Shown here one piece after another: positions 1 to 64,000 of a stretch of DNA of 64,000 nt (the stretch's first letter is position 1; every line of letters begins with the position of its first letter). The notes beneath the pieces are model-generated. The model was not told where the DNA came from. It saw nothing but the letters and a program-made list of their open reading frames with translations, and did no database searches. Origin of the DNA: Gemmobacter fulvus (lineage in GTDB: Bacteria > Pseudomonadota > Alphaproteobacteria > Rhodobacterales > Rhodobacteraceae). Both the position numbers and the translations under genes were made by a program. The stretch is from assembly GCF_018798885.1 (NCBI RefSeq), contig NZ_CP076361.1, forward strand, positions 2,881,501 through 2,945,500. Reading direction: 5' to 3'.

Positions 1-43
1 GATGGGGGGAAAGGGGGCGTTCCACCCGTTTCACTTCAGCCAT
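1..43 (-). CDS. sdhC: Succinate dehydrogenase cytochrome b556 subunit, N-terminal tip (partial)
   Basis: Only the first 14 codons lie in the window; the gene continues past the left edge on the minus strand. The translated start contains the stretch RPLSPH, which is the usual beginning of SdhC just before its first membrane helix (RPLSPHL.IY). SdhC anchors succinate dehydrogenase (complex II) in the inner membrane and helps bind haem b and quinone. An AAGGGAAA-like ribosome site precedes the ATG at 43. In Rhodobacter sphaeroides I recall sdh lying next to mch, which fits. The call rests on a short peptide plus context. Confidence 0.72.
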   Translation of the reverse strand, partial: MAEVKRVERPLSPH

Positions 44-386
44 GACGTTTCCCTTTGTCGCTTGGGCAGCAGATCGTGTGCCGCGCACTGGCAGGATTTC
101 TGAGCATTCAATAGCGTGTTTTTTGCCCAAGTCACCTGTGCAATCGCAGCATAATCGGGCCGTTGCCGCTATCATCCGGTAATTTTTTCACTTTGTGATC
201 ACAAATTTTCTGGCCGTGATCACAGCTTGGCAGTTTGCTGCGCAGGGCGGGCGTTCCACGTTGCCCCCGGTTTGGACGTGCCGGTCAGCGATTTGGAGCG
301 CGGCGCCCGCACGGCGTTGTCCGGCCAGCCTGTGCGCAGGTCATGCCGGTTGCGGCAGGCGCCAGGCACCAAGTGCGCCGCGCGGA
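44..386. other. Intergenic region between sdhC start and mch stop
   Basis: 343 bases without a credible gene. It must hold the sdhC promoter (minus strand) and any terminator for the mch operon, which is also on the minus strand and runs towards it. The only strong structure I see is a pair of GTGATCAC palindromes at 192-225, listed separately. The segment 120-210 is noticeably richer in A and T than its surroundings, as expected for a promoter region. Confidence 0.6.
192..225. promoter_or_regulatory. Two GTGATCAC palindromes, probable operator upstream of sdhC
   Basis: A perfect 14-base palindrome, TTTGTGATCACAAA, spans 192-205, and a second core GTGATCAC lies at 216-223. Their centres are 21 bases apart, about two helical turns, so a dimeric regulator could bind both on one DNA face. 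They lie about 150-180 bases upstream of the sdhC ATG. The regulator is unknown; the core looks like a CRP half-site pair without the usual spacer, so I do not call it a CRP site. Confidence 0.45.
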
Positions 387-1418
387 TCACTTGGGCATCA
401 CCGCCCAGTAATCCAGATCCAGCAGAACCTCGGGCAGGTATTTGCCATCCTCGCCGCGCAGCGCAAACGGGGCCGCGCCCTGTTTGACGGCGACCAGCCG
501 CAGCCGGATGGCACCCACGCCCGGTGCCGACGTGTCGGCCTTGTCGATCACCTCGGACCAGGCCTTGACCGTATCGCCCGCGAAACAGGGGTTGGCATGG
601 GCCCCGGCGTTCAGCGCCACGATCATCTGCGCATTGGCGAGGCCATTGAACGACAGCGCCCGCGCCATCGAGATCACATGGCCGCCATAGATCAGCCGCT
701 TGCCATCCGGGCGGAAGGTCGCGTCGAAATGCACCTTGGCGGTGTTCTGCCACAGGCGGGTGGCGATCATGTGCTCGGCCTCTTCGATGGTCACGCCATC
801 AACGTGGTCGATCTTCTCGCCGATGGCGTAATCGCCCCAGCGATGCGGCTCGCCCGCCAGTGCGAATTCATACCGGCTGAAATCCAACCCGGCGGGGATC
901 ACCAGCGTCTCGGGGGCGACAACCTTGGCCAGCGCGGGTACGACAGCGTCGGGGGCAGGGGCGTCCAGCCGGTTCTTGCGCACCATGACCCAGCGCACAT
1001 AGTCCAGCACGGTGGTGCCGTTCTGGTTGATGCCGCGTGTGCGCACATAGACCACACCCGACGCGCCGTTGGAGTTTTCCTTCAGCCCGATCACCGTGCT
1101 TTCGGACCGCAGCGTATCGCCCGGATAGACCGCCGACAGCCAGCGCCCCTCGGCATAGCCCAGATTGGCAATGGCATTCAGCGAGACATCCGGCACAGTC
1201 TTGCCGAACACCACATGGAAGGCAGCCAGATCATCCAGCGGCGAGGCCGCAAGGCCGCAATTGCGCGCGAACTCGTCCGAGGAATAGAGCGCATGGCGCG
1301 CCGGATAAAGCGCATGATACAGCGCCCGCTCTCCGCCCGAAACGGTGCGGGGCACGGCATGGGTGATCGTCTCGCCGATGCGGTAATCCTCGAAGAAACG
1401 TCCGGGGTTGGTTTTCAT
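387..1418 (-). CDS. mch: Mesaconyl-CoA hydratase (beta-methylmalyl-CoA dehydratase)
   Basis: The 343-residue protein is a double hot-dog MaoC-type hydratase with an N-terminal half (about 1-150) and a C-terminal half (about 185-330), the length and form of the Rhodobacter Mch enzyme. Mch interconverts mesaconyl-C1-CoA and beta-methylmalyl-CoA, a late step of the ethylmalonyl-CoA pathway that replaces the glyoxylate cycle for acetate growth. A GGAGAGAG ribosome site sits just before ATG 1418. It is the last gene of a leftward cluster with mcl2, nnrU and a DUF1737 gene. Recognition is from family resemblance and from the adjacent mcl2, which supports the assignment strongly. Confidence 0.9.
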   Translation of the reverse strand: MKTNPGRFFEDYRIGETITHAVPRTVSGGERALYHALYPARHALYSSDEFARNCGLAASPLDDLAAFHVVFGKTVPDVSLNAIANLGYAEGRWLSAVYPGDTLRSESTVIGLKENSNGASGVVYVRTRGINQNGTTVLDYVRWVMVRKNRLDAPAPDAVVPALAKVVAPETLVIPAGLDFSRYEFALAGEPHRWGDYAIGEKIDHVDGVTIEEAEHMIATRLWQNTAKVHFDATFRPDGKRLIYGGHVISMARALSFNGLANAQMIVALNAGAHANPCFAGDTVKAWSEVIDKADTSAPGVGAIRLRLVAVKQGAAPFALRGEDGKYLPEVLLDLDYWAVMPK

Positions 1419-1468
1419 GCGCTCTCTCCATCAGGGGCGCGGCGGGGGCCCTCCGCCGCGCGCGTCTA

Positions 1469-1672
1469 TCAGTGTTCGCCCAGCTTGGTGTCGGGCGTGT
1501 AATCGCCGGGGACTTCCTTCACCACGGCCTGCCCGCAGCGCATGACGCCGCGCGCGGCATCAAAGGCATAGGTGGGGCTGCCATGCAGCGCCCAGCCCTT
1601 GTTGAGGGCCGCCGTCACCTTGTGACAGAAGGCCGATGTGTCGTCGTCGGACAGAAAGCGATAGAGCTGCAT
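1469..1672 (-). CDS. DUF1737 domain protein
   Basis: A 67-residue soluble protein of the DUF1737 type: an N-terminal YRFLSDDD motif, a central A.L..GW.L.G.P stretch and an acidic-basic C-terminal tail. Function is unknown. Its ATG shares one base with the TGA of nnrU (TGATG at 1670-1674), so translation is probably coupled. It sits between nnrU and mch in a cluster for the ethylmalonyl-CoA pathway. I recall the same small gene beside mch in Rhodobacter relatives, but nothing in the sequence shows a catalytic role. Confidence 0.8.
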   Translation of the reverse strand: MQLYRFLSDDDTSAFCHKVTAALNKGWALHGSPTYAFDAARGVMRCGQAVVKEVPGDYTPDTKLGEH

Positions 1673-2226
1673 CAGAAATACGTCCCTTCAAACACCGGAT
1701 GGCCCAGCCACAGGTGAACCATCGCAATCGCGCCGAACAGCAGCAGGGTGCCGACAAGGTTCATCGCATCGCCCTTGAGGCCGCGCCCGCCGACAGGCCG
1801 CACCCATGACGTGCGGTTCAGGATCAGCATTTCCACCACCGCCCAGAGGCCGATGCCGCCAAACAGCAGCAGCGAGGCGCGGTCGCCATTCACCGCCAGA
1901 TGGGCGAGCGACCAGATCACCGTGCCCCAGAGCATCGGGTGGCGGATCCTAGGGTAAAGCGTGCCCTTGGTGCCGCCCACCCCGAACAGGAACAGCGAGA
2001 TCAGCATCAGCGTATTGTTCAGATGGCCCATGCCGGGCAGCGGGCTATAGACCGGCACGAATTCTGCCCCGCGATAGCCGAGGGCCATCAGCCCCACCGC
2101 CAGCACCAACAGGGCCGTCACCAGCCCCTTGCCCCGGTCGCCAAGGGCCGCGCGCGCGTCGGGCGCAAGGCGTTTGAACAGATGGGCGGCAACCCAGAGG
2201 AAAAGGCCGAGGCTGAGAAAGATCAT
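1672..2226 (-). CDS. nnrU: NnrU family membrane protein
   Basis: A 184-residue hydrophobic protein with about five membrane helices and the NnrU-type central motif RHPMLWG (near residue 115). NnrU proteins were first found beside nitric oxide and nitrite reductase genes, and related methyltransferase-like membrane proteins include MddA and isoprenylcysteine methyltransferases; the reaction here is not established. I start at ATG 2226 because GGAG lies eight bases upstream; an upstream in-frame ATG would add 20 hydrophilic residues. The stop overlaps the start of the DUF1737 gene by one base, and mcl2 ends 40 bases upstream, so the genes are probably one transcript. Confidence 0.82.
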   Translation of the reverse strand: MIFLSLGLFLWVAAHLFKRLAPDARAALGDRGKGLVTALLVLAVGLMALGYRGAEFVPVYSPLPGMGHLNNTLMLISLFLFGVGGTKGTLYPRIRHPMLWGTVIWSLAHLAVNGDRASLLLFGGIGLWAVVEMLILNRTSWVRPVGGRGLKGDAMNLVGTLLLFGAIAMVHLWLGHPVFEGTYF

Positions 2227-2266
2227 CGCTGAGGCTCCGAATATGTGAATTTCTTTCACATAGCCA

Positions 2267-3127
2267 TTATCCGGCCAGCGCCGCAATCGCCTCTGCTTTG
2301 GCCAGCGTGGCTTTCGCCGTCACGATATGCAGGTTTTCCACGATTTTGCCATCCACCACGGCCACCCCGCCGCCCTGCGACATGATGTCGGTGAAGGCGG
2401 CAATCTGGCGGCGGGCCAGATCAATCTCGGCCTCGCTGGGGGCAAAGGCGGCATTGGCGATATCAAGCTGCGCCGGATGGATCAGGGTCTTGCCGTCAAA
2501 GCCCATGTCGCGGCCCTGCGCACATTCTGCCTGCAACCCGGCCTCGTCCTTGAAGGCGTTATAGACGCCATCGACGATCACCAGGCCATAGGCCCGCGCC
2601 GCCAGCAGGCACAGGCCCAGACCGGCCTGCATCGGCAAGCGGTCGGCGCGGAAGCGCGCGTTCAGCTCTTTCGCCAGATCGTTGGTGCCCATGACCATGC
2701 CTTTCAGCCGGGGATGGGCGGCAATCGTGGCGGCGTTGAGCATGCCCTGCGCCGTTTCCATCATGGCCCAGAGATCGGCACCGGGCACAGCCTCGGCCAC
2801 CGCATCCAGATCGGCGGGGCTGTTCACCTTGGGGATCAGCACAGCATCGATTCTGGCGCCGCGCGCAATGGCCTCGTCCAGCGCATCGGCATCGGCGCGG
2901 CCCCATTCGGTGTCAAAGCCGTTGATCCGCACGATGCGCACCCGCGCGCCGAAATCCCAATCGGTCAGCACCTGCGCCAGCAATTTGCGGGCGGCGGGCT
3001 TTTCTTCGGGGGCGACCGCATCCTCCAGATCAAAGATGATCGCATCGGCCGCCAGCCCCATCGCCTTTTCCAGCGCGCGCTCTTTGGAGCCGGGAATATA
3101 CAGAACGGAACGATAGGGGCGGGTCAT
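2267..3127 (-). CDS. mcl2: (3S)-malyl-CoA thioesterase, CitE-like (Mcl2)
   Basis: A 286-residue HpcH/HpaI-CitE family protein. SVLYIPGSKERALEKA (7-22) and FDLEDAV (32-38) form the CoA and metal-binding N-terminal part; METAQGM and GTNDLAKEL follow in the barrel. The sequence resembles Rhodobacter Mcl2, which hydrolyses (3S)-malyl-CoA to malate, much more than Mcl1, the lyase that makes glyoxylate and propionyl-CoA. With Mch in the same cluster this supports acetate assimilation by the ethylmalonyl-CoA pathway. I chose ATG 3127, preceded by GGGAGAGAC, and not the longer frame start at 3223. Probably first gene of the leftward operon. Confidence 0.87.
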   Translation of the reverse strand: MTRPYRSVLYIPGSKERALEKAMGLAADAIIFDLEDAVAPEEKPAARKLLAQVLTDWDFGARVRIVRINGFDTEWGRADADALDEAIARGARIDAVLIPKVNSPADLDAVAEAVPGADLWAMMETAQGMLNAATIAAHPRLKGMVMGTNDLAKELNARFRADRLPMQAGLGLCLLAARAYGLVIVDGVYNAFKDEAGLQAECAQGRDMGFDGKTLIHPAQLDIANAAFAPSEAEIDLARRQIAAFTDIMSQGGGVAVVDGKIVENLHIVTAKATLAKAEAIAALAG

Positions 3128-3204
3128 CGAGTCTCTCCCAAAGCAAGATTCTTTCGCCAATGACCACATTCGCGGCATATTCGGCAAGGGTGATTTTGCC
3201 GCAG

Positions 3205-3235
3205 CGCAGAAATTTTGGACCATGGTCGCAGAAAA
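3205..3235. promoter_or_regulatory. CGCAGAAA direct repeats around a palindrome upstream of mcl2
   Basis: CGCAGAAA occurs at 3205-3212 and again at 3227-3234, 22 bases apart, with the perfect palindrome GACCATGGTC (3218-3227) between them. The group lies 78-108 bases upstream of the mcl2 start, where an operator for the mcl2-mch operon could lie. No specific regulator can be named from sequence alone. Confidence 0.3.
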
Positions 3236-3332
3236 TGCCGCAAGGTCGCCGGATCGGACGAAGCGTTAACCGTTTCTCAGCCGTTCCGGCGCAGCCTTCG
3301 CCCATGATCCGCAGTCATGGAAAGGCCCGCCG

Positions 3333-3634
3333 ATGACCAGAACCCTCTTTGCGCTGTCGCTTGGTTTTGCAGGCGTGATCCTCGCCACGCATGCGGGCCA
3401 TGCCGCCACCTGCGCGCCGCGCGATGCGCTGCTGGCCACATTGGCCGATCACTATGGCGAACGTCGGCAGGCGCTGGGCCTTGCCGACAACCGCATGGTG
3501 ATGGAGCTGTTTGCATCCGATACCGGCAGCTGGACCATGGCCTTCACCGGGACGGATGGCATCACCTGCCTTGTGGCCACCGGGCGGGCTTATGAGGGCA
3601 TAGCCGCGCCTCTGCCCACCAAGGGCGATCCGGC

Positions 3635-3638
<4 letters not shown>
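3333..3638 (+). CDS. Small exported protein of unknown function
   Basis: A 101-residue protein with a clear signal peptide: MTR, a hydrophobic core to about residue 22, and a likely cut after HAA near residue 25. The mature part is about 76 residues with two cysteines (in ATCAP and ITCL) that could form one disulphide, and a W-containing strand GSWTMAFTG. I do not recognise a named family, though similar short periplasmic proteins are frequent in Rhodobacterales. GGAAAGG precedes the ATG. Its stop overlaps the stop of the convergent permease gene by four bases. Confidence 0.7.
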
Positions 3639-5505
<1,867 letters not shown>

Positions 5506-5529
5506 TCTGCCCTACCACGAAATCGAAAA

Positions 5530-5558
5530 CGCGCGCCCTTGCAGGCGCGCGCTTTTTT
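5530..5558 (+). terminator. Rho-independent terminator after mdh
   Basis: An eight-base GC stem (CGCGCGCC with GGCGCGCG), loop CTTGCA, followed by CTTTTTT. It ends the mdh transcript. A few A residues on the left side could allow weak activity for katG reading from the other side. Confidence 0.88.
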
Positions 5559-5623
5559 ATGCGGTGCGCATCCAGCCCGAAGGCCACCCCGGCGCGACCC
5601 ATCGGGCCGCGCCAAGGCCGGGA

Positions 5624-7846
<2,223 letters not shown>

Positions 7847-8015
7847 TCAGGCTGCGTATCGTCAGTTTTCCGTGTCTTGCACGGTTTCGTGGCCTCGCGC
7901 GGCTGTGGCCCGAAACCTTGGGGTGCCGCTGTCGAAGGATAATCACGACCCCTCTTACCAGACCCGGTCGATTAGTTTAATTTGGAATTTCTGATTGTCG
8001 TCATAAGGCACGGTT

Positions 8016-8942
8016 ATGATAAACCTGACATTCAAACAGATGCGCTATTTCGAGGCGCTGGCCCGGCATGGCCATTTTGGCCGGGCGGCGGATGCCTGTG
8101 CCATCACGCAACCCGCCCTGTCGATGCAGATCAAGGAGTTGGAGGCGGCGCTTGGCACACCGCTGTTCGAACGGAGCGCGCGGCAGATCCGGTTGACCGG
8201 CTTTGGCGAGGTGTTTGCGCTTCGGGTGCGCGGCATCCTGCGCTCGGTCGACGAGTTGGAGGATCTGGCACGCAGCGCGCGCGACCGGCTGGCCGGGCGG
8301 TTGCGTATCGGGGTGATTCCCACCGTGGCCCCCTATCTCTTGCCGACGATCATCCGCCAACTGTCGCAGCTCTATCCGGGTCTGGATCTGAACCTGCGCG
8401 AAACCGTCACGCCCAAGCTGTTGCAGGAGCTGATGGAGGGGCGGCTGGATACCGCCATCGTCGCACTGCCCGTTTCCGAACATTCGCTGACCGAAATGGC
8501 GCTGTTCACCGAAAACTTCGTGCTGGTCCGCGCCGCAACCGAGACTGGTAAACCCGTTCCCAGCCGCGAGAATCTGCGCGAGATGCGGCTGCTGCTGCTG
8601 GAGGAGGGGCATTGCTTCCGCGATCAGGCCTTGTCCTTTTGCGACATTCCCTCCACCCGGTCGCGCGAATTGCTGGATGGTAGTTCCCTGACCACGCTGG
8701 TGCAGATGGTCGGGGCAGGGATCGGGGTCACGCTGATCCCGGAAATGGCGGTCCCGGTCGAGACGCGCTCGGCGCGGGTGTCGGTGGCACGGTTCAAGGA
8801 ACCGCAACCCGCACGTACCATCGGCATGATCTGGCGCAAGACCAGCCCGCTCGCCAGCCAGCTGCATCAGGTGGCCACGGTTGTCCGGCAATCCGCCGAG
8901 GCCCTCTATGCCGCCCATGCCGCCGGCGCAGGGCCGCAATGA
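8016..8942 (+). CDS. oxyR: Hydrogen peroxide-sensing LysR regulator OxyR
   Basis: A 308-residue LysR-family protein: winged helix at 1-60 and a periplasmic-binding-like sensor domain from about 90. C200 and C209 in GHC..DQALSFC match the redox pair C199/C208 of E. coli OxyR, which form a disulphide with peroxide and switch the protein to its activating form. It lies divergent from katG with a 181-base gap, the probable OxyR binding region; the A/T-rich part near 7965-8005 is the likeliest place. AAGG lies ten bases before the ATG. Confidence 0.94.
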   Translation: MINLTFKQMRYFEALARHGHFGRAADACAITQPALSMQIKELEAALGTPLFERSARQIRLTGFGEVFALRVRGILRSVDELEDLARSARDRLAGRLRIGVIPTVAPYLLPTIIRQLSQLYPGLDLNLRETVTPKLLQELMEGRLDTAIVALPVSEHSLTEMALFTENFVLVRAATETGKPVPSRENLREMRLLLLEEGHCFRDQALSFCDIPSTRSRELLDGSSLTTLVQMVGAGIGVTLIPEMAVPVETRSARVSVARFKEPQPARTIGMIWRKTSPLASQLHQVATVVRQSAEALYAAHAAGAGPQ

Positions 8943-9027
8943 CCGCCCCTAAATGCCCGCAGATTTATTTGGGATCGGCGCAGGAAGCACCTTGCACCTG
9001 TGAAGTTTGATCTGTAAGTCCACCAGC

Positions 9028-9115
9028 GGAGCTGTGGCCGAGTGGTCGAAGGCACACCCCTGCTAAGGGTGCAGACGGCAACGTCTCGAGGGTTCGAATC
9101 CCTTCGGCTCCGCCA
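9028..9115 (+). tRNA. tRNA-Ser (GCT anticodon)
   Basis: An 88-nt class II tRNA. The acceptor stem GGAGCTG (9028-9034) pairs with CGGCTCC with one wobble; discriminator G and an encoded CCA end it at 9115. The anticodon stem CACCC/GGGTG encloses CTGCTAA with anticodon GCT at 9062-9064, reading AGC and AGU. The long variable arm GCAGACGGCAACGTCTCG is typical of serine. A degraded accessory segment follows it directly. Confidence 0.97.
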
Positions 9116-9468
9116 TAAAATGTCCCATAAATCACTGACGCGATTTAATAAGGTCAATTGGCTTGCTGACGTTTTGCACAGACCTGAAATTTGCGCCACA
9201 TTTTGATATACAATTGACCACATCAAACCCTTGCGCGATGGGCTCATGTAGCCGCACAAAAAAAGCTGCACCACGCGATCTGCAGAATGCGCACAGCTTG
9301 GGCGGCAACTGACGACCCATCTGCACGCTGCTTGGGGTGATACAGGTCCACGAACGGATAACCCGGTATCAGGTGGGCCAGCTCTTTCTTCGGCAGCGCA
9401 ACTCACAACACGGTCACCCGGGTCATCTGCTGTCCGGCTGAGCTGGCCCACCTGATCCGCGGCGTGGC
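9116..9468. other. Gene-free scar region downstream of tRNA-Ser
   Basis: 353 bases with no credible gene. The first half (to about 9260) is richer in A and T than the flanks, unlike the usual genes here. The second half holds a 16-base inverted repeat (9368-9456). A 64-codon open frame on the minus strand (9132-9326) has no recognisable similarity or ribosome site. The region looks like a remnant of an insertion next to a tRNA gene. Confidence 0.5.
9368..9456. repeat. 16-bp inverted repeat pair, 57 bases apart
   Basis: ATCAGGTGGGCCAGCT at 9368-9383 is exactly the reverse complement of AGCTGGCCCACCTGAT at 9441-9456; beyond the arms the match continues with one gap (CCGG/CCGCGG). This could be the two ends of a collapsed insertion element or a cruciform-forming site. 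It begins 12 bases past the cupin stop, so it might also act as a transcription barrier for that gene. There is no T run, so I do not call a terminator. Confidence 0.6.
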
Positions 9469-9822
9469 TTATTTCAGCTTGATGGCGAAATGCTTGCGCA
9501 CCGGCTCCTCGATGGTCCAGGTGCCCTTGAACGTCGGCTCGACCACGAAGGCGTCGCCCGGTTTCAGGGTGACAGGGGGGCCGCCGTCGGGGGTGATGGT
9601 GATGCGGCCCTCGATCAGATGCACGAATTCGTAGAACTGGTAGGTTGCGTGCCAAGTGCCGGTGGTCGCCTCCCAGGTGCCCGAGATCATGCTGCCATCC
9701 AGCGCGCTGTGCTGCACCCAATAGCGCATGGTCGGGTTGCCCTCGATCTTGGTCCAGCCCGCCAGATCGGTGGTGATGGGCTCCGGGCCCGGTGCGGGGA
9801 AGCGGAAAAGCGTGTCGCTCAT
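9469..9822 (-). CDS. Cupin domain protein (DUF861/EutQ-like)
   Basis: A 117-residue single-domain cupin. The two cupin motifs are seen as WHATYQFYEFVHLIEGRI-type strands (about 58-75) and PGDAFVVE..F.GTW (about 87-100), the Cupin_3 pattern found in small stress or amine-related proteins. The substrate is unknown. ATG 9822 is preceded by GAGGA with good spacing, so I reject the longer frame to 10326. It stands alone on the minus strand between the scar region and a divergent GNAT gene. Confidence 0.82.
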   Translation of the reverse strand: MSDTLFRFPAPGPEPITTDLAGWTKIEGNPTMRYWVQHSALDGSMISGTWEATTGTWHATYQFYEFVHLIEGRITITPDGGPPVTLKPGDAFVVEPTFKGTWTIEEPVRKHFAIKLK

Positions 9823-9985
9823 ATCTGTCCTCGTGATGCGCCTTGTGGTCACCGCTCTTGGTAAGCGGCCCCTGCACGGGGCGCAAGCCGGACGCGCGGC
9901 GGGGGCGCTTGCCGAAGGGGGCTGGCGAGCGGGCGGCAAATCGTCAAAGACTGTCGCGGTAAAGAAAGCAGAACGGGACACGGGC

Positions 9986-10567
9986 ATGAACATCCGCGAG
10001 GCACGGGCATCGGATGCAGCACATCTGGCGCGCTTCATCAACATGGCGGCGGACGATCTGCCGCTGCATTTCTGGCGCAAGACGGTTGGCCCGGAGGGCG
10101 ACCCCTGGGCGCTTGGGCAGGAGCGTGCGGCGCGCGGGACGGGCAACTTCTCGTACCGCAATGCCTGGCTGGCCGAGGTTGATGGCGCGGTGGGGGCTTG
10201 CCTGCTCGGGTATGCCGCCGAAGTGACGCCCGGCCCGATTGACCCCGACACACCGCCGATCTTCGTGCCGCTGCTGGAGCTGGAGGCGCTGGCACCCGGG
10301 TCGTGGTATCTGAATGTTCTGGCCACCTATGCGGCCTTTCGCGGCAAGGGATTGGGCAGCGCCTTGCTGGCACAGGCTGACGCGATTGCCGCCGCCTCGG
10401 GTCATCACAGCATCAGCCTGATTGCCGCAGACACGCATCAGGATGCGCTTCGCCTTTATTCGGCGAAGGGGTTTCGGCAGATCGCCCGCCGCCCGGTCGT
10501 GAAAGGTGACTGGGCCGTTGATGCAAGTGAATGGATCCTGTTCACAAAGGCGGTCAGCGCCAACTGA
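9986..10567 (+). CDS. GNAT family N-acetyltransferase
   Basis: A 193-residue acetyl-CoA-dependent acetyltransferase. NIREARASDAAHLA at the start is the usual beta1-alpha1 of GNAT proteins; LNVLATYAAFRGKGLGSALL (about 112-131) is motif A, with RGKGLGS as the acetyl-CoA pyrophosphate loop; ALRLYSAKGF (about 156-165) is motif B. The acceptor is unknown. The ribosome site is weak. It follows the divergent cupin gene and precedes a truncated peptidase, so it may have arrived with the accessory stretch. Confidence 0.85.
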   Translation: MNIREARASDAAHLARFINMAADDLPLHFWRKTVGPEGDPWALGQERAARGTGNFSYRNAWLAEVDGAVGACLLGYAAEVTPGPIDPDTPPIFVPLLELEALAPGSWYLNVLATYAAFRGKGLGSALLAQADAIAAASGHHSISLIAADTHQDALRLYSAKGFRQIARRPVVKGDWAVDASEWILFTKAVSAN

Positions 10568-10603
10568 TTCCGTCAACGGAGCTGCGCCGCCGTTGCAACT
10601 GCG

Positions 10604-11143
10604 ATGCGAGAGGCGGCTACGAGAACAAGCGGAACCGGCACCTCCTCGCGCCGGGTCACAATTGGTCAGGATTGGACCGTGGCCGCTCTTGTGCAAGCAA
10701 ACCATGGCCTGCGCCCCTGGCTGACCATCTGCGGCAAGCCGGTGGGGCAGATGATGCCGGAGGGACGGCTGATCGAAAAGGAAACCGGCTCGATCATCGT
10801 GATCCTTGCGACCGACGCGCCGCTGTCTCTGCGCGCGCTGGCCAAGCGCGCGGCGATCGGGATTGGCCGGGCCGGGACACCGGGTGGGAACAACTCGGGC
10901 GACATTTTCATGGCTTTCTCCACGGCGGATGCGGGTGACATGCCGCAGCGCCGGGGGCCATTGGAGACAGTCACGCAGATGAACCCTGAACACCTTGATC
11001 CGCTGTATCTTGCGGCGGTGGAAGCTGTGGATGAAGCCGTGATCAATGCAATCGTGGCGGGCGACGACGTAGCGACCGTCAAGTCCAAGGGTAAGACCCG
11101 TCACGCGATTGACCAGGCGCAGCTTTCGGCATTGTGTCGATGA
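10604..11143 (+). pseudogene. 5'-truncated DmpA/P1-family aminopeptidase remnant
   Basis: The 179-codon frame matches only the last part of P1 peptidases (L-aminopeptidase/D-esterase DmpA and relatives, usually about 340-380 residues). It begins in the G.GTSSR region, then WTVAALVQANHG, then the autocleavage and nucleophile motif TGSIIV (Gly-Ser), and ends with GRAGTPGGNNSGDIF. About the first 190 residues are absent, so most of the alpha chain is lost, while the beta chain with its catalytic serine remains. No ribosome site fits its ATG. It is most likely a decayed gene in a scarred segment after tRNA-Ser. Confidence 0.78.
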
Positions 11144-11192
11144 CCGGATGCGCGCGTGCCCATGACGGACAACGGCGCAGGCGGGGCTGGAT

Positions 11193-11224
11193 CTGGTCCT
11201 AGCAGGCGCAGGATTCTGGCCCTA
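11193..11224 (+). promoter_or_regulatory. CTGGnCCTA direct repeats upstream of tpa, probable TauR site
   Basis: CTGGTCCTA at 11193-11201 and CTGGCCCTA at 11216-11224 are direct repeats 23 bases apart, 57-88 bases upstream of the tpa ATG. MocR-type regulators such as GabR and PdxR bind direct repeats, and the TauR sites I recall from Rhodobacter capsulatus begin CTGGAC. The neighbouring tauR-like gene is the obvious binder. The match to the recalled consensus is partial. Confidence 0.5.
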
Positions 11225-11280
11225 CCCACCTGCACAGGATGGGTGCAGGAAGAGGCATCACCCATGCTGGAGCCGCCGCC

Positions 11281-12660
11281 ATGTCACTTGACCACTCCGT
11301 AAACGACCTCTCTCATGTGACCGAGGCCGACCGTGCCCATGTCTGGCATCACCTGAGCCAGCACAAGCAATATGAAACCGTCGATCCCCGCATCTTCGTT
11401 GAAGGCAAGGGCCTGCGCCTGTGGGATGCGAAGGGGCGCGAGTATATCGACGCGGTTTCGGGCGGTGTCTGGACGGTGAACGTGGGCTATGGTCGCGAAA
11501 GCATCGCCAATGCGGTGCGCGATCAGCTGGTGAAGCTGAATTACTATGCGGGGGCCGCAGGCACCGTGCCGGGCGCGCTGTTTGCCGAAAAGCTGATCGA
11601 AAAGATGCCGGGGCTTACCCGCGTCTATTATTCCAACTCGGGGTCGGAAGCGAACGAGAAGGTCTACAAGATGGTGCGCCAGATTTCGCACCGGCACCAT
11701 GGCGGCAAGAAATCGAAGATCCTGTTCCGCGAACGCGACTATCACGGCACCACCATTGCCACGCTGGCCACCAGCGGCCAGTTCCAGCGCGCCGAACAAT
11801 ACGGGCCCTTCCCGGAAGGGTTCGTGATCGTGCCGCATTGCCTTGAATATCGCGCGCAATGGGATGTGGCCGATTATGGCCGCCGCGCGGCGGATGCCAT
11901 CGAAGAGGTGATCCTGCGCGAAGGCCCCGACACCATCGGCGCGCTTGTTCTGGAACCCATCACCGCCGGGGGCGGTGTCATCGTGCCGCCCGAAGGCTAT
12001 TGGCCGCGCGTGCAGGAGATCTGCCGCCAATATGACATCCTGCTGCATATCGACGAGGTGGTCTGCGGGCTGGGCCGCACCGGCACCTGGTTCGGCTATC
12101 AGCATTACGGGATCGAGCCGGATTTCGTGACCATGGCCAAGGGGGTTGCCTCGGGCTATGCCGCGATCAGCTGCACTGTCACCACGGAACGGGTGTTCAA
12201 CCTGTTCAAGGATGATGCGAGCGATCCGCTCGGTTATTTCCGCGACATCTCCACCTTTGGCGGCTGCACCGCCGGACCGACCGCCGCGCTGGAAAACATG
12301 CGCATCATCGAAGAGGAGGGGCTGCTGGAAAACACCCGCCTGATGGGCGAGCGCTGCCTGGCCAATCTGCGGGCACTGATGGACCGGCATGCCGTCATCG
12401 GTGACGTGCGCGGCAAGGGCCTGTTCCTGGGGGTTGAACTGGTGGCGGATCGCACCACACGCGAACCGCTGCCGGAAAAGCAGGTTCAGGCCGTGGTGGC
12501 CGAATGTCTGGCACAAGGCGTGATCATCGGTGCCACCAACCGGTCGATCCCCGGCTTGAACAACACGCTCTGCCTGTCGCCCGCGCTGATCGTGACCGCC
12601 GAGGAGATCGACACGATCACGGGTGCCATCGACGTGGCCCTGACCCGCATCTGCGGTTGA
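11281..12660 (+). CDS. tpa: Taurine--pyruvate aminotransferase
   Basis: A 459-residue class III PLP aminotransferase. SNSGSEANEKVYKM (about 117-130) binds the PLP phosphate, HIDEVVCGLGRTG (about 257-269) holds the aspartate that contacts the pyridine nitrogen, and K287 in TMAKG is the Schiff-base lysine. The sequence looks like the taurine:pyruvate aminotransferase group, which turns taurine into sulfoacetaldehyde while making alanine, and the TauR-type regulator right downstream supports this. ATG 11281 follows GGAG. The next enzyme of the route, sulfoacetaldehyde acetyltransferase (xsc), is not in the window. Another omega-aminotransferase specificity cannot be excluded. Confidence 0.85.
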   Translation: MSLDHSVNDLSHVTEADRAHVWHHLSQHKQYETVDPRIFVEGKGLRLWDAKGREYIDAVSGGVWTVNVGYGRESIANAVRDQLVKLNYYAGAAGTVPGALFAEKLIEKMPGLTRVYYSNSGSEANEKVYKMVRQISHRHHGGKKSKILFRERDYHGTTIATLATSGQFQRAEQYGPFPEGFVIVPHCLEYRAQWDVADYGRRAADAIEEVILREGPDTIGALVLEPITAGGGVIVPPEGYWPRVQEICRQYDILLHIDEVVCGLGRTGTWFGYQHYGIEPDFVTMAKGVASGYAAISCTVTTERVFNLFKDDASDPLGYFRDISTFGGCTAGPTAALENMRIIEEEGLLENTRLMGERCLANLRALMDRHAVIGDVRGKGLFLGVELVADRTTREPLPEKQVQAVVAECLAQGVIIGATNRSIPGLNNTLCLSPALIVTAEEIDTITGAIDVALTRICG

Positions 12661-12719
12661 GGGCTTGATCCTGTCGCGCGGGTCGGACTTCATGGCCCGA
12701 TCCGTGCGCTGGAGTTGCA

Positions 12720-14171
12720 ATGCCGATCCCTGTCGAATCCTTTTTCATCGACCGCACGTCATCGGTGCCGCTTCAGGTGCAGCTTCAGCGCCAGATCATC
12801 ACGGGGGTCACCGAAGGACGGTTGCGCCCCGGTGATGCGCTGCCGTCCAGCCGCCGTATGGCCGCGCATCTTGGCGTGGCGCGTGTCACGGTGGTTCAGG
12901 CCTATGCCGAGCTTGCGGCCACCGATTACCTCGACAGTCTGCCACGGTCCGGCCATCGCATCTCGGACCGGATCGAGCGGCGGATCGACCCGCCTGCCGT
13001 AGCACCCGGCGTGCAGCACTTTGACTGGCAGCGCAAGATCGACGGGCGCTTTGCCCGTTCCGCCCGCACCGACCGCGTGACCGACTGGCGTCAGTATCGC
13101 TTTCCCTTTGTCTATGGTCAGGTGGATCCGGAATTGGTGGATCATGCCGCCTGGCGTGATTGCGCCGTGCGCGCGCTGGGGCGGCGCGAATTCGCCTCGC
13201 TGACCGCCGATCTGTATAACGAGGATGACCCGGAGCTGATCGACTATATTGCCCGCCACATCCTGCCCCGGCGCGGTATTCGGGCGCGGCCTGCAGAAAT
13301 CCTGCTGACGCTCGGCGCCCAAAACGGGCTGTGGATGGCCGCCGAAGTGCTGCTGGGCCGGGGGGGGCGCTGCGCAGTGGAAGACCCCTGTTATCCCGGT
13401 CTGCGCGAGATCCTGGCGCAGACCCGGGCCGAGGTTGTCGCCTTGCCGGTCGATGCGCATGGCCTTCCGCCCGAGGCAATCCCCGCGGGTGTTGCGGCCA
13501 TCTTCACCACCGCGAGCCATCAATGCCCGACCAGTTCCACAATGCCGCTTGATCGCCGCCGTGCCCTTCTCGATTGCGCCAGCCGTCAGGGCTTTGCCGT
13601 GATCGAGGACGATTACGAATTCGAGATGTGCTTTGCTGGTGCGCCTTCGCCCGCGCTGAAGGCCATGGATGTGGCGGGCGCGGTGATCTATGTCGGCTCC
13701 TTCTCCAAATCGGTATTTCCGGGCCTGCGGATGGGTTACATGGTCGCCGACCCTGCCTTCATCGCCGAGGCGCGGGCATTGCGTGGCCTTGTCATGCGGC
13801 ATCCGCCGGGGATGTTGCAGCGCACGCTGGCCCATTTCCTGTCGCTGGGTCACTACGACGCGCAGATGAACCGGATGCGCCGGATCTATGCCGAACGCAG
13901 GGCGGTGATGGCACAGGCTATCACAGAGAACGGGCTCATCCGGGCCAATGGCGGGGCGGGCGGATCGAGCTTCTGGATGTCATTGGAAGCCGGGAAGGAT
14001 AGCCGCATCCTCGCACAGGCGCTGCGTGCGCAAGGGGTTCTGATCGAACCCGGCACGCCCTTCTTCGCGCGGGAGCAGGACGGGGCTGGCTTCTATCGTC
14101 TGGCTTATTCCTCCATCGCGGCACCGCTGATCGAGGAAGGCGTCGCCCGCATCCGTGCCGCCCTGACATGA
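12720..14171 (+). CDS. tauR: MocR/GntR-aminotransferase regulator, TauR type
   Basis: A 483-residue fusion regulator: an N-terminal GntR winged helix (about 10-80, with PSSRRMAAHLGVARVTVVQAY) and a C-terminal class I aminotransferase-like domain (about 120-483) with the PLP lysine K330 in GSFSKSVFPG and the aspartate in VIEDDYE. MocR proteins use the PLP domain as a sensor of amines or aldehydes. It starts 59 bases after tpa on the same strand, as TauR does in Rhodobacter capsulatus, where it activates taurine use. Direct repeats upstream of tpa are the expected target. Confidence 0.85.
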   Translation: MPIPVESFFIDRTSSVPLQVQLQRQIITGVTEGRLRPGDALPSSRRMAAHLGVARVTVVQAYAELAATDYLDSLPRSGHRISDRIERRIDPPAVAPGVQHFDWQRKIDGRFARSARTDRVTDWRQYRFPFVYGQVDPELVDHAAWRDCAVRALGRREFASLTADLYNEDDPELIDYIARHILPRRGIRARPAEILLTLGAQNGLWMAAEVLLGRGGRCAVEDPCYPGLREILAQTRAEVVALPVDAHGLPPEAIPAGVAAIFTTASHQCPTSSTMPLDRRRALLDCASRQGFAVIEDDYEFEMCFAGAPSPALKAMDVAGAVIYVGSFSKSVFPGLRMGYMVADPAFIAEARALRGLVMRHPPGMLQRTLAHFLSLGHYDAQMNRMRRIYAERRAVMAQAITENGLIRANGGAGGSSFWMSLEAGKDSRILAQALRAQGVLIEPGTPFFAREQDGAGFYRLAYSSIAAPLIEEGVARIRAALT

Positions 14172-14383
14172 TGGCCGGGTGAGGTCGAGATTGCGATGAC
14201 CTTTGGCACGCAGGATCGCCAGAGATGAAACCAGCTGAGGAAAGCGTTTCGGCCTCGCGGCGCGTCCAGCTCCAAGGAAACAGGTCCAGCCGGTGTGACA
14301 AGGGCCTGTTTGGCAACCGCGCGAGGCCATCAGCCAGCCAAGCCTGACCTGAGCCATGCCTGTTACGACCCCGTGACGGCGCT

Positions 14384-15622
14384 TCAGGTTTTGCCACGGC
14401 CTGCCAGAAAACACAGGATGGCCGCTGTCTGGATCGCTGCGGCGCAGAGGAACAGGGCCGTGCCAGTGACATCGGCGATGTTTTCGCTGCGCAGCAGGCC
14501 GAATGTGGCGGGGGCAAACGCATAACCGGCCTGACCGATGGCGACGATCAGTGGCACCACGCGCGCAGTCTCGGCCGGTGCGAACTCCTGCTGGGCGATC
14601 AGCGGCGGCAGCGAGGTGGCATTGCCGATGCCAAGGCCGAACAAGGCGATTCCCAGGATGAGACTTGCCCCGGCTTCACCCGCCGCCATCATGAACAGCA
14701 GAGAGCCGATCACCTGCACGGCATAGCTGAGGCAGGCAACAAGGCGGCGGTCGGCGGACACCTGCATCACTGCTCCGACGAACGAACGCCCGAGGATTGC
14801 GGCGAGCGTCGCCCCGCCCATCGCCATGCCTGCCCCTGCCTCGCCAAGGACAGGCACCAGCAGCGAAAACAGATGCGCCAGCAGCCCGATCTGCGCGAAA
14901 AGGCCAAGCATCATGCCTGCCGCCAATGTCAGGAATTTGCGGTTCCGGAACAGGGACGTGCGGGAGGCAGGGGGAGCCTTGATGGAGCAGGGCTGCGCCG
15001 CCAGCCCGTCTGGGGTCTGGCCCAGACTTTCAGGGCTGTGCCGGAACACCAGCAGTGACAGCAGCGCGACCACCATCAGCATCACGCTGCCCACGGCCAA
15101 TGCGGCAGCGGCAAAGCCGATCCCGGCGATCAGGGCAATCCACAAGGGTGAAAAAATCACCCCGCCCAGACTCGCGCCGTTATAGGCCAGCCCAAGGGCT
15201 GCCGGGCGGCGCAAGGTGAACCATGGCGCGATCAGCGCGTTCACGGCAGCGGCCCCCATGGCAACCCATCCGGCACCACTGGCGAAAGCTGCGCCGAACA
15301 ACTGCCACGGTTCGGCGGCGATGGCCCAGCCCAGCACGCCCAAGGCCAACAGCGCCGCCCCGAGCACGGTGACTTGTGCCACCCCGAGATGCCGATACAG
15401 ACGCGGCAGATTGGCCACGACCACAGCCCCCACCAGAAAATGCACGGTCACAGCCATCGAGACCAGCGCAACCGGCCAACTGCTGCGCGCGACGACGGCA
15501 TAAAGAAACACCGGCGGGCCGTAAAAACCGACACCCCAGCCGAATGTGGCCAGCACAAAGGTTGCGGCAACGACATGCCAGCCGAAGAAGGTGCGGGCGG
15601 TATTGGGGGGCAGAGGCGGCAT
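14384..15622 (-). CDS. MFS transporter
   Basis: A 412-residue major facilitator protein with twelve predicted helices in two halves, split by a hydrophilic stretch near residues 195-220. The N-terminal FFGWHVVAATF and the sequence pattern place it with the oxalate/formate-antiporter-like or MCT-like MFS groups of alphaproteobacteria; substrate unknown. AGGAGAG precedes ATG 15622. It is divergent from an ArsR-like regulator gene 118 bases away, which probably controls it. It converges on tauR, with about 210 gene-free bases between them. Confidence 0.85.
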   Translation of the reverse strand: MPPLPPNTARTFFGWHVVAATFVLATFGWGVGFYGPPVFLYAVVARSSWPVALVSMAVTVHFLVGAVVVANLPRLYRHLGVAQVTVLGAALLALGVLGWAIAAEPWQLFGAAFASGAGWVAMGAAAVNALIAPWFTLRRPAALGLAYNGASLGGVIFSPLWIALIAGIGFAAAALAVGSVMLMVVALLSLLVFRHSPESLGQTPDGLAAQPCSIKAPPASRTSLFRNRKFLTLAAGMMLGLFAQIGLLAHLFSLLVPVLGEAGAGMAMGGATLAAILGRSFVGAVMQVSADRRLVACLSYAVQVIGSLLFMMAAGEAGASLILGIALFGLGIGNATSLPPLIAQQEFAPAETARVVPLIVAIGQAGYAFAPATFGLLRSENIADVTGTALFLCAAAIQTAAILCFLAGRGKT

Positions 15623-15740
15623 GGAACTCTCCTGTTTTTGCCTGCCGCTTATGGCCGCCCCGCGCCTTGCAATGCTTCGTCAAAGGCCGAAGTATTCCCG
15701 CTGGTCCTGTTGTAGGCTGTGCCAAACCGGAGGGATTGCG

Positions 15741-16445
15741 ATGGCCACGCCGAACAGGATTGCCGAAGTTGCCGCCGCCGTGGGCGAGCCTGCCCGGGCG
15801 GCCATGCTGGCGGCCCTGATGGATGGCCGTGCGCTGACGGCCACCGAACTGGCCGAGGCGGCGGCCATCACGCCGCAAACCGCGAGCGCGCATCTTGCGC
15901 GTTTGGCAGCGGTGGGATTGATCGCGGCAGAAAAGCAGGGGCGTCACCGCTATCACCGCCTTGCCAGTGCCGATGTGGCGCGGATGATTGAAAGCGTGAT
16001 GCAGATTGCGGGCGGCGTTGCCCTGAGCCGACCGCTGCGTCGGGTTGGGCCCAAGGATGCGGCGCTGCGTCAGGCGCGCACCTGTTACGATCATCTGGCC
16101 GGGCAACTGGGCGTCAGCATCGCCAATGCCCTGCGCAGCAGTGGCGCGGTCGAGATCGCGGGGGATGCGGCGGTGCTGACCGAAGGCGGACGGGTGCAGA
16201 TGCAGGCGCTGGGCATTCTTGCACCGGAGGCGGATCTGCGTGTTGTGCGTCCGGTCTGCCGCCCCTGTCTGGACTGGAGCGAACGCCGCCCGCATCTGGC
16301 CGGGGTGCTGGGGGCCGCAATCTGCGCCCATGCGCTGAACCGGGGCTGGGTGCGGCGGCAGGCGGGCACACGGGCCTTGGCGATCACGCCCTCAGGCCAG
16401 ATCGGTTTCCGACAGGCGTTTGGGCCGGGTGTGGTGCCAGCCTGA
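15741..16445 (+). CDS. ArsR-like winged-helix regulator
   Basis: A 234-residue protein with an ArsR-type winged helix in residues 1-80 (EPARAAMLAALMDG, then TATELAEAAAITPQTASAHLARL). The remaining 150 residues form an extra domain containing the cysteine pair VCRPCLDW (about 174-181), a pattern seen in a subgroup of ArsR-like regulators in proteobacteria; it could sense a metal or electrophile. GGAGGGATTGCG precedes ATG 15741. Being divergent from the MFS gene it probably represses that gene. Confidence 0.83.
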   Translation: MATPNRIAEVAAAVGEPARAAMLAALMDGRALTATELAEAAAITPQTASAHLARLAAVGLIAAEKQGRHRYHRLASADVARMIESVMQIAGGVALSRPLRRVGPKDAALRQARTCYDHLAGQLGVSIANALRSSGAVEIAGDAAVLTEGGRVQMQALGILAPEADLRVVRPVCRPCLDWSERRPHLAGVLGAAICAHALNRGWVRRQAGTRALAITPSGQIGFRQAFGPGVVPA

Positions 16446-16477
16446 CCGCAGGAGGTTCCGGGCCGTGCGGAATAACC

Positions 16478-16503
16478 GTCGGCCGCCAAAACTGGCGGCC
16501 GAC
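16478..16503. terminator. 11-bp GC hairpin between convergent genes
   Basis: GTCGGCCGCCA pairs perfectly with TGGCGGCCGAC around an AAAC loop, between the stops of the ArsR-like gene (plus) and the DUF892 gene (minus). There is no strong T run on either side, so it may slow polymerase or protect both 3' ends more than act as a classical terminator. Confidence 0.5.
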
Positions 16504-16541
16504 CGGATCCGCTGCAAGCTGCGGATCAGCAAAGCGCTGTG

Positions 16542-17030
16542 TCAGGATTTGCGCTTGCCGCTGGGGTTCACGGTATCCACCGCGAGACTGGTCAGTTTGG
16601 AGTTGGCGGCCTTTTCTTCATCCAGAATCGCGGCCAGCAATCCATGCGCCTCGTCATGGCCCAATTGCTTTGCCCATTCCCGCAGGGTGCCGTAGCGGGC
16701 GATTTCGTAATGTTCGATGGCCTGCGCCGCCCCGATCATCGCCACGTCAAGTGCCTGCCCCTCGGCCTCGGCCATCAGGCCATCCGCCTCTTTCAGCAGG
16801 CCCTCCATCGCATCGCATTTTTCGCCCGACGCCTCTTTGCCGATGCTTTTGAACACCTGATCCAAAGTCTTGATATGGCCTTTGGTTTCTTTCAGATGCG
16901 CATCGAACGCGGCTTTCAGATCGGCATTGCCGACCGCCTTCGAGACTTTCGGCAGGGCTTTGGTCAGGGCATTTTCGGCCCAGTAGACATCACGGAGCGT
17001 GTGTTCAAAGACTTCTGCAAGTGTTTTCAT
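16542..17030 (-). CDS. DUF892 ferritin-like protein (YciE/YciF family)
   Basis: A 162-residue four-helix ferritin-like protein of the DUF892 family, known from stress-induced proteins such as YciF. The carboxylate/histidine pairs H..E in EHTLRDVYWAE (9-19) and IEHYEIARYG (about 107-116) are the expected di-iron ligands. I start at ATG 17030, eight bases after AAGGA. It lies 39 bases after katE on the same strand, and both are probably co-expressed in the general stress response. No direct enzymatic role is known for this family. Confidence 0.86.
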   Translation of the reverse strand: MKTLAEVFEHTLRDVYWAENALTKALPKVSKAVGNADLKAAFDAHLKETKGHIKTLDQVFKSIGKEASGEKCDAMEGLLKEADGLMAEAEGQALDVAMIGAAQAIEHYEIARYGTLREWAKQLGHDEAHGLLAAILDEEKAANSKLTSLAVDTVNPSGKRKS

Positions 17031-17069
17031 GGTCATCGTCCTTTTGAGAGGTGGCTGTTTCACGCTGCG

Positions 17070-19148
17070 TCAGACCGGCAGCTTGACCTTCTGTTCCCGC
17101 GCCCAATGGCGGGTGGCGAGTTTGGTGATCAGTGGTTTTGTCCCGGCGGTGAGATCGCAGAAAAACCCGTCCGGTGCTGCGCCGACCTTGTCGAGCAGGG
17201 GCCTCGCTGCGGCGGTGTGGCCGATGGCCTTGCAATGGGCATAGGCGTCAGAGATGAAATCCAGCGCCGCCTTTTCGCCCAGCAGCGGCTGCACCCCATC
17301 CTCCGAGACGACCAGCGCGATGGCATCGAACAGAACGGAGGGTGCGCCGTCGATCTTTTCGTCGGCGGGCAGGCGTTTGCCGCCTTTCAATGTCACGCCG
17401 CCCACCTTGGCGGCGATGATCTTGACCGTGGCCGCCGCAGCCTCGGCGTCGGTGCGCAGCGCCTCGATCATCGCGCCATCCGCGCCGTCGGTGACCAGCA
17501 CGCCAAGGCAGCGCCCGGTGACCGGCGGTGTGTGCTTCAGGATCGACAGCGCGTCGGATGGCGGCAGGTCGACGGGCGGTTTTGCAGGCGCAAGGGCGGG
17601 TGGCAGCTCTGCCCCCAGACCATCGGCCACCCGCTGTGCGAGATCGGGGTCCACATTCTGCAACTGTGCCAGCACACGGAGACGCACATGCGGCAGCTGC
17701 ACCTTTGACAGTTCGAACACCAGCGCCGCAACCATATGCGTCTGCTCTACCTCGGTCTGCGAGGCAAAGAACTGGCGCGCCTGGCTGAAGTGATCGGCAA
17801 AGCTCTCGGCCCGCACGCGGCGCTTTTCGGTGGCGGGTTTGGCAAAGCGGGCCACCGAGGCAAAGCCCTGATCCACGGCACGCGGCCCGGCATCCTCGCC
17901 CGCCGCATCCAGACTGTTGGGTTCGTAATTGGCGCGACCTTTCGGCACCATGACCTGCATCAGGCCATCGCGCTGAAAATTGTGCATCGGGCATTTGGGG
18001 GCATTGATGGGAATCTGGTGAAAATTCGTGCTGCCCAGCCGCGATTTCTGGGTATCGAGATACGAGAACAACCGGCCTTGCAGCAGCGGATCATTGGAAA
18101 AGTCGATCCCCGGCACCACGTTTGACGGCAGAAAGGCCACCTGTTCGGTTTCCGCAAAGAAATTGTCGGGATATCGGTCAAGCACCATCCGCCCGACGAT
18201 GCGCACGGGCACATCCTCCTCGGGGATCAGCTTTGTCGCATCCAGCACGTCATAGGGCTGTGCATCGGCCCAGTCTTCGTCGAACACCTGAAGACCCAGC
18301 TCCCATTCCGGGAAGTTCCCGGCCATGATCGCCTCATAGAGGTCGCGGCGGTGATAGTCAGGATCCGCCCCCGAGATCTTGACCGCCTCGTCCCATGTCG
18401 TCGACTGGATGCCCAGCTTCGGCTTCCAGTGGAACTTCACCATCTTTGCCACCCCCTCGGCATTCACGAGACGGAAGGTATGGACGCCAAAACCCTCCAT
18501 CATGCGCAGTGACCGGGGCAGGGTGCGGTCTGACATGGCCCACATGATCATGTGCATGCTTTCGGGCATCAACGAGATGAAATCCCAGAAGGTATCATGC
18601 GCCGAGGCGGCCTGCGGAAAGCCGCGATCCGCCTCGGGTTTCACCGCATGCACAAGATCGGGGAACTTCATCGCATCCTGAATGAAAAACACCGGGATGT
18701 TGTTGCCGACCAGATCCCAGTTGCCCTCGGTCGTGTAGAATTTCACGGCAAAGCCGCGCACGTCGCGCGGGGTATCCTTGGAGCCCTTGGAGCCTGCAAC
18801 GGTGGAAAACCGCACGAACACCGGCACCTTTTCGCCCTTGGTCTGGAACAGCGCGGCGCGGGTCAGCTCGGGGATGGCTTCGGTGCATTCGAAATAGCCA
18901 TGCGCGCCGGTGCCGCGGGCGTGGACGATCCGCTCCGGGATACGTTCATGGTCGAAATGGAAGATCTTTTCGCGCAGCACGAAATCTTCCAGCAGGGTCG
19001 GCCCGCGCGCCCCGGCCTTGAGCGAGTTCTGATTGTCGGACACCGGAACGCCGTGATTGGTGGTCAGGGCCGGACCGCCCCGTTGCTGCGTTTCGCCGCC
19101 TGATCCCTGCGGCAAGTCATCCGAGGGTTCGTGTGTCTTCTTTGCCAT
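17070..19148 (-). CDS. katE: Large-subunit monofunctional catalase (HPII type)
   Basis: A 692-residue clade II catalase. H76 in [12 protein letters not shown] and N149 in DLVGNN are the catalytic pair and Y363 in FSYLDTQ is the haem ligand; their spacing equals that of E. coli HPII. The C-terminal 150 residues (from about 540, with [14 protein letters not shown]) are the flavodoxin-like or DJ-1/PfpI-like domain characteristic of large catalases. ATG 19148 follows GGAGGAATG; the frame to 19235 is rejected. It leads a two-gene operon with the DUF892 gene. With katG it gives the cell two catalases, probably for different growth phases. Confidence 0.96.
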
Positions 19149-19276
19149 GAGCGCATTCCTCCGTGCTTGCCGGATAAACGCCGCCCGATGGGCTTCGTTC
19201 CAAGGCAATCCGGCACTGCGCGGGAAGGCGCTCAATGCAGGGGAGGGTCAGGCGCTATGGCGCGGGGCAGGCCGGT

Positions 19277-20152
19277 TCAGGCGACCTGCGCGCGCCAGAC
19301 CTTCCACCATTTCAGCCAGAGGTCGGCCATTTCCTCGGGATCACCCGCGAACAGCCGGGCGCCCAGCGGAAAGGCGGTGGCCTCGATGGCCATCTGCGCG
19401 TCGCGGGCGCGGGCGGTGATCATGTCGCGGGCCTCGCTGCGGGCGACGTCCTCCGGCAAGGCGCTGATATGGCTGGACAGCACCCCCAGATCATGGTGGT
19501 CGCCCAGGGCTTCGCCCAGCCGGTCGGCTTCGGCGACGATGGGGCGCATGACCTCGGGCCAGACCGGGGTGAACAGACGCGCCTGATACCAGTGGTCCTT
19601 GGCGCGTTTGCGCCAGTCGTGCAGCACCTCGTCCTGCGGGTTTTCGCGGGCATCGCGCATGGCGCTACGGGCGCGGGCGCGGGTATCGGCCAGCCCTTCG
19701 GCCAGGATGCGGCGGTCAGATCCGGCCAGCCTCCAGCCCTCGATCCGCTGGGCTAGGGCATCGAAAAGGCTGTGCAGATCAGGCGGGGCGGCGGCGGGCA
19801 TCGCGGCTTCGGCCACAAGATGCGCGCGCAGCGCCAGCAGGGCAGGGGCCGGATCGGCACCGATCAGCCGGTCATAGGTTGCCAGCCGCACGGCGGCATC
19901 GCGCCGCCCCGACAACAGCCGCGCCGCGTCGCGCAGGATCACGTTTTCGGCGGGTTGCACATCGGGCATCCCATGCCGCACAAGGCGCAGCAGGGCGCGC
20001 AGTTTTTTGACGCTTTTGCGCAGGTCATGCACGGCGTCGGCTTCAAGGGCCGGGTCCGCAAGATGGCGGCGGATGCGGGCGACATCTGCGGCTGCGATAC
20101 GGTGCAGGGCCTCGGTCAACGAGGCGTCACGCAGATCAAAACGATAGGACAT
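19277..20152 (-). CDS. CHAD domain protein
   Basis: A 291-residue helical CHAD protein. CHAD domains bind inorganic polyphosphate through conserved histidines and lysine/arginine residues, seen here as VHDLRKSVKKLRALLRL (about 43-59) and VLHDWRKRAKDHWYQ (about 175-189). The usual fused CYTH domain is absent, so it is a stand-alone form. GGAGCC lies just before ATG 20152. It is divergent from the DUF4864 gene. A link to polyphosphate granules is a family-level inference. Confidence 0.87.
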   Translation of the reverse strand: MSYRFDLRDASLTEALHRIAAADVARIRRHLADPALEADAVHDLRKSVKKLRALLRLVRHGMPDVQPAENVILRDAARLLSGRRDAAVRLATYDRLIGADPAPALLALRAHLVAEAAMPAAAPPDLHSLFDALAQRIEGWRLAGSDRRILAEGLADTRARARSAMRDARENPQDEVLHDWRKRAKDHWYQARLFTPVWPEVMRPIVAEADRLGEALGDHHDLGVLSSHISALPEDVARSEARDMITARARDAQMAIEATAFPLGARLFAGDPEEMADLWLKWWKVWRAQVA

Positions 20153-20235
20153 GGTGGCTCCGGGGGTGGGGGGCTTGCCGGGATCAAGCGCCGGGCTACA
20201 CCCTGAATATAACGGTTCCATGACGGAGATATGAC

Positions 20236-20637
20236 ATGCGTATGCTGCCCGTTCTGTTCCTGAGCCTTATCCCGCTTGCCACGCCGCTGGCGGCGCAAGA
20301 CCCCGGCATCGCCGCCACCATCGAAGGCCAGATGCAGGCCTTCCGGACCGGCGATGTGCCGGGCGCGTTTGCCTTTGCCTCGCCCAATATCAAGGGCATT
20401 TTCGGCACGGCTGAAAACTTTGGTCGCATGGTCGAACAGGGTTATCCGATGGTGCGCAACCCCGGCGAGATCCGCCTGCTGGAACTGCGCGAGGTGGCGG
20501 GCAATCTGTGGCAGCGGGTGCTGGTCACGGATGCTGCGGGGCGCAGCCATTTGCTCGATTATCAGATGATCGAAACCGACAGCGGCTGGCAGATCAATGC
20601 CGTGCAACTGCTGCCGGCGCCGGATGTCAGCGCCTGA
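20236..20637 (+). CDS. DUF4864 exported protein
   Basis: A 133-residue protein with a signal peptide (hydrophobic core MLPVLFLSLIPLATPLAA, cut after about residue 20) and a DUF4864 domain of the NTF2-like fold: IEGQMQAFRTGDVPGAFAFASP and IETDSGWQINAVQL. It probably works in the periplasm; function unknown. GGAGATATGAC precedes the ATG. It stands divergent from the CHAD gene. Confidence 0.85.
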   Translation: MRMLPVLFLSLIPLATPLAAQDPGIAATIEGQMQAFRTGDVPGAFAFASPNIKGIFGTAENFGRMVEQGYPMVRNPGEIRLLELREVAGNLWQRVLVTDAAGRSHLLDYQMIETDSGWQINAVQLLPAPDVSA

Positions 20638-20765
20638 TGGCGCAGGCCGTTGCGGGCAAGGACCAGCGCGCGCTGCCCTGAGGCCGCGTTAACCGCGCCT
20701 TGGTAATCGTCGGTGCTTGCGGGGCAGCACATGCCCTCAGGTGCAACGAGGCGAGGGTCTGACAG

Positions 20766-23051
20766 ATGAACAAGGCGATTACTGATGGTCTGGTGCTGAT
20801 GCCGCCGCCGTTTTCAGCGGCATTGGGCCAATGGTCGCGCGAGGATGGCACGCCGGGATCGGCCAGCTATGCGGGCCAGCCCAATGCCGCCTTTGTGCCC
20901 TCGGATCAGGATTTCAGCGGCTGTCTGGAACTTCAGAAGCTCGAATCCGTGCAGCGGCTACGCTATAAAGGCGAAACGCCGATCGAGCCGGGCCTCTATC
21001 TGCGGGTGACGGCGCGGGTGAAGGCGGTGGCGGGCAATCTGCCGAATGTGCGAATTGCGGCCTATGCCGCGCGGGCCAACGGCTCTGCCGTATCCGTGCC
21101 GCTGACCGGGCCTGCCATCCCACTGACCAGCTATGGCGAGGTTGTCACCGTTCAGGCGATTGTCGGCTCTGGCAACCGGCAGGGGGTGGATATGGTCTGG
21201 GGGGTAGAGCCCGCCTATGGCCATTTCGGGCTGGATCTGACCGGGCCAAGCGGCGGGGTGGTGCGTATTGACGATCTGGTGATCGAGGATGTGACCGATG
21301 TGTTCCACCGCAAGATGCTCGATATGGTCGATGTGCGCGACTATGGCGCCATTGGCAATGGCAGCACCGATGACAGCGCGGCCTTCGCCGCCGCCGACAA
21401 TGCCGCGCAGGGACGGACGGTGCTGGTGTCGACTGGCAGCTACCGCATCGCCTCGAATCTGACGTTTGACAATGCGGTGCGGTTTGAAGGCACGTTGACT
21501 ATGCCTGCGGGGGCCCGGCTGACCTGCACGCGCAATTACGACCTGAACACCTATGCTGCCGCCTTTGGCAGCGAGTTGGAGGGGTTCCGGCGCGGCTTGC
21601 AGACCCTGTTCTATTTCACCGACCATGTGGTGTTTGACCTGTCGGGCCGGAAGGTCGATCTGACCGGGCCGATCAATGTGGCGCAACTGACCGGGTTGAC
21701 CAGCATGTCGAGTCGCCGCGTGCTGACCAATGGCCTGCTGAACGCGGCGTCGTCGAGTAACTGGGACAGCGATACGGTGACATCGGTGGCCACCTACAGC
21801 ACCAACACCCCCGACAAGCTGACCAATGTCGGCAATGTCGCCAATATCCCGATTGGCGCGCGGGTCAGCGGCACCGGGGTCGGGCGCGAGGTCTACGTCA
21901 AGGAAAAGAACATCGGCGCGGGCACGGTGACGTTGAGCCTGCCGCTGTGGGGGGCAGCGGGCACGCGGACCTATACGTTCGAGCGGTTCAAATACATGCT
22001 GGATTTTTCGGGCTTCGACAATCTGGCGCGGTTCGAGATCACCGACATCGATTTCAACTGCGCGGGCCGGTCCAGCGGGATCCTGCTGGCCACCTCGGGG
22101 CTGACCTTCCGGGTGGCGGATTGTGTGTTCACCGGGCCGAAGGATCGGGGCATCACCTCGATCGGGTCCGGCTGCCAGGGCATGATCGTCGATCAGTGCC
22201 AGTTCCTGTCGAACGAACAGCCGATGCCCGCGCAGAACCGCCGCTCCATCGCATTGAACTCCAATGCCAATGACCTGAAGCTGCGCGACAACCGCATCGT
22301 GCGCTTTGCGCATTTTGCGGTGCTGGGAGGCGGCGGCAATCTGGTGATCGGCAATCACTTCTTCCAGGGCGATGATGAAACCGATGGCTTGCGGCAAGCG
22401 GGCATCGTGTTCACCAATACCAACTGCCGGTCGATCCTGTCGGACAATTACATCGACAATTGCTGGATCGAATGGTCGAATGAACATGACCCAGAGCCGG
22501 GCTTTGACAGCGAGTTTTCGTTTGGCGGGTTGTCGCTGACCTCCAACACCTTCATGTGCACCAATACCGCGCCCTCGTTCCGCTGGATCGTGGTGCGCCC
22601 GCGCGGGCCGGGGCATTTCTTCAACGGTCTGTCGGTGACGGGCAATGTGTTCCGTGCGGTGAACGGGGCGGTGGACCGGGTGGAGAAGCTGGATACCACG
22701 CAGGCCACGCTGGATCACGCGCGGGCGCGCAATGTGGTGTTCACCGGCAATGTGTTCCACGGGGTGTCGCAAAGCTGCGTCAACCCGCTGACACTCCAGC
22801 ACGATCAGAACAGCCCGGCGGCCACTTGGACGGTGGACGGGGCCGATTACCTGCCGTTTCGCGGCGAGGCGCTGACGGTGGTTTCCGTGATGCCGGAGGG
22901 GCCGCTGCGCGACAATGGCAACGCGATCACCTTTGCCGCGCCCTATGCCGAAGTGCGGCAGGGCAATGATGCCGACCGCATCGCCCTGAAATGGCCCGAG
23001 CCGCTGAAGGGCCGGGTGCAGGTGACGCTGCGCTGCGACAGGCCCACCTGA
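20766..23051 (+). CDS. Right-handed beta-helix (pectate-lyase-3/GH28-related) protein
   Basis: A 761-residue protein without a signal peptide. Residues 1-185 form a beta-rich N-terminal domain; the pectate lyase superfamily entry motif VDVRDYGAIGNGSTDDSAAF starts near 189, and about 440-660 contain repeated asparagine-rich turns (GNHFF, DNYID, SNTF, TGNVF) typical of beta-helix coils. A C-terminal beta domain follows. The architecture resembles tailspike or head-spike proteins that bind or cleave surface polysaccharide; I recall the same protein as widespread in Rhodobacteraceae. No catalytic triad can be assigned. It stands alone, with its own terminator. Confidence 0.78.
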   Translation: MNKAITDGLVLMPPPFSAALGQWSREDGTPGSASYAGQPNAAFVPSDQDFSGCLELQKLESVQRLRYKGETPIEPGLYLRVTARVKAVAGNLPNVRIAAYAARANGSAVSVPLTGPAIPLTSYGEVVTVQAIVGSGNRQGVDMVWGVEPAYGHFGLDLTGPSGGVVRIDDLVIEDVTDVFHRKMLDMVDVRDYGAIGNGSTDDSAAFAAADNAAQGRTVLVSTGSYRIASNLTFDNAVRFEGTLTMPAGARLTCTRNYDLNTYAAAFGSELEGFRRGLQTLFYFTDHVVFDLSGRKVDLTGPINVAQLTGLTSMSSRRVLTNGLLNAASSSNWDSDTVTSVATYSTNTPDKLTNVGNVANIPIGARVSGTGVGREVYVKEKNIGAGTVTLSLPLWGAAGTRTYTFERFKYMLDFSGFDNLARFEITDIDFNCAGRSSGILLATSGLTFRVADCVFTGPKDRGITSIGSGCQGMIVDQCQFLSNEQPMPAQNRRSIALNSNANDLKLRDNRIVRFAHFAVLGGGGNLVIGNHFFQGDDETDGLRQAGIVFTNTNCRSILSDNYIDNCWIEWSNEHDPEPGFDSEFSFGGLSLTSNTFMCTNTAPSFRWIVVRPRGPGHFFNGLSVTGNVFRAVNGAVDRVEKLDTTQATLDHARARNVVFTGNVFHGVSQSCVNPLTLQHDQNSPAATWTVDGADYLPFRGEALTVVSVMPEGPLRDNGNAITFAAPYAEVRQGNDADRIALKWPEPLKGRVQVTLRCDRPT

Positions 23052-23071
23052 CCAAGGCTGGCCGATGAAAC

Positions 23072-23100
23072 GGGGCGCCCTGCCGGGCGCCCCTTTTTTT
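23072..23100 (+). terminator. Rho-independent terminator after the beta-helix gene
   Basis: A nine-base perfect stem GGGGCGCCC/GGGCGCCCC with loop TGCC, followed by seven T residues. It overlaps the stop codon of the convergent HugZ-like gene by two bases. Confidence 0.93.
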
Positions 23101-23608
23101 ATGCCAGATCGTCGGGCGCCAGCCGATGCGCCCGGCCAAAGCCGCCATTCAGCAGGGCCGACAGCGGGCGCAACCGCACAAAGCTGAAATCCGGGAAATC
23201 GACATAAAGCTGCGCTTTCGGATGTGAGACGAGCCAATGGGCGCGGAGGGCGGCATGGTCGGCATGATCCCGTAGCAGCAACTCTGCCTGCACCCGGATC
23301 ATCAGACGCGGATGCGTCAGCGGATCGCCCTTGTCGCCCGGATCACCGACCATCACCGCCGCTACCGGATGCGCGCTCAGCGCTGCATGATGCGCCGCCA
23401 GCCGCGAGATCAGCGTCAGCGGCAGGCCCTGCGGATCAAGGCCAAAGGCGATGCGGCTGATGCCAGGGGTGCCGGTTTCGGGATCGGTCACTGCCAGCGC
23501 TGCATGGCGCGCGGCGTGCAGCAGGCCTTGCGCAAGGGCGCGGGCCTGCGCGTCTGCCGGTTGCACTGGGTCGCGCGCCGGGCCGGGTGGTTCGGGGGAA
23601 ACGGGCAT
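23099..23608 (-). CDS. HugZ-like pyridoxamine-phosphate-oxidase-fold protein
   Basis: A 169-residue split-barrel flavin-binding-type protein related to HugZ haem oxygenases and the pyridoxamine 5'-phosphate oxidase family: TPGISRIAFGLDPQGLPLTLISRLAAHHAAL (about 47-77) is the N-terminal barrel and AQLYVDFPDFSFVRLRP (about 131-147) the late strand. Full HugZ enzymes have a C-terminal helical haem-binding domain of about 80 residues, which is missing; so haem breakdown is possible but not shown. The stop lies within the facing terminator. Confidence 0.78.
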   Translation of the reverse strand: MPVSPEPPGPARDPVQPADAQARALAQGLLHAARHAALAVTDPETGTPGISRIAFGLDPQGLPLTLISRLAAHHAALSAHPVAAVMVGDPGDKGDPLTHPRLMIRVQAELLLRDHADHAALRAHWLVSHPKAQLYVDFPDFSFVRLRPLSALLNGGFGRAHRLAPDDLA

Positions 23609-23681
23609 CGGGGCCTCGCAGCAGTTGACAGGGCAGGGCGGGCGGGCGTTTGCTGGCCAAGCATATCGCTACAGGCGCAGC

Positions 23682-25349
<1,668 letters not shown>

Positions 25350-25676
25350 TTCGCTGTCAGCCGCCCCGCTACCTTGCCGATGTGACGTTGCGGCGGATCG
25401 CGCAAAGGTTGTGAGTCAGGCCCCGGATCGGCGGAATGTTGCCACAGATCACTGGTCTGTGAAGGCTTAGCGCATTGAAATTTAATGTCAAAGAACGGCC
25501 GTAATTTGCAAGATTTACAGCATTGACCAAAATTCAGTCAACGAATTTACATAAAAAATCAATTAATAAAAAGGGTTACGGTTTTTCTGCGCTTTGGTTT
25601 ACAGTGTCGTCAGGGATGGAATGGGCCTTGCGATGACGCAGGGCAAGACGTGCCTTACGAGGAGGGGGAGAATCCG
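25350..25676. other. A/T-rich promoter region upstream of acsA
   Basis: 327 bases without a gene. From about 25470 to 25615 the sequence is clearly richer in A and T than the rest of the window, fitting a regulated promoter. It contains a 5-base inverted repeat TTGAC/GTCAA spanning 25523-25541 and a TTTGCAAGATTTAC element near 25505. RamB-type regulators of acetate genes bind TTTGCAAA-like sites, so this may be one, but I cannot confirm it. Confidence 0.5.
25523..25541. promoter_or_regulatory. TTGAC-N9-GTCAA inverted repeat upstream of acsA
   Basis: TTGAC at 25523-25527 and GTCAA at 25537-25541 form a 19-base inverted repeat in the A/T-rich region, about 135-155 bases before acsA. It could be an operator for the acsA-adk transcript. 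The arms are short and could arise by chance. Confidence 0.3.
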
Positions 25677-27644
25677 ATGACCCAGCAAGCCGCCAGTATC
25701 GCACCAGAGATGCGTGCAATTCCCGCCGGTTTCGAAAATGCCCATGCCGATGCGGCAAAATACCAGTCGATGTATGCCGAATCGGTGTCAGACCCGGAGG
25801 CGTTCTGGGGGCGTGAGGGCCAGCGGCTCGACTGGATCAAACCCTACAGCCGCGTGAAGAATTCCGATTTCACCTTTGGCAAGGTGTCGATCAAATGGTT
25901 CGAGGACGGGGTGATCAACGCCTCGGTCAACTGCATCGACCGGCATCTGAAGGACCGGGCGCTGCAAACGGCGATCATCTTTGAACCCGATGATCCGACC
26001 ACGCCTGCCCTGCACATCACCTACAAGACGCTGTCGGAAAAAGTGAACCGCATGGCCAATGTGCTGCTGTCGCAGGGCGTGATGCGCGGCGACCGTGTGG
26101 TGATCTATCTGCCGATGATCCCCGAGGCGGCCTATGCCATGCTGGCCTGCGCGCGGATCGGCGCCATCCATTCCATCGTCTTTGCGGGGTTTTCGCCCGA
26201 TGCACTGGCCAACCGCATCAATGATTGCGGTGCCAAGCTGGTCATCACCGCCGACACCGCGCCGCGTGGCGGCAAGCGCACGCCGCTGAAATCCAATACC
26301 GATGCCGCCTTGCTGCATTGCTCCGACAAGGTGCGCTGCCTTGTGGTGAAGCACACCGGCGATCAGACCTCGTGGATCCAGGGTCGCGACGTGGATGTTC
26401 TGGCCATGATGGATATGGTCAGCCCGGAATGTCCGCCGCGCCCGATGAATGCCGAAGACCCGCTGTTCATCCTGTATACCTCGGGCTCTACCGGCAAGCC
26501 GAAGGGCGTGGTGCATACCACCGGCGGCTATCTGGTCTATGCGGCGATGACGCATCAATACACCTTCGATTATCAGGATGGCGACATCTTCTGGTGCACC
26601 GCAGATGTCGGCTGGGTCACTGGGCACAGCTACATCATCTATGGTCCGCTGGCGAATGGCGCGACGACGATCATGTTTGAAGGCGTGCCTACCTTCCCCG
26701 ATGCGGGTCGGTTCTGGGCCGTCTGCGAAAAGCATGGCGTAACGCAGTTCTACACCGCGCCGACCGCAATCCGCTCGCTGATGGGCATGGGCGCGGACTG
26801 GGTGGAAAAATACGATCTGTCCAAACTGCGGGTGCTGGGGTCGGTGGGCGAGCCGATCAACCCCGAGGCCTGGGTCTGGTATGACAAACACGTCGGCAAG
26901 GGCCGCTGCCCGATCGTCGACACCTTCTGGCAAACCGAAACCGGCGGGCACATGATCACGCCGCTGCCGGGGGCCACGGCCACCAAGCCCGGCTCGGCCA
27001 CCACGCCGTTCTTTGGTGTGAAACCCGTCGTGCTGGATCCGGCCACCGCCAAAGAGCAGGTGGAGACCGAAGCCGAAGGCGTGCTCTGCATCTCGGACAG
27101 CTGGCCGGGGCAGATGCGCACGCTCTGGGGCGACCATGACCGCTTCCAGGAGGCTTATTTCAGCCAGTACAAAGGCTATTACTTCACCGGCGATGGCTGC
27201 CGCCGCGATGCGGATGGCTATTACTGGATCACGGGCCGCGTGGATGACGTGATCAACGTCTCGGGGCACCGTATGGGCACGGCCGAGGTGGAAAGCGCGC
27301 TTGTCGCCCATCCGAAAGTGGCCGAGGCTGCCGTGGTCGGCTATCCGCATGACATCAAGGGGCAGGGCATCTATGCCTATGTCACGCTGATGAACGGCGA
27401 AGAGCCCTCGGACGATCTGCGCCGCGATCTGGTGAAATGGGTCCGCACCGAAATCGGCCCGATTGCCAGCCCGGATCTGATCCAATGGGCGCCGGGCCTG
27501 CCGAAAACCCGGTCGGGCAAGATCATGCGCCGCATCCTGCGCAAGATTGCCGAGAATGACTTTGGCGCGCTGGGCGACATCTCCACGCTGGCCGACCCCT
27601 CGGTGGTCGAAGAGCTGATTGAAAACCGCATGAACCGGGGCTGA
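25677..27644 (+). CDS. acsA: Acetyl-CoA synthetase, AMP-forming
   Basis: A 655-residue ANL-family enzyme that makes acetyl-CoA from acetate, CoA and ATP, releasing AMP and PPi. [11 protein letters not shown] (P-loop-like A3 motif, about 273-283), [10 protein letters not shown] (about 416-425) and [14 protein letters not shown] are the family motifs; K615 in TRSGKIMRR is the catalytic lysine, usually controlled by acetylation. ATG 25677 is preceded by GGGGAG. Only five bases separate it from adk, which can recycle its AMP. It fits the acetate theme of the window (mch, mcl2). Confidence 0.96.
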
Positions 27645-27649
27645 ATCTG

Positions 27650-28336
27650 ATGTCCGACACGATGACGCTCACCAAACCTGCGGTTCTGATCCTGCTTGGC
27701 CCGCCCGGTGCCGGAAAAGGCACACAGGCGCGCATGCTGGAAGAGGATTTCGGTCTGGTCCAGCTGTCGACCGGCGATCTGCTGCGCGCTGCCGTGTCGC
27801 AAGGCACCGAGGCGGGCAAACAGGCCAAGGCGGTGATGGAGGCGGGGCAGCTGGTGTCGGATGACATCGTGCTGGCCATCCTGAAAGACCGCATGGCGCA
27901 ACCGGATGTGTCGCGGGGCATCATTCTGGATGGCTTTCCGCGCACGGCAGGGCAGGCAGCCGCGCTCGACAGCCTGCTCGATGGGGTGGGGCAGAAGGTC
28001 ACCGCCGCCATCAGCCTTGAAGTGGATGACGAGGCGATGGTGGGCCGCGTGGCGGGCCGCTACACCTGCGGCACCTGCGGCGAAGGCTACCATGACGAAT
28101 TCAAGCAGCCTGCCCATGCAGGCACTTGTGACAAATGCGGCGGCACGGCGTTCAAGCGCCGCGCTGACGACAATGCCGAAACGGTGCGCGAACGGCTGAA
28201 GGCCTATCACGCCCAGACGGCGCCGCTGATCGCCTATTACGATGGCAAGGGCGTGCTGGAGAAAATTGACGCGATGGGTGCCATCGCTGCGATCCGCACC
28301 GGCCTTGCCCGTATCGTGACCCGCGTTTCGGCATAG
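27650..28336 (+). CDS. adk: Adenylate kinase, zinc-LID form, in acs operon
   Basis: A 228-residue long-form adenylate kinase (2 ADP to ATP plus AMP and back). GPPGAGKGT (17-25) is the Walker A loop, and the LID holds four cysteines (CGTCGEGYHDEF... CDKCGG) in place of the His/Ser/Asp/Thr set, so it probably binds zinc. It starts five bases after acsA. The arrangement suggests the enzyme is co-made to convert AMP from acetate activation back to ADP. The usual alphaproteobacterial adk sits near secY in the ribosomal operon, so this may be a second copy; that cannot be seen here. Confidence 0.93.
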   Translation: MSDTMTLTKPAVLILLGPPGAGKGTQARMLEEDFGLVQLSTGDLLRAAVSQGTEAGKQAKAVMEAGQLVSDDIVLAILKDRMAQPDVSRGIILDGFPRTAGQAAALDSLLDGVGQKVTAAISLEVDDEAMVGRVAGRYTCGTCGEGYHDEFKQPAHAGTCDKCGGTAFKRRADDNAETVRERLKAYHAQTAPLIAYYDGKGVLEKIDAMGAIAAIRTGLARIVTRVSA

Positions 28337-28529
28337 GGGAGACCCACGTCCGGGGGAGAGGCCCGGTCGAGGGAATGAGGGGAGGCGCACCGCTCAGGCG
28401 GGACGCACATAATGACAGAAGCGACACCCCGAACAGGGGATCTGGCCCGGTCCTGCCTGGACCGGCACGGCAGACGTACGCTTGCATCATAGACCGGACG
28501 CAGTTCCGGACAAACAAGGAGGATGCCCA

Positions 28530-30326
28530 ATGGCAATGAACACAACGGATGTGGCAGCGGTCCGCTCCCGTCCCATGACGGCGGAGGAGAAGAAGGTCAT
28601 TCTCGCCTCCTCCGCTGGCACGATCTTCGAATGGTATGACTTCTACCTTTACGGCTCGCTGGCGGCGATTATCGGCGCGCAGTTCTTCACCGCCTTCCCC
28701 GAAGCCACGCGCAACGTCTTTGCGCTGCTGGCCTTTGCGGCAGGGTTCATCGTGCGCCCGTTCGGCGCGCTGGTGTTCGGTGCCATGGGCGACCTGATCG
28801 GCCGCAAATACACCTTCCTTGCGACGATCCTGATCATGGGCGCGTCGACCTTCCTCGTCGGTCTGCTGCCGGGCTACCAGTCCTGGGGTGTTGCGGCACC
28901 GATCATCCTGATCGTGCTGCGCATGGCACAGGGTCTTGCCCTGGGCGGTGAATATGGTGGTGCTGCGGTCTATGTGGCCGAACACGCGCCGGCCAACCAG
29001 CGCGGCTACTTCACGGCCTTCATCCAGACCACGGCAACGCTCGGCCTTCTGCTGTCGCTGATCGTGATCCTGATGGTGCAGGGCTATGTGAACGGCAATT
29101 ACCCGGATCAGCCGATCCTGGATGCCGCAGGCCTTGCCACCTCGAACCCCGACGGCACGCCTGCCATGATGAAGGCGTTCAATGCCTGGGGCTGGCGGAT
29201 CCCGTTCCTCGGCTCGATCTTCCTGCTGCTGATCTCGCTTTATATCCGCCTGCAGATGAATGAATCCCCCGCCTTCAAGAAGATGAAGGAAGAGGGTTCG
29301 CAATCCAAGGCACCGCTGCGCGAAGCCTTCGGCCAGTGGAAAAACGCCAAGATCGCCCTGATCGCCCTGCTGGGTCTGACCGCCGGTCAAGCCGTGGTGT
29401 GGTACTCGGGCCAGTTCTACGCGCTGTTCTTCATCCAGAACGTCATCAAGGTCGACAGCTTTACCGCCAACGTGCTGGTGGCCTGGTCGCTGATCCTTGG
29501 CACCGGCGGCTTCCTATTTTTCGGCGCGCTGTCCGACAAGATCGGCCGCAAGCCGATCATTCTGGCCGGCTGCCTGATTGCGGCAATCACCTACTTCCCG
29601 GTGTTTGAACTGCTGACGAAAACCGCCAACCCGATGCTGCATGCGGCACACCAGACCCCGGTGACCGTGACCGTCGATCCGGAAGACTGCTCGTTCCAGT
29701 TCAACCCGACCGGCACCTCCAAGTTCACCTCGTCCTGCGACATCGCCAAAGCCTCGCTGTCGCGTCTGTCGGTGAATTCGACCACGGTTGAAGCTGCGGC
29801 GGGCACGGTTGCCACGGTCAAGATCGGCGACACCGAGATTGCATCCTATGATGCAACCAAAGTGACCGGCGATGAAGCTGCTGCCGCGAAGAAAGCTTTC
29901 GACACCGCCGTGAACGATGCACTGAAAGGTGCGGGCTATCCGATGGTGGCCGCAGACAACACCACCGTGGCCAAGGCCGAAGGGTTCTTTGACATCTTCA
30001 CCGGCCAGAAACTGACCATCGTGGCCATCCTGACCTATCTGATCATTCTGGTGACGATGGTTTACGGCCCGATTGCCGCCATGCTGGTGGAACTGTTCCC
30101 GACCCGGATCCGCTATTCCGGCCTGTCGCTGCCCTACCATATCGGCAACGGCTGGTTCGGGGGTCTGCTGCCTGCAACCGCCTTCGCCATCTCGGCCCAG
30201 GCTGGCAATATCTATGCAGGTCTGTGGTATGCCATCGTCGTGGCGCTGATGACGGTGGTGATCGGTGCGATCTTCGTGCCGGGCGGCACCCACAAGAAAG
30301 ACATCTTCTCTGACGCGAACAACTGA
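28530..30326 (+). CDS. MHS-family (metabolite:H+ symporter) MFS transporter with large insert
   Basis: A 598-residue sugar-porter-like MFS protein of the metabolite:H+ symporter group: GTIFEWYDFYLYGSLA (about 30-45), GRKYTF after helix 2, and a second GRKP motif after helix 8. Typical members have 430-550 residues. Here residues about 362-490 form an extra hydrophilic domain with two cysteines (387 and 403) between membrane segments, probably periplasmic. AAGGAGG precedes ATG 28530. Position after acsA-adk suggests a short-chain carboxylate such as acetate as substrate; that is inference. Confidence 0.88.
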   Translation: MAMNTTDVAAVRSRPMTAEEKKVILASSAGTIFEWYDFYLYGSLAAIIGAQFFTAFPEATRNVFALLAFAAGFIVRPFGALVFGAMGDLIGRKYTFLATILIMGASTFLVGLLPGYQSWGVAAPIILIVLRMAQGLALGGEYGGAAVYVAEHAPANQRGYFTAFIQTTATLGLLLSLIVILMVQGYVNGNYPDQPILDAAGLATSNPDGTPAMMKAFNAWGWRIPFLGSIFLLLISLYIRLQMNESPAFKKMKEEGSQSKAPLREAFGQWKNAKIALIALLGLTAGQAVVWYSGQFYALFFIQNVIKVDSFTANVLVAWSLILGTGGFLFFGALSDKIGRKPIILAGCLIAAITYFPVFELLTKTANPMLHAAHQTPVTVTVDPEDCSFQFNPTGTSKFTSSCDIAKASLSRLSVNSTTVEAAAGTVATVKIGDTEIASYDATKVTGDEAAAAKKAFDTAVNDALKGAGYPMVAADNTTVAKAEGFFDIFTGQKLTIVAILTYLIILVTMVYGPIAAMLVELFPTRIRYSGLSLPYHIGNGWFGGLLPATAFAISAQAGNIYAGLWYAIVVALMTVVIGAIFVPGGTHKKDIFSDANN

Positions 30327-30342
30327 TTTCGCCTGATGTGAT

Positions 30343-30376
30343 GGCACGGGCCGGGGCATCGCCCCCGGCCCGTGCC
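30343..30376 (+). terminator. 14-bp hairpin after the MHS transporter gene
   Basis: GGCACGGGCCGGGG pairs perfectly with CCCCGGCCCGTGCC around a CATCGC loop, 17 bases after the stop. The downstream sequence (AGCCTCTCTAG) is only moderately T-rich, so termination may be inefficient or Rho-aided; it certainly could stabilise the 3' end. Confidence 0.6.
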
Positions 30377-30432
30377 AGCCTCTCTAGCTCTGCTGTTGCG
30401 GTGATTGCGCACTCCATGTCAGGATCGGTCTG

Positions 30433-30564
30433 ATGACAGCTCTGCCCCTTTCCTTCGCCAGACATCCCCTGCCTGCCTGCCTGCCGCGGAACAAGAGGGC
30501 GCGCGCCGCCCTTTTCTTCAGCCGCAGCCCTGTGCCGCCCCGCGATCCGGGGGGCGCGCCATGA
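30433..30564 (+). CDS. Possible 43-residue leader peptide overlapping the receiver gene
   Basis: A short frame starting at ATG 30433, nine bases after AGGA, runs 43 codons and its TGA overlaps the ATG of the receiver gene (ATGA at 30561-30564). The product is arginine- and proline-rich without a recognised family. Overlap of this form is typical for translational coupling, so it may be a leader that sets expression of the receiver gene. It could also be chance, because high-GC DNA opens many frames. Confidence 0.28.
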   Translation: MTALPLSFARHPLPACLPRNKRARAALFFSRSPVPPRDPGGAP

Positions 30565-30950
30565 CGGTCTCCCCGCGCAGACATCGTGTGCTGGTGATCG
30601 AGGACGAGGACAATATCGCCCTCGCGCTGGATTATCTGATGAGCCGGGAAGGCTATGAGCCGGACCGCATCGCCAATGGCGGCGAGGCGCTGGGGCGCAT
30701 CCGTGCCACCCATCCGGATCTTGTGCTGCTGGATGTGATGCTGCCCGAGGTTTCGGGCTATCAGATCTGCGCCGATGTGCGCCGCGATCCGGGGCTGGCC
30801 GATGTGCGGATCCTGATGATGACGGCGCGCGGCTCCGCGATGGAGCGGCAGAAGGGGCTGGAGCTGGGGGCCGACGGTTTCATCTCGAAACCGTTCGAGC
30901 TGACCGAGTTGCGGCGCGAGGTGCGCCGCCTGCTCGACCTGCCGCGCTGA
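30561..30950 (+). CDS. Single-domain response regulator receiver protein
   Basis: A 129-residue CheY-like receiver with no output domain. E14 and D15 form the acidic pair, D58 in LLDVMLP is the phosphorylation site, T88 in MMTARG and K110 in FISKPFE complete the active site. No histidine kinase gene is adjacent, so the partner is elsewhere. It follows the acsA-adk-MHS group on the same strand after a strong hairpin. Control of motility, a phosphorelay or allosteric control of a kinase are all possible. Confidence 0.9.
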   Translation: MTVSPRRHRVLVIEDEDNIALALDYLMSREGYEPDRIANGGEALGRIRATHPDLVLLDVMLPEVSGYQICADVRRDPGLADVRILMMTARGSAMERQKGLELGADGFISKPFELTELRREVRRLLDLPR

Positions 30951-31226
30951 TCAGCGGCGGGCGCGCTCGATCCCCATCCAGATGCCCAGGCCGATCAGCA
31001 GCAGGACGGCATTGGCGGCAACCCCGGTTGCAACCTGCGTCCAGAATGGCGCGGCATTGCTGGTAATCGCCGTCGCCGGAATGATCACCGCCACGAACAC
31101 GATCCCCGCCAGCAGCGGCACCACCATGCCGGTCGCCGCACGGGTGCGCAGCGCGGTATAGATCAGCGCGATGATCAGGCCGATGCGGAACGGGTCCGTC
31201 ACCTGGGAGGCAATCAGGTCCATCAT
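30951..31226 (-). CDS. Small membrane protein of unknown function
   Basis: A 91-residue protein with three predicted membrane segments (about 15-27, 33-52 and 66-85) and a basic C-terminal end. No family recognised. AGGAC lies before two adjacent ATG codons (31226 and 31223), either of which may be used. It converges directly with the receiver gene, the two stops being adjacent. The absence of charged residues in the helices argues for a structural or small accessory membrane protein, not a transporter. Confidence 0.7.
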   Translation of the reverse strand: MMDLIASQVTDPFRIGLIIALIYTALRTRAATGMVVPLLAGIVFVAVIIPATAITSNAAPFWTQVATGVAANAVLLLIGLGIWMGIERARR

Positions 31227-31307
31227 GGGGCGCGTGTCCTTTGTTCAGATCGTCTGTATTTTCATAGGCGAGCGGGCGGCTGCGGTCCAGCGCCGCATCG
31301 GTTGCCG

Positions 31308-32081
31308 TCAGTCGGCAAACGGATCCTGCGGATAGCCGACTCCGGTCAGATACAGCCCCTGCGGCGGGCAGACCGGGCCGCAGGCCGCGCGGCTGCGGGC
31401 CTCCAGCGCGGTTTTCACATCTTCGGGCTGCCAGCTGCCTGCGCCCACCCGCTCCAGCGTGCCGACGATGGAGCGGACCTGATTGTGCAGAAAACTGCGG
31501 GCGCGCAGGTGAAAGCGAATTTCCTGCCCGCCGGGATAGGGCAGGGTTTCAATCCGGATCTCATCCAGCGTCTTGACCGGCGAGGCCGCCTGACAGATCG
31601 ACGAGCGGAAGGTGGTGAAATCGTGATGCCCCACCAGATGCGCGGCCGCTGCGCGCATCGCCTCGGCATCCAGCGGGTTCAGCACCTGCCAGACCAGCCC
31701 CTTGTCATGCGTCACCGGCGCGCGACGCTGCACCAGACGGAAGGTATAGCGCCGCTCCAGTGCGGAAAACCGGGCGTGAAACGCATCGGCCACCCGCACC
31801 GCCCGCACGATCGCCACCGGCAATGGCTTGAGGTGAAAGTTCAGCGCCTCAGACAGGCGGAACGGATCCCAGTCGCGCGGCAGATCGCAATGCGCCACCT
31901 GCCCGGTGCCATGCACCCCGGCATCGGTGCGGCCTGCGGCGGCAATGGTATGCGGCCCCGGCTCCAGCCGGGCCAGCGCCGCCTCGACCGCGCCCTGCAC
32001 CGAAGGCTGGTCCTGCGACTGGCGCTGCCAGCCCGCGAACGGGCCGCCGTCATAGTCGATGATCATGGCATATCTTGGCAT
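31308..32081 (-). CDS. truA: tRNA pseudouridine(38-40) synthase
   Basis: A 257-residue TruA, which makes pseudouridine at positions 38-40 of the anticodon arm in many tRNAs. D53 in [18 protein letters not shown] is the catalytic aspartate; [16 protein letters not shown] begins the protein, and [20 protein letters not shown] and [15 protein letters not shown] are the usual later motifs. I choose ATG 32081, where the family start lies; no clear ribosome site is visible, and a longer start at 32117 is possible. It lies 56 bases after the GAPDH gene and could share its transcript. Confidence 0.94.
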
Positions 32082-32137
32082 GGGCTTGGGGTAGCGCAGC
32101 GCGGGTCGCCTGTCCATGGCGGCCCGCGCCAAAGCGG

Positions 32138-33109
32138 TCAGCCCTGCATCAGCCGCGCCACATCCAGCATGCGGTTGGAAAAGCCCCATTCGTTGTCATA
32201 CCAGCCGAACACCCGCAACATGCCGCCCCTGGTGACACGGGTTTCCGGGCAGGCCATCACGATGCTTTCCGGGCGGGCGCGCAGATCGGTCGACACCAGC
32301 GCCTTGTCGGTGGCCCCGATCACACCGCCCGCCGCGCGGAAGGCGGCGTTGACGCTGGCCGCATCGCAGGGGCGTTCGGTCATCACCGACAGATCCACAG
32401 CCGAGACCGAGGCGGTGGGCACCCGCACCGCCGATCCTTCCAGCCGCCCGGCCAGATCGGGCAACACCAGATCCAGCAGGCGCTGCGCCGAAGTGGTGGT
32501 GGGCACCATGCTGAGCGCTGCGGCGCGCGAGCGCGAAAAATCGGCGGCGGGCGCATCCACCGTGGGCTGACTGCCGGTGTAACAATGGATCGTGGTCATC
32601 GAGCCGGTCACGATGCCCCAATGCGCATGGATCAGCCGCGCCAGCGGCGCCAGCGCATTGGTGGTGCAGGAAGCATTGGAAACGATGCGCTGATCGCGCA
32701 GCGCCGCCTCATTCGCGCCCAGCACCAGCGTCAGATCGGCCGCAGCCGAGGGGCCCGAGATCAGCACCCGCGACGCCCCCGCGCGCAGGCCGCGTTCAGC
32801 CACCTCCTGCGCGTCGGCGCGACCGGTGCATTCCATCACCAGATCGGTGCCCTGCAAGCCGAGGGTGGAAATATCGGGGGTGCGGTGCAGCGGAATGGCG
32901 CGGCCATCCACCACCAGCGCCCCTTCAGCCAGCGTCACCGTGCCGGGCCATGGCCCGAACACCGAGTCATATTCAAACAGATAGGCGCACATTTCGGCGG
33001 CGGCGATGTCATTGATGCCGGTGATCTGCAGGCCCGGTGCCGCGCCCTTGGCCCAGGCGCGCAGCACCGACCGACCGATGCGGCCAAAACCGTTGATGAA
33101 CACTCGCAT
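32138..33109 (-). CDS. gap: Glyceraldehyde-3-phosphate dehydrogenase, type I
   Basis: A 323-residue GAPDH that interconverts glyceraldehyde-3-phosphate and 1,3-bisphosphoglycerate in glycolysis/gluconeogenesis. [10 protein letters not shown] (5-14) binds NAD, C148 in SNASCTTN is the catalytic cysteine, H175 in HCYTGSQ its base, and NEWGFSNRM closes the protein. It is a little shorter than usual (about 333) and its sequence is unlike the most conserved glycolytic copies, so it may be a second GAPDH or an erythrose-4-phosphate dehydrogenase-like form. GAGGG lies before ATG 33109. Confidence 0.93.
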
Positions 33110-33184
33110 GGCGAACCCTCTTGGCTTGGGGTGATTTTCCGGCAGTCTGATCACGCGGCGGGCGCAGGATCAATGATGATTTGA

Positions 33185-34339
33185 TCAAAAGCTGCGACCG
33201 CGCGCAGTGACAGGCCACAGACATTCTACCCTGTCGCCGCGCAGGCCAACCAACCAGTCGTGCAGGTTGATGGTGGGGGCACAATGGCCGGGGATCAGCC
33301 GCATCCGGTCGCCCACCTTCAGGCGGTGATCCGGGTCGGCAAATTCGCTGTGTTCATCCGACAGGCCAAGGCAGGTCAACCCTTCGGCCAGCGGCAGCCC
33401 GCTTTCCCCGCTGAGCGATTTCAGCCCGGCATCACAGACGGCATGGCCGGGACGGGGCAGGCTCATCACCTGCGTCAAGACCTGCAACGCCGGAGGGAAG
33501 CGCGCCGACAGCGGTTGCCCTTCGGCATCGCGGACGGCAGCATAATCGGCATCCATCACCGCATAAGAGCCGCATTGCAGCTCTGTCCACAGGCCGGAGG
33601 TGCCTTCAAAGCCAAAACTGCCGCTGCCGCCGCCGGTGACGGTGGCAATCGCAAACCCGGCATCGCGCAGCAGCCCGACGGCGTGGCGTGTCAGGCTTTC
33701 GGCGCGGGCGGCCTCGGCCTGCCGGGCAGCGAAATCACGGATATGTTGCATTTTGCCATGGTAGGCCTGCACCCCTGTCAGGTTCAGGCCTGCGGAAACG
33801 ATGATTTGTGCAAGCGGCACCACGGCGTCCGGCGCGATGCCGCAACGCCCGGCACCGCAGTCAATCTCGATCAGCACATCAATTTGCGTGCCATGGCGGG
33901 CACAGGCCTCGGCCAGCGGGGCAATGGCTGCGGCATCATCGACACAGACCGCCACGCGCGCCCCTAGCAGCGGCAACCGCGCCAGCCGGTCCAGCTTGGC
34001 CGGATCGCGCAATTCGTTGCTGATCAGCACATCGCGGAGGCCCGCACGCACAAAGGCCTCGGCCTCGCTGACCTTCTGGCAGCACAGACCCACCGCGCCG
34101 CCGACCGCCATTTGCAGCCGCGCCAGGTCGGCGCTGCGGTGCATCTTGCCATGGGCGCGCAGGCTGACCCCCATGTCCGCACAGGCCGCGCGCATCGTGG
34201 CAAGGTTGCGCTCCAGCGCATCAAGGTCGATCAGCAGCGCCGGGGTATGCACCTGCTGCACCGGCCAGCCGAGCAGGGCGGGAATGTCATAACCCGGCTC
34301 ATATCCGGTCAGATCGGGCGAAGGATAGGGCGGTTGCAT
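33185..34339 (-). CDS. DSD1-family PLP enzyme (D-threonine/3-hydroxyaspartate aldolase-like)
   Basis: A 384-residue fold-III PLP enzyme. The N-terminal barrel contains LRAHGKMHRSADLARLQ with the PLP lysine in HGKMHR (about residue 76), and the C-terminal part holds the metal-binding PGHCAPTINLHDW motif. The sequence strongly resembles BhcC, the beta-hydroxyaspartate aldolase of Paracoccus, which joins glyoxylate and glycine, and also D-threonine aldolases. The bhcA, bhcB and bhcD partners are not beside it, so substrate is uncertain. ATG 34339 has AGGTG upstream; a TTG at 34375 would add twelve residues. Confidence 0.82.
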   Translation of the reverse strand: MQPPYPSPDLTGYEPGYDIPALLGWPVQQVHTPALLIDLDALERNLATMRAACADMGVSLRAHGKMHRSADLARLQMAVGGAVGLCCQKVSEAEAFVRAGLRDVLISNELRDPAKLDRLARLPLLGARVAVCVDDAAAIAPLAEACARHGTQIDVLIEIDCGAGRCGIAPDAVVPLAQIIVSAGLNLTGVQAYHGKMQHIRDFAARQAEAARAESLTRHAVGLLRDAGFAIATVTGGGSGSFGFEGTSGLWTELQCGSYAVMDADYAAVRDAEGQPLSARFPPALQVLTQVMSLPRPGHAVCDAGLKSLSGESGLPLAEGLTCLGLSDEHSEFADPDHRLKVGDRMRLIPGHCAPTINLHDWLVGLRGDRVECLWPVTARGRSF

Positions 34340-34378
34340 CGGGCACCTGTGCTGCTTCGGGGCAGCTTGCGGCAAGGA

Positions 34379-35443
34379 TCAGGCCAGTGCAATCAAGTGA
34401 TTGTCCCATGACAATTCGGTGCGGCGCGCCGGCGTCAACCCCTCAGCCGTCACCTGCGAGATCACGCCATTGCCATCGGTCAGCACAAAACCGCCCGGCC
34501 CCGCCGCAATGCCGCAGGCGTCCGCCCGGCGCAGGGTGGCACGGGGGCTGCCATCGCGGGCAAACACCTGCACCGCACCGCCGCGTGGCGAGGTGATGGC
34601 GATGTCATCGATGACGGGCGTATACGCGATGGATCCGGCATAGCCCTGCATCACGAAGGCATCGGCATCGTCGCGCGGGCAGAGGCGCGGCACGCCGCCC
34701 GACCACAGGCCCAACAGCGGCACCGGGTCGGCAGGGTCGCCCTCCCATTGCATCGCAAAGGCCACGGTGCCATCGGGCAACAGTGCCAGATGGCGGATGG
34801 AGTTCTGCGCCAGTGCGCCGGGCAATTCGGCCTGATCGGCAATCACGCCCTCGGCGGTCAGGCGGGTCAGGTTCGGGCGCATCGTGTCAAGGTTCAGCTT
34901 GCGACGATCCGCCGGGTCGGTGGCAATGCCGCCATTGGCGATGATCAGATCCTCCGACAGCGGCAGACGTTTGATGTCATGCGGCCCGATGCCGCCGCTC
35001 GGCCATTCGGCCAGCCGGGTATAGCTGGCACTGTCCCACAGCCCGATCCGCCCTTCAGAGGTCTCTGCCACCACTTCCGAGGTATAGAGCACCGACCCAT
35101 CAGCCGAAAAACAGCCATGCCCGTTGAACTGGCGGCCTGCGGGGGGCGTCAGCCGGGCCTGTTCGGTGCCGGTGGCGCAATCAATCACCAGCGCGAAGGT
35201 GCCGGGGCGGCGGGCAAAGGCGACGGCATGGGGCCGGGTGGGATGGGCGGTGGCAGCATGGCCGCGCGCAGGCAGCGGCAGCGCGAACAGCGTCTCGCCG
35301 TCCGCCGACAGCCCTTGCAGCACATAGGCCCCGGCGTGGGTCTTGGCGGCGGCCAGAAAGGCGGGGCTGCCTGCATCGGCCCAGGTCAGGCGCGGGGTCG
35401 CGGTGGCGGCGATCAGGCTGGCAAGAAAGGCGCGGCGCTGCAT
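34379..35443 (-). CDS. DUF1513 exported protein of the imelysin iron cluster
   Basis: A 354-residue protein with an export signal beginning MQRRAFLASL (arginine pair, possibly a Tat signal, cut after about residue 22) and a seven-bladed propeller-like DUF1513 domain with repeated G..V..D.A.GTEQ-type strands. DUF1513 genes accompany imelysin and DUF1111 genes in alphaproteobacterial iron-uptake clusters; role unknown, perhaps in periplasmic iron handling. It starts four bases after the second imelysin gene ends and is the last gene of the set. Confidence 0.86.
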   Translation of the reverse strand: MQRRAFLASLIAATATPRLTWADAGSPAFLAAAKTHAGAYVLQGLSADGETLFALPLPARGHAATAHPTRPHAVAFARRPGTFALVIDCATGTEQARLTPPAGRQFNGHGCFSADGSVLYTSEVVAETSEGRIGLWDSASYTRLAEWPSGGIGPHDIKRLPLSEDLIIANGGIATDPADRRKLNLDTMRPNLTRLTAEGVIADQAELPGALAQNSIRHLALLPDGTVAFAMQWEGDPADPVPLLGLWSGGVPRLCPRDDADAFVMQGYAGSIAYTPVIDDIAITSPRGGAVQVFARDGSPRATLRRADACGIAAGPGGFVLTDGNGVISQVTAEGLTPARRTELSWDNHLIALA

Positions 35444-35447
35444 CGGC

Positions 35448-36413
35448 TCAATCTCCGTCGGCGGCATTGAAGCCGACACCCGCGCCCAGGGCGGGGACGA
35501 GTTCGGCCATGGCGGCATCGCGGATGGCCCGGATGTCCTGTGCGAGAATCTCCAGCTTCAGCCGCGCCTGCGGCTCAGTAACACCGGCCAGAACCGGGTC
35601 GTGCAGCGCCTCTGCCCGTGCAATGGCGCGGGCGAAGGCGGCCTGGGTTTTCGGCGCCTCGGGCACCAGCGCCTGCGCGAGCCCCTGCAATCCGCGCAGC
35701 GATTGGTCGATATTGCGTAGGCTGCGCCCCGAGGCGCGGGCCTCGGCGCGTTCGGGGCGCGGTTTGTCAAAGCTGCCCAAGGGGCGGCCCAGCCGCTGAT
35801 CGGCGTTGAACTCCAACCCGGTGATCAGCGTGGTCAGCAGGGCCTGCCGCGCCTCGGTTTCGGTCAGATAACGCGCGTCGGGGCCGGGATGGGTCAGCGT
35901 GGTGGCAAAGCCATCGGTCCAGCCCGCCGCAACCTCGGCGGCCATGCGCGCCAGATCTGCGGCGGTGGCGCGGGTCAGGGCGCAGGCGGCCTCGGGCGGC
36001 AGCGGCTCTGCGGGGTAAAGCAGCCGCTCCAGCCCGAAAAGCCCGCGCAGCGCCACTGATTGCTCGGCAAAGCCTTCCGGCGTCAGCCGGGCCGGATCGG
36101 GGTCGCGCAGCAAGGCGGCCTGCGCTTTTGCGCCCAGCCCCTTCGGGTCGGGCCAGAAGGCAATCGCCAGTGCGCGGCCCTGATCCTCGACCGGGCCAAG
36201 CCGCAGATGCGCCACGCCCAGCCAGGCGTCGAAGGCGGTGTTGAAGGCCGGGCGCAGCGCCTCGGCGGTGCAATCGGCCTGTGCGGCGGTATTCAGCGCG
36301 GCGGTGGTTTCGGCAAAGCGGGCCAGACCGGGCAGCGCGTGATCGGCCACCGCCTCGGCCACATCGGCATGGGCGGGGCTGGCAAGGCAGAGCAGCAGGG
36401 CAAGGCGCTTCAT
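35448..36413 (-). CDS. Imelysin family protein (second copy)
   Basis: A 321-residue imelysin-like protein with a signal peptide (MKRLALLLCLASPAHA, cut after about 16). Imelysins are periplasmic or lipid-anchored helical proteins linked to iron uptake, related to Pseudomonas IrpA. The classical GxHxxE motif is not obvious in this copy; residues near ALRGLFGLERLLYP (about 140-153) occupy that region, so metal binding may differ. Its ATG shares one base with the DUF1111 stop (TGATG), and DUF1513 follows after four bases, showing a tight operon. Confidence 0.88.
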   Translation of the reverse strand: MKRLALLLCLASPAHADVAEAVADHALPGLARFAETTAALNTAAQADCTAEALRPAFNTAFDAWLGVAHLRLGPVEDQGRALAIAFWPDPKGLGAKAQAALLRDPDPARLTPEGFAEQSVALRGLFGLERLLYPAEPLPPEAACALTRATAADLARMAAEVAAGWTDGFATTLTHPGPDARYLTETEARQALLTTLITGLEFNADQRLGRPLGSFDKPRPERAEARASGRSLRNIDQSLRGLQGLAQALVPEAPKTQAAFARAIARAEALHDPVLAGVTEPQARLKLEILAQDIRAIRDAAMAELVPALGAGVGFNAADGD

Positions 36414-37927
36414 CACAGGCTCTCCAGATAGGCGATCAGGGCATCGCGGTCGGGTTTCGGCAAGGCAATCACTGCATCGCGCGCGGCCTGCGCCTCGCCA
36501 CCATGCCACAACACCGCCTCCAGCAGGTTGCGGGCGCGGCCATCATGCAGGAAATAGCTGTGACCGCTGACCTGCGCCGTCAACCCGATGCCCCAAAGCG
36601 GCGGGGTGCGCCATTCAGTGCCGGTGGCGCGGGCCTCGGGGCGGTGATCGGCCAGCCCTTCGCCCATGTCATGCAGCAACAGATCGCTGTGCGGCCAGAT
36701 CAGCTGAAAGCTCTGCTCCGGCTGGTTCTGCAACCGGTGTGTCACGAATTTCGGCACATGGCAGGCAGCGCATTGCAGATCGTGGAACAGCGCCTTGCCG
36801 CGCAGCACCTGCGGATCCTGAACCGCGCGGCGGGCAGGCACGGCGAGGTTGCGGGCATAGAAAGTTACCAGATCAAGGCTTTGCGCATCGACCTCCAGCC
36901 CGTCGCGGAGGCCCGGCTCTTGCCCGTGGAGCGCCATGCGGCACACGGTTTCCACCGGGGTGCAATCGCCCCAGGGATCGGGGTGCAGCGGGGTCGACAG
37001 GCCCATATCGCCCGCAAAGGCGGCGGCGCTTTGTTCGCGGATGGTGGCGGCGCCCGCCTTCAGGCCAAAGCGGCCCAGCATCGGCACGCCATGGTCGACG
37101 CTCATCACGATATTGGCGCGGCCGGAAATGCCATCGCCATCCGCATCCTCGGGGTCGGCATGGGCAAGGATGTCGGCGGCGGGAATGGCCTCCAGCAACC
37201 CCAGCCCGATCATCTGCGGCGTGACGCGCGGCGACAGCATGGTGTCGGGGTGCAGCGGGCCATAGCCCGGCGTCTCCACCGCATATTGCGGCTGGCGCAG
37301 GGTGACGATGCTGCCATCCGCGAGGGGCACCGGCAGTTCGGTATAGGTGATGGCCATCTGGCCTTCGGCGGCAAGGCCGGGGGCAGCCAGATCCTGCAAC
37401 TGGCCGCCATAGGTTGGCTCGGGCAGGGTGGCGAGGTAATCGGCAATCTCGGCCGGGGCGTCGCCGCCGGGGATCGACAGCCGCAGGAACATCGACACGC
37501 GGCCATCTTCGGCGCTTTCCGGCGGATGGCCACGCCCGTCTTTCAGGTGGCAATCCTGACAGGCGCGGGCATTGTAAAACGGCCCCAACCCGTCCGACGC
37601 GCGGGTCGAGGCGGGAGAGGCAACCCAGGTCTTGCGAAACAGCCCGTTGCCCAGCTTGAAATCCATTTCACGGTCAAACGGCATATTGGCCGAACTGAGC
37701 GAGAAGGCATCCGCCGTGTCTCGCGCCCGCACGGTCGCAGCGCCGCCGGGTTTATCCTCGAAGGCTTCGGCCTTGGTGAAATCCAGCGGGGCCGCCAGCA
37801 CCCCGGCAATGCGGGCGGCCTCGGCGGCGGTGCGGGGGACAATGGTCAGATGCCAGTCATCCAGCGTCTGAGCCAAGGAAGGGGTGGCGGCCAGACAGGC
37901 GAGCAGAAGGGCAAGGCAGCGGTGCAT
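36413..37927 (-). CDS. Di-haem c-type oxidoreductase of the DUF1111 family
   Basis: A 504-residue exported protein: signal peptide 1-19 (MHRCLALLLACLAATPSLA), then two haem c sites, CQDCH (123-127) and CAACH (386-390), in a peroxidase/thiol-oxidoreductase-like DUF1111 frame. It is probably periplasmic and may oxidise or reduce iron before uptake. It is the first gene of the triplet DUF1111-imelysin-DUF1513, with one-base overlap to the next gene. It is separated from hemP/imelysin upstream by bfd, bfr, a tRNA and a divergent LysE gene. Confidence 0.9.
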   Translation of the reverse strand: MHRCLALLLACLAATPSLAQTLDDWHLTIVPRTAAEAARIAGVLAAPLDFTKAEAFEDKPGGAATVRARDTADAFSLSSANMPFDREMDFKLGNGLFRKTWVASPASTRASDGLGPFYNARACQDCHLKDGRGHPPESAEDGRVSMFLRLSIPGGDAPAEIADYLATLPEPTYGGQLQDLAAPGLAAEGQMAITYTELPVPLADGSIVTLRQPQYAVETPGYGPLHPDTMLSPRVTPQMIGLGLLEAIPAADILAHADPEDADGDGISGRANIVMSVDHGVPMLGRFGLKAGAATIREQSAAAFAGDMGLSTPLHPDPWGDCTPVETVCRMALHGQEPGLRDGLEVDAQSLDLVTFYARNLAVPARRAVQDPQVLRGKALFHDLQCAACHVPKFVTHRLQNQPEQSFQLIWPHSDLLLHDMGEGLADHRPEARATGTEWRTPPLWGIGLTAQVSGHSYFLHDGRARNLLEAVLWHGGEAQAARDAVIALPKPDRDALIAYLESL

Positions 37928-38111
37928 GGTGATCTCGATGCGTCAGGCGCGGTTCCTGATCGTTTTTATGGGGAATATGCGGCGGGGGCAATGTGACCTT
38001 TTGGAGCCACCGCTGCCCAAGCCCGAAAAACCACGCGCTGCGGCGGGATTGCGGCTGGCATGGCCGGGCAAAGCCGTCCACCATGGCCGCAACATCACGC
38101 GGAGCGCGCCC

Positions 38112-38741
38112 GTGCAGCCAGACCCTTTCCATCCCCTGATGCTGGTCTATCTGACCTATCTGGTCGCGGTGGCCAGCCCCGGCCCCAGCACCATGGCGAT
38201 CATGGGGGTTGCGATGCGGCAGGGGCGGGCCGCTGCAGTGGCGCTGGCGCTGGGGGTGATGACCGGCAGCCTGATCTGGGCCGGTCTGGCCGCTGTGGGC
38301 ATTTCGGCGCTGCTGGCCCGATTTGCCGGGGCGCTTTATGCGATCAAGATCGCCGGGGGCCTCTATCTGCTGTATTTTGCCTGGAAATCCGCGAAATCGG
38401 CGCTGACGGCCGAGGCGCGGCAGATACAGACCGGACCCGCGATGACCCGTGGGGCGCTTTATGTGCGGGGCGTGCTGCTGCATCTGTCCAACCCCAAATC
38501 CATTCTGGGCTGGATTGCGATCCTGTCGCTGGGGCTGCGGCCCGATGCGGCGGGCTATACGCTGGCCGCGATTCTGGGTGGATGCGCGGTGCTGGGAGTG
38601 GTGGTCTTTGTGGGATATGCGCTGGTGTTTTCGACCGCCGTGATGGGCCGCGCTTACTTGCGTACCCGGCGCTGGGTCGAAGGCACGCTGGCCCTGCTGT
38701 TCGGTTATGCCGGGATCCGGTTGCTGTTGACCCGGGTCTAG
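38112..38741 (+). CDS. LysE/RhtB family exporter
   Basis: A 209-residue inner-membrane protein with about six helices of the LysE/RhtB amino-acid exporter family: VASPGPSTMAIMG near the start and GLYLLYFAWKSAKSA (about 78-92) are the family marks. Substrate unknown. I choose GTG 38112, seven bases after GGAG; ATG 38139 is a shorter option, and the long frame from 37884 is not supported. It is divergent from the DUF1111 gene and converges on tRNA-Arg. It interrupts the iron cluster. Confidence 0.87.
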   Translation: MQPDPFHPLMLVYLTYLVAVASPGPSTMAIMGVAMRQGRAAAVALALGVMTGSLIWAGLAAVGISALLARFAGALYAIKIAGGLYLLYFAWKSAKSALTAEARQIQTGPAMTRGALYVRGVLLHLSNPKSILGWIAILSLGLRPDAAGYTLAAILGGCAVLGVVVFVGYALVFSTAVMGRAYLRTRRWVEGTLALLFGYAGIRLLLTRV

Positions 38742-38765
38742 CGCATGAGGGTGGCAGGCAGGAGA

Positions 38766-39063
38766 TGGTGTCCGCGGCGGGATTCGAACCCACGGCCCCA
38801 GGATTCATACCACTTCGGCTTTCGCCGCCGCCAACAGGCGTTCGTGGTCTGGACTGTCCCTTCACCCTAGGTTCGCAAACCCTTAGGCGCTGCCCGTCCA
38901 GTCTCTACACCTTCCCGAAAGATCGGGCTTGGCTCGGGATTGGCATGGCGCAAACCGCGCCGCAGCTTTCCCCGACTTTGAGCAGATCCGTTGCGCCGTT
39001 TCCCTGCGCAACGCCCAATTTGATCTAGGAATCCTGTGCTCTATCCAGCTGAGCTACGCAGAC
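38766..39063 (-). tRNA. tRNA-Arg (CCT), interrupted by a group I intron
   Basis: The two exons are 39063-39027 (37 nt) and 38805-38766 (40 nt), giving a 77-nt tRNA with encoded CCA. GTCTGCG pairs with CGCGGAC in the acceptor; the D arm is GCTC/GAGC; the T arm is GTGGG/CCCGC with TTCGAAT. Joining the exons gives the anticodon arm CAGGATTCCTAATCCTG with anticodon CCT (39029-39027). The intron interrupts between U36 and A37. Standard tRNA searches may miss it. It lies on the same strand as bfr and is convergent with the LysE gene. Confidence 0.93.
38806..39026 (-). ncRNA. Group I self-splicing intron, tRNA type (IC3-like), 221 nt
   Basis: The 5' exon ends in U and the intron ends in G (38806), as group I splicing needs. 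The internal guide GGG (39016-39014) can pair with the anticodon CCU as P1, and the AUU just before it with AAU of the 3' exon as P10. P2 is CGTTGCGC (39013-39006) with GCGCAACG (38996-38989), with a GGGAAAC loop. GAGCCAAGC (38935-38927), GGTGTAGAGACT (38911-38900), CCTAAGG (38887-38881) and GTGAAGG..AGTCC match the catalytic core of the Azoarcus tRNA-Ile intron as I recall it; GACTG/CAGTC form P7. No endonuclease frame exists. Confidence 0.93.
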
Positions 39064-39159
39064 ATCATCTCCTGCGCGCTTTGTAGCGGGGTTCTGGCGC
39101 TTGGGCAATAACCTAGCGCCGGGCTTTGGGCCGGGGCAGGCACCCCCCCATGCCGGGCC

Positions 39160-39188
39160 AAAAAGAAGGGGGCCGCTGGTGCGGCCCC
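39160..39188 (-). terminator. Rho-independent terminator after bfr
   Basis: Read on the minus strand, GGGGCCGC and GCGGCCCC form an eight-base stem around ACCA, followed by CTTCTTTTT. It lies just after the bfr stop and separates the bfd-bfr transcript from the tRNA-Arg gene. Confidence 0.88.
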
Positions 39189-39194
39189 TGTCGA

Positions 39195-39680
39195 TTACTC
39201 TGCCTGATCGGCGGGTTTGGCATTGAGCAGGCCATAGCGCTCTTCGCCGAGTTTGTCATAAAGACCCAGCTGGGTTTCGAGGAAGTCGATATGGCCTTCC
39301 TCATCCGCCAGCAGCGCATCGAACAGCGACCGGGTGACGTAATCGCCCACCTTGTCGCAATGCTGGCGCGCCTCGATATAGAGCGTCCGCGCGCCGTGTT
39401 CGGCGGCCAGATCGGCCTCCAGCGTTTCTTTCAGGTTCTGGCCAATCCGCAGCGGATCGAGCTTTTGCAGATTGGGATGGCCTTCCAGAAAGATGATTCG
39501 CGCAATCAGCTTGTCGGCGTGCTGCATCTCTTCGATGCTTTCTGCGCGGGATTTATCGGCCAGACGGCCAAATCCCCAATCTTCCTGCAAGCGGTAATGC
39601 AGCCAGTACTGGCTGACCGCAGTCAGTTCAGACCGCAGTGCCGCGTTGAGATACTCGATAACCTTGGCGTCGCCCTTCAT
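39195..39680 (-). CDS. bfr: Bacterioferritin
   Basis: A 161-residue 24-mer-forming ferritin. Ferroxidase ligands E18, E51, H54, E94, E127 and H130 are all in their canonical places, and M52 in EEMQHA is the axial haem b ligand that bridges subunit pairs. It oxidises and stores iron in the cytoplasm. The first 17 codons overlap the end of bfd in another frame. A terminator follows. Position with bfd and the hemP/imelysin genes shows a joint iron storage and uptake locus. Confidence 0.97.
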
Positions 39681-39924
39681 GGCTTTTCCCTGTGTCTGTG
39701 GCGCGGCGGTTCAGGCCGCGCAGGTGCATGGGTACTTGGAACGTCTCACAACCACGCATGGTTTCAAGGAAAACCGGCATACAGCCACCACAATCGGCGC
39801 GTTTTCCCAAGGCGTGATAGATTTTTCCAGGTGTGACAATGGTTTCCGGGTCAGAGGCGCGCATCCAGTCCACAGCGGCCCGGATGTCGTGATCGGTGAT
39901 GTTCATGCAATGGCAAACGATCAT
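39628..39924 (-). CDS. bfd: Bacterioferritin-associated ferredoxin
   Basis: A 98-residue [2Fe-2S] protein with the Bfd cysteine set C4, C6 (MIVCHC) and the later C..C pair in ADCGGC (about 44-47). Bfd donates electrons to bacterioferritin to release stored iron. E. coli Bfd has 64 residues; this one has a basic tail of about 30 residues, and its last 53 bases lie inside bfr in another frame. I start at ATG 39924, where MIVCHC begins. Overlap implies strong coupling of bfd and bfr translation. Confidence 0.9.
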
Positions 39925-39977
39925 GGCGCTTCTTTCCACAGAGGCTGCGGAGCGCGGGCTGCGCGCTCCGCCATGGG

Positions 39978-41231
39978 TCATTGAAAAACGGCAGAGGGGT
40001 TGTCGAGGCTGTCAGAGCCTTCAAACCCGGTCGGGGTCAGGCCCAGCACCGTCACTGCGCGTTCGATGGAGGCGGTCTGCGTCACCAGGGCGGTGACAGC
40101 CCCCATGATCAGCGCCTCACCTTCCTTGTTACCGGCCTCCAGCATCTGGTCATAGGCAAAGCCGCCATCCGCCGCCGCCTTCAGCGCGGCCAGCGCCGCG
40201 ACAGAGCCTTCCAGCTCGGCCTTCAGCTGCATGTCGAGCGCGCCATCCTTGTCGGCGACAAGTTCCGACAGCGAGGGGCCGGAAATCACCGAGCCATCCG
40301 GGCGGGCATAGCGGCCCAGATAGACGTTCTGGATGCCGAGGCCGTCGTAGAAATGGCTGTTGTGGGTATTGTCGGAAAAGCAGTCATGCTCTTCTTCCGG
40401 GTCGTTCAGCATCAGGCCCAGCTTCATCCGCTCGCCCGCCTGTTCGCCATAGGACAGGCTACCCATGCCGGTCAGAATGGCCTGCACGCCTTTGGCCGGA
40501 TCTTCGGTCACAGCCACGCGGGCCGCGCCAGCCACCGCCCAGTTCGCGGCCATTTCTTCCAGATCGGCCACCAGCAGGTCGGTCGCGGCTTTCAGATAGG
40601 CGGCGCGGCGGTCACAATTGCCGCCAGTGCAGCCTTCGTCCTGACGGTAATCGGTATAGGGCCGTGCGCCTGCGCCGGGCTTGGTGCCGTTCAGATCCTG
40701 CCCCCATAGCATGAATTCAATGGCGTGATAGCCGGAGGCGACATTCGCCTCGATGCCATCGGCCTCTTGCAGCGTGTCCTTGATCAGCGCGGGCGTGATC
40801 TCGGTGGCGTCCACTTCGGTGCCCGCGATGGTGAACTTCGGCGTCGCCACCACATTCAGGGTCGAGAGCGCGTTTTCCTCGGACTGGCCATAGGACGGAT
40901 CCACATAGTCGATCAGGCCTTCATCCAGCGGCCATGCGTTCACCCGGCCCTCCCAGTCATCCACGATGGCATTGCCAAAGCGGTACACCTCGGTCTGCTG
41001 ATAGGGCACACGCGCCGCCAGCCATGCTGCCTTGGCCGCGTCCAGCGCCTCGGCGGACGGGGCCGCGATCAGCGCATCCACCGCCGTTTGCAGCGCCTGC
41101 GCGGTGGCAAGGCTGTCGGCATATTTGGCCTCTGCGATGGCGGCATAGGTTTCCACCACCTCGCCTTGGGTCACGGCAAGGGCGGGCAGGGCGGCAGTGG
41201 TAAGAAGGGCGGCAAGCAGGGTGGACTTCAT
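39978..41231 (-). CDS. Imelysin family iron-uptake protein (IrpA-like)
   Basis: A 417-residue exported protein (signal peptide to about residue 19, ALPALA) with the imelysin motif GYHAIEF at 167-173 (H169, E172), which is the conserved GxHxxE iron-binding signature. RAAYLKAATDLLVADLEEM and HNSHFYDGLGIQN are further family regions. Such proteins belong to iron-regulated periplasmic uptake systems. It follows hemP on the same strand after 42 bases and precedes bfd by 53 bases, so one iron-controlled operon from 41575 to 39195 is likely. Confidence 0.93.
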   Translation of the reverse strand: MKSTLLAALLTTAALPALAVTQGEVVETYAAIAEAKYADSLATAQALQTAVDALIAAPSAEALDAAKAAWLAARVPYQQTEVYRFGNAIVDDWEGRVNAWPLDEGLIDYVDPSYGQSEENALSTLNVVATPKFTIAGTEVDATEITPALIKDTLQEADGIEANVASGYHAIEFMLWGQDLNGTKPGAGARPYTDYRQDEGCTGGNCDRRAAYLKAATDLLVADLEEMAANWAVAGAARVAVTEDPAKGVQAILTGMGSLSYGEQAGERMKLGLMLNDPEEEHDCFSDNTHNSHFYDGLGIQNVYLGRYARPDGSVISGPSLSELVADKDGALDMQLKAELEGSVAALAALKAAADGGFAYDQMLEAGNKEGEALIMGAVTALVTQTASIERAVTVLGLTPTGFEGSDSLDNPSAVFQ

Positions 41232-41273
41232 CAGGGCTATTCCGGGGCTGGCACCGGCTGCAACGGGCAGCGG

Positions 41274-41435
41274 TTACTTGGTGAGGATCAGCTTGCCCGC
41301 GCGGGTGATCCGCAGCGAGTAGACCTGACCGTTGAGGATGATGCGGGCAAGGTTGCCACCTTCGGTGAGGTTGGTCGCATCGTGGCACGGGGTGGTGTCG
41401 GCCAGCAGGCCAAAGGTTTCGACATGCATGTTCAT
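41274..41435 (-). CDS. hemP: HemP family small protein
   Basis: A 53-residue protein whose second half reads LARIILNGQVYSLRITRAGKLILTK, the HemP/HmuP pattern (I.H.G..Y.LR.TR.GKLILTK). HemP/HmuP are small regulators of haem and iron uptake genes in proteobacteria. GGAG lies eight bases before ATG 41435. The start overlaps the stop of the upstream 47-residue gene in an ATGA, and the imelysin gene follows. It supports iron control of the whole cluster. Confidence 0.9.
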   Translation of the reverse strand: MNMHVETFGLLADTTPCHDATNLTEGGNLARIILNGQVYSLRITRAGKLILTK

Positions 41436-41575
41436 CGGGTCATCTCCATCCGATCGAGAAGGGCTGTCAGATCCGGGGTGACCGGCATCAGCCCTTCCAG
41501 CACCTGACGGAGCATCTCCGGCAGGCTCAGATCGGTGGCAGGTTCGGCCAAAGGGCCGGGCTGGGGCGCTTTCAT
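41432..41575 (-). CDS. 47-residue protein translationally coupled to hemP
   Basis: A short gene starting at ATG 41575, preceded by GAGGA at ideal spacing, and ending in the ATGA shared with hemP. The product has a proline-rich start and an amphipathic, leucine-rich second half (LPEMLRQVLEGLMPVTPDLTALL), which suggests a helix that binds a partner. I know no family for it. Tight coupling with hemP suggests a role in iron control. The alternative is a pure leader peptide. Confidence 0.55.
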   Translation of the reverse strand: MKAPQPGPLAEPATDLSLPEMLRQVLEGLMPVTPDLTALLDRMEMTR

Positions 41576-41674
41576 ATTCGGTCCTCGGGGTCTGGCGGCC
41601 GGTGCGGCTGCGGCGGTGCGATCCGGGCTGGCCCGAGGAGGGTTGGCTTGGATATGTGGGAAAGGTGACAAAAA

Positions 41675-41693
41675 GACTTTGATTTGTAAAGTC
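41675..41693. promoter_or_regulatory. 19-bp inverted repeat, candidate iron operator
   Basis: GACTTTGATTTGTAAAGTC has perfect six-base arms (GACTTT and AAAGTC) and the 19-base length common for Fur-type boxes. It lies 100-118 bases upstream of the first gene of the hemP/imelysin/bfd/bfr cluster and about 140 bases from the divergent LpxR-like gene. Rhodobacterales use Irr, RirA-like, Fur/Mur and IscR regulators; I cannot say which binds here. Confidence 0.45.
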
Positions 41694-41829
41694 CGATTCT
41701 TTCACTTGGGAATTATCCGCTGCATCCCCCCCTTGCGCGCCTCTCAAGGACTGTTGCATGGCTGCACTATCGCGGCGCTTGGGCTTCGGGTTAGGATCGG
41801 CCCACGGCTGGGGGGCCTTTGAACTGGAT

Positions 41830-42756
41830 ATGACGATGAAGAAGGCACTCCTTGCTGCGGCCTGTGCTGCACTGATGGTTGTTGGTATGGCGGGCGGCGC
41901 AACGGCGCAGGAGCGGGTGACGCTGGGGTTCGCGCGGCTGTTTTCCAACGATGCCCTTGGTGACACGCGCGACCGCTGGCGCACCGGCAGCTATTTCGTC
42001 AGCCGCCTGCGCGCGCCGCGCTGGGGGGGCTCTGTCCCGGGGCAATTTGGCGAGTTGCTGGAATTCCGGCTGCGCAGTGAAATCATCGCCCCCGAAAGCC
42101 TGACCCGCAAGAATCCGGCGGACCGGCGATATGCCGGGGTCATCGCGGCGGGCATGGCCACACATTTTGCGCTGGGGCAGGCCGAGGCAACGCTGGGGGC
42201 CGAGCTGGTGTTCACCGGGCCGCAGACCGGGGTCGGTGCTTTTCAGCGCGAGATCCATGATCTTGTCGGGCTGGACACACCAACGGTTCTGGGCACGCAG
42301 ATCACCAATGGCGTGCATCCCACCTTGCGCGGCGAGTTGGGCCAGACCTTTGTTGTGTCCGACCGCCTGACCCTGCGCCCCTTCGTTGAAGCGCAGGCCG
42401 GGGTGGAAAGTTATGTGCGGGTCGGCGGCGATCTGGTGCTGGGCCAATTCGGGCGCGGCGGCCTTCTGGTGCGCGACACCGTGACGGGCCAGCGCGTCGA
42501 AGGCGTTGCCGGGGCGGATCTGCCGGGCACCAGCCTGACGGTAGGCGGCGATGTGGCGCGGGTGTTGGACAGCGTCTATCTGCCCAGCGGCGGTCAGGCC
42601 GAGTTGAAAGACACCCGCGCGCGCCTGCGGGCCGGGTTCAACTGGCAGGGCGAAAAGTCCGAGGTCTTCTATGGTGTGACCTGGCTCGGCGAGGAATACG
42701 TCGATCAGCCCGACAGCCAGGTTGTCGGCTCGTTGCGGCTGCGGGTGCGGTTCTGA
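41830..42756 (+). CDS. LpxR-family (DUF2219) outer membrane lipid A deacylase-like protein
   Basis: A 308-residue protein: signal peptide (MTMKKALLAAACAALMVVGMAGGATA), then a beta-barrel of the LpxR/DUF2219 family with the initial motif LFSNDALGDTRDRWRTGSY (family pattern ND.....D..YTNG). LpxR removes the 3'-acyloxyacyl group from lipid A in the outer membrane; the asparagine and aspartates here fit calcium and catalytic sites only loosely. It ends in an aromatic residue (F), typical for barrel assembly. ATG 41836 is an alternative start. It is divergent from the iron cluster. Confidence 0.8.
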   Translation: MTMKKALLAAACAALMVVGMAGGATAQERVTLGFARLFSNDALGDTRDRWRTGSYFVSRLRAPRWGGSVPGQFGELLEFRLRSEIIAPESLTRKNPADRRYAGVIAAGMATHFALGQAEATLGAELVFTGPQTGVGAFQREIHDLVGLDTPTVLGTQITNGVHPTLRGELGQTFVVSDRLTLRPFVEAQAGVESYVRVGGDLVLGQFGRGGLLVRDTVTGQRVEGVAGADLPGTSLTVGGDVARVLDSVYLPSGGQAELKDTRARLRAGFNWQGEKSEVFYGVTWLGEEYVDQPDSQVVGSLRLRVRF

Positions 42757-42898
42757 ACATGAAGAACGGCGCGTAACTGCATCTTTGCGCTGATAATTCT
42801 GCCGAATTGCGCGGATTGTTGCCGAAAAATCATAGCCAAGCCTGATATGGCCTGTTAACTTTTTAGTAATAAAAAACAAAACGAGCAGGCAGTCAGGC

Positions 42899-43972
42899 AT
42901 GAAAACGGGCTCTCAAGGCACGTTTGTCATATCTTGGTCGCAGACAGAAACTGATGGAGTACGGTCGGCCGCTGTCGATGCCCTTACAGTTGGGGCATCC
43001 TGGCGCTGGACGGGTGTGCCGGTCCGGGTGGACGGGCCGCAATCTCTGTTGATTCTGGATGCGGCCGAGGGGGCAGCGGATTTACGCAAACGCGCGGCGC
43101 GCATGGTGCGCCGTCTGGTTGGGGCATCGCTCGGGCAGGGCGATGCGGCAGCGATGACCGATCCCGAACCGGGGATGGACGAGGCCGAACAGGGCTTTGT
43201 CATCACCGACGGGCACCATACCTATTCCGTCACCCTGATCGACGTGCCCGATACCGGCGCGCGGCTGGTGATGTTCGTGGGTGATCTGCCACCGCATGAT
43301 GTGGATATGTGGGTGGTGCGCATCGCCATCGACCGCACCCACAAGGGGGCGGGGGCGCGTCAGGCGGGCGGGGTGATCTGTTTTACCCCCGATACCCGGA
43401 TTGCCACGGCCGAGGGGCCGCGCCTGATCCAACATCTGCGCCCCGGCGACCGCATCCTGACCAAGGACAATGGCCCGCAGGAAATCCTGTGGACCGGCCA
43501 CCGCCGCATGACCGGCGCGCGCCTATATGCCATGCCGCACCTGCGCCCGATCCGCTTTCGCGCCGGTGCGCTGGGGCTGGGTCGGCCCGAGGATGATCTG
43601 CTGGTGTCACCGCAGCACCGGATGCTGGTGCGCGGCGCGGCGGCGCAATCGCTGTTCAACAGCCCCGAAGTGCTGGTGGCCGCCGAGGATCTGCTGAACG
43701 ATCACAGTGTCACGGTGGATCACGCGCTGCGCGAAGTGACCTATATTCATGTCCTGCTGGAATGGCACAATATCGTCTTTGCCAATGGGCTGGAAACCGA
43801 AAGCTTCCACCCGTCGAACACCGCACTGGACACGATCGACCCGGCGCAGCGCGCGGTGTTGATGGGCCATCTGCCCGGCATCGCCACCGATCCGCACAGC
43901 TATGGCGATTACGCGCGGCGCAATCTGTCGGCCTCGGAAGCGGCCATCCTGCGGCATGACATGGCGGCCTGA
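42899..43972 (+). CDS. Hint (Hedgehog/intein) domain protein
   Basis: A 357-residue protein with an N-terminal region of about 155 residues and a Hint_2 domain starting at C161 (CFTPDTRIAT), followed by L..GD.ILT.D.GP and HRM...A (about 220-245 SPQHRMLV). Hint domains self-cleave or transfer a nucleophile at the first cysteine. In Rhodobacterales such proteins are very common as exported or surface proteins, but no signal peptide or calcium repeats are seen. The expected splice acceptor asparagine at the end is lacking, so protein splicing is unlikely. Role unknown. Confidence 0.85.
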   Translation: MKTGSQGTFVISWSQTETDGVRSAAVDALTVGASWRWTGVPVRVDGPQSLLILDAAEGAADLRKRAARMVRRLVGASLGQGDAAAMTDPEPGMDEAEQGFVITDGHHTYSVTLIDVPDTGARLVMFVGDLPPHDVDMWVVRIAIDRTHKGAGARQAGGVICFTPDTRIATAEGPRLIQHLRPGDRILTKDNGPQEILWTGHRRMTGARLYAMPHLRPIRFRAGALGLGRPEDDLLVSPQHRMLVRGAAAQSLFNSPEVLVAAEDLLNDHSVTVDHALREVTYIHVLLEWHNIVFANGLETESFHPSNTALDTIDPAQRAVLMGHLPGIATDPHSYGDYARRNLSASEAAILRHDMAA

Positions 43973-44003
43973 GCGGATAATTGGCACCTGCGGCAAAGGG
44001 CCG

Positions 44004-44031
44004 TTGACTCGGCCCGGCGCGCCTGTATAAG
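44004..44031 (+). promoter_or_regulatory. Sigma-70-type promoter for rpsD
   Basis: TTGACT (44004-44009) and TATAAG (44026-44031) are separated by 16 bases, close to the housekeeping consensus, and lie before a 130-base leader of rpsD. This is the clearest promoter in the window. Transcription would start near 44038, just before the first leader hairpin. Confidence 0.75.
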
Positions 44032-44043
44032 CCCCGCCACGGT

Positions 44044-44122
44044 CCCGGAAGAAATTCCGGGGCTTTTCATTGGTGTTGGTGGACCCCGCAAGGGGATGCC
44101 TGTCGCCCGAACCCCGCAAGGG
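44044..44122 (+). ncRNA. Structured rpsD leader with three GNRA hairpins
   Basis: Three hairpins in a row each close with a GNRA-type tetraloop: CCCGGAA-GAAA-TTCCGGG (44044-44061), CCCC-GCAA-GGGG (44084-44095) and CCC-GCAA-GGG (44113-44122). The first is followed by CTTTTC, so it could act as an attenuator. S4 represses its own mRNA in other bacteria, so this leader may be the S4 target, although the known E. coli site is different. Confidence 0.5.
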
Positions 44123-44169
44123 CAGAGGGAAAGGACAACGCCCTTCGCGAACTGAGAAGGAGATCAGCG

Positions 44170-44790
44170 ATGACCAAACGGACCGCTGCCAAATACAAAA
44201 TTGACCGCCGCATGGGCGAAAACATCTGGGGCCGCGCCAAATCCCCGGTGAACAAGCGGGAATACGGCCCGGGCCAGCACGGCCAGCGCCGCAAGAACAA
44301 ACTGTCCGACTTCGGCACCCAGCTGCGCGCCAAGCAAAAGCTGAAGGGTTACTATGGTGACCTGACCGAAAAGCAGTTCCGCAAAATCTATAACGAAGCA
44401 GAACGCGTCAAGGGCGACACCGGCGAGATGCTGGTTGGCCTGCTGGAGCGCCGTCTGGACGCCGTGGTTTACCGCGCGAAACTGGTGCCGACTGTGTTCG
44501 CTGCCCGTCAGTTCGTGAACCATGGCCACGTCACCGTGAACGGTAACCGCGTGAACATCGCGTCCTACCGCGTCAAGGAAGGCGACCTGATCGAAGTGCG
44601 CCAGAAGTCCAAGCAACTGGCCATCGTGCTGGAATCCGTGGCGCTGACCGAGCGTGACGTGCCGGACTATCTGGAAGTCGACCACTCCAAGATGACCGTG
44701 AAGTTCATCCGCACCCCGGCTCTGGGCGATGTGCCCTATCCGGTCGTGATGGAACCGAACCTGGTCGTCGAATACTACGCGAAAAACTGA
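44170..44790 (+). CDS. rpsD: 30S ribosomal protein S4
   Basis: A 206-residue S4 with the [21 protein letters not shown]-like start of the alphaproteobacterial group, the S4 RNA-binding domain near 95-160 ([32 protein letters not shown]) and the standard C-terminal VVEYYAKN. S4 starts 16S rRNA folding in the small subunit and helps translational fidelity. AAGGAG lies ten bases before the ATG. It stands alone with its own promoter, leader and terminator, as is usual in this group. Confidence 0.98.
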
Positions 44791-44826
44791 TCCCGGCCGC
44801 AAGGCTTGGGCGGTTATCGACCTTGG

Positions 44827-44851
44827 GGCCCGCCAAATTGGCGGGCCTTTT
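44827..44851 (+). terminator. Rho-independent terminator after rpsD
   Basis: GGCCCGCC pairs with GGCGGGCC around AAATT, followed by TTTT. It ends rpsD transcription just before the YqhA-like gene. Confidence 0.92.
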
Positions 44852-44875
44852 CCATTGCAGCCAAGAGATGTCATC

Positions 44876-45415
44876 ATGTCGTCGCACAAACCGAATATCG
44901 AAACCCGCTTTGAACAGGGGCTGTTCGCCTCGCGCTGGTTGATGGCGCCGATGTATCTGGGGCTGGTGGTCAGCCTTGCGATGCTGACGGTGATCTTCCT
45001 GAAGGAACTGGCCTATTACGCGCCCAAGACCTTCACCCTGACCGCCGATCAGGGGATCCTTGCGATCCTGACGCTGATCGACCTGTCGCTGGCGGCGAAC
45101 CTGCTGCTGATCGTGGTGTTTTCGGGCTATGAGAACTTCGTCTCCAAGCTCGATCTGGAAGACAATCGCGACCGTCCGTCGTGGATGGGCAAGGTGGATT
45201 TCTCGGGGCTGAAGATGAAGCTCATCGCCTCCATCGTGGCGATTTCGGGGATCCATCTGCTGAAAGTCTTTATGGAGATCGGTAAGAAGGGCAGTGAGGT
45301 GCCGCTGAACCAGACGCAGCTGTTCTGGATGGTGGCGATCCATCTGACCTTCGTTGCCTCGGGTGTTTTGCTGGCGCTGATGGATTGGCTGGCCGGAAAA
45401 ACCACCAAACACTGA
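44876..45415 (+). CDS. UPF0114 (YqhA) family membrane protein
   Basis: A 179-residue membrane protein of the UPF0114/YqhA family with four predicted helices (about 22-44, 63-85, 108-130, 147-165). Marks of the family are [16 protein letters not shown] (about 76-91) and DWLAGK near the end. Its function is unknown. I start at ATG 44876 after AGAGATG. It is flanked by terminators on both sides, so it is a single-gene unit. Confidence 0.9.
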
Positions 45416-45421
45416 CATTTT

Positions 45422-45450
45422 GGCCGCCCACGACGGTTTGGGCGGCCTTT
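45422..45450 (+). terminator. Rho-independent terminator after the YqhA-like gene
   Basis: GGCCGCCCA pairs with TGGGCGGCC around CGACGGTT, followed by TTTCTTT. It separates this unit from hisC. Confidence 0.85.
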
Positions 45451-45531
45451 CTTTCCGGGGCAGGGCAACATGCCACTGGCAAAGACGCCGCCCCGACGCT
45501 ACACCCGGCGCGTTATGCAATGGAGACAGCG

Positions 45532-46617
45532 ATGACCGATACCATCCGCCCGCAACCTGGCATCATGGATATTGCCCTTTACGAAGGTGGCAAAGCCCAT
45601 GTGGCGGGGGTGAGCAATGTGGTCAAGCTCTCGTCCAATGAAAACCCGTTCGGCCCGTCCGACAAGGCGAAAGATGCCTTCGCCCGGTCGGTGCATCAGC
45701 TGCACCGCTACCCCAATACCGATCACGCCAGCCTGCGTCAGGCCATTGCCGATGTGCATCGTCTGGATGCCGCGCGGATCATCTGTGGCGTGGGCTCGGA
45801 CGAGATCATCACCTTCCTGTGCCAAGCCTATGCCGGGCCGGGGGATGAGGTGCTGTTCACCGAACACGGCTTTCTGATGTATCGTATTTCGGCCATGGCG
45901 GTCGGCGCGACCCCGGTCGAGGTGGCCGAGCGGGAGCGGGTGACCGATGTGGATGCGCTGCTGGCTGCTTGCACGCCGCGCACCCGGCTGGTGTTCATCG
46001 CCAATCCCAACAACCCGACCGGCACGATGATTTCGGCGGGCGAGGTGGCGCGGCTGGCGCGGGGCCTGCCGCCGCAGGCCATTCTGGTGCTGGACGGGGC
46101 CTATGCCGAATATGTCGAAGGTTTCGATGGCGGGCTGAGCCTGGTCGAGGCTAGCAGCAATGTGGTGATGACCCGCACCTTCTCGAAGATCTATGGTCTG
46201 GGCGGGCTGCGGATCGGCTGGGGCTATGGGCCCAAAGCCATCATTGACGTGCTGAACCGGATCCGGGGGCCGTTCAACCTGTCGAACACCCAGCTGGAGA
46301 CCGCCGAGGCCGCCGTGCGCGATCAGGATTTCGTCAACCGCTGCCGCGCCGACAATGCGCGGATGCGGATCTGGCTGGCCGAGGCGCTGGCCGAGGTGGG
46401 TGTGCCCTCTGATGTGTCGATGGCGAATTTCGTGCTGGCGCGTCTGGCCAGCGCCGATGAGGCCGAAGCCTGTGATCTGTTCCTGCAATCGCAGGGGCTG
46501 CTGGTGCGGCGTGTGTCCAGCTACAAGCTGCCGCATTGCCTGCGCATCACTGTCGGCGACGAGGCAAGCTGTCGCCGCGTGGCCCATGCCATCGCCCAGT
46601 TCAAAGGTGTGAAGTGA
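45532..46617 (+). CDS. hisC: Histidinol-phosphate/aromatic aminotransferase
   Basis: A 361-residue class I/II PLP aminotransferase of the HisC group. [12 protein letters not shown] (about 32-43), ANPNNPTGT (about 160-168), DGAYAEY and K219 in [15 protein letters not shown] are the family motifs. It transaminates imidazole-acetol phosphate in histidine synthesis, and in this group often also phenylpyruvate and 4-hydroxyphenylpyruvate. Overlap of four bases (GTGA) with the prephenate dehydrogenase gene supports the aromatic role. ATG 45532 follows GGAGACAG; the frame from 45385 is rejected. Confidence 0.95.
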
Positions 46618-47564
46618 CGGGATCTGTTGCACCCGCCGCGCCGATCTATGGTCGCGTCGCGCTGATCGGGCTGGGGCTGATCGCCTCGTCCATGGCCCAT
46701 GCCATGCGGGCAGGCGGGCTTGCCGGCGAGATTGTGGGTTATGCCAAATCCGAGGAAAGCCGCGCTGTGGCGCTGGAGATCGGTTTCATCGACCGCGCCG
46801 CCGCCACGGCGGCAGAGGCGGTGGTCGGTGCCGATCTGGTGGTGCTGGCGGTGCCGGTCGGGGCGATGGGGGCAATTGCCACCGAAATCGGCCCGCATCT
46901 GATGCCCGGTGCCACCGTGACCGATGTGGGATCGGTCAAGCAGGCGGTGATTGATGCTGTCGCCCCGCATATCCCCGAAGGCGTGCATTTCGTGGCGGGC
47001 CATCCGATTGCGGGCACCGAACATTCGGGGCCGCGTTCGGGCTTTGCCACGCTGTTCCAGAACCGCTGGTGGCTGCTGACCCCGGCCGAAGGCACCGATC
47101 CGGCGGCCACCGCCCGGCTGCGCCATCTGTGCGAATCCATGGGGGCCAAGGTCGACGAGATGGATGCGGCGCATCATGATCTGGTGCTCGCCGTCACCTC
47201 GCACACCCCGCATTTGATCGCCTACACCATGGTTGGCGTCGCGGATGACCTGCGCCGGGTCACGGATAGCGAAGTTATCCAGTATTCAGCGGCGGGTTTC
47301 CGCGACTTTACGCGGATTGCCGCCAGTGACCCTACCATGTGGCGCGATGTGTTCTTGACGAACCGGGACGCGACACTGGATATTCTCGGACGGTTCACCG
47401 AAGAGCTTTTTGCGCTGCAACGGGCGATCCGGCTGGGAGACGGCGATCATCTGCACGCCTATTTCACCCGGACCCGCGCCATTCGTCGGGGAATCATCGA
47501 AGCCGGGCAAGATACCTCGGCACCGGATTTCGGGCGGGCCCAGCCGCCTTCAGGGGGACGTTGA
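46614..47564 (+). CDS. tyrC: Prephenate/arogenate dehydrogenase
   Basis: A 316-residue NAD(P)-dependent dehydrogenase that makes 4-hydroxyphenylpyruvate (or tyrosine from arogenate). [18 protein letters not shown] (about 14-31) is the dinucleotide site, [11 protein letters not shown] and [11 protein letters not shown] (about 124-134) hold the active-site residues, and [16 protein letters not shown] is a late family motif. It starts with GTG 46614 overlapping the hisC stop; the pair would supply both last steps of tyrosine synthesis. The extensin gene follows after two bases. Confidence 0.92.
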
Positions 47565-47566
47565 CG

Positions 47567-48514
47567 ATGAAGAAAGCGGCTGCGCTGGCATTCGGGCTGG
47601 CTGTTGTGGCGAATATGGGTCTGGCCGAAGGGCTGACCTCCTCGCCCCTGCCGAAAGCCCGCCCCGCAACCGCGCCGCTGGTCGCCACTGTCTCCACCGC
47701 CAATACCGTGCCTGCGGCAGTTGCCGTCGAGGTCGCGCCGATGCTGCGGCCCCGCCCGCGCCCCGAAGGGCTGATGACGGCCTTCGCCGCCCTGACCCCG
47801 GCAGAGCCGCAGATCGACGAAGGCTCTGTGGTGGAACTGGCGGGCACCATCGCGCCCTCGGTGCTGCGCCCGCGCGCGCGCCCCGATGATCTGGAAACCG
47901 CTGTGGTGCGGGTGGAGCCGGGCAAGCCCAAACGCAAACAGTGGAGCCTGTTCAAGGCTGCCGCCGTGCGGACCCAGCCGGGCAATGAAAGCATCCTGCC
48001 GAAAAAAGGCTCTGTCTGCGGGGATCCGGCGATCCGGGGCGAGGTGATGGCCCCCGTCGTGTCCAAGGTTAAAGGCTGCGGCATTGCCGAGCCGGTGCGG
48101 GTGACGGCGATTGCGGGCGTGAAGCTGAGCCAGGCCGCCACGGTCGATTGCGCCACGGCGCAGGCGGCAAAACAATGGATCGAAGGCGGGATGCAGGACG
48201 CGTTCGGCAAGAATCCGGTGGTGCAGTTGCAGATTGCGGGCAGCTATACCTGCCGCCCGCGCAACAACATCCGTGGCAACAAGATCAGCGAACATGGCCG
48301 GGGCCGGGCGCTGGATATTGCGGGCTTCGTGCTGGCCGATGGCAGCACACTGTCGATTGCGGGCGATTACCGCAAATCCAAGGCGATCAAAGCCTCGCAC
48401 AAGGCCGCCTGCGGTGTCTTTGGCACCACGCTGGGGCCGGGATCGGACGGCCACCACGAAGATCACCTGCATTTCGACGTGGCCGCCCATCGCAACGGCG
48501 CTTACTGCCGCTGA
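47567..48514 (+). CDS. Extensin-like C-terminal domain exported protein
   Basis: A 315-residue protein with a signal peptide (to about residue 20), a proline-rich disordered part with repeated RPRPRPEG-like stretches (about 55-110), and an extensin-like domain (about 145-315) with SCGDPAIRG-type cysteines, YTCRPRNNI, SEHGRGRALDIAGF and HHEDHLHFD. The histidines H.D and H.H match the zinc-binding set of LAS/VanY-like peptidases, so cell-wall hydrolysis is possible. It begins two bases after tyrC, probably co-transcribed, although the function is unrelated. Confidence 0.88.
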   Translation: MKKAAALAFGLAVVANMGLAEGLTSSPLPKARPATAPLVATVSTANTVPAAVAVEVAPMLRPRPRPEGLMTAFAALTPAEPQIDEGSVVELAGTIAPSVLRPRARPDDLETAVVRVEPGKPKRKQWSLFKAAAVRTQPGNESILPKKGSVCGDPAIRGEVMAPVVSKVKGCGIAEPVRVTAIAGVKLSQAATVDCATAQAAKQWIEGGMQDAFGKNPVVQLQIAGSYTCRPRNNIRGNKISEHGRGRALDIAGFVLADGSTLSIAGDYRKSKAIKASHKAACGVFGTTLGPGSDGHHEDHLHFDVAAHRNGAYCR

Positions 48515-50077
48515 TCAGCGTTCCGTTAGCTTCAGCTCGATCCGCCGGTTCTGCGCCCGCGCGGTGGCATTGCTGCCCGGCGCCACTGGCTGCCATTCGC
48601 CAAAGCCGGTTGCCGCCATGCGATTGGGCGGAAAGCCCAGGCTCTGCTGCATGTAACGCACCACCGACAGCGCGCGCGCCTGGCTCAGCTCCCAGTTATC
48701 CTTGAATTCGCCTTCGCCCGACAGCGGCTGGTCATCGGTATGGCCATCGACGCGGATGATCCAGTCGATCCCGCTGGGAATCTGGCCCGCCACTTCGGTC
48801 AGCGTGGCCGCCACACCGGCAATCTGCGAGCGGCCTTCGGGGGCAAGATCCGCCGAGCCGGGGTTGAACAGCACTTCGGAGGAAAACACGAAACGGTCCC
48901 CGACGATGCGCACGCCTTCGCGGCCCGCCAGAACCTCACGCAGTTGGCCAAAGAATTCCGAGCGGAATTTTTGCAGCGTCTTGGCTTCTTCTTCCAGCCG
49001 TTGCCGTTCGGCCTGTTCCAGCTCTGCCCGCCGCTTTTGCTCCGAGGCCACCTGCGCCAGCGCGGAATTGAGCTGCCCGCCCAGATTTTCCAGCTGCACC
49101 TTGGCCGCGACATCGCGCATCTCTGCTGCATCGAGCAGGGCCTGAAGGCCGCCCAATTGCCCGCGCAGCGCCGCGATCTGTTCATTCAGCAGCGCCACGC
49201 GCCGCGCCGCCTCGGTCGATTGTGTCTCTTGTTCGGCCAGAAGCGCCTTGGCCGTGGCCAGAAGATCGGCGGGCTGGCCTTCGACGCCCTGCGCCGCGGC
49301 CAGCAGGGTCAGGGTTTCTTCGGCACGCTTGCGTTGTTCCTCCAGTGCCAGCGTCATCGCGGTCAGCTCGGTATCCGAGGCTTCCAGTTTGCCGCGCAGA
49401 TCGGCGAGGGCGGCCTGATCCACCAGTTTGCCTGCCTCGGCCTCCGACAGCTCTGTCGTTGCCCGGGCGTTTTCGGCGCGCAGCTTGGCGGTCAGCTCCT
49501 CCACCGCCTCGGCCCGCGCAGCGGCGAGACGGGCGGCTTCGCTCTGGGCATCGACTTCCTCGCGGGCCTTGGCCAGCGCCAGTTGCAGCGCCTCCTGTTC
49601 CGAGATCAGCTTGGTCTGCGCCTGTTCCAGCGCGCTGGCCTCGCCGCGCGCCGCATCGCGTTCGGCCAGCAGGCTCGCCACCTGCGCCTCAAAGCCGCTG
49701 ATCCGCGCATCCGCCTGTGACAGGGCGGTTTCCTTCGCGGTCAACTGCTGCCCCAGCGCGGCAATTTCGGCAGCCTGCGCCGTGCCCTTGGCCTGTGCGC
49801 TGGCAAGGCTGCTGCGCAGGGTGCCGATTTCCAGCTGCAAGCCTTCGGCACGGCTGCGTTCCAGCCCAAGCGCATCGGCCAGGCTGGAGACCTGCGCCGT
49901 CAGCGCATCCAGTTCACTGCCCTGCGTGGTGATGGTCTGCCGCAAAACCGATTGCATGACGGTAAAGATGGTCAGCACGAACATCAGCACCATCAGCAGC
50001 GTGGTGACGGCATCCACGAAGCCGGGCCAGATCATCCCGTCGCCCGACCGCCCTGATCCGCGCCGCGACAATCCCAT
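48515..50077 (-). CDS. MotB/OmpA-like motor stator protein with long coiled coil
   Basis: A 520-residue protein with one membrane helix near the N-terminus (about 16-42) carrying D22 (WPGFVDAVTTLLMV), the position of the proton-binding aspartate of MotB/TolR/ZorB. Residues about 45-370 form an alanine- and glutamate-rich coiled coil, and the OmpA-type peptidoglycan-binding domain is at about 390-520 (IIRVDGHTDDQPL, NWELSQARALSVVRYM). Its partner is the MotA/ExbB-like protein 4 bases upstream. The pair is not a flagellar stator by neighbours, and its cargo is unknown. Confidence 0.88.
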   Translation of the reverse strand: MGLSRRGSGRSGDGMIWPGFVDAVTTLLMVLMFVLTIFTVMQSVLRQTITTQGSELDALTAQVSSLADALGLERSRAEGLQLEIGTLRSSLASAQAKGTAQAAEIAALGQQLTAKETALSQADARISGFEAQVASLLAERDAARGEASALEQAQTKLISEQEALQLALAKAREEVDAQSEAARLAAARAEAVEELTAKLRAENARATTELSEAEAGKLVDQAALADLRGKLEASDTELTAMTLALEEQRKRAEETLTLLAAAQGVEGQPADLLATAKALLAEQETQSTEAARRVALLNEQIAALRGQLGGLQALLDAAEMRDVAAKVQLENLGGQLNSALAQVASEQKRRAELEQAERQRLEEEAKTLQKFRSEFFGQLREVLAGREGVRIVGDRFVFSSEVLFNPGSADLAPEGRSQIAGVAATLTEVAGQIPSGIDWIIRVDGHTDDQPLSGEGEFKDNWELSQARALSVVRYMQQSLGFPPNRMAATGFGEWQPVAPGSNATARAQNRRIELKLTER

Positions 50078-50081
50078 GGCG

Positions 50082-51245
50082 TCAGCCCCGCGCGCGCAGC
50101 AATTGCCGCACCGCTTGCGTCAAAGACCCCAGATCGGCGCGCAGATCCGCGATGCTTTCCTGCCGTCCGGCCGAAATCTCTTCAAGGATGCGCAGCAATT
50201 GCACGTCGATCGAGCGCAGCCGCATCCGGCTTTCGGCATCGACATGCGGGCCTGCATCCTCCTGCGTCAGGGCGGCGGCAAGCCGGTCCTGCCCTTCGGC
50301 AATACGCAGCAGGACTGCGGTTTGCCCCGCCTCGGCCTCCATCCGTGCGGCAAGGCGGCTGATGGCGGCGGCCAGATCGCCGATCTGTTCATCGGTAAGG
50401 CTGCGGCTGATATCGGATTGGGTGAACAGGGTTTGCAGGCTTTCGATCTGCCCACCGAGATTGTCCAGCACCTGCGCCAGTGCGGCCATATCGCCGCTTT
50501 CGCCTTCGCCTCCGGTCAGGCCGATGCGGGTGATCGAGGACAACCACTCTTCCAACTCGCGGTAAAAGCGGTTCTGGCCATGGCCTGCGAACAGATCCAG
50601 CAGACCCACCACCAGCGAGCCTGCAAGCCCCAGCAAGGACGATGAAAACGCCGTGCCCATGCCGCCAAGCTGCGATTCCAGCCCGCCCATCAGCTTTTCA
50701 AACACATCAAGGCTGCTTTCACCCTGTTGTGGTGCAAGGCTGCGGATGGTTTCCACAATGGCCGGAACCGTGGTGGCCAGCCCGTAAAACGTGCCCAGAA
50801 GTCCGAGGAAAATCAGCAGATTGCCCAGATAGCGGGTGATGTCACGCGCCTCGTCGATCCGGGTGGCGACGGAATCGAGGATTGACCGCGACGAACTGGA
50901 GGAAATCTGCATCCGCGCGGTGCGCGGCCCCAGCAGGGCGGCCAGCGGGGCCAGAATGCGCGGTGCGGCCTCGGTTTCCGATCCGGGGCGATCCTGCACA
51001 AAGGCCACGATCCAGCTGACCGATTGCACCAATTGCCAGACCTGCCAGAAACAGGCCACCACCCCCAGCAGGAACACCGCGCCGATAAAGCCGTTGAGCA
51101 TCGGGTTCGAGGCGAAGATCCCGCGCAGCATCGGCATGGCGACCCATGCCCCGGCGATCACAAGGAACAGCACGATCAGCATCAGCACGACCTGACGGAT
51201 CGGCTGCGCAAACACCGGCGCTGTGGCGGCTGAAGATCTTGTCAT
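50082..51245 (-). CDS. MotA/TolQ/ExbB-like membrane protein
   Basis: A 387-residue protein with helices near 19-38 and 50-72, a cytoplasmic stretch, then the MotA/TolQ-type pair (about 138-165 LGLLGTFYGLATTVPAI and about 195-220 [22 protein letters not shown]), ending in a long helical cytoplasmic tail (about 240-387). With the downstream MotB-like protein it forms a proton-driven stator pair of the ExbBD/MotAB/ZorAB type. The five-to-two assembly is known for that family. I see no defence genes nearby, so it is not called Zorya. Confidence 0.86.
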   Translation of the reverse strand: MTRSSAATAPVFAQPIRQVVLMLIVLFLVIAGAWVAMPMLRGIFASNPMLNGFIGAVFLLGVVACFWQVWQLVQSVSWIVAFVQDRPGSETEAAPRILAPLAALLGPRTARMQISSSSSRSILDSVATRIDEARDITRYLGNLLIFLGLLGTFYGLATTVPAIVETIRSLAPQQGESSLDVFEKLMGGLESQLGGMGTAFSSSLLGLAGSLVVGLLDLFAGHGQNRFYRELEEWLSSITRIGLTGGEGESGDMAALAQVLDNLGGQIESLQTLFTQSDISRSLTDEQIGDLAAAISRLAARMEAEAGQTAVLLRIAEGQDRLAAALTQEDAGPHVDAESRMRLRSIDVQLLRILEEISAGRQESIADLRADLGSLTQAVRQLLRARG

Positions 51246-51331
51246 CGCATGGGTCCTGTTCCCGCCGCCCGTTCTGCCCGGTTCGTTAGGGGCAGAATAG
51301 GGGCAGGGGGCCGCCCTGCCAAGCGCGAAGC

Positions 51332-51853
51332 TTACCCGGCCAGTTCACGAACGCGGGCGGAGAGCCATTCCAGATCGGCATCGGCAATGCCCAGATCGGC
51401 CAGATGTGCCGCGGTATTGAACAGATAGTCACGGTTCGGCCCACGCCCGCCCACGGCGGCGGCAATGATCCACGCCTGTTCTTCCAGGGGCAGCCCGCCG
51501 CAATACTGATCGTGATCCGGGTCGATCACATAGGCCAGACACTCCAGCGTCTCTGCCCCGGTGGTGACGTTCAGATGCGTTTCAAGATAGGCCGAGGAAA
51601 CCAGCTCGCGCTCGCGCAATTCGGCCAGGGTCTGCGCCTCGGCGCCCGGGTCCACGCGGAAGGCCACGCCGTCACAGACCGCGCCCTCCGCCCGGTCCAG
51701 CGCCAGAACGAGGCCGGGATCGGCCACCGTGCCGCGATGATGGATCGAGCGCATGCAGAAACTGCGATGCCAGCCGTGCAGGCGCGCCACGCGCGTTTCG
51801 GCCACCGGAAAGCCCGGATGCCAGATCAAGGAACCGTAACCGAATACCCACAT
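51332..51853 (-). CDS. chaC: Gamma-glutamylcyclotransferase (ChaC family)
   Basis: A 173-residue ChaC-type enzyme that cleaves glutathione into 5-oxoproline and Cys-Gly. VFGYGSLIW (3-11) is the substrate loop and E83 in RERELVSSAYL the catalytic glutamate; GGRGPNRDYLFNT is a late family motif. I start at ATG 51853, preceded by AGGAGG; the frame to 51904 is rejected. It is divergent from the DUF2125 gene by 61 bases. Confidence 0.92.
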   Translation of the reverse strand: MWVFGYGSLIWHPGFPVAETRVARLHGWHRSFCMRSIHHRGTVADPGLVLALDRAEGAVCDGVAFRVDPGAEAQTLAELRERELVSSAYLETHLNVTTGAETLECLAYVIDPDHDQYCGGLPLEEQAWIIAAAVGGRGPNRDYLFNTAAHLADLGIADADLEWLSARVRELAG

Positions 51854-51914
51854 GCGCTGGCCCTCCTGCACGGCTCCCTGTAAACTGCCGGTCTGACAAA
51901 GCAAAGGGGCAGAG

Positions 51915-52898
51915 ATGCGGGCGCTTCTGGTGGTGGTTCTGGTGTTGGGCGGCCTCTATGGCGGCTATTGGTTCATCGGGGCCCGTGCGGCGGAACAGGG
52001 GGCCGAACGGGTGTTCACCGAACTGGCCGCGCGTGGCTATGTGGCCGAACGCGAGGCGCTGTCGGTGGTGGGCTTTCCCAGCCGGTTTGACGTGACCGTG
52101 ACGGCACCGCGCCTGTCGGATCCGGTGCGCGGCATTGGCTGGCAAGCCCCGTTCGTGCAGGTGTTTAGCCTCAGCTATAAACCCTGGCATCTGATCGCGG
52201 CGCTGCCGAATGAGCAGAAGCTGACGCTGCCGGGGCAAGAGATCACCATCGGCTCCACCCGGATGCAGGGCTCTGTCGAGGTCAGCCCGACCCCCAGCCT
52301 GCCGTTGAAACGGCTGGATGGCGTGGCCGAAGGCGTCAGCCTGCGGTCGACGGCGGGATGGGCGCTTGCGGCGGCCTCGGCCAATATCGCCGTTCACGCG
52401 CAGGAGGCCAATGTGCAGCAGGTTGCACTGCGCCTGCTGGACCTGTTGCCGGATCAGCGGCTGACCGCGCTGCTCTCGGCGCAGACCGCCTTGCCAGAGC
52501 GGATCAGCCGCATGGATGTTCTGGCCGATGTCACATTGGCGGGGCCGGTCGCGCTCAGCGGCTCGGTGCTGCCGGGGATGGAGGCGATTGCGCTGCGCGA
52601 GGCGCATCTGATCTGGGGGCCGATGACCCTGCGGGCAAGCGGAACCCTTCGGCCCGACGATCTGGGACAGGCCGAAGGCAAGATCGACCTGCGGATCGAG
52701 GGCTGGCGCGAAGGTTTTTTGGCGGCGCAGGCGCTGGGGCTGATTCCGCAGCAATTTGCGGTGGCGGCCGAAAACGTGCTGGCGGGGCTTGCCGCGCAAT
52801 CGGGGGATGCCGCGGTGCTGGAACTGCCGCTGCTGATGCAGAACGGGCGGATGATGCTGGGTCCGGTGCCGCTGGGGGCAGCGCCGTTGCTACGGTAG
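51915..52898 (+). CDS. DUF2125 domain protein
   Basis: A 327-residue protein with an N-terminal hydrophobic segment (about 2-22, anchor or signal) and a beta-rich DUF2125 domain known mainly in alphaproteobacteria. Function unknown; repeated amphipathic strands such as FDVTVTAPRLSDP and ALREAHLIWGPMTLRASGTL resemble lipid-groove proteins of the AsmA kind, so a role in the envelope is possible. Its last nine bases overlap the convergent M23 peptidase gene. Confidence 0.87.
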   Translation: MRALLVVVLVLGGLYGGYWFIGARAAEQGAERVFTELAARGYVAEREALSVVGFPSRFDVTVTAPRLSDPVRGIGWQAPFVQVFSLSYKPWHLIAALPNEQKLTLPGQEITIGSTRMQGSVEVSPTPSLPLKRLDGVAEGVSLRSTAGWALAAASANIAVHAQEANVQQVALRLLDLLPDQRLTALLSAQTALPERISRMDVLADVTLAGPVALSGSVLPGMEAIALREAHLIWGPMTLRASGTLRPDDLGQAEGKIDLRIEGWREGFLAAQALGLIPQQFAVAAENVLAGLAAQSGDAAVLELPLLMQNGRMMLGPVPLGAAPLLR

Positions 52899-53840
52899 GG
52901 TCATGCGCAGGGTGCCGCGATCCATCTCGCGGTCCTCGCGGCGCAGGATCACCTCGCCCGTATACTCCCCGGCAGGCCAGCGCGCCTGCCGCAACCGCTT
53001 GCCCACCGATCTGAACAGTTGCGCCTGCGTGCGTTCCAGCACGATATCCTCGGCAAGCACGGCCCCCTGCGGCCCATGGATCGTCAGCCGCAGCACATCG
53101 CCCGCAACCCCGCCATAGAGATAGGCCCAGAGCACAAGGGCCGGCGCATCGGCGGGCAGGGGCGCATCCGGCGGCCCGGCCTTGATCGTGGCGAAATCCG
53201 GCAGGTCCGGGCTGAACCCCAGCGCGATCAGCCCACCGGGCTGATAGGGGATACCCTCCTGCCAGAGGCTGTCGCCCACCTGGCCACATGCCGTTCGGCC
53301 TTCGGGGGCAAAGGGATCGACGGTTTTTCCATCGCGCCGCAGCGTCACATGCAGATGCGGAAATTCGGTGCGCCCCGACAGGCCCACCTGGCCCAGCACG
53401 GTGCCGGGCAGCACGGTCTGACCATTCTGCACGGCAACAGAGCCTTGTTTCAGATGGCAATATTGGGTTTCCCAGCCATCGGCGTGCCGGATCGCCACGC
53501 CATTGCCGCAGTCGCGCCCCTCCAGCGGCGGGGCGGCTGGGTCGCTTATCAGAATGTCGGGCATCCCGTCGCGGATGCCGCGCACCTGCCCTGCGGCGGC
53601 GGCCAGAACATTGACCCCGGCCTGCATCGCGGCATGCGAGGGCAGGGCGAAATCGGTGCCTTCATGGGTATCGTAGCTGAGCGTGCCGCAGGTGAAATCC
53701 TGCGCCCCGGTGCCGGGATCATGGTCCATATATTGCTGGATGAAACAGGTCTCGCCCAAGCGGCAATCAATCGGCAGCGCCAAGTCAAAGGCCCCCGCCG
53801 AAGCGGGGGCCAGAAGGCAAACGGTCAGCGCGCGGATCAT
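52890..53840 (-). CDS. M23 (LytM) family peptidase
   Basis: A 316-residue exported protein (signal to about residue 17) with an M23 metallopeptidase core. H59 and D63 in THEGTD, H129 in YCHL, and H162/H164 in FPHLH form the zinc and catalytic set, all intact, so it should be an active cell-wall endopeptidase. Six cysteines (for example C26, C32, C51, C111, C128) suggest disulphides. A C-terminal beta domain (about 215-316) follows. Its ATG overlaps the clpA stop by four bases (ATGA). Confidence 0.9.
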   Translation of the reverse strand: MIRALTVCLLAPASAGAFDLALPIDCRLGETCFIQQYMDHDPGTGAQDFTCGTLSYDTHEGTDFALPSHAAMQAGVNVLAAAAGQVRGIRDGMPDILISDPAAPPLEGRDCGNGVAIRHADGWETQYCHLKQGSVAVQNGQTVLPGTVLGQVGLSGRTEFPHLHVTLRRDGKTVDPFAPEGRTACGQVGDSLWQEGIPYQPGGLIALGFSPDLPDFATIKAGPPDAPLPADAPALVLWAYLYGGVAGDVLRLTIHGPQGAVLAEDIVLERTQAQLFRSVGKRLRQARWPAGEYTGEVILRREDREMDRGTLRMTLP

Positions 53841-56155
53841 TCTGCCGTGAGCAGGGGCGGTTTCGAGCCGGTGAGGCGCGGTTTCGCCGGTTCTTCGATG
53901 ATCAGTTCGATCTGTTCATCCTTCACCACCACGCGCACCACGCCGCCTTTGGTCAGCCGCCCGAACAGCAGTTCTTCGGCCAGCGGCTTCTTGATGTTTT
54001 CCTGAATCACGCGGCCCAGCGGACGCGCGCCCATCTTGTCATCATAACCCTTGTCACCCAGCCATTGCGCGGCTTCCGGGCTCAGCTCGATATGGACATT
54101 GCGGTCCATCAGCTGCGCTTCCAGTTGCAGCACGAACTTTTCGACCACTTGCAGGATGACCTCTTTGCCCAGCGGCGCGAAAGAGATCACCGCATCCAGC
54201 CGGTTGCGGAATTCCGGCGTGAAGGTGCGTTCGATCGCCGCCGTGTCCTCGCCCGTCCGCCGTTCGCGGCCAAAACCGATGGCCGATTTCGACATTTCCG
54301 ACGCGCCGGCATTCGAGGTCATGATCAGGATCACATTGCGGAAATCAACCTGACGGCCGTTGTGATCGGTCAGCTTGCCATGGTCCATCACCTGCAACAG
54401 GATGTTGTAGACATCCGGGTGCGCCTTCTCCATCTCGTCCAGCAGCAGCACGCAATGCGGATGCTGGTCGACGCCATCCGTCAACATGCCGCCCTGATCG
54501 AAGCCGACATAGCCCGGAGGCGCACCGATCAGCCGAGAGACGGCGTGTTTCTCCATGTATTCCGACATGTCGAAGCGCAGAAGTTCCACGCCCAAGGTGG
54601 AGGCAAGCTGTTTGGCCACTTCGGTTTTGCCGACGCCGGTCGGACCTGCGAACAGATAGTTGCCAATCGGCTTTTCCGGCTCGCGCAGGCCGGCTCGTGC
54701 CAGCTTGATCGCGGAAGACAGCGCAACAATCGCCTTGTCCTGACCAAACACCACGCGTTTGAGCGTTTTTTCCAGATCGCGCAGCACTTCGGCATCGTCT
54801 TTAGACACTGTTTTCGGCGGGATACGGGCAATCTTGGCGACGACTGCCTCGATTTCCTTGGTGCCCAGCGTCTTGCGGCGTTTGCCTTCGCTGACCAGAT
54901 GCTGTGCGGCCCCGGCCTCGTCGATCACGTCAATCGCACTATCGGGCAGCTTGCGGTCATGGATATAACGCGCGGCCAGTTCCACGGCGGATTTGATCGC
55001 ATCCGAGGTATAGCGCAGGTCGTGATGTTCCTCGAAATGCGGCTTGAGGCCCATCAGGATCTTGATGGCATCCGGCACCGAGGGTTCGTTCACGTCGATC
55101 TTCTGGAACCGGCGGCTGAGCGCGCGGTCCTTTTCAAAGTGCTGACGGAACTCCTTGTAGGTGGTCGACCCCATGCAGCGCAGTTTGCCGCCCTGAAGCG
55201 CGGGCTTCAGCAGGTTGGAGGCATCCATCGCCCCGCCCGAGGTGGCCCCGGCGCCGATCACGGTGTGGATCTCGTCAATGAACAGGATGGCGTCGGGGTG
55301 ATCTTCCATTTCCTTGACGACGGCTTTTAGCCGCTCTTCAAAGTCGCCGCGATAGCGGGTGCCCGCCAGAAGCGCGCCCATATCCAGCGAATAGATCGTG
55401 GCCCCGGCCAGAATCTCGGGTGTCTCGCCCCGGGTGATCTTGAGCGCAAGCCCTTCGGCAATCGCCGTCTTGCCCACGCCCGGATCGCCCACCAGCAGCG
55501 GATTGTTCTTGCGGCGGCGGCACAGCACCTGAATGCAGCGCTCCACTTCGGATTCGCGCCCGATCAGCGGATCGACATCGCCCTTGATCGCCTTCACGTT
55601 CAGGTCGACGCAATATTTGGACAGCGCGGATTCCTTGGCCTCACCCGCCTCGCCCTTCGGCGTTTCGTGATGTTCCTCGGCCCCCGAAACCGGGCGCGCC
55701 TCGCCATAGGACGGATCTTTCGCCACGCCATGCGCAATGAAATTCACCGCGTCATAGCGGGTCATGTCCTGCTCTTGCAGGAAATAGGCGGCATTGCTTT
55801 CGCGTTCGGCAAAGATCGCAACCAGTACATTGGCGCCGGTCACTTCGGTCCGGCCAGAGCTTTGCACATGGATCGCCGCGCGCTGGATCACCCGCTGGAA
55901 GGCGGCGGTGGGCACGGCTTCGGAGCCTTCGACATCGGTGACGAGCGTGGAAAGATCATCATCGATGAAATCCACCAGCGTCTTGCGCAGGTCATCGAGA
56001 TCAACCGAGCAGGCCTTCATCACGCGGGCTGCATCGGGTTCGTCGATCAGCGCCAGCAGCAGATGCTCCAGCGTTGCGAGTTCGTGGCGGCGCGCATTGG
56101 CAAGGGCCAGAGCGCCATGGATGGCCTGTTCAAGGGTGGTCGAAAATGATGGCAC
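53837..56155 (-). CDS. clpA: ATP-dependent Clp protease ATP-binding subunit
   Basis: A 772-residue Hsp100 unfoldase. The N-domain (1-145) binds ClpS, the first AAA domain has GDPGVGKT (223-230) and the second has GPTGVGKT with K510; the C-terminal D2 end contains the IGF-type loop region (SAIGFGR) that docks on ClpP. It starts with GTG 56155 after AGGAG. The clpS gene, often directly upstream, is not here; gloB precedes it. It feeds N-end-rule and SsrA-tagged proteins to ClpP. Confidence 0.97.
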
Positions 56156-56323
56156 GTTGTGGTGCTCCTGTCCTACAGGTCGGCGGGTGGATGACCCTCT
56201 CCAACCTTGGCCTCATAAGATTAAAGTTCGGTTTTATTCGCGCCTCTTCAAGTCCTATTTGCCGCTTTTCGTGCATTGCGACGGGTCCGTTGCAAATTGT
56301 GAACAGTCGGGCGCGGTTTGAGG

Positions 56324-57091
56324 TCAGAAATTGTCCTTTCTTGCGCGAAGTTCGGCAAAAACCGCAGCATCTTGTGCATCGGCCATGCCGATTGCGGCTT
56401 TCAGCGCGGGCGTTCCCGCACGCAGAAAGGGGTTGGTAGCCAGTTCTTCGCCCAGCAGCGAGGGCACGGTCGGCAGACCTGCATCGCGGGCACGGGCAAT
56501 CGCATCAAGCCTCAAGATAAGGGCGGGCGTCATCTCTTCAAGGCTTTGCGCAAAACGTGCGTTGGAGGTGGTGTATTCATGTCCCGAACAGACCTGGGTT
56601 TCGGGCGGCAGGGCGGCCAGTTTGCACAGGCTTTGCCACATCTGATCAGGTGTGCCTTCAAACAGGCGGCCACAGCCCATCGCCATCAGGCTGTCGCCGG
56701 TGAACACCAGCGCGCTTTGCGGAAAGTAAAAGGCAATGTGGCCGACGGTATGGCCCGGCACGTCGATCACCTGACCCTCCGCTCCGCCGACCCAGAAGCT
56801 GTCGCCCTCTGTCAGCGCCAGATCCAGCGGCGGCAGGCGGTGGGCATCGGCGGCGGCGCCGATCACCTTGGCCTCGGTGCCGTCGATCAGATCCGCCACG
56901 CCGTCGATGTGATCCCAGTGGTGATGGGTCAGCAGCACATGGGTCAGGGTCCAGTTGCGGGCCTTCAGCGCCGCGCGGATCGGAGCGGCCTCGGGCACAT
57001 CGACCACGGCAGTCGCCCGGCTGCCAGGATCGTGGATCAGGAAGGCGTAATTGTCCTTCAGGCAGGGCACGGTCACAAGTTCAAGCGGCAT
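56324..57091 (-). CDS. gloB: Hydroxyacylglutathione hydrolase (glyoxalase II)
   Basis: A 255-residue metallo-beta-lactamase fold enzyme that hydrolyses S-lactoylglutathione to lactate. [11 protein letters not shown] (54-64) is the binuclear metal motif, [12 protein letters not shown] (about 110-121) and [15 protein letters not shown] are further ligands and family marks, and CSGHEYT the late histidine. ATG 57091 follows AGGAAACG; the frame to 57271 is rejected. It is divergent from a methyltransferase gene, with 77 bases between. Confidence 0.96.
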
Positions 57092-57168
57092 GGCGTTTCC
57101 TGTCAGCTTCGGTATGGTGTCAATTGCTGGTCTGCCCGCCAGCTTGGCCGCAACCGGACCCGCCTGCA

Positions 57169-58008
57169 ATGCACCTTGATGTTCTGGATCTGCGTAACTT
57201 CTATTATCGCACGCAGCTTGGCCGCGTGGCGCAACGTGCCATCCGCGATCAGGTGGTGTCGATGTGGGCACCGCAACCGGGGCAGACGGTGGCTGGCTTC
57301 GGCTTTGCCGTGCCCTTGCTGCGCCCCTATCTGCCCGAGGCGCGCCGGGTGATCGGGCTGATGCCCGGCCCGCAGGGCGTGATGCCCTGGCCCGCCGGGC
57401 AAGAGAATGTCAGCGTTCTGTGCGAGGAAACCGACTGGCCACTGTCGACCGGCTTTGTCGACCGTCTGGTCCTGATGCACGGGCTGGAAACGTCAGAGCA
57501 ACCCAGCGCGGTTCTGGCGGAATGTCACCGGGTGCTGGGCCCGGGCGGCAAGGCCCTGTTCATCGTGCCGAACCGTTCCGGCCTCTGGGCGCGGGGCGAT
57601 GGCACGCCGTTCGGCTTTGGCAGGCCCTATTCGCTGCGGCAGCTGGAGGCGCAGCTCAAGCGCCACGGCTTCACGCCGGAACGTCATGTGGCCGCGCTTT
57701 ATGCGCCGCCCTCGTCGCAGCGGTTCTGGCTGCGCACCGCGCAATTGTGGGAACGCACCGGCCGCCGCTTTGCTCCCTGGATCGCCGGAGGGGTGCTGAT
57801 GGTCGAGGCGAGCAAGCAGGTCTATGCGCCGACGCGCGGTGGGCTGGGGGCGGTGGTGCGCCGCCCGCTCCGGGTGTTGGAGGGCGTGGGGCAGGGCGTG
57901 CCGGAACCGGCGCTGGGGCGCAGCGGGCCTGCCATCCGTGCGGGGCAGGGCGAGGCGGTGCCGGGGGCCGGTTTTTCCGGCACAGGTGTTGCTGTAACCG
58001 TGGTATGA
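57169..58008 (+). CDS. Class I SAM-dependent methyltransferase-like protein
   Basis: A 279-residue Methyltransf_11-like protein. The glycine motif of the SAM site is degenerate ([15 protein letters not shown] at about 43-57), while [17 protein letters not shown] and [26 protein letters not shown] (about 117-142) fit the later strands. Such proteins next to gloB are common in Rhodobacterales; the target is unknown. The last 60 residues are an arginine/glycine-rich tail. No clear ribosome site precedes ATG 57169. Confidence 0.84.
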
Positions 58009-58119
58009 CAGCGCGGAGGCAAGGCCGCGCAACGGCCCGGCCTGCCTGAAAACCACTGCGATTCCCGCGCCACGGCCATTGTGGTGATACAAAGTCGCAC
58101 CAGTCCGACATCTGCGCCT

Positions 58120-58136
58120 ATGTTTGCGCCAAACAT
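58120..58136. promoter_or_regulatory. ATGTTTG-CGC-CAAACAT inverted repeat upstream of atpH
   Basis: Perfect seven-base arms around CGC, centred about 160 bases before the atpH start. Its core TTTGGCGCAAACA (minus strand) differs by one base from the element upstream of mdh. A regulator of energy genes may bind both. A second smaller repeat CGCATAC/GTATGCG lies at 58206-58223. Confidence 0.5.
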
Positions 58137-58288
58137 GCGGTTTTCGGCCTCTGTTCACGGTTGCGGCATAGGGAAGCGTCTGCTAGAGACGCCTCGAATT
58201 TGAGACGCATACACACGTATGCGCCACAGGAAGCCTCTGGCCTGCGCACACCGTGCGGGAGGGGGGCAAAGCCAGCGGAAGGGTTGAC

Positions 58289-58849
58289 GTGTCCGAACCA
58301 GCTTCGATCTCCTCCGGCATTGCCGCACGCTACGCAACCGCCCTGTTCGACCTTGCAAAGGAAGATGCGGGCCTCAAGGCGTTGGAGGGGGATGTCGATG
58401 CACTTGACGCAGCCCTTACCACCAGCGCCGATCTGCGGGACGTGATTTCTTCGCCGATTTATTCGCGTGAAGATCAGGCCAATGCCATCGCCGCCATCGT
58501 CGCCAAGATGGGTCTTTCGGGCCTTGTCGCCAATACTCTGGCGCTGATGGCCTCAAAACGCCGCCTGTTCGTGCTGCCGCAACTGGTGGCCGATCTGCGG
58601 GCGCGCATCGCTGCCGAAAAAGGCGAGGTGACTGCGGAAGTGACCGCCGCCACGGCGCTGAGCGCTGCGCAGGCCGACAAACTCGCCGCCGTCATGTCGG
58701 CGCGTGTCGGCAAGGACGTGAAAGTGAAAATTGCCGTCGATGAAACGCTCATCGGTGGCCTTGTCGTCAAGCTGGGCTCGACCATGATCGACACCTCGAT
58801 CAAGTCGAAGCTCGCAGCCCTTCAGAATGCAATGAAAGAGGTCGGATAA
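58289..58849 (+). CDS. atpH: ATP synthase F1 subunit delta
   Basis: A 186-residue OSCP/delta subunit that links F1 to the peripheral stalk of ATP synthase. [20 protein letters not shown] (7-26) is the N-terminal family start and [25 protein letters not shown] (about 150-174) the typical end. I choose GTG 58289, five bases after GGAAGGG. It is the first gene of the F1 operon; the stop TAA shares one base with the ATG of atpA (TAATG). Confidence 0.96.
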
Positions 58850-60387
58850 TGGGTATCCAAGCTGCTGAGATCTCTGCGATCCTCAAAGAGCAGATCAAGA
58901 ACTTCGGCAAAGACGCTGCCGTGGCCGAAGTTGGCCGCGTGCTGTCGGTTGGTGACGGGATTGCGCGCGTTCACGGGCTGGACAATGTCCAGGCCGGTGA
59001 AATGGTGGAATTCCCCGGTGGCATCCGCGGCATGGCGCTGAACCTCGAAGTCGACAACGTCGGTATCGTGATCTTCGGCTCGGACCAGGACATCAAGGAA
59101 GGTGACGTTGTCAAACGCACCAAGTCCATCGTGGACGTGCCCGCCGGCGACGCCCTGCTGGGCCGCGTTGTGGACGGTCTGGGCAACCCGATCGACGGCA
59201 AGGGCCCGATCGCCTCGACCGAGCGCCGCATCGCCGACGTGAAAGCCCCCGGCATCATCCCTCGCAAATCGGTGCATGAGCCGATGGCAACTGGCCTCAA
59301 GGCTGTGGACGCCATGATCCCGGTTGGTCGTGGCCAGCGCGAACTGATCATCGGTGACCGTCAGACCGGCAAGACCGCCGTGGCGCTGGACACCATTCTG
59401 AACCAGAAGTCCTACAACGAGGCTGCCGGTTCGGACGAAAGCAAGAAGCTTTACTGCATCTATGTCGCCATCGGGCAGAAGCGCTCGACCGTGGCACAGC
59501 TGGTGAAGAAGCTGGAAGAGACCGGCGCGATTGACTACACGATCGTGGTGGCTGCAACCGCATCCGACCCGGCCCCCATGCAGTTCCTGGCCCCCTATGC
59601 CGCGACCGCCATGGCAGAATTCTTCCGCGACAACGGCCGTCACGCCCTGATCATCTATGATGACCTGTCGAAACAGGCTGTGGCTTACCGTCAGATGTCG
59701 CTGCTGTTGCGCCGTCCGCCGGGGCGTGAAGCCTATCCGGGCGACGTGTTCTACCTCCACTCCCGCCTGCTGGAGCGTTCGGCCAAGCTGAACGAAGATT
59801 TCGGCGCCGGTTCGCTGACCGCGCTGCCGATCATCGAAACCCAGGGTGGCGACGTGTCGGCGTTTATTCCGACCAACGTGATCTCGATCACCGATGGCCA
59901 GATCTTCCTGGAAACCGAACTGTTCTACCAGGGCATCCGCCCGGCTGTGAACACCGGTCTGTCGGTGTCGCGCGTGGGCTCCTCGGCCCAGACCAACTCG
60001 ATGAAGACCGTGGCTGGCCCGGTGAAACTGTCGCTCGCGCAATACCGCGAGATGGCCGCTTTCGCCCAGTTCGGTTCGGACCTCGATGCTTCGACCCAGG
60101 CGCTGCTGAACCGTGGCGCGCGCCTGACCGAGCTGATGAAGCAACCGCAGTATTCGCCGCTGACCAACGCAGAAATCGTCTGCGTGATCTATGCGGGCAC
60201 CGCCGGTTTCCTCGACAAGATCGCCGTGAAGGATGTGGGCCGCTTTGAAGCCGGTCTGCTGTCCTTCCTGCGCGGTCCGCGCAAGGACATCCTCGAGTGG
60301 CTGACTTCGACCGACCCGAAAATCAAGGGTGCCGACGAGCAGAAGTTGAAAGACGCGATCGCCGATTTCGCCAAGACCTTCGCTTGA
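58849..60387 (+). CDS. atpA: ATP synthase F1 subunit alpha
   Basis: A 512-residue alpha subunit forming, with beta, the catalytic hexamer of F1. GDRQTGKTA with K175 is the Walker A loop of the non-catalytic nucleotide site, and [27 protein letters not shown] is the family signature. The sequence begins [20 protein letters not shown]. It overlaps atpH by one base and precedes atpG by 21 bases. An open frame of 1312 codons on the opposite strand is a mirror of this gene and its neighbours. Confidence 0.98.
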
Positions 60388-60408
60388 GCGGCCTGAAAGG
60401 ACAGGGAT

Positions 60409-61293
60409 ATGCCCAGCCTTAAGGACCTTAAAAACCGGATCGGAAGCGTCAAGAACACGCGGAAGATCACGAAGGCCATGCAAATGGTGGCGGCGGCAAA
60501 ATTGCGCCGCGCGCAAGAGGCTGCCGAGGCTGCCCGCCCTTACGCGGATCGCATGAATGCGGTCATCGCGGGGCTGGCGGCGTCGGTCGGCGGTTCGGAT
60601 GGCGCGCCCCGGCTTCTGGCCGGGACGGGTGCCGACAAGGTGCATCTGCTGGTCGTCATGACCTCGGAGCGGGGCCTGTGCGGCGGCTTCAACACGACCA
60701 TCGTGCGGCTTGCCCGCGCGAAGGCCAACGAGTTGCTGGCCGCTGGCAAGACCGTCAAGATCCTGACGGTCGGCAAGAAGGGCCGAGAACAGCTGCGCCG
60801 TGACCTTGGCGATTATTTCGTCGGTCACGTCGACATGGCGGAAGTGAAGCGTGTGGGCTATGCCAACGCGCAGGAAGTCGCCCGCGAAATTTTCAACCGC
60901 TACGATGCGGGTGAATTTGACGTGGCAACGATCTTCTTCAACCGCTTCCAGTCGGTCATCAGCCAGATCCCGACCGCGCAGCAGATCATTCCGGCCCAGC
61001 CTGTGAAGGTTGGCGCAGGGGAAGCTGCCGGGGCGTCCATGCTTTATGACTACGAGCCCAGCGAAGAGGCCATTCTGGCCGACCTGCTGCCGCGTGGTGT
61101 GGCGACGCAGATCTTTACGGCATTGCTGGAAAACGGGGCGTCTGAACAGGGTGCCCGGATGAGCGCGATGGACAACGCGACCCGTAACGCGGGTGACATG
61201 ATCAACAAGCTGACGATCAAGTACAACCGGAGCCGTCAGGCCGCGATCACCAAAGAGCTTATCGAAATCATCTCGGGCGCCGAGGCGCTCTGA
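60409..61293 (+). CDS. atpG: ATP synthase F1 subunit gamma
   Basis: A 294-residue central rotor subunit. [36 protein letters not shown] starts the N-terminal coiled coil, [11 protein letters not shown] (about 84-94) is the conserved turn, and the C-terminal helix ([36 protein letters not shown]) carries the family signature. It follows atpA after 21 bases with AAGGACAGG before the ATG. It turns inside the alpha3beta3 ring to drive catalysis. Confidence 0.97.
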
Positions 61294-62739
<1,446 letters not shown>

Positions 62740-62749
62740 GGGGGCATAG

Positions 62750-63148
62750 ATGGCCAACACCCTGCAATTCGACCTCGTGTCGCCCGAGCGGAAGCTTGCT
62801 TCCGTTCAGGCCACCGAGGTGCAGATTCCGGGGGCTGACGGCGACCTGACGGCGATGGAGGGGCATGCCCCCACCATCACCACTCTGCGTCCCGGCATCC
62901 TCAAGGCGGTGTCTGCGGCCGGAACCAAGGCCTATGCCGTGACCGGCGGCTTTGCGGAAATCACCGCGTCGAGCGTGTCGGTCCTGGCCGAGCGCGCGAT
63001 CCCGGTTGAAGAGCTGACGCCTGCCATTCTGGATGAGCTGGTGGCCGATGCCCGCGCTCAGGCCGCAGCGGCCCCGGCAGATCAGCGCGATGCGGCGGAA
63101 AAGATGGTGAATGACTATATCGCCATCCGTGGTGCCACCGCGCGCTGA
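62750..63148 (+). CDS. atpC: ATP synthase F1 subunit epsilon
   Basis: A 132-residue epsilon subunit. The N-terminal beta-sandwich ([37 protein letters not shown]) is complete and the C-terminal helical part, which can inhibit ATP hydrolysis, is short (about 90-132). It follows atpD after ten bases and is the last gene of the operon, with a strong terminator close after it. Some alphaproteobacteria have a separate zeta inhibitor; none is seen here. Confidence 0.96.
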
Positions 63149-63175
63149 ATTCGGTTCACGCCGATGATTTGGAAA

Positions 63176-63201
63176 GGCCCCGAAGCTTTCGGGGCCTTTT
63201 T
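63176..63201 (+). terminator. Rho-independent terminator of the atp operon
   Basis: GGCCCCGAA pairs with TTCGGGGCC around GCT, followed by five T residues. It ends the atpHAGDC transcript before the lectin gene. Confidence 0.94.
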
Positions 63202-63267
63202 CATTGTGTTACCAAACTTTAGCCCGGATTCGGTGCGATCCCCACTTCGGGGGAGGAGACAGACGCC

Positions 63268-63618
63268 ATGAAACGCATCAGCACCAGTTCCTTCGGTGTC
63301 CTGCAAGGCAGCCGTGTGCTGTTTTCGGATTTTGCCGATGGCGGCGTGATGTGGACAGGGCAGGGGCCGCGCGAAAGCCGCCATATCGTCCACTTCAAGG
63401 AAGCGTTTCTGGAAGTGCCTGCGGTGATGGTGGGGATTTCCATGTGGGACATGGACCAGAAAACCAATTCCCGCGCCGATATCAGCGCCGAGAATGTGAC
63501 GACCGAGGGATTTCATCTGGTGTTCCGCACCTGGGGCGATACGCGCGTGGCGCGCGTCCGGGCGGATTGGACGGCGATTGGCCCGGTCAAAAGCGAGGAT
63601 GACTGGGATCTGTACTGA
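63268..63618 (+). CDS. H-type lectin domain protein
   Basis: A 116-residue protein consisting of one H-type lectin domain, a six-stranded fold known from Helix pomatia agglutinin and slime-mould discoidin. FKEAFLEVPAVMVGISMWDMD (about 44-64) and FHLVFRTWGDTRVARVRADWTAIG (about 82-105) are the typical strands, the second with the W.A.G ending. It may bind N-acetylgalactosamine-like sugars; no signal peptide is seen. GGGGGAGGAG precedes the ATG. It stands alone between the atp operon and prs. Confidence 0.85.
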   Translation: MKRISTSSFGVLQGSRVLFSDFADGGVMWTGQGPRESRHIVHFKEAFLEVPAVMVGISMWDMDQKTNSRADISAENVTTEGFHLVFRTWGDTRVARVRADWTAIGPVKSEDDWDLY

Positions 63619-63656
63619 CCGCAGGCGGGCAGGCCCCGCCCACGGCCAAAGGCAGG

Positions 63657-64000
63657 TCAGTCGAGCTTGTACATGCCTTCATAGATCGGTACGAGAGTTT
63701 CCGTTTCAAACAGCGACGAGACCGAGGTGCCGTGCCAGATGTTCAGGATGGCTTGTGCGAACATGGGCGCGGTCGGCACGATACGGATATTCGGGCAGGC
63801 CTTCACCGCTTCGGTCGGTTCGATGGAATCGGTGATCACCAGCGATTTCATCACCGATTTCGACACACGCTCCACCGCCGGGCCGGACAGCACGCCATGG
63901 GTGATATAGCTGTGCACTTCGGTTGCGCCATTTTCCATCAGCACTTCGGCGGCTTTGCACAGGGTGCCTGCGGTATCGCAGATGTCATCGACGATGATGC
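63657..64000 (-). CDS. prs: Ribose-phosphate pyrophosphokinase, C-terminal part (partial)
   Basis: The last 114 codons of PRPP synthetase, running in from the right edge on the minus strand. IIVDDICDTAGTL at the edge is the PRPP/ribose-5-phosphate loop, then GATEVHSYITHGVLSGPA and the C-terminal SSLFE family end follow. The enzyme makes phosphoribosyl pyrophosphate from ribose-5-phosphate and ATP for nucleotide, histidine and tryptophan synthesis. The N-terminal part is outside the window. Confidence 0.95.
   Translation of the reverse strand, partial: IIVDDICDTAGTLCKAAEVLMENGATEVHSYITHGVLSGPAVERVSKSVMKSLVITDSIEPTEAVKACPNIRIVPTAPMFAQAILNIWHGTSVSSLFETETLVPIYEGMYKLD

Follow-up and report, generated by a model that had tools for sequence, protein, structure and literature searches.

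The window, a 64,000-nt stretch of Gemmobacter fulvus DNA, carries on its minus strand a tRNA-Arg(CCU) gene (39063-38766) interrupted by a 221-nt group I intron. We have high confidence in the explanation as a whole: the exons join to an intact tRNA, the P3-P8 core covaries among relatives, splicing is predicted by homology, and gene and intron were probably acquired as a unit. Exon 1 (39027..39063, minus strand) is 37 nt in length and ends with the anticodon base U36, the intron follows at 38806..39026, and exon 2 (38766..38805) is 40 nt in length with the CCA encoded. All three features are called by ARAGORN in intron mode, and the intron is also matched by the Rfam model RF00028 (34.1 bits) and by a model of our own, R1 (137 bits; see below). 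Two tRNA halves around 221 nt had been proposed in a first-pass annotation, and its placement is exact to the base, the three parts being 39063-39027, 39026-38806 and 38805-38766. The U before the intron and the G as its last base, both listed in that annotation, are present, and the terminal U of exon 1 pairs with a G of the guide, a further group I feature. Exact joining of the exons gives the intact anticodon arm that had been claimed (CAGGA-UUCCUAA-UCCUG, 5/5 pairs) within a predicted 77-nt product. Two mechanically called ORFs that overlap the intron (322 and 173 aa) were rejected as genes.

The structural elements of the intron are likewise read on the minus strand. The P10 strand AUU and the internal guide GGG of P1 lie together at 39014..39019: the guide (39016-39014) forms three pairs with the anticodon CCU (U.G, C-G and C-G), and the AUU immediately 5' of it pairs with AAU of exon 2 to give P10. 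The P2 hairpin (38989..39013) is closed by a GAAA loop, so that P1, P10 and the P2 stem with a GNRA-type loop are all found as they had been described. The P3 strands are located at 38980..38986 (5') and 38890..38895 (3'), and those of P7, the guanosine-binding helix by homology, at 38899..38903 (5') and 38852..38856 (3').

Relatives for a core alignment were collected by BLAST in 198 genomes of the family and by searching contigs for exact copies of the core string AGGTGTAGAGACTRGAYGG, which was found in at least 120 stretches of viral contigs and at least 119 of genome contigs (80 loci of each were used). Among the matches listed, 44 diverse cores were picked for covariation analysis. Seven helices including P3-P8 are paired in 98.0% of 1269 cells in these cores, versus 78.7% after shuffling and 26–47% when slid, and double changes are seen in 233 cells, versus 65.5 for the shuffled and 22–44 for the slid versions. 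One pair of the P7 pseudoknot (112-181) switches in step, being A-U in 34/44 rows and G-C in 10/44 with none broken; its 3' partner was left free in both scan and trimming. The remaining four of the five P7 pairs show no variation in the 44 rows; invariance at the scan-string and trimming columns is selected, because AGGTGTAGAGACTRGAYGG and the trimming patterns fix those columns. The group I core of the initial reading is supported, over P3-P8, by covariation among its relatives. Folding of the single sequence was moderately better than that of its shuffles (z -2.24, with 5/200 shuffles as good) and did not recover the core.

The intron very probably removes itself from the pre-tRNA. By homology, the pre-tRNA would be transcribed from its own promoter and the intron would fold, with a guanosine held at P7 attacking after the anticodon U on the guide GGG. 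The freed exon would then attack after the terminal G of the intron, and a 77-nt tRNA predicted to read AGG would be released.

A possible promoter is located upstream at 39080..39108 (minus strand), where TTGCCC is followed by GCTACAAA; these elements resemble the alphaproteobacterial promoter consensus. A sigma-70 scan of the region including 39080..39108 found no promoter. Between the bacterioferritin gene and the tRNA is a terminator-like hairpin (39188-39169), one being found where 0.7 is expected from shuffling; such a hairpin would be consistent with the tRNA having a promoter of its own. The gene is also bracketed by complementary strands: a leader GCAGGAGAT (39067..39075, minus strand) and a trailer ATCTCCTGC (38758..38766, minus strand), the first base of which is the last of the CCA. 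An outer helix of this kind (at least 5 pairs, G-U allowed, starting at offsets of 3-4 nt upstream and 0 nt downstream) is present in 9/30 intron-bearing Arg(CCU) loci, kinship ignored, and in 2/43 of this genome's tRNAs under the same test, the offsets having been set after viewing the data and one of the 30 loci being without a trailer. It reaches 14 pairs in L347, is formed by AATGAAAAAAG/CTTTTTTCATT in L035, and is absent from several Rhizobiales loci (L213, L236 and L249). Leader and trailer are complementary with differing sequences between species (also in L033, L035, L347 and L348), as if the helix were kept.

Default ARAGORN makes a single call in the window, a tRNA-Ser, and Rfam at gathering thresholds reports only that same tRNA type; both miss the interrupted tRNA-Arg(CCU). 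With introns allowed, ARAGORN calls tRNA-Arg(cct)i(38,221) at the locus. The expectation that the gene would look missing to ordinary tRNA finders thus holds for default ARAGORN and the Rfam tRNA model but does not extend to every tRNA finder, since ARAGORN in intron mode reports it. A covariance search with the Rfam group I model, suggested in the first-pass annotation, had a similarly divided outcome: RF00028 run on 651 bases gives a significant match over the full model length (34.1 bits, E 6.1e-7), but this score is below the curated 50 bits. On the whole genome the intron is the sole RF00028 match at E ≤ 10 (E 1.0e-6); at this lax limit 8/14 control genomes give some match, two of them above the cut-off. 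R1, a covariance model built in this analysis from 44 rows, gives the intron 137.1 bits (E 1.9e-38) on the genome, a score that is partly by construction because the window sequence is one of the training rows; the next two matches have E values of 4.4 and 5.05. No further intron of this kind was found in the genome, the one RF00028 match and the one convincing R1 match both being this intron.

It had been pointed out in the first-pass annotation that a second intact tRNA-Arg(CCT) gene would make this one a dead copy. None was found in the genome in three ways: the Rfam tRNA search (48 places, of which the 45 above threshold include no Arg(CCU) by ARAGORN typing), BLAST with the spliced tRNA (which returns both halves, followed by Arg(UCU), Arg(ACG) and Trp) and BLAST with the uninterrupted Arg(CCU) gene of a relative (which matches only Arg(UCU) here). 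The Rfam/ARAGORN inventory also shows no tRNA-Tyr, ordinary tRNA-Leu(UAA) or Lys(CUU); as the first two are unseen, the tRNA search may have missed genes. One candidate tRNA-Tyr, obtained with an anticodon-arm search, was rejected, as ARAGORN does not call it a tRNA. The sole tRNA-Leu(UAA) call (L065, C1:413593-413666) is 77 nt in length and lacks a long variable arm.

Even as a single copy the gene might be dead, its intron no longer splicing and AGG being read by tRNA-Arg(UCU), which is intact in this genome and could do so by wobble. AGG is also rare (2/1367 codons in four ORFs). We consider this very improbable: the exons are identical (100%) to those of G091 and G183, both from other genera, and 98.7% identical (one change) to those of Rhodobacter sp. 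SW2; the intron core and guide are intact; and some CCU gene is present in each of the 11 genomes of the genus set. A functional, self-splicing gene is the preferred reading, and its history can be approached through its exons and its neighbours.

Within the genus set the intron-bearing gene occurs in this genome and in G588 only. The other 9/11 genomes have an intact, intron-free tRNA-Arg(CCU) belonging to two other sequence types, representatives of which share 63.6% and 70.1% identity with the window exons. Exons 97.4% identical are found in Acetobacter and Skermanella. Elsewhere in the family, three CCU genes without an intron (79.2–80.5% identical) are closer to these exons than are the genus's own, a point against transfer. 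The interrupted gene nevertheless appears to have been brought in, replacing the ordinary tRNA-Arg(CCU) copy of the relatives.

Pfam places imelysin, BFD-like and ferritin-like (bfr) genes to one side of the tRNA, and genes of the LysE type and for a di-haem oxidoreductase (DHOR) to the other. bfr was recovered in 9/11 genus genomes, this one included, so eight relatives' loci were compared; none of the eight contains a tRNA or, at E 1e-5, a match to LysE. The distance from bfr to the DHOR gene is within ~0.35 kb in five of the eight, and ~1.35 kb in L416 and L420, which resembles the 1.27 kb here, yet these two loci also have no tRNA or LysE match. In G588 (L414), the bfr stretch examined did not show the DHOR gene. 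It is quite unlikely, given that all eight loci are without a tRNA and that the exons are of a different sequence type from the other CCU genes of the genus, that the intron entered a tRNA gene already resident in the species rather than arriving with a foreign one. Introns of this lineage do change site, as their presence in several different tRNAs indicates, but at 221 nt this one is too small to hold a homing endonuclease.

The intron-bearing gene could instead be ancestral in the family, with other lineages losing it after gaining other CCU genes, and the exon type is indeed widespread in Alphaproteobacteria. We regard this as unlikely, though with a real chance of being correct: the CCU form is found in only 4/198 family genomes (this one included), plus G588 from the genus set, and the intron loci of G588, G111, G091 and G183 share with the window only the tRNA, 2–45 nt upstream and 0–9 nt downstream. 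Acquisition of gene and intron as one unit is the likeliest history, with the direction of transfer unrooted; the two would have arrived together in a genome that lacks the tRNA-Arg(CCU) types of the other genus members. More tentatively, the tRNA, its intron, the promoter and the leader/trailer helix may possibly constitute a small mobile gene that enters unrelated loci and displaces the resident gene, spreading by whole-gene replacement and not by homing.

At the level of sequence, the P1 guide tracks the host anticodon across relatives. Among the matches listed there are 181 core places; intron mode calls a tRNA around 156 of these cores, and 151 have an assigned host; the core was obtained in 148 of these assigned introns and not in three. 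Hosts among these matches are Leu(UAA), Arg(CCU), Ile2/Met-type CAU, Thr(GGU), Thr(UGU), Arg(UCU) and Lys(UUU), along with some that are ambiguous or occur once; ARAGORN reads two of the Lys(UUU) rows (L242 and L243) as Asn. The expected guide, defined as G plus the complement of the two exon bases just before the intron, is found in 134/139 distinct introns among the matches listed, although this test is mildly circular because the boundary solver weighted guide pairing slightly. By class, again among the matches listed, GGG is found in 21/22 CCU introns, GCC in 3/3 Thr(GGU), GUG in 7/7 CAU and GAG in 91/94 Leu introns. CCU, GGU and CAU show the contrast most clearly, since the Leu class is rich in other triplets (GCC in 68/94 and GUG in 65/94, among the matches listed) and the solver gave weight to pairing. 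In L048, L209 and L269 an intron of the same lineage is located in tRNA-Thr(GGU) after U36, with the guide switched to GCC. A second intron of the lineage is present in G588, a genome of the same genus, in tRNA-Arg(UCU) (L361, 386-678; 216 nt by ARAGORN), and tRNA-Arg(UCU) is also the host in L049 and L051. The host and site of the window intron recur in 16/71 assigned loci of named genomes (among the 80 matches listed), two of which, L236 and L246, are from Agrobacterium, bearing out an earlier remark that related introns exist in Agrobacterium tRNA-Arg(CCU).

R1 matches at E 0.001 were obtained in 51/387 genomes of the class, and a clear BLAST match to the intron in 20/198 family genomes, this genome counted. 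Hosts at the 20 family loci, a set that leaves out weak partial matches in G015 and G169 and a second match in G109, are Leu(UAA) (13), Arg(CCU) (4), Arg(UCU) (2) and Thr(GGU) (1). A core tree was made from 161 rows, with one long core and the loci L206 and L219, taken as duplicates of family genomes, left out. The 161 include 16 rows added to the assigned introns; 16/29 of the class loci L331-L359 were offered to it, and L353, L356 and L357 are not in the tree. Host labels require 18 changes on this tree, versus a shuffled mean of 49.6, and each of the five rows nearest the window is a CCU intron. The window falls in a smallest starred set of 37 rows (24 CCU and 13 Leu(UAA)); 12/147 inner branches are starred. 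IMG/VR contigs (L081-L160) carry tRNA genes with introns of the lineage, 49 of the 60 assigned among the matches listed being Leu(UAA); in L132 the host reads tRNA-Lys(UUU). Gordonia phage Daredevil also has a match.

Several known introns resemble the one described here. The Azoarcus tRNA-Ile(CAU) intron (205 nt, subgroup IC3) is, by description, also a small bacterial tRNA intron, in another host tRNA; the CAU-class introns of our survey align in the same core as the window intron, with guide GUG rather than GGG. Cyanobacterial and plastid tRNA-Leu(UAA) genes have a group I intron in the anticodon loop; the tRNA-Leu(UAA) introns of our survey are inserted after U34, in contrast to U36 of tRNA-Arg(CCU) in the window. 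The Agrobacterium tumefaciens tRNA-Arg(CCU) intron has the same host tRNA, site (after U36) and core string; in A. tumefaciens MEJ076 (L236), it is 223 nt in length, versus 221 here, and the exons are 84.4% identical to those of the window. The history of this family from Agrobacterium goes back to Reinhold-Hurek and Shub 1992 and Paquin, Heinfling and Shub 1999, both cited in the available part of PMC7717549. That same part describes BbgpI of Bartonella bacilliformis, a group I intron interrupting an unannotated tRNA-Arg(CCU). BbgpI is spliced in vitro and in vivo, and its host tRNA was found by tRNAscan-SE only after the intron was removed. By description, the window likewise has an intron-bearing tRNA-Arg(CCU) missed by default annotation; splicing was demonstrated for BbgpI and is predicted for the window. 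Group I introns explain missing fMet or Ile2 tRNAs in 36 genomes according to the tRNAscan-SE 2.0 paper (PMC8450103, in part), and the cyanobacterial and plastid tRNA-Leu(UAA) intron is mentioned in the available part of PMC5733544. The intron is thus a further representative of an already known family of alphaproteobacterial tRNA-Arg(CCU) introns, its kind being known from the available parts of PMC7717549 (Bartonella/Agrobacterium) and PMC8450103 (fMet/Ile2); the former, in that part, makes no mention of the host and locus of the window.

BLAST of the window gene against PLSDB led to a plasmid relative. pCTX-M3 (L422, 3951-4249) carries a tRNA-Leu(UAA) gene interrupted by a group I intron of ~220 nt, as do L423 and L424. 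The L422 gene scores 36.8 bits with RF00028 and 140.6 bits with R1; ARAGORN in intron mode places the junction elsewhere and calls tRNA-Stop, so the Leu(UAA) host is our own reading. The gene adjoins one for an AAA-family ATPase (named tunicamycin resistance protein in one record), and aac(3)-IId adjoins in the two records with both sides seen; the third record ends before it. The tRNA and intron are matched in 1,291/72,556 PLSDB records, 1272 of these at ≥99%. In a separate search, 1230 records contained a match spanning ≥80% of the 1.8-kb segment made up of the tRNA, the ATPase gene and aac(3)-IId, a threshold attainable without the tRNA; the PLSDB gene table lists no RNA genes. The plasmid core is nearest to that of Enterovirga aerilata (96% over 144 columns), then to those of other alphaproteobacteria, which suggests an alphaproteobacterial source for the plasmid stretch. 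A full-text literature search found nothing on a plasmid tRNA-Leu intron beside a resistance gene; mentions of tRNA-Leu in the available part of PMC4048246 were rejected, as they concern genomic islands and not the resistance module. Lying next to a resistance gene on plasmids, an intron of this lineage may mark where the module came from.

For G. fulvus, the predicted splicing would restore a tRNA-Arg(CCU) that default annotation misses. For its genus, this locus provides a case of one tRNA gene apparently displaced by an intron-bearing one.
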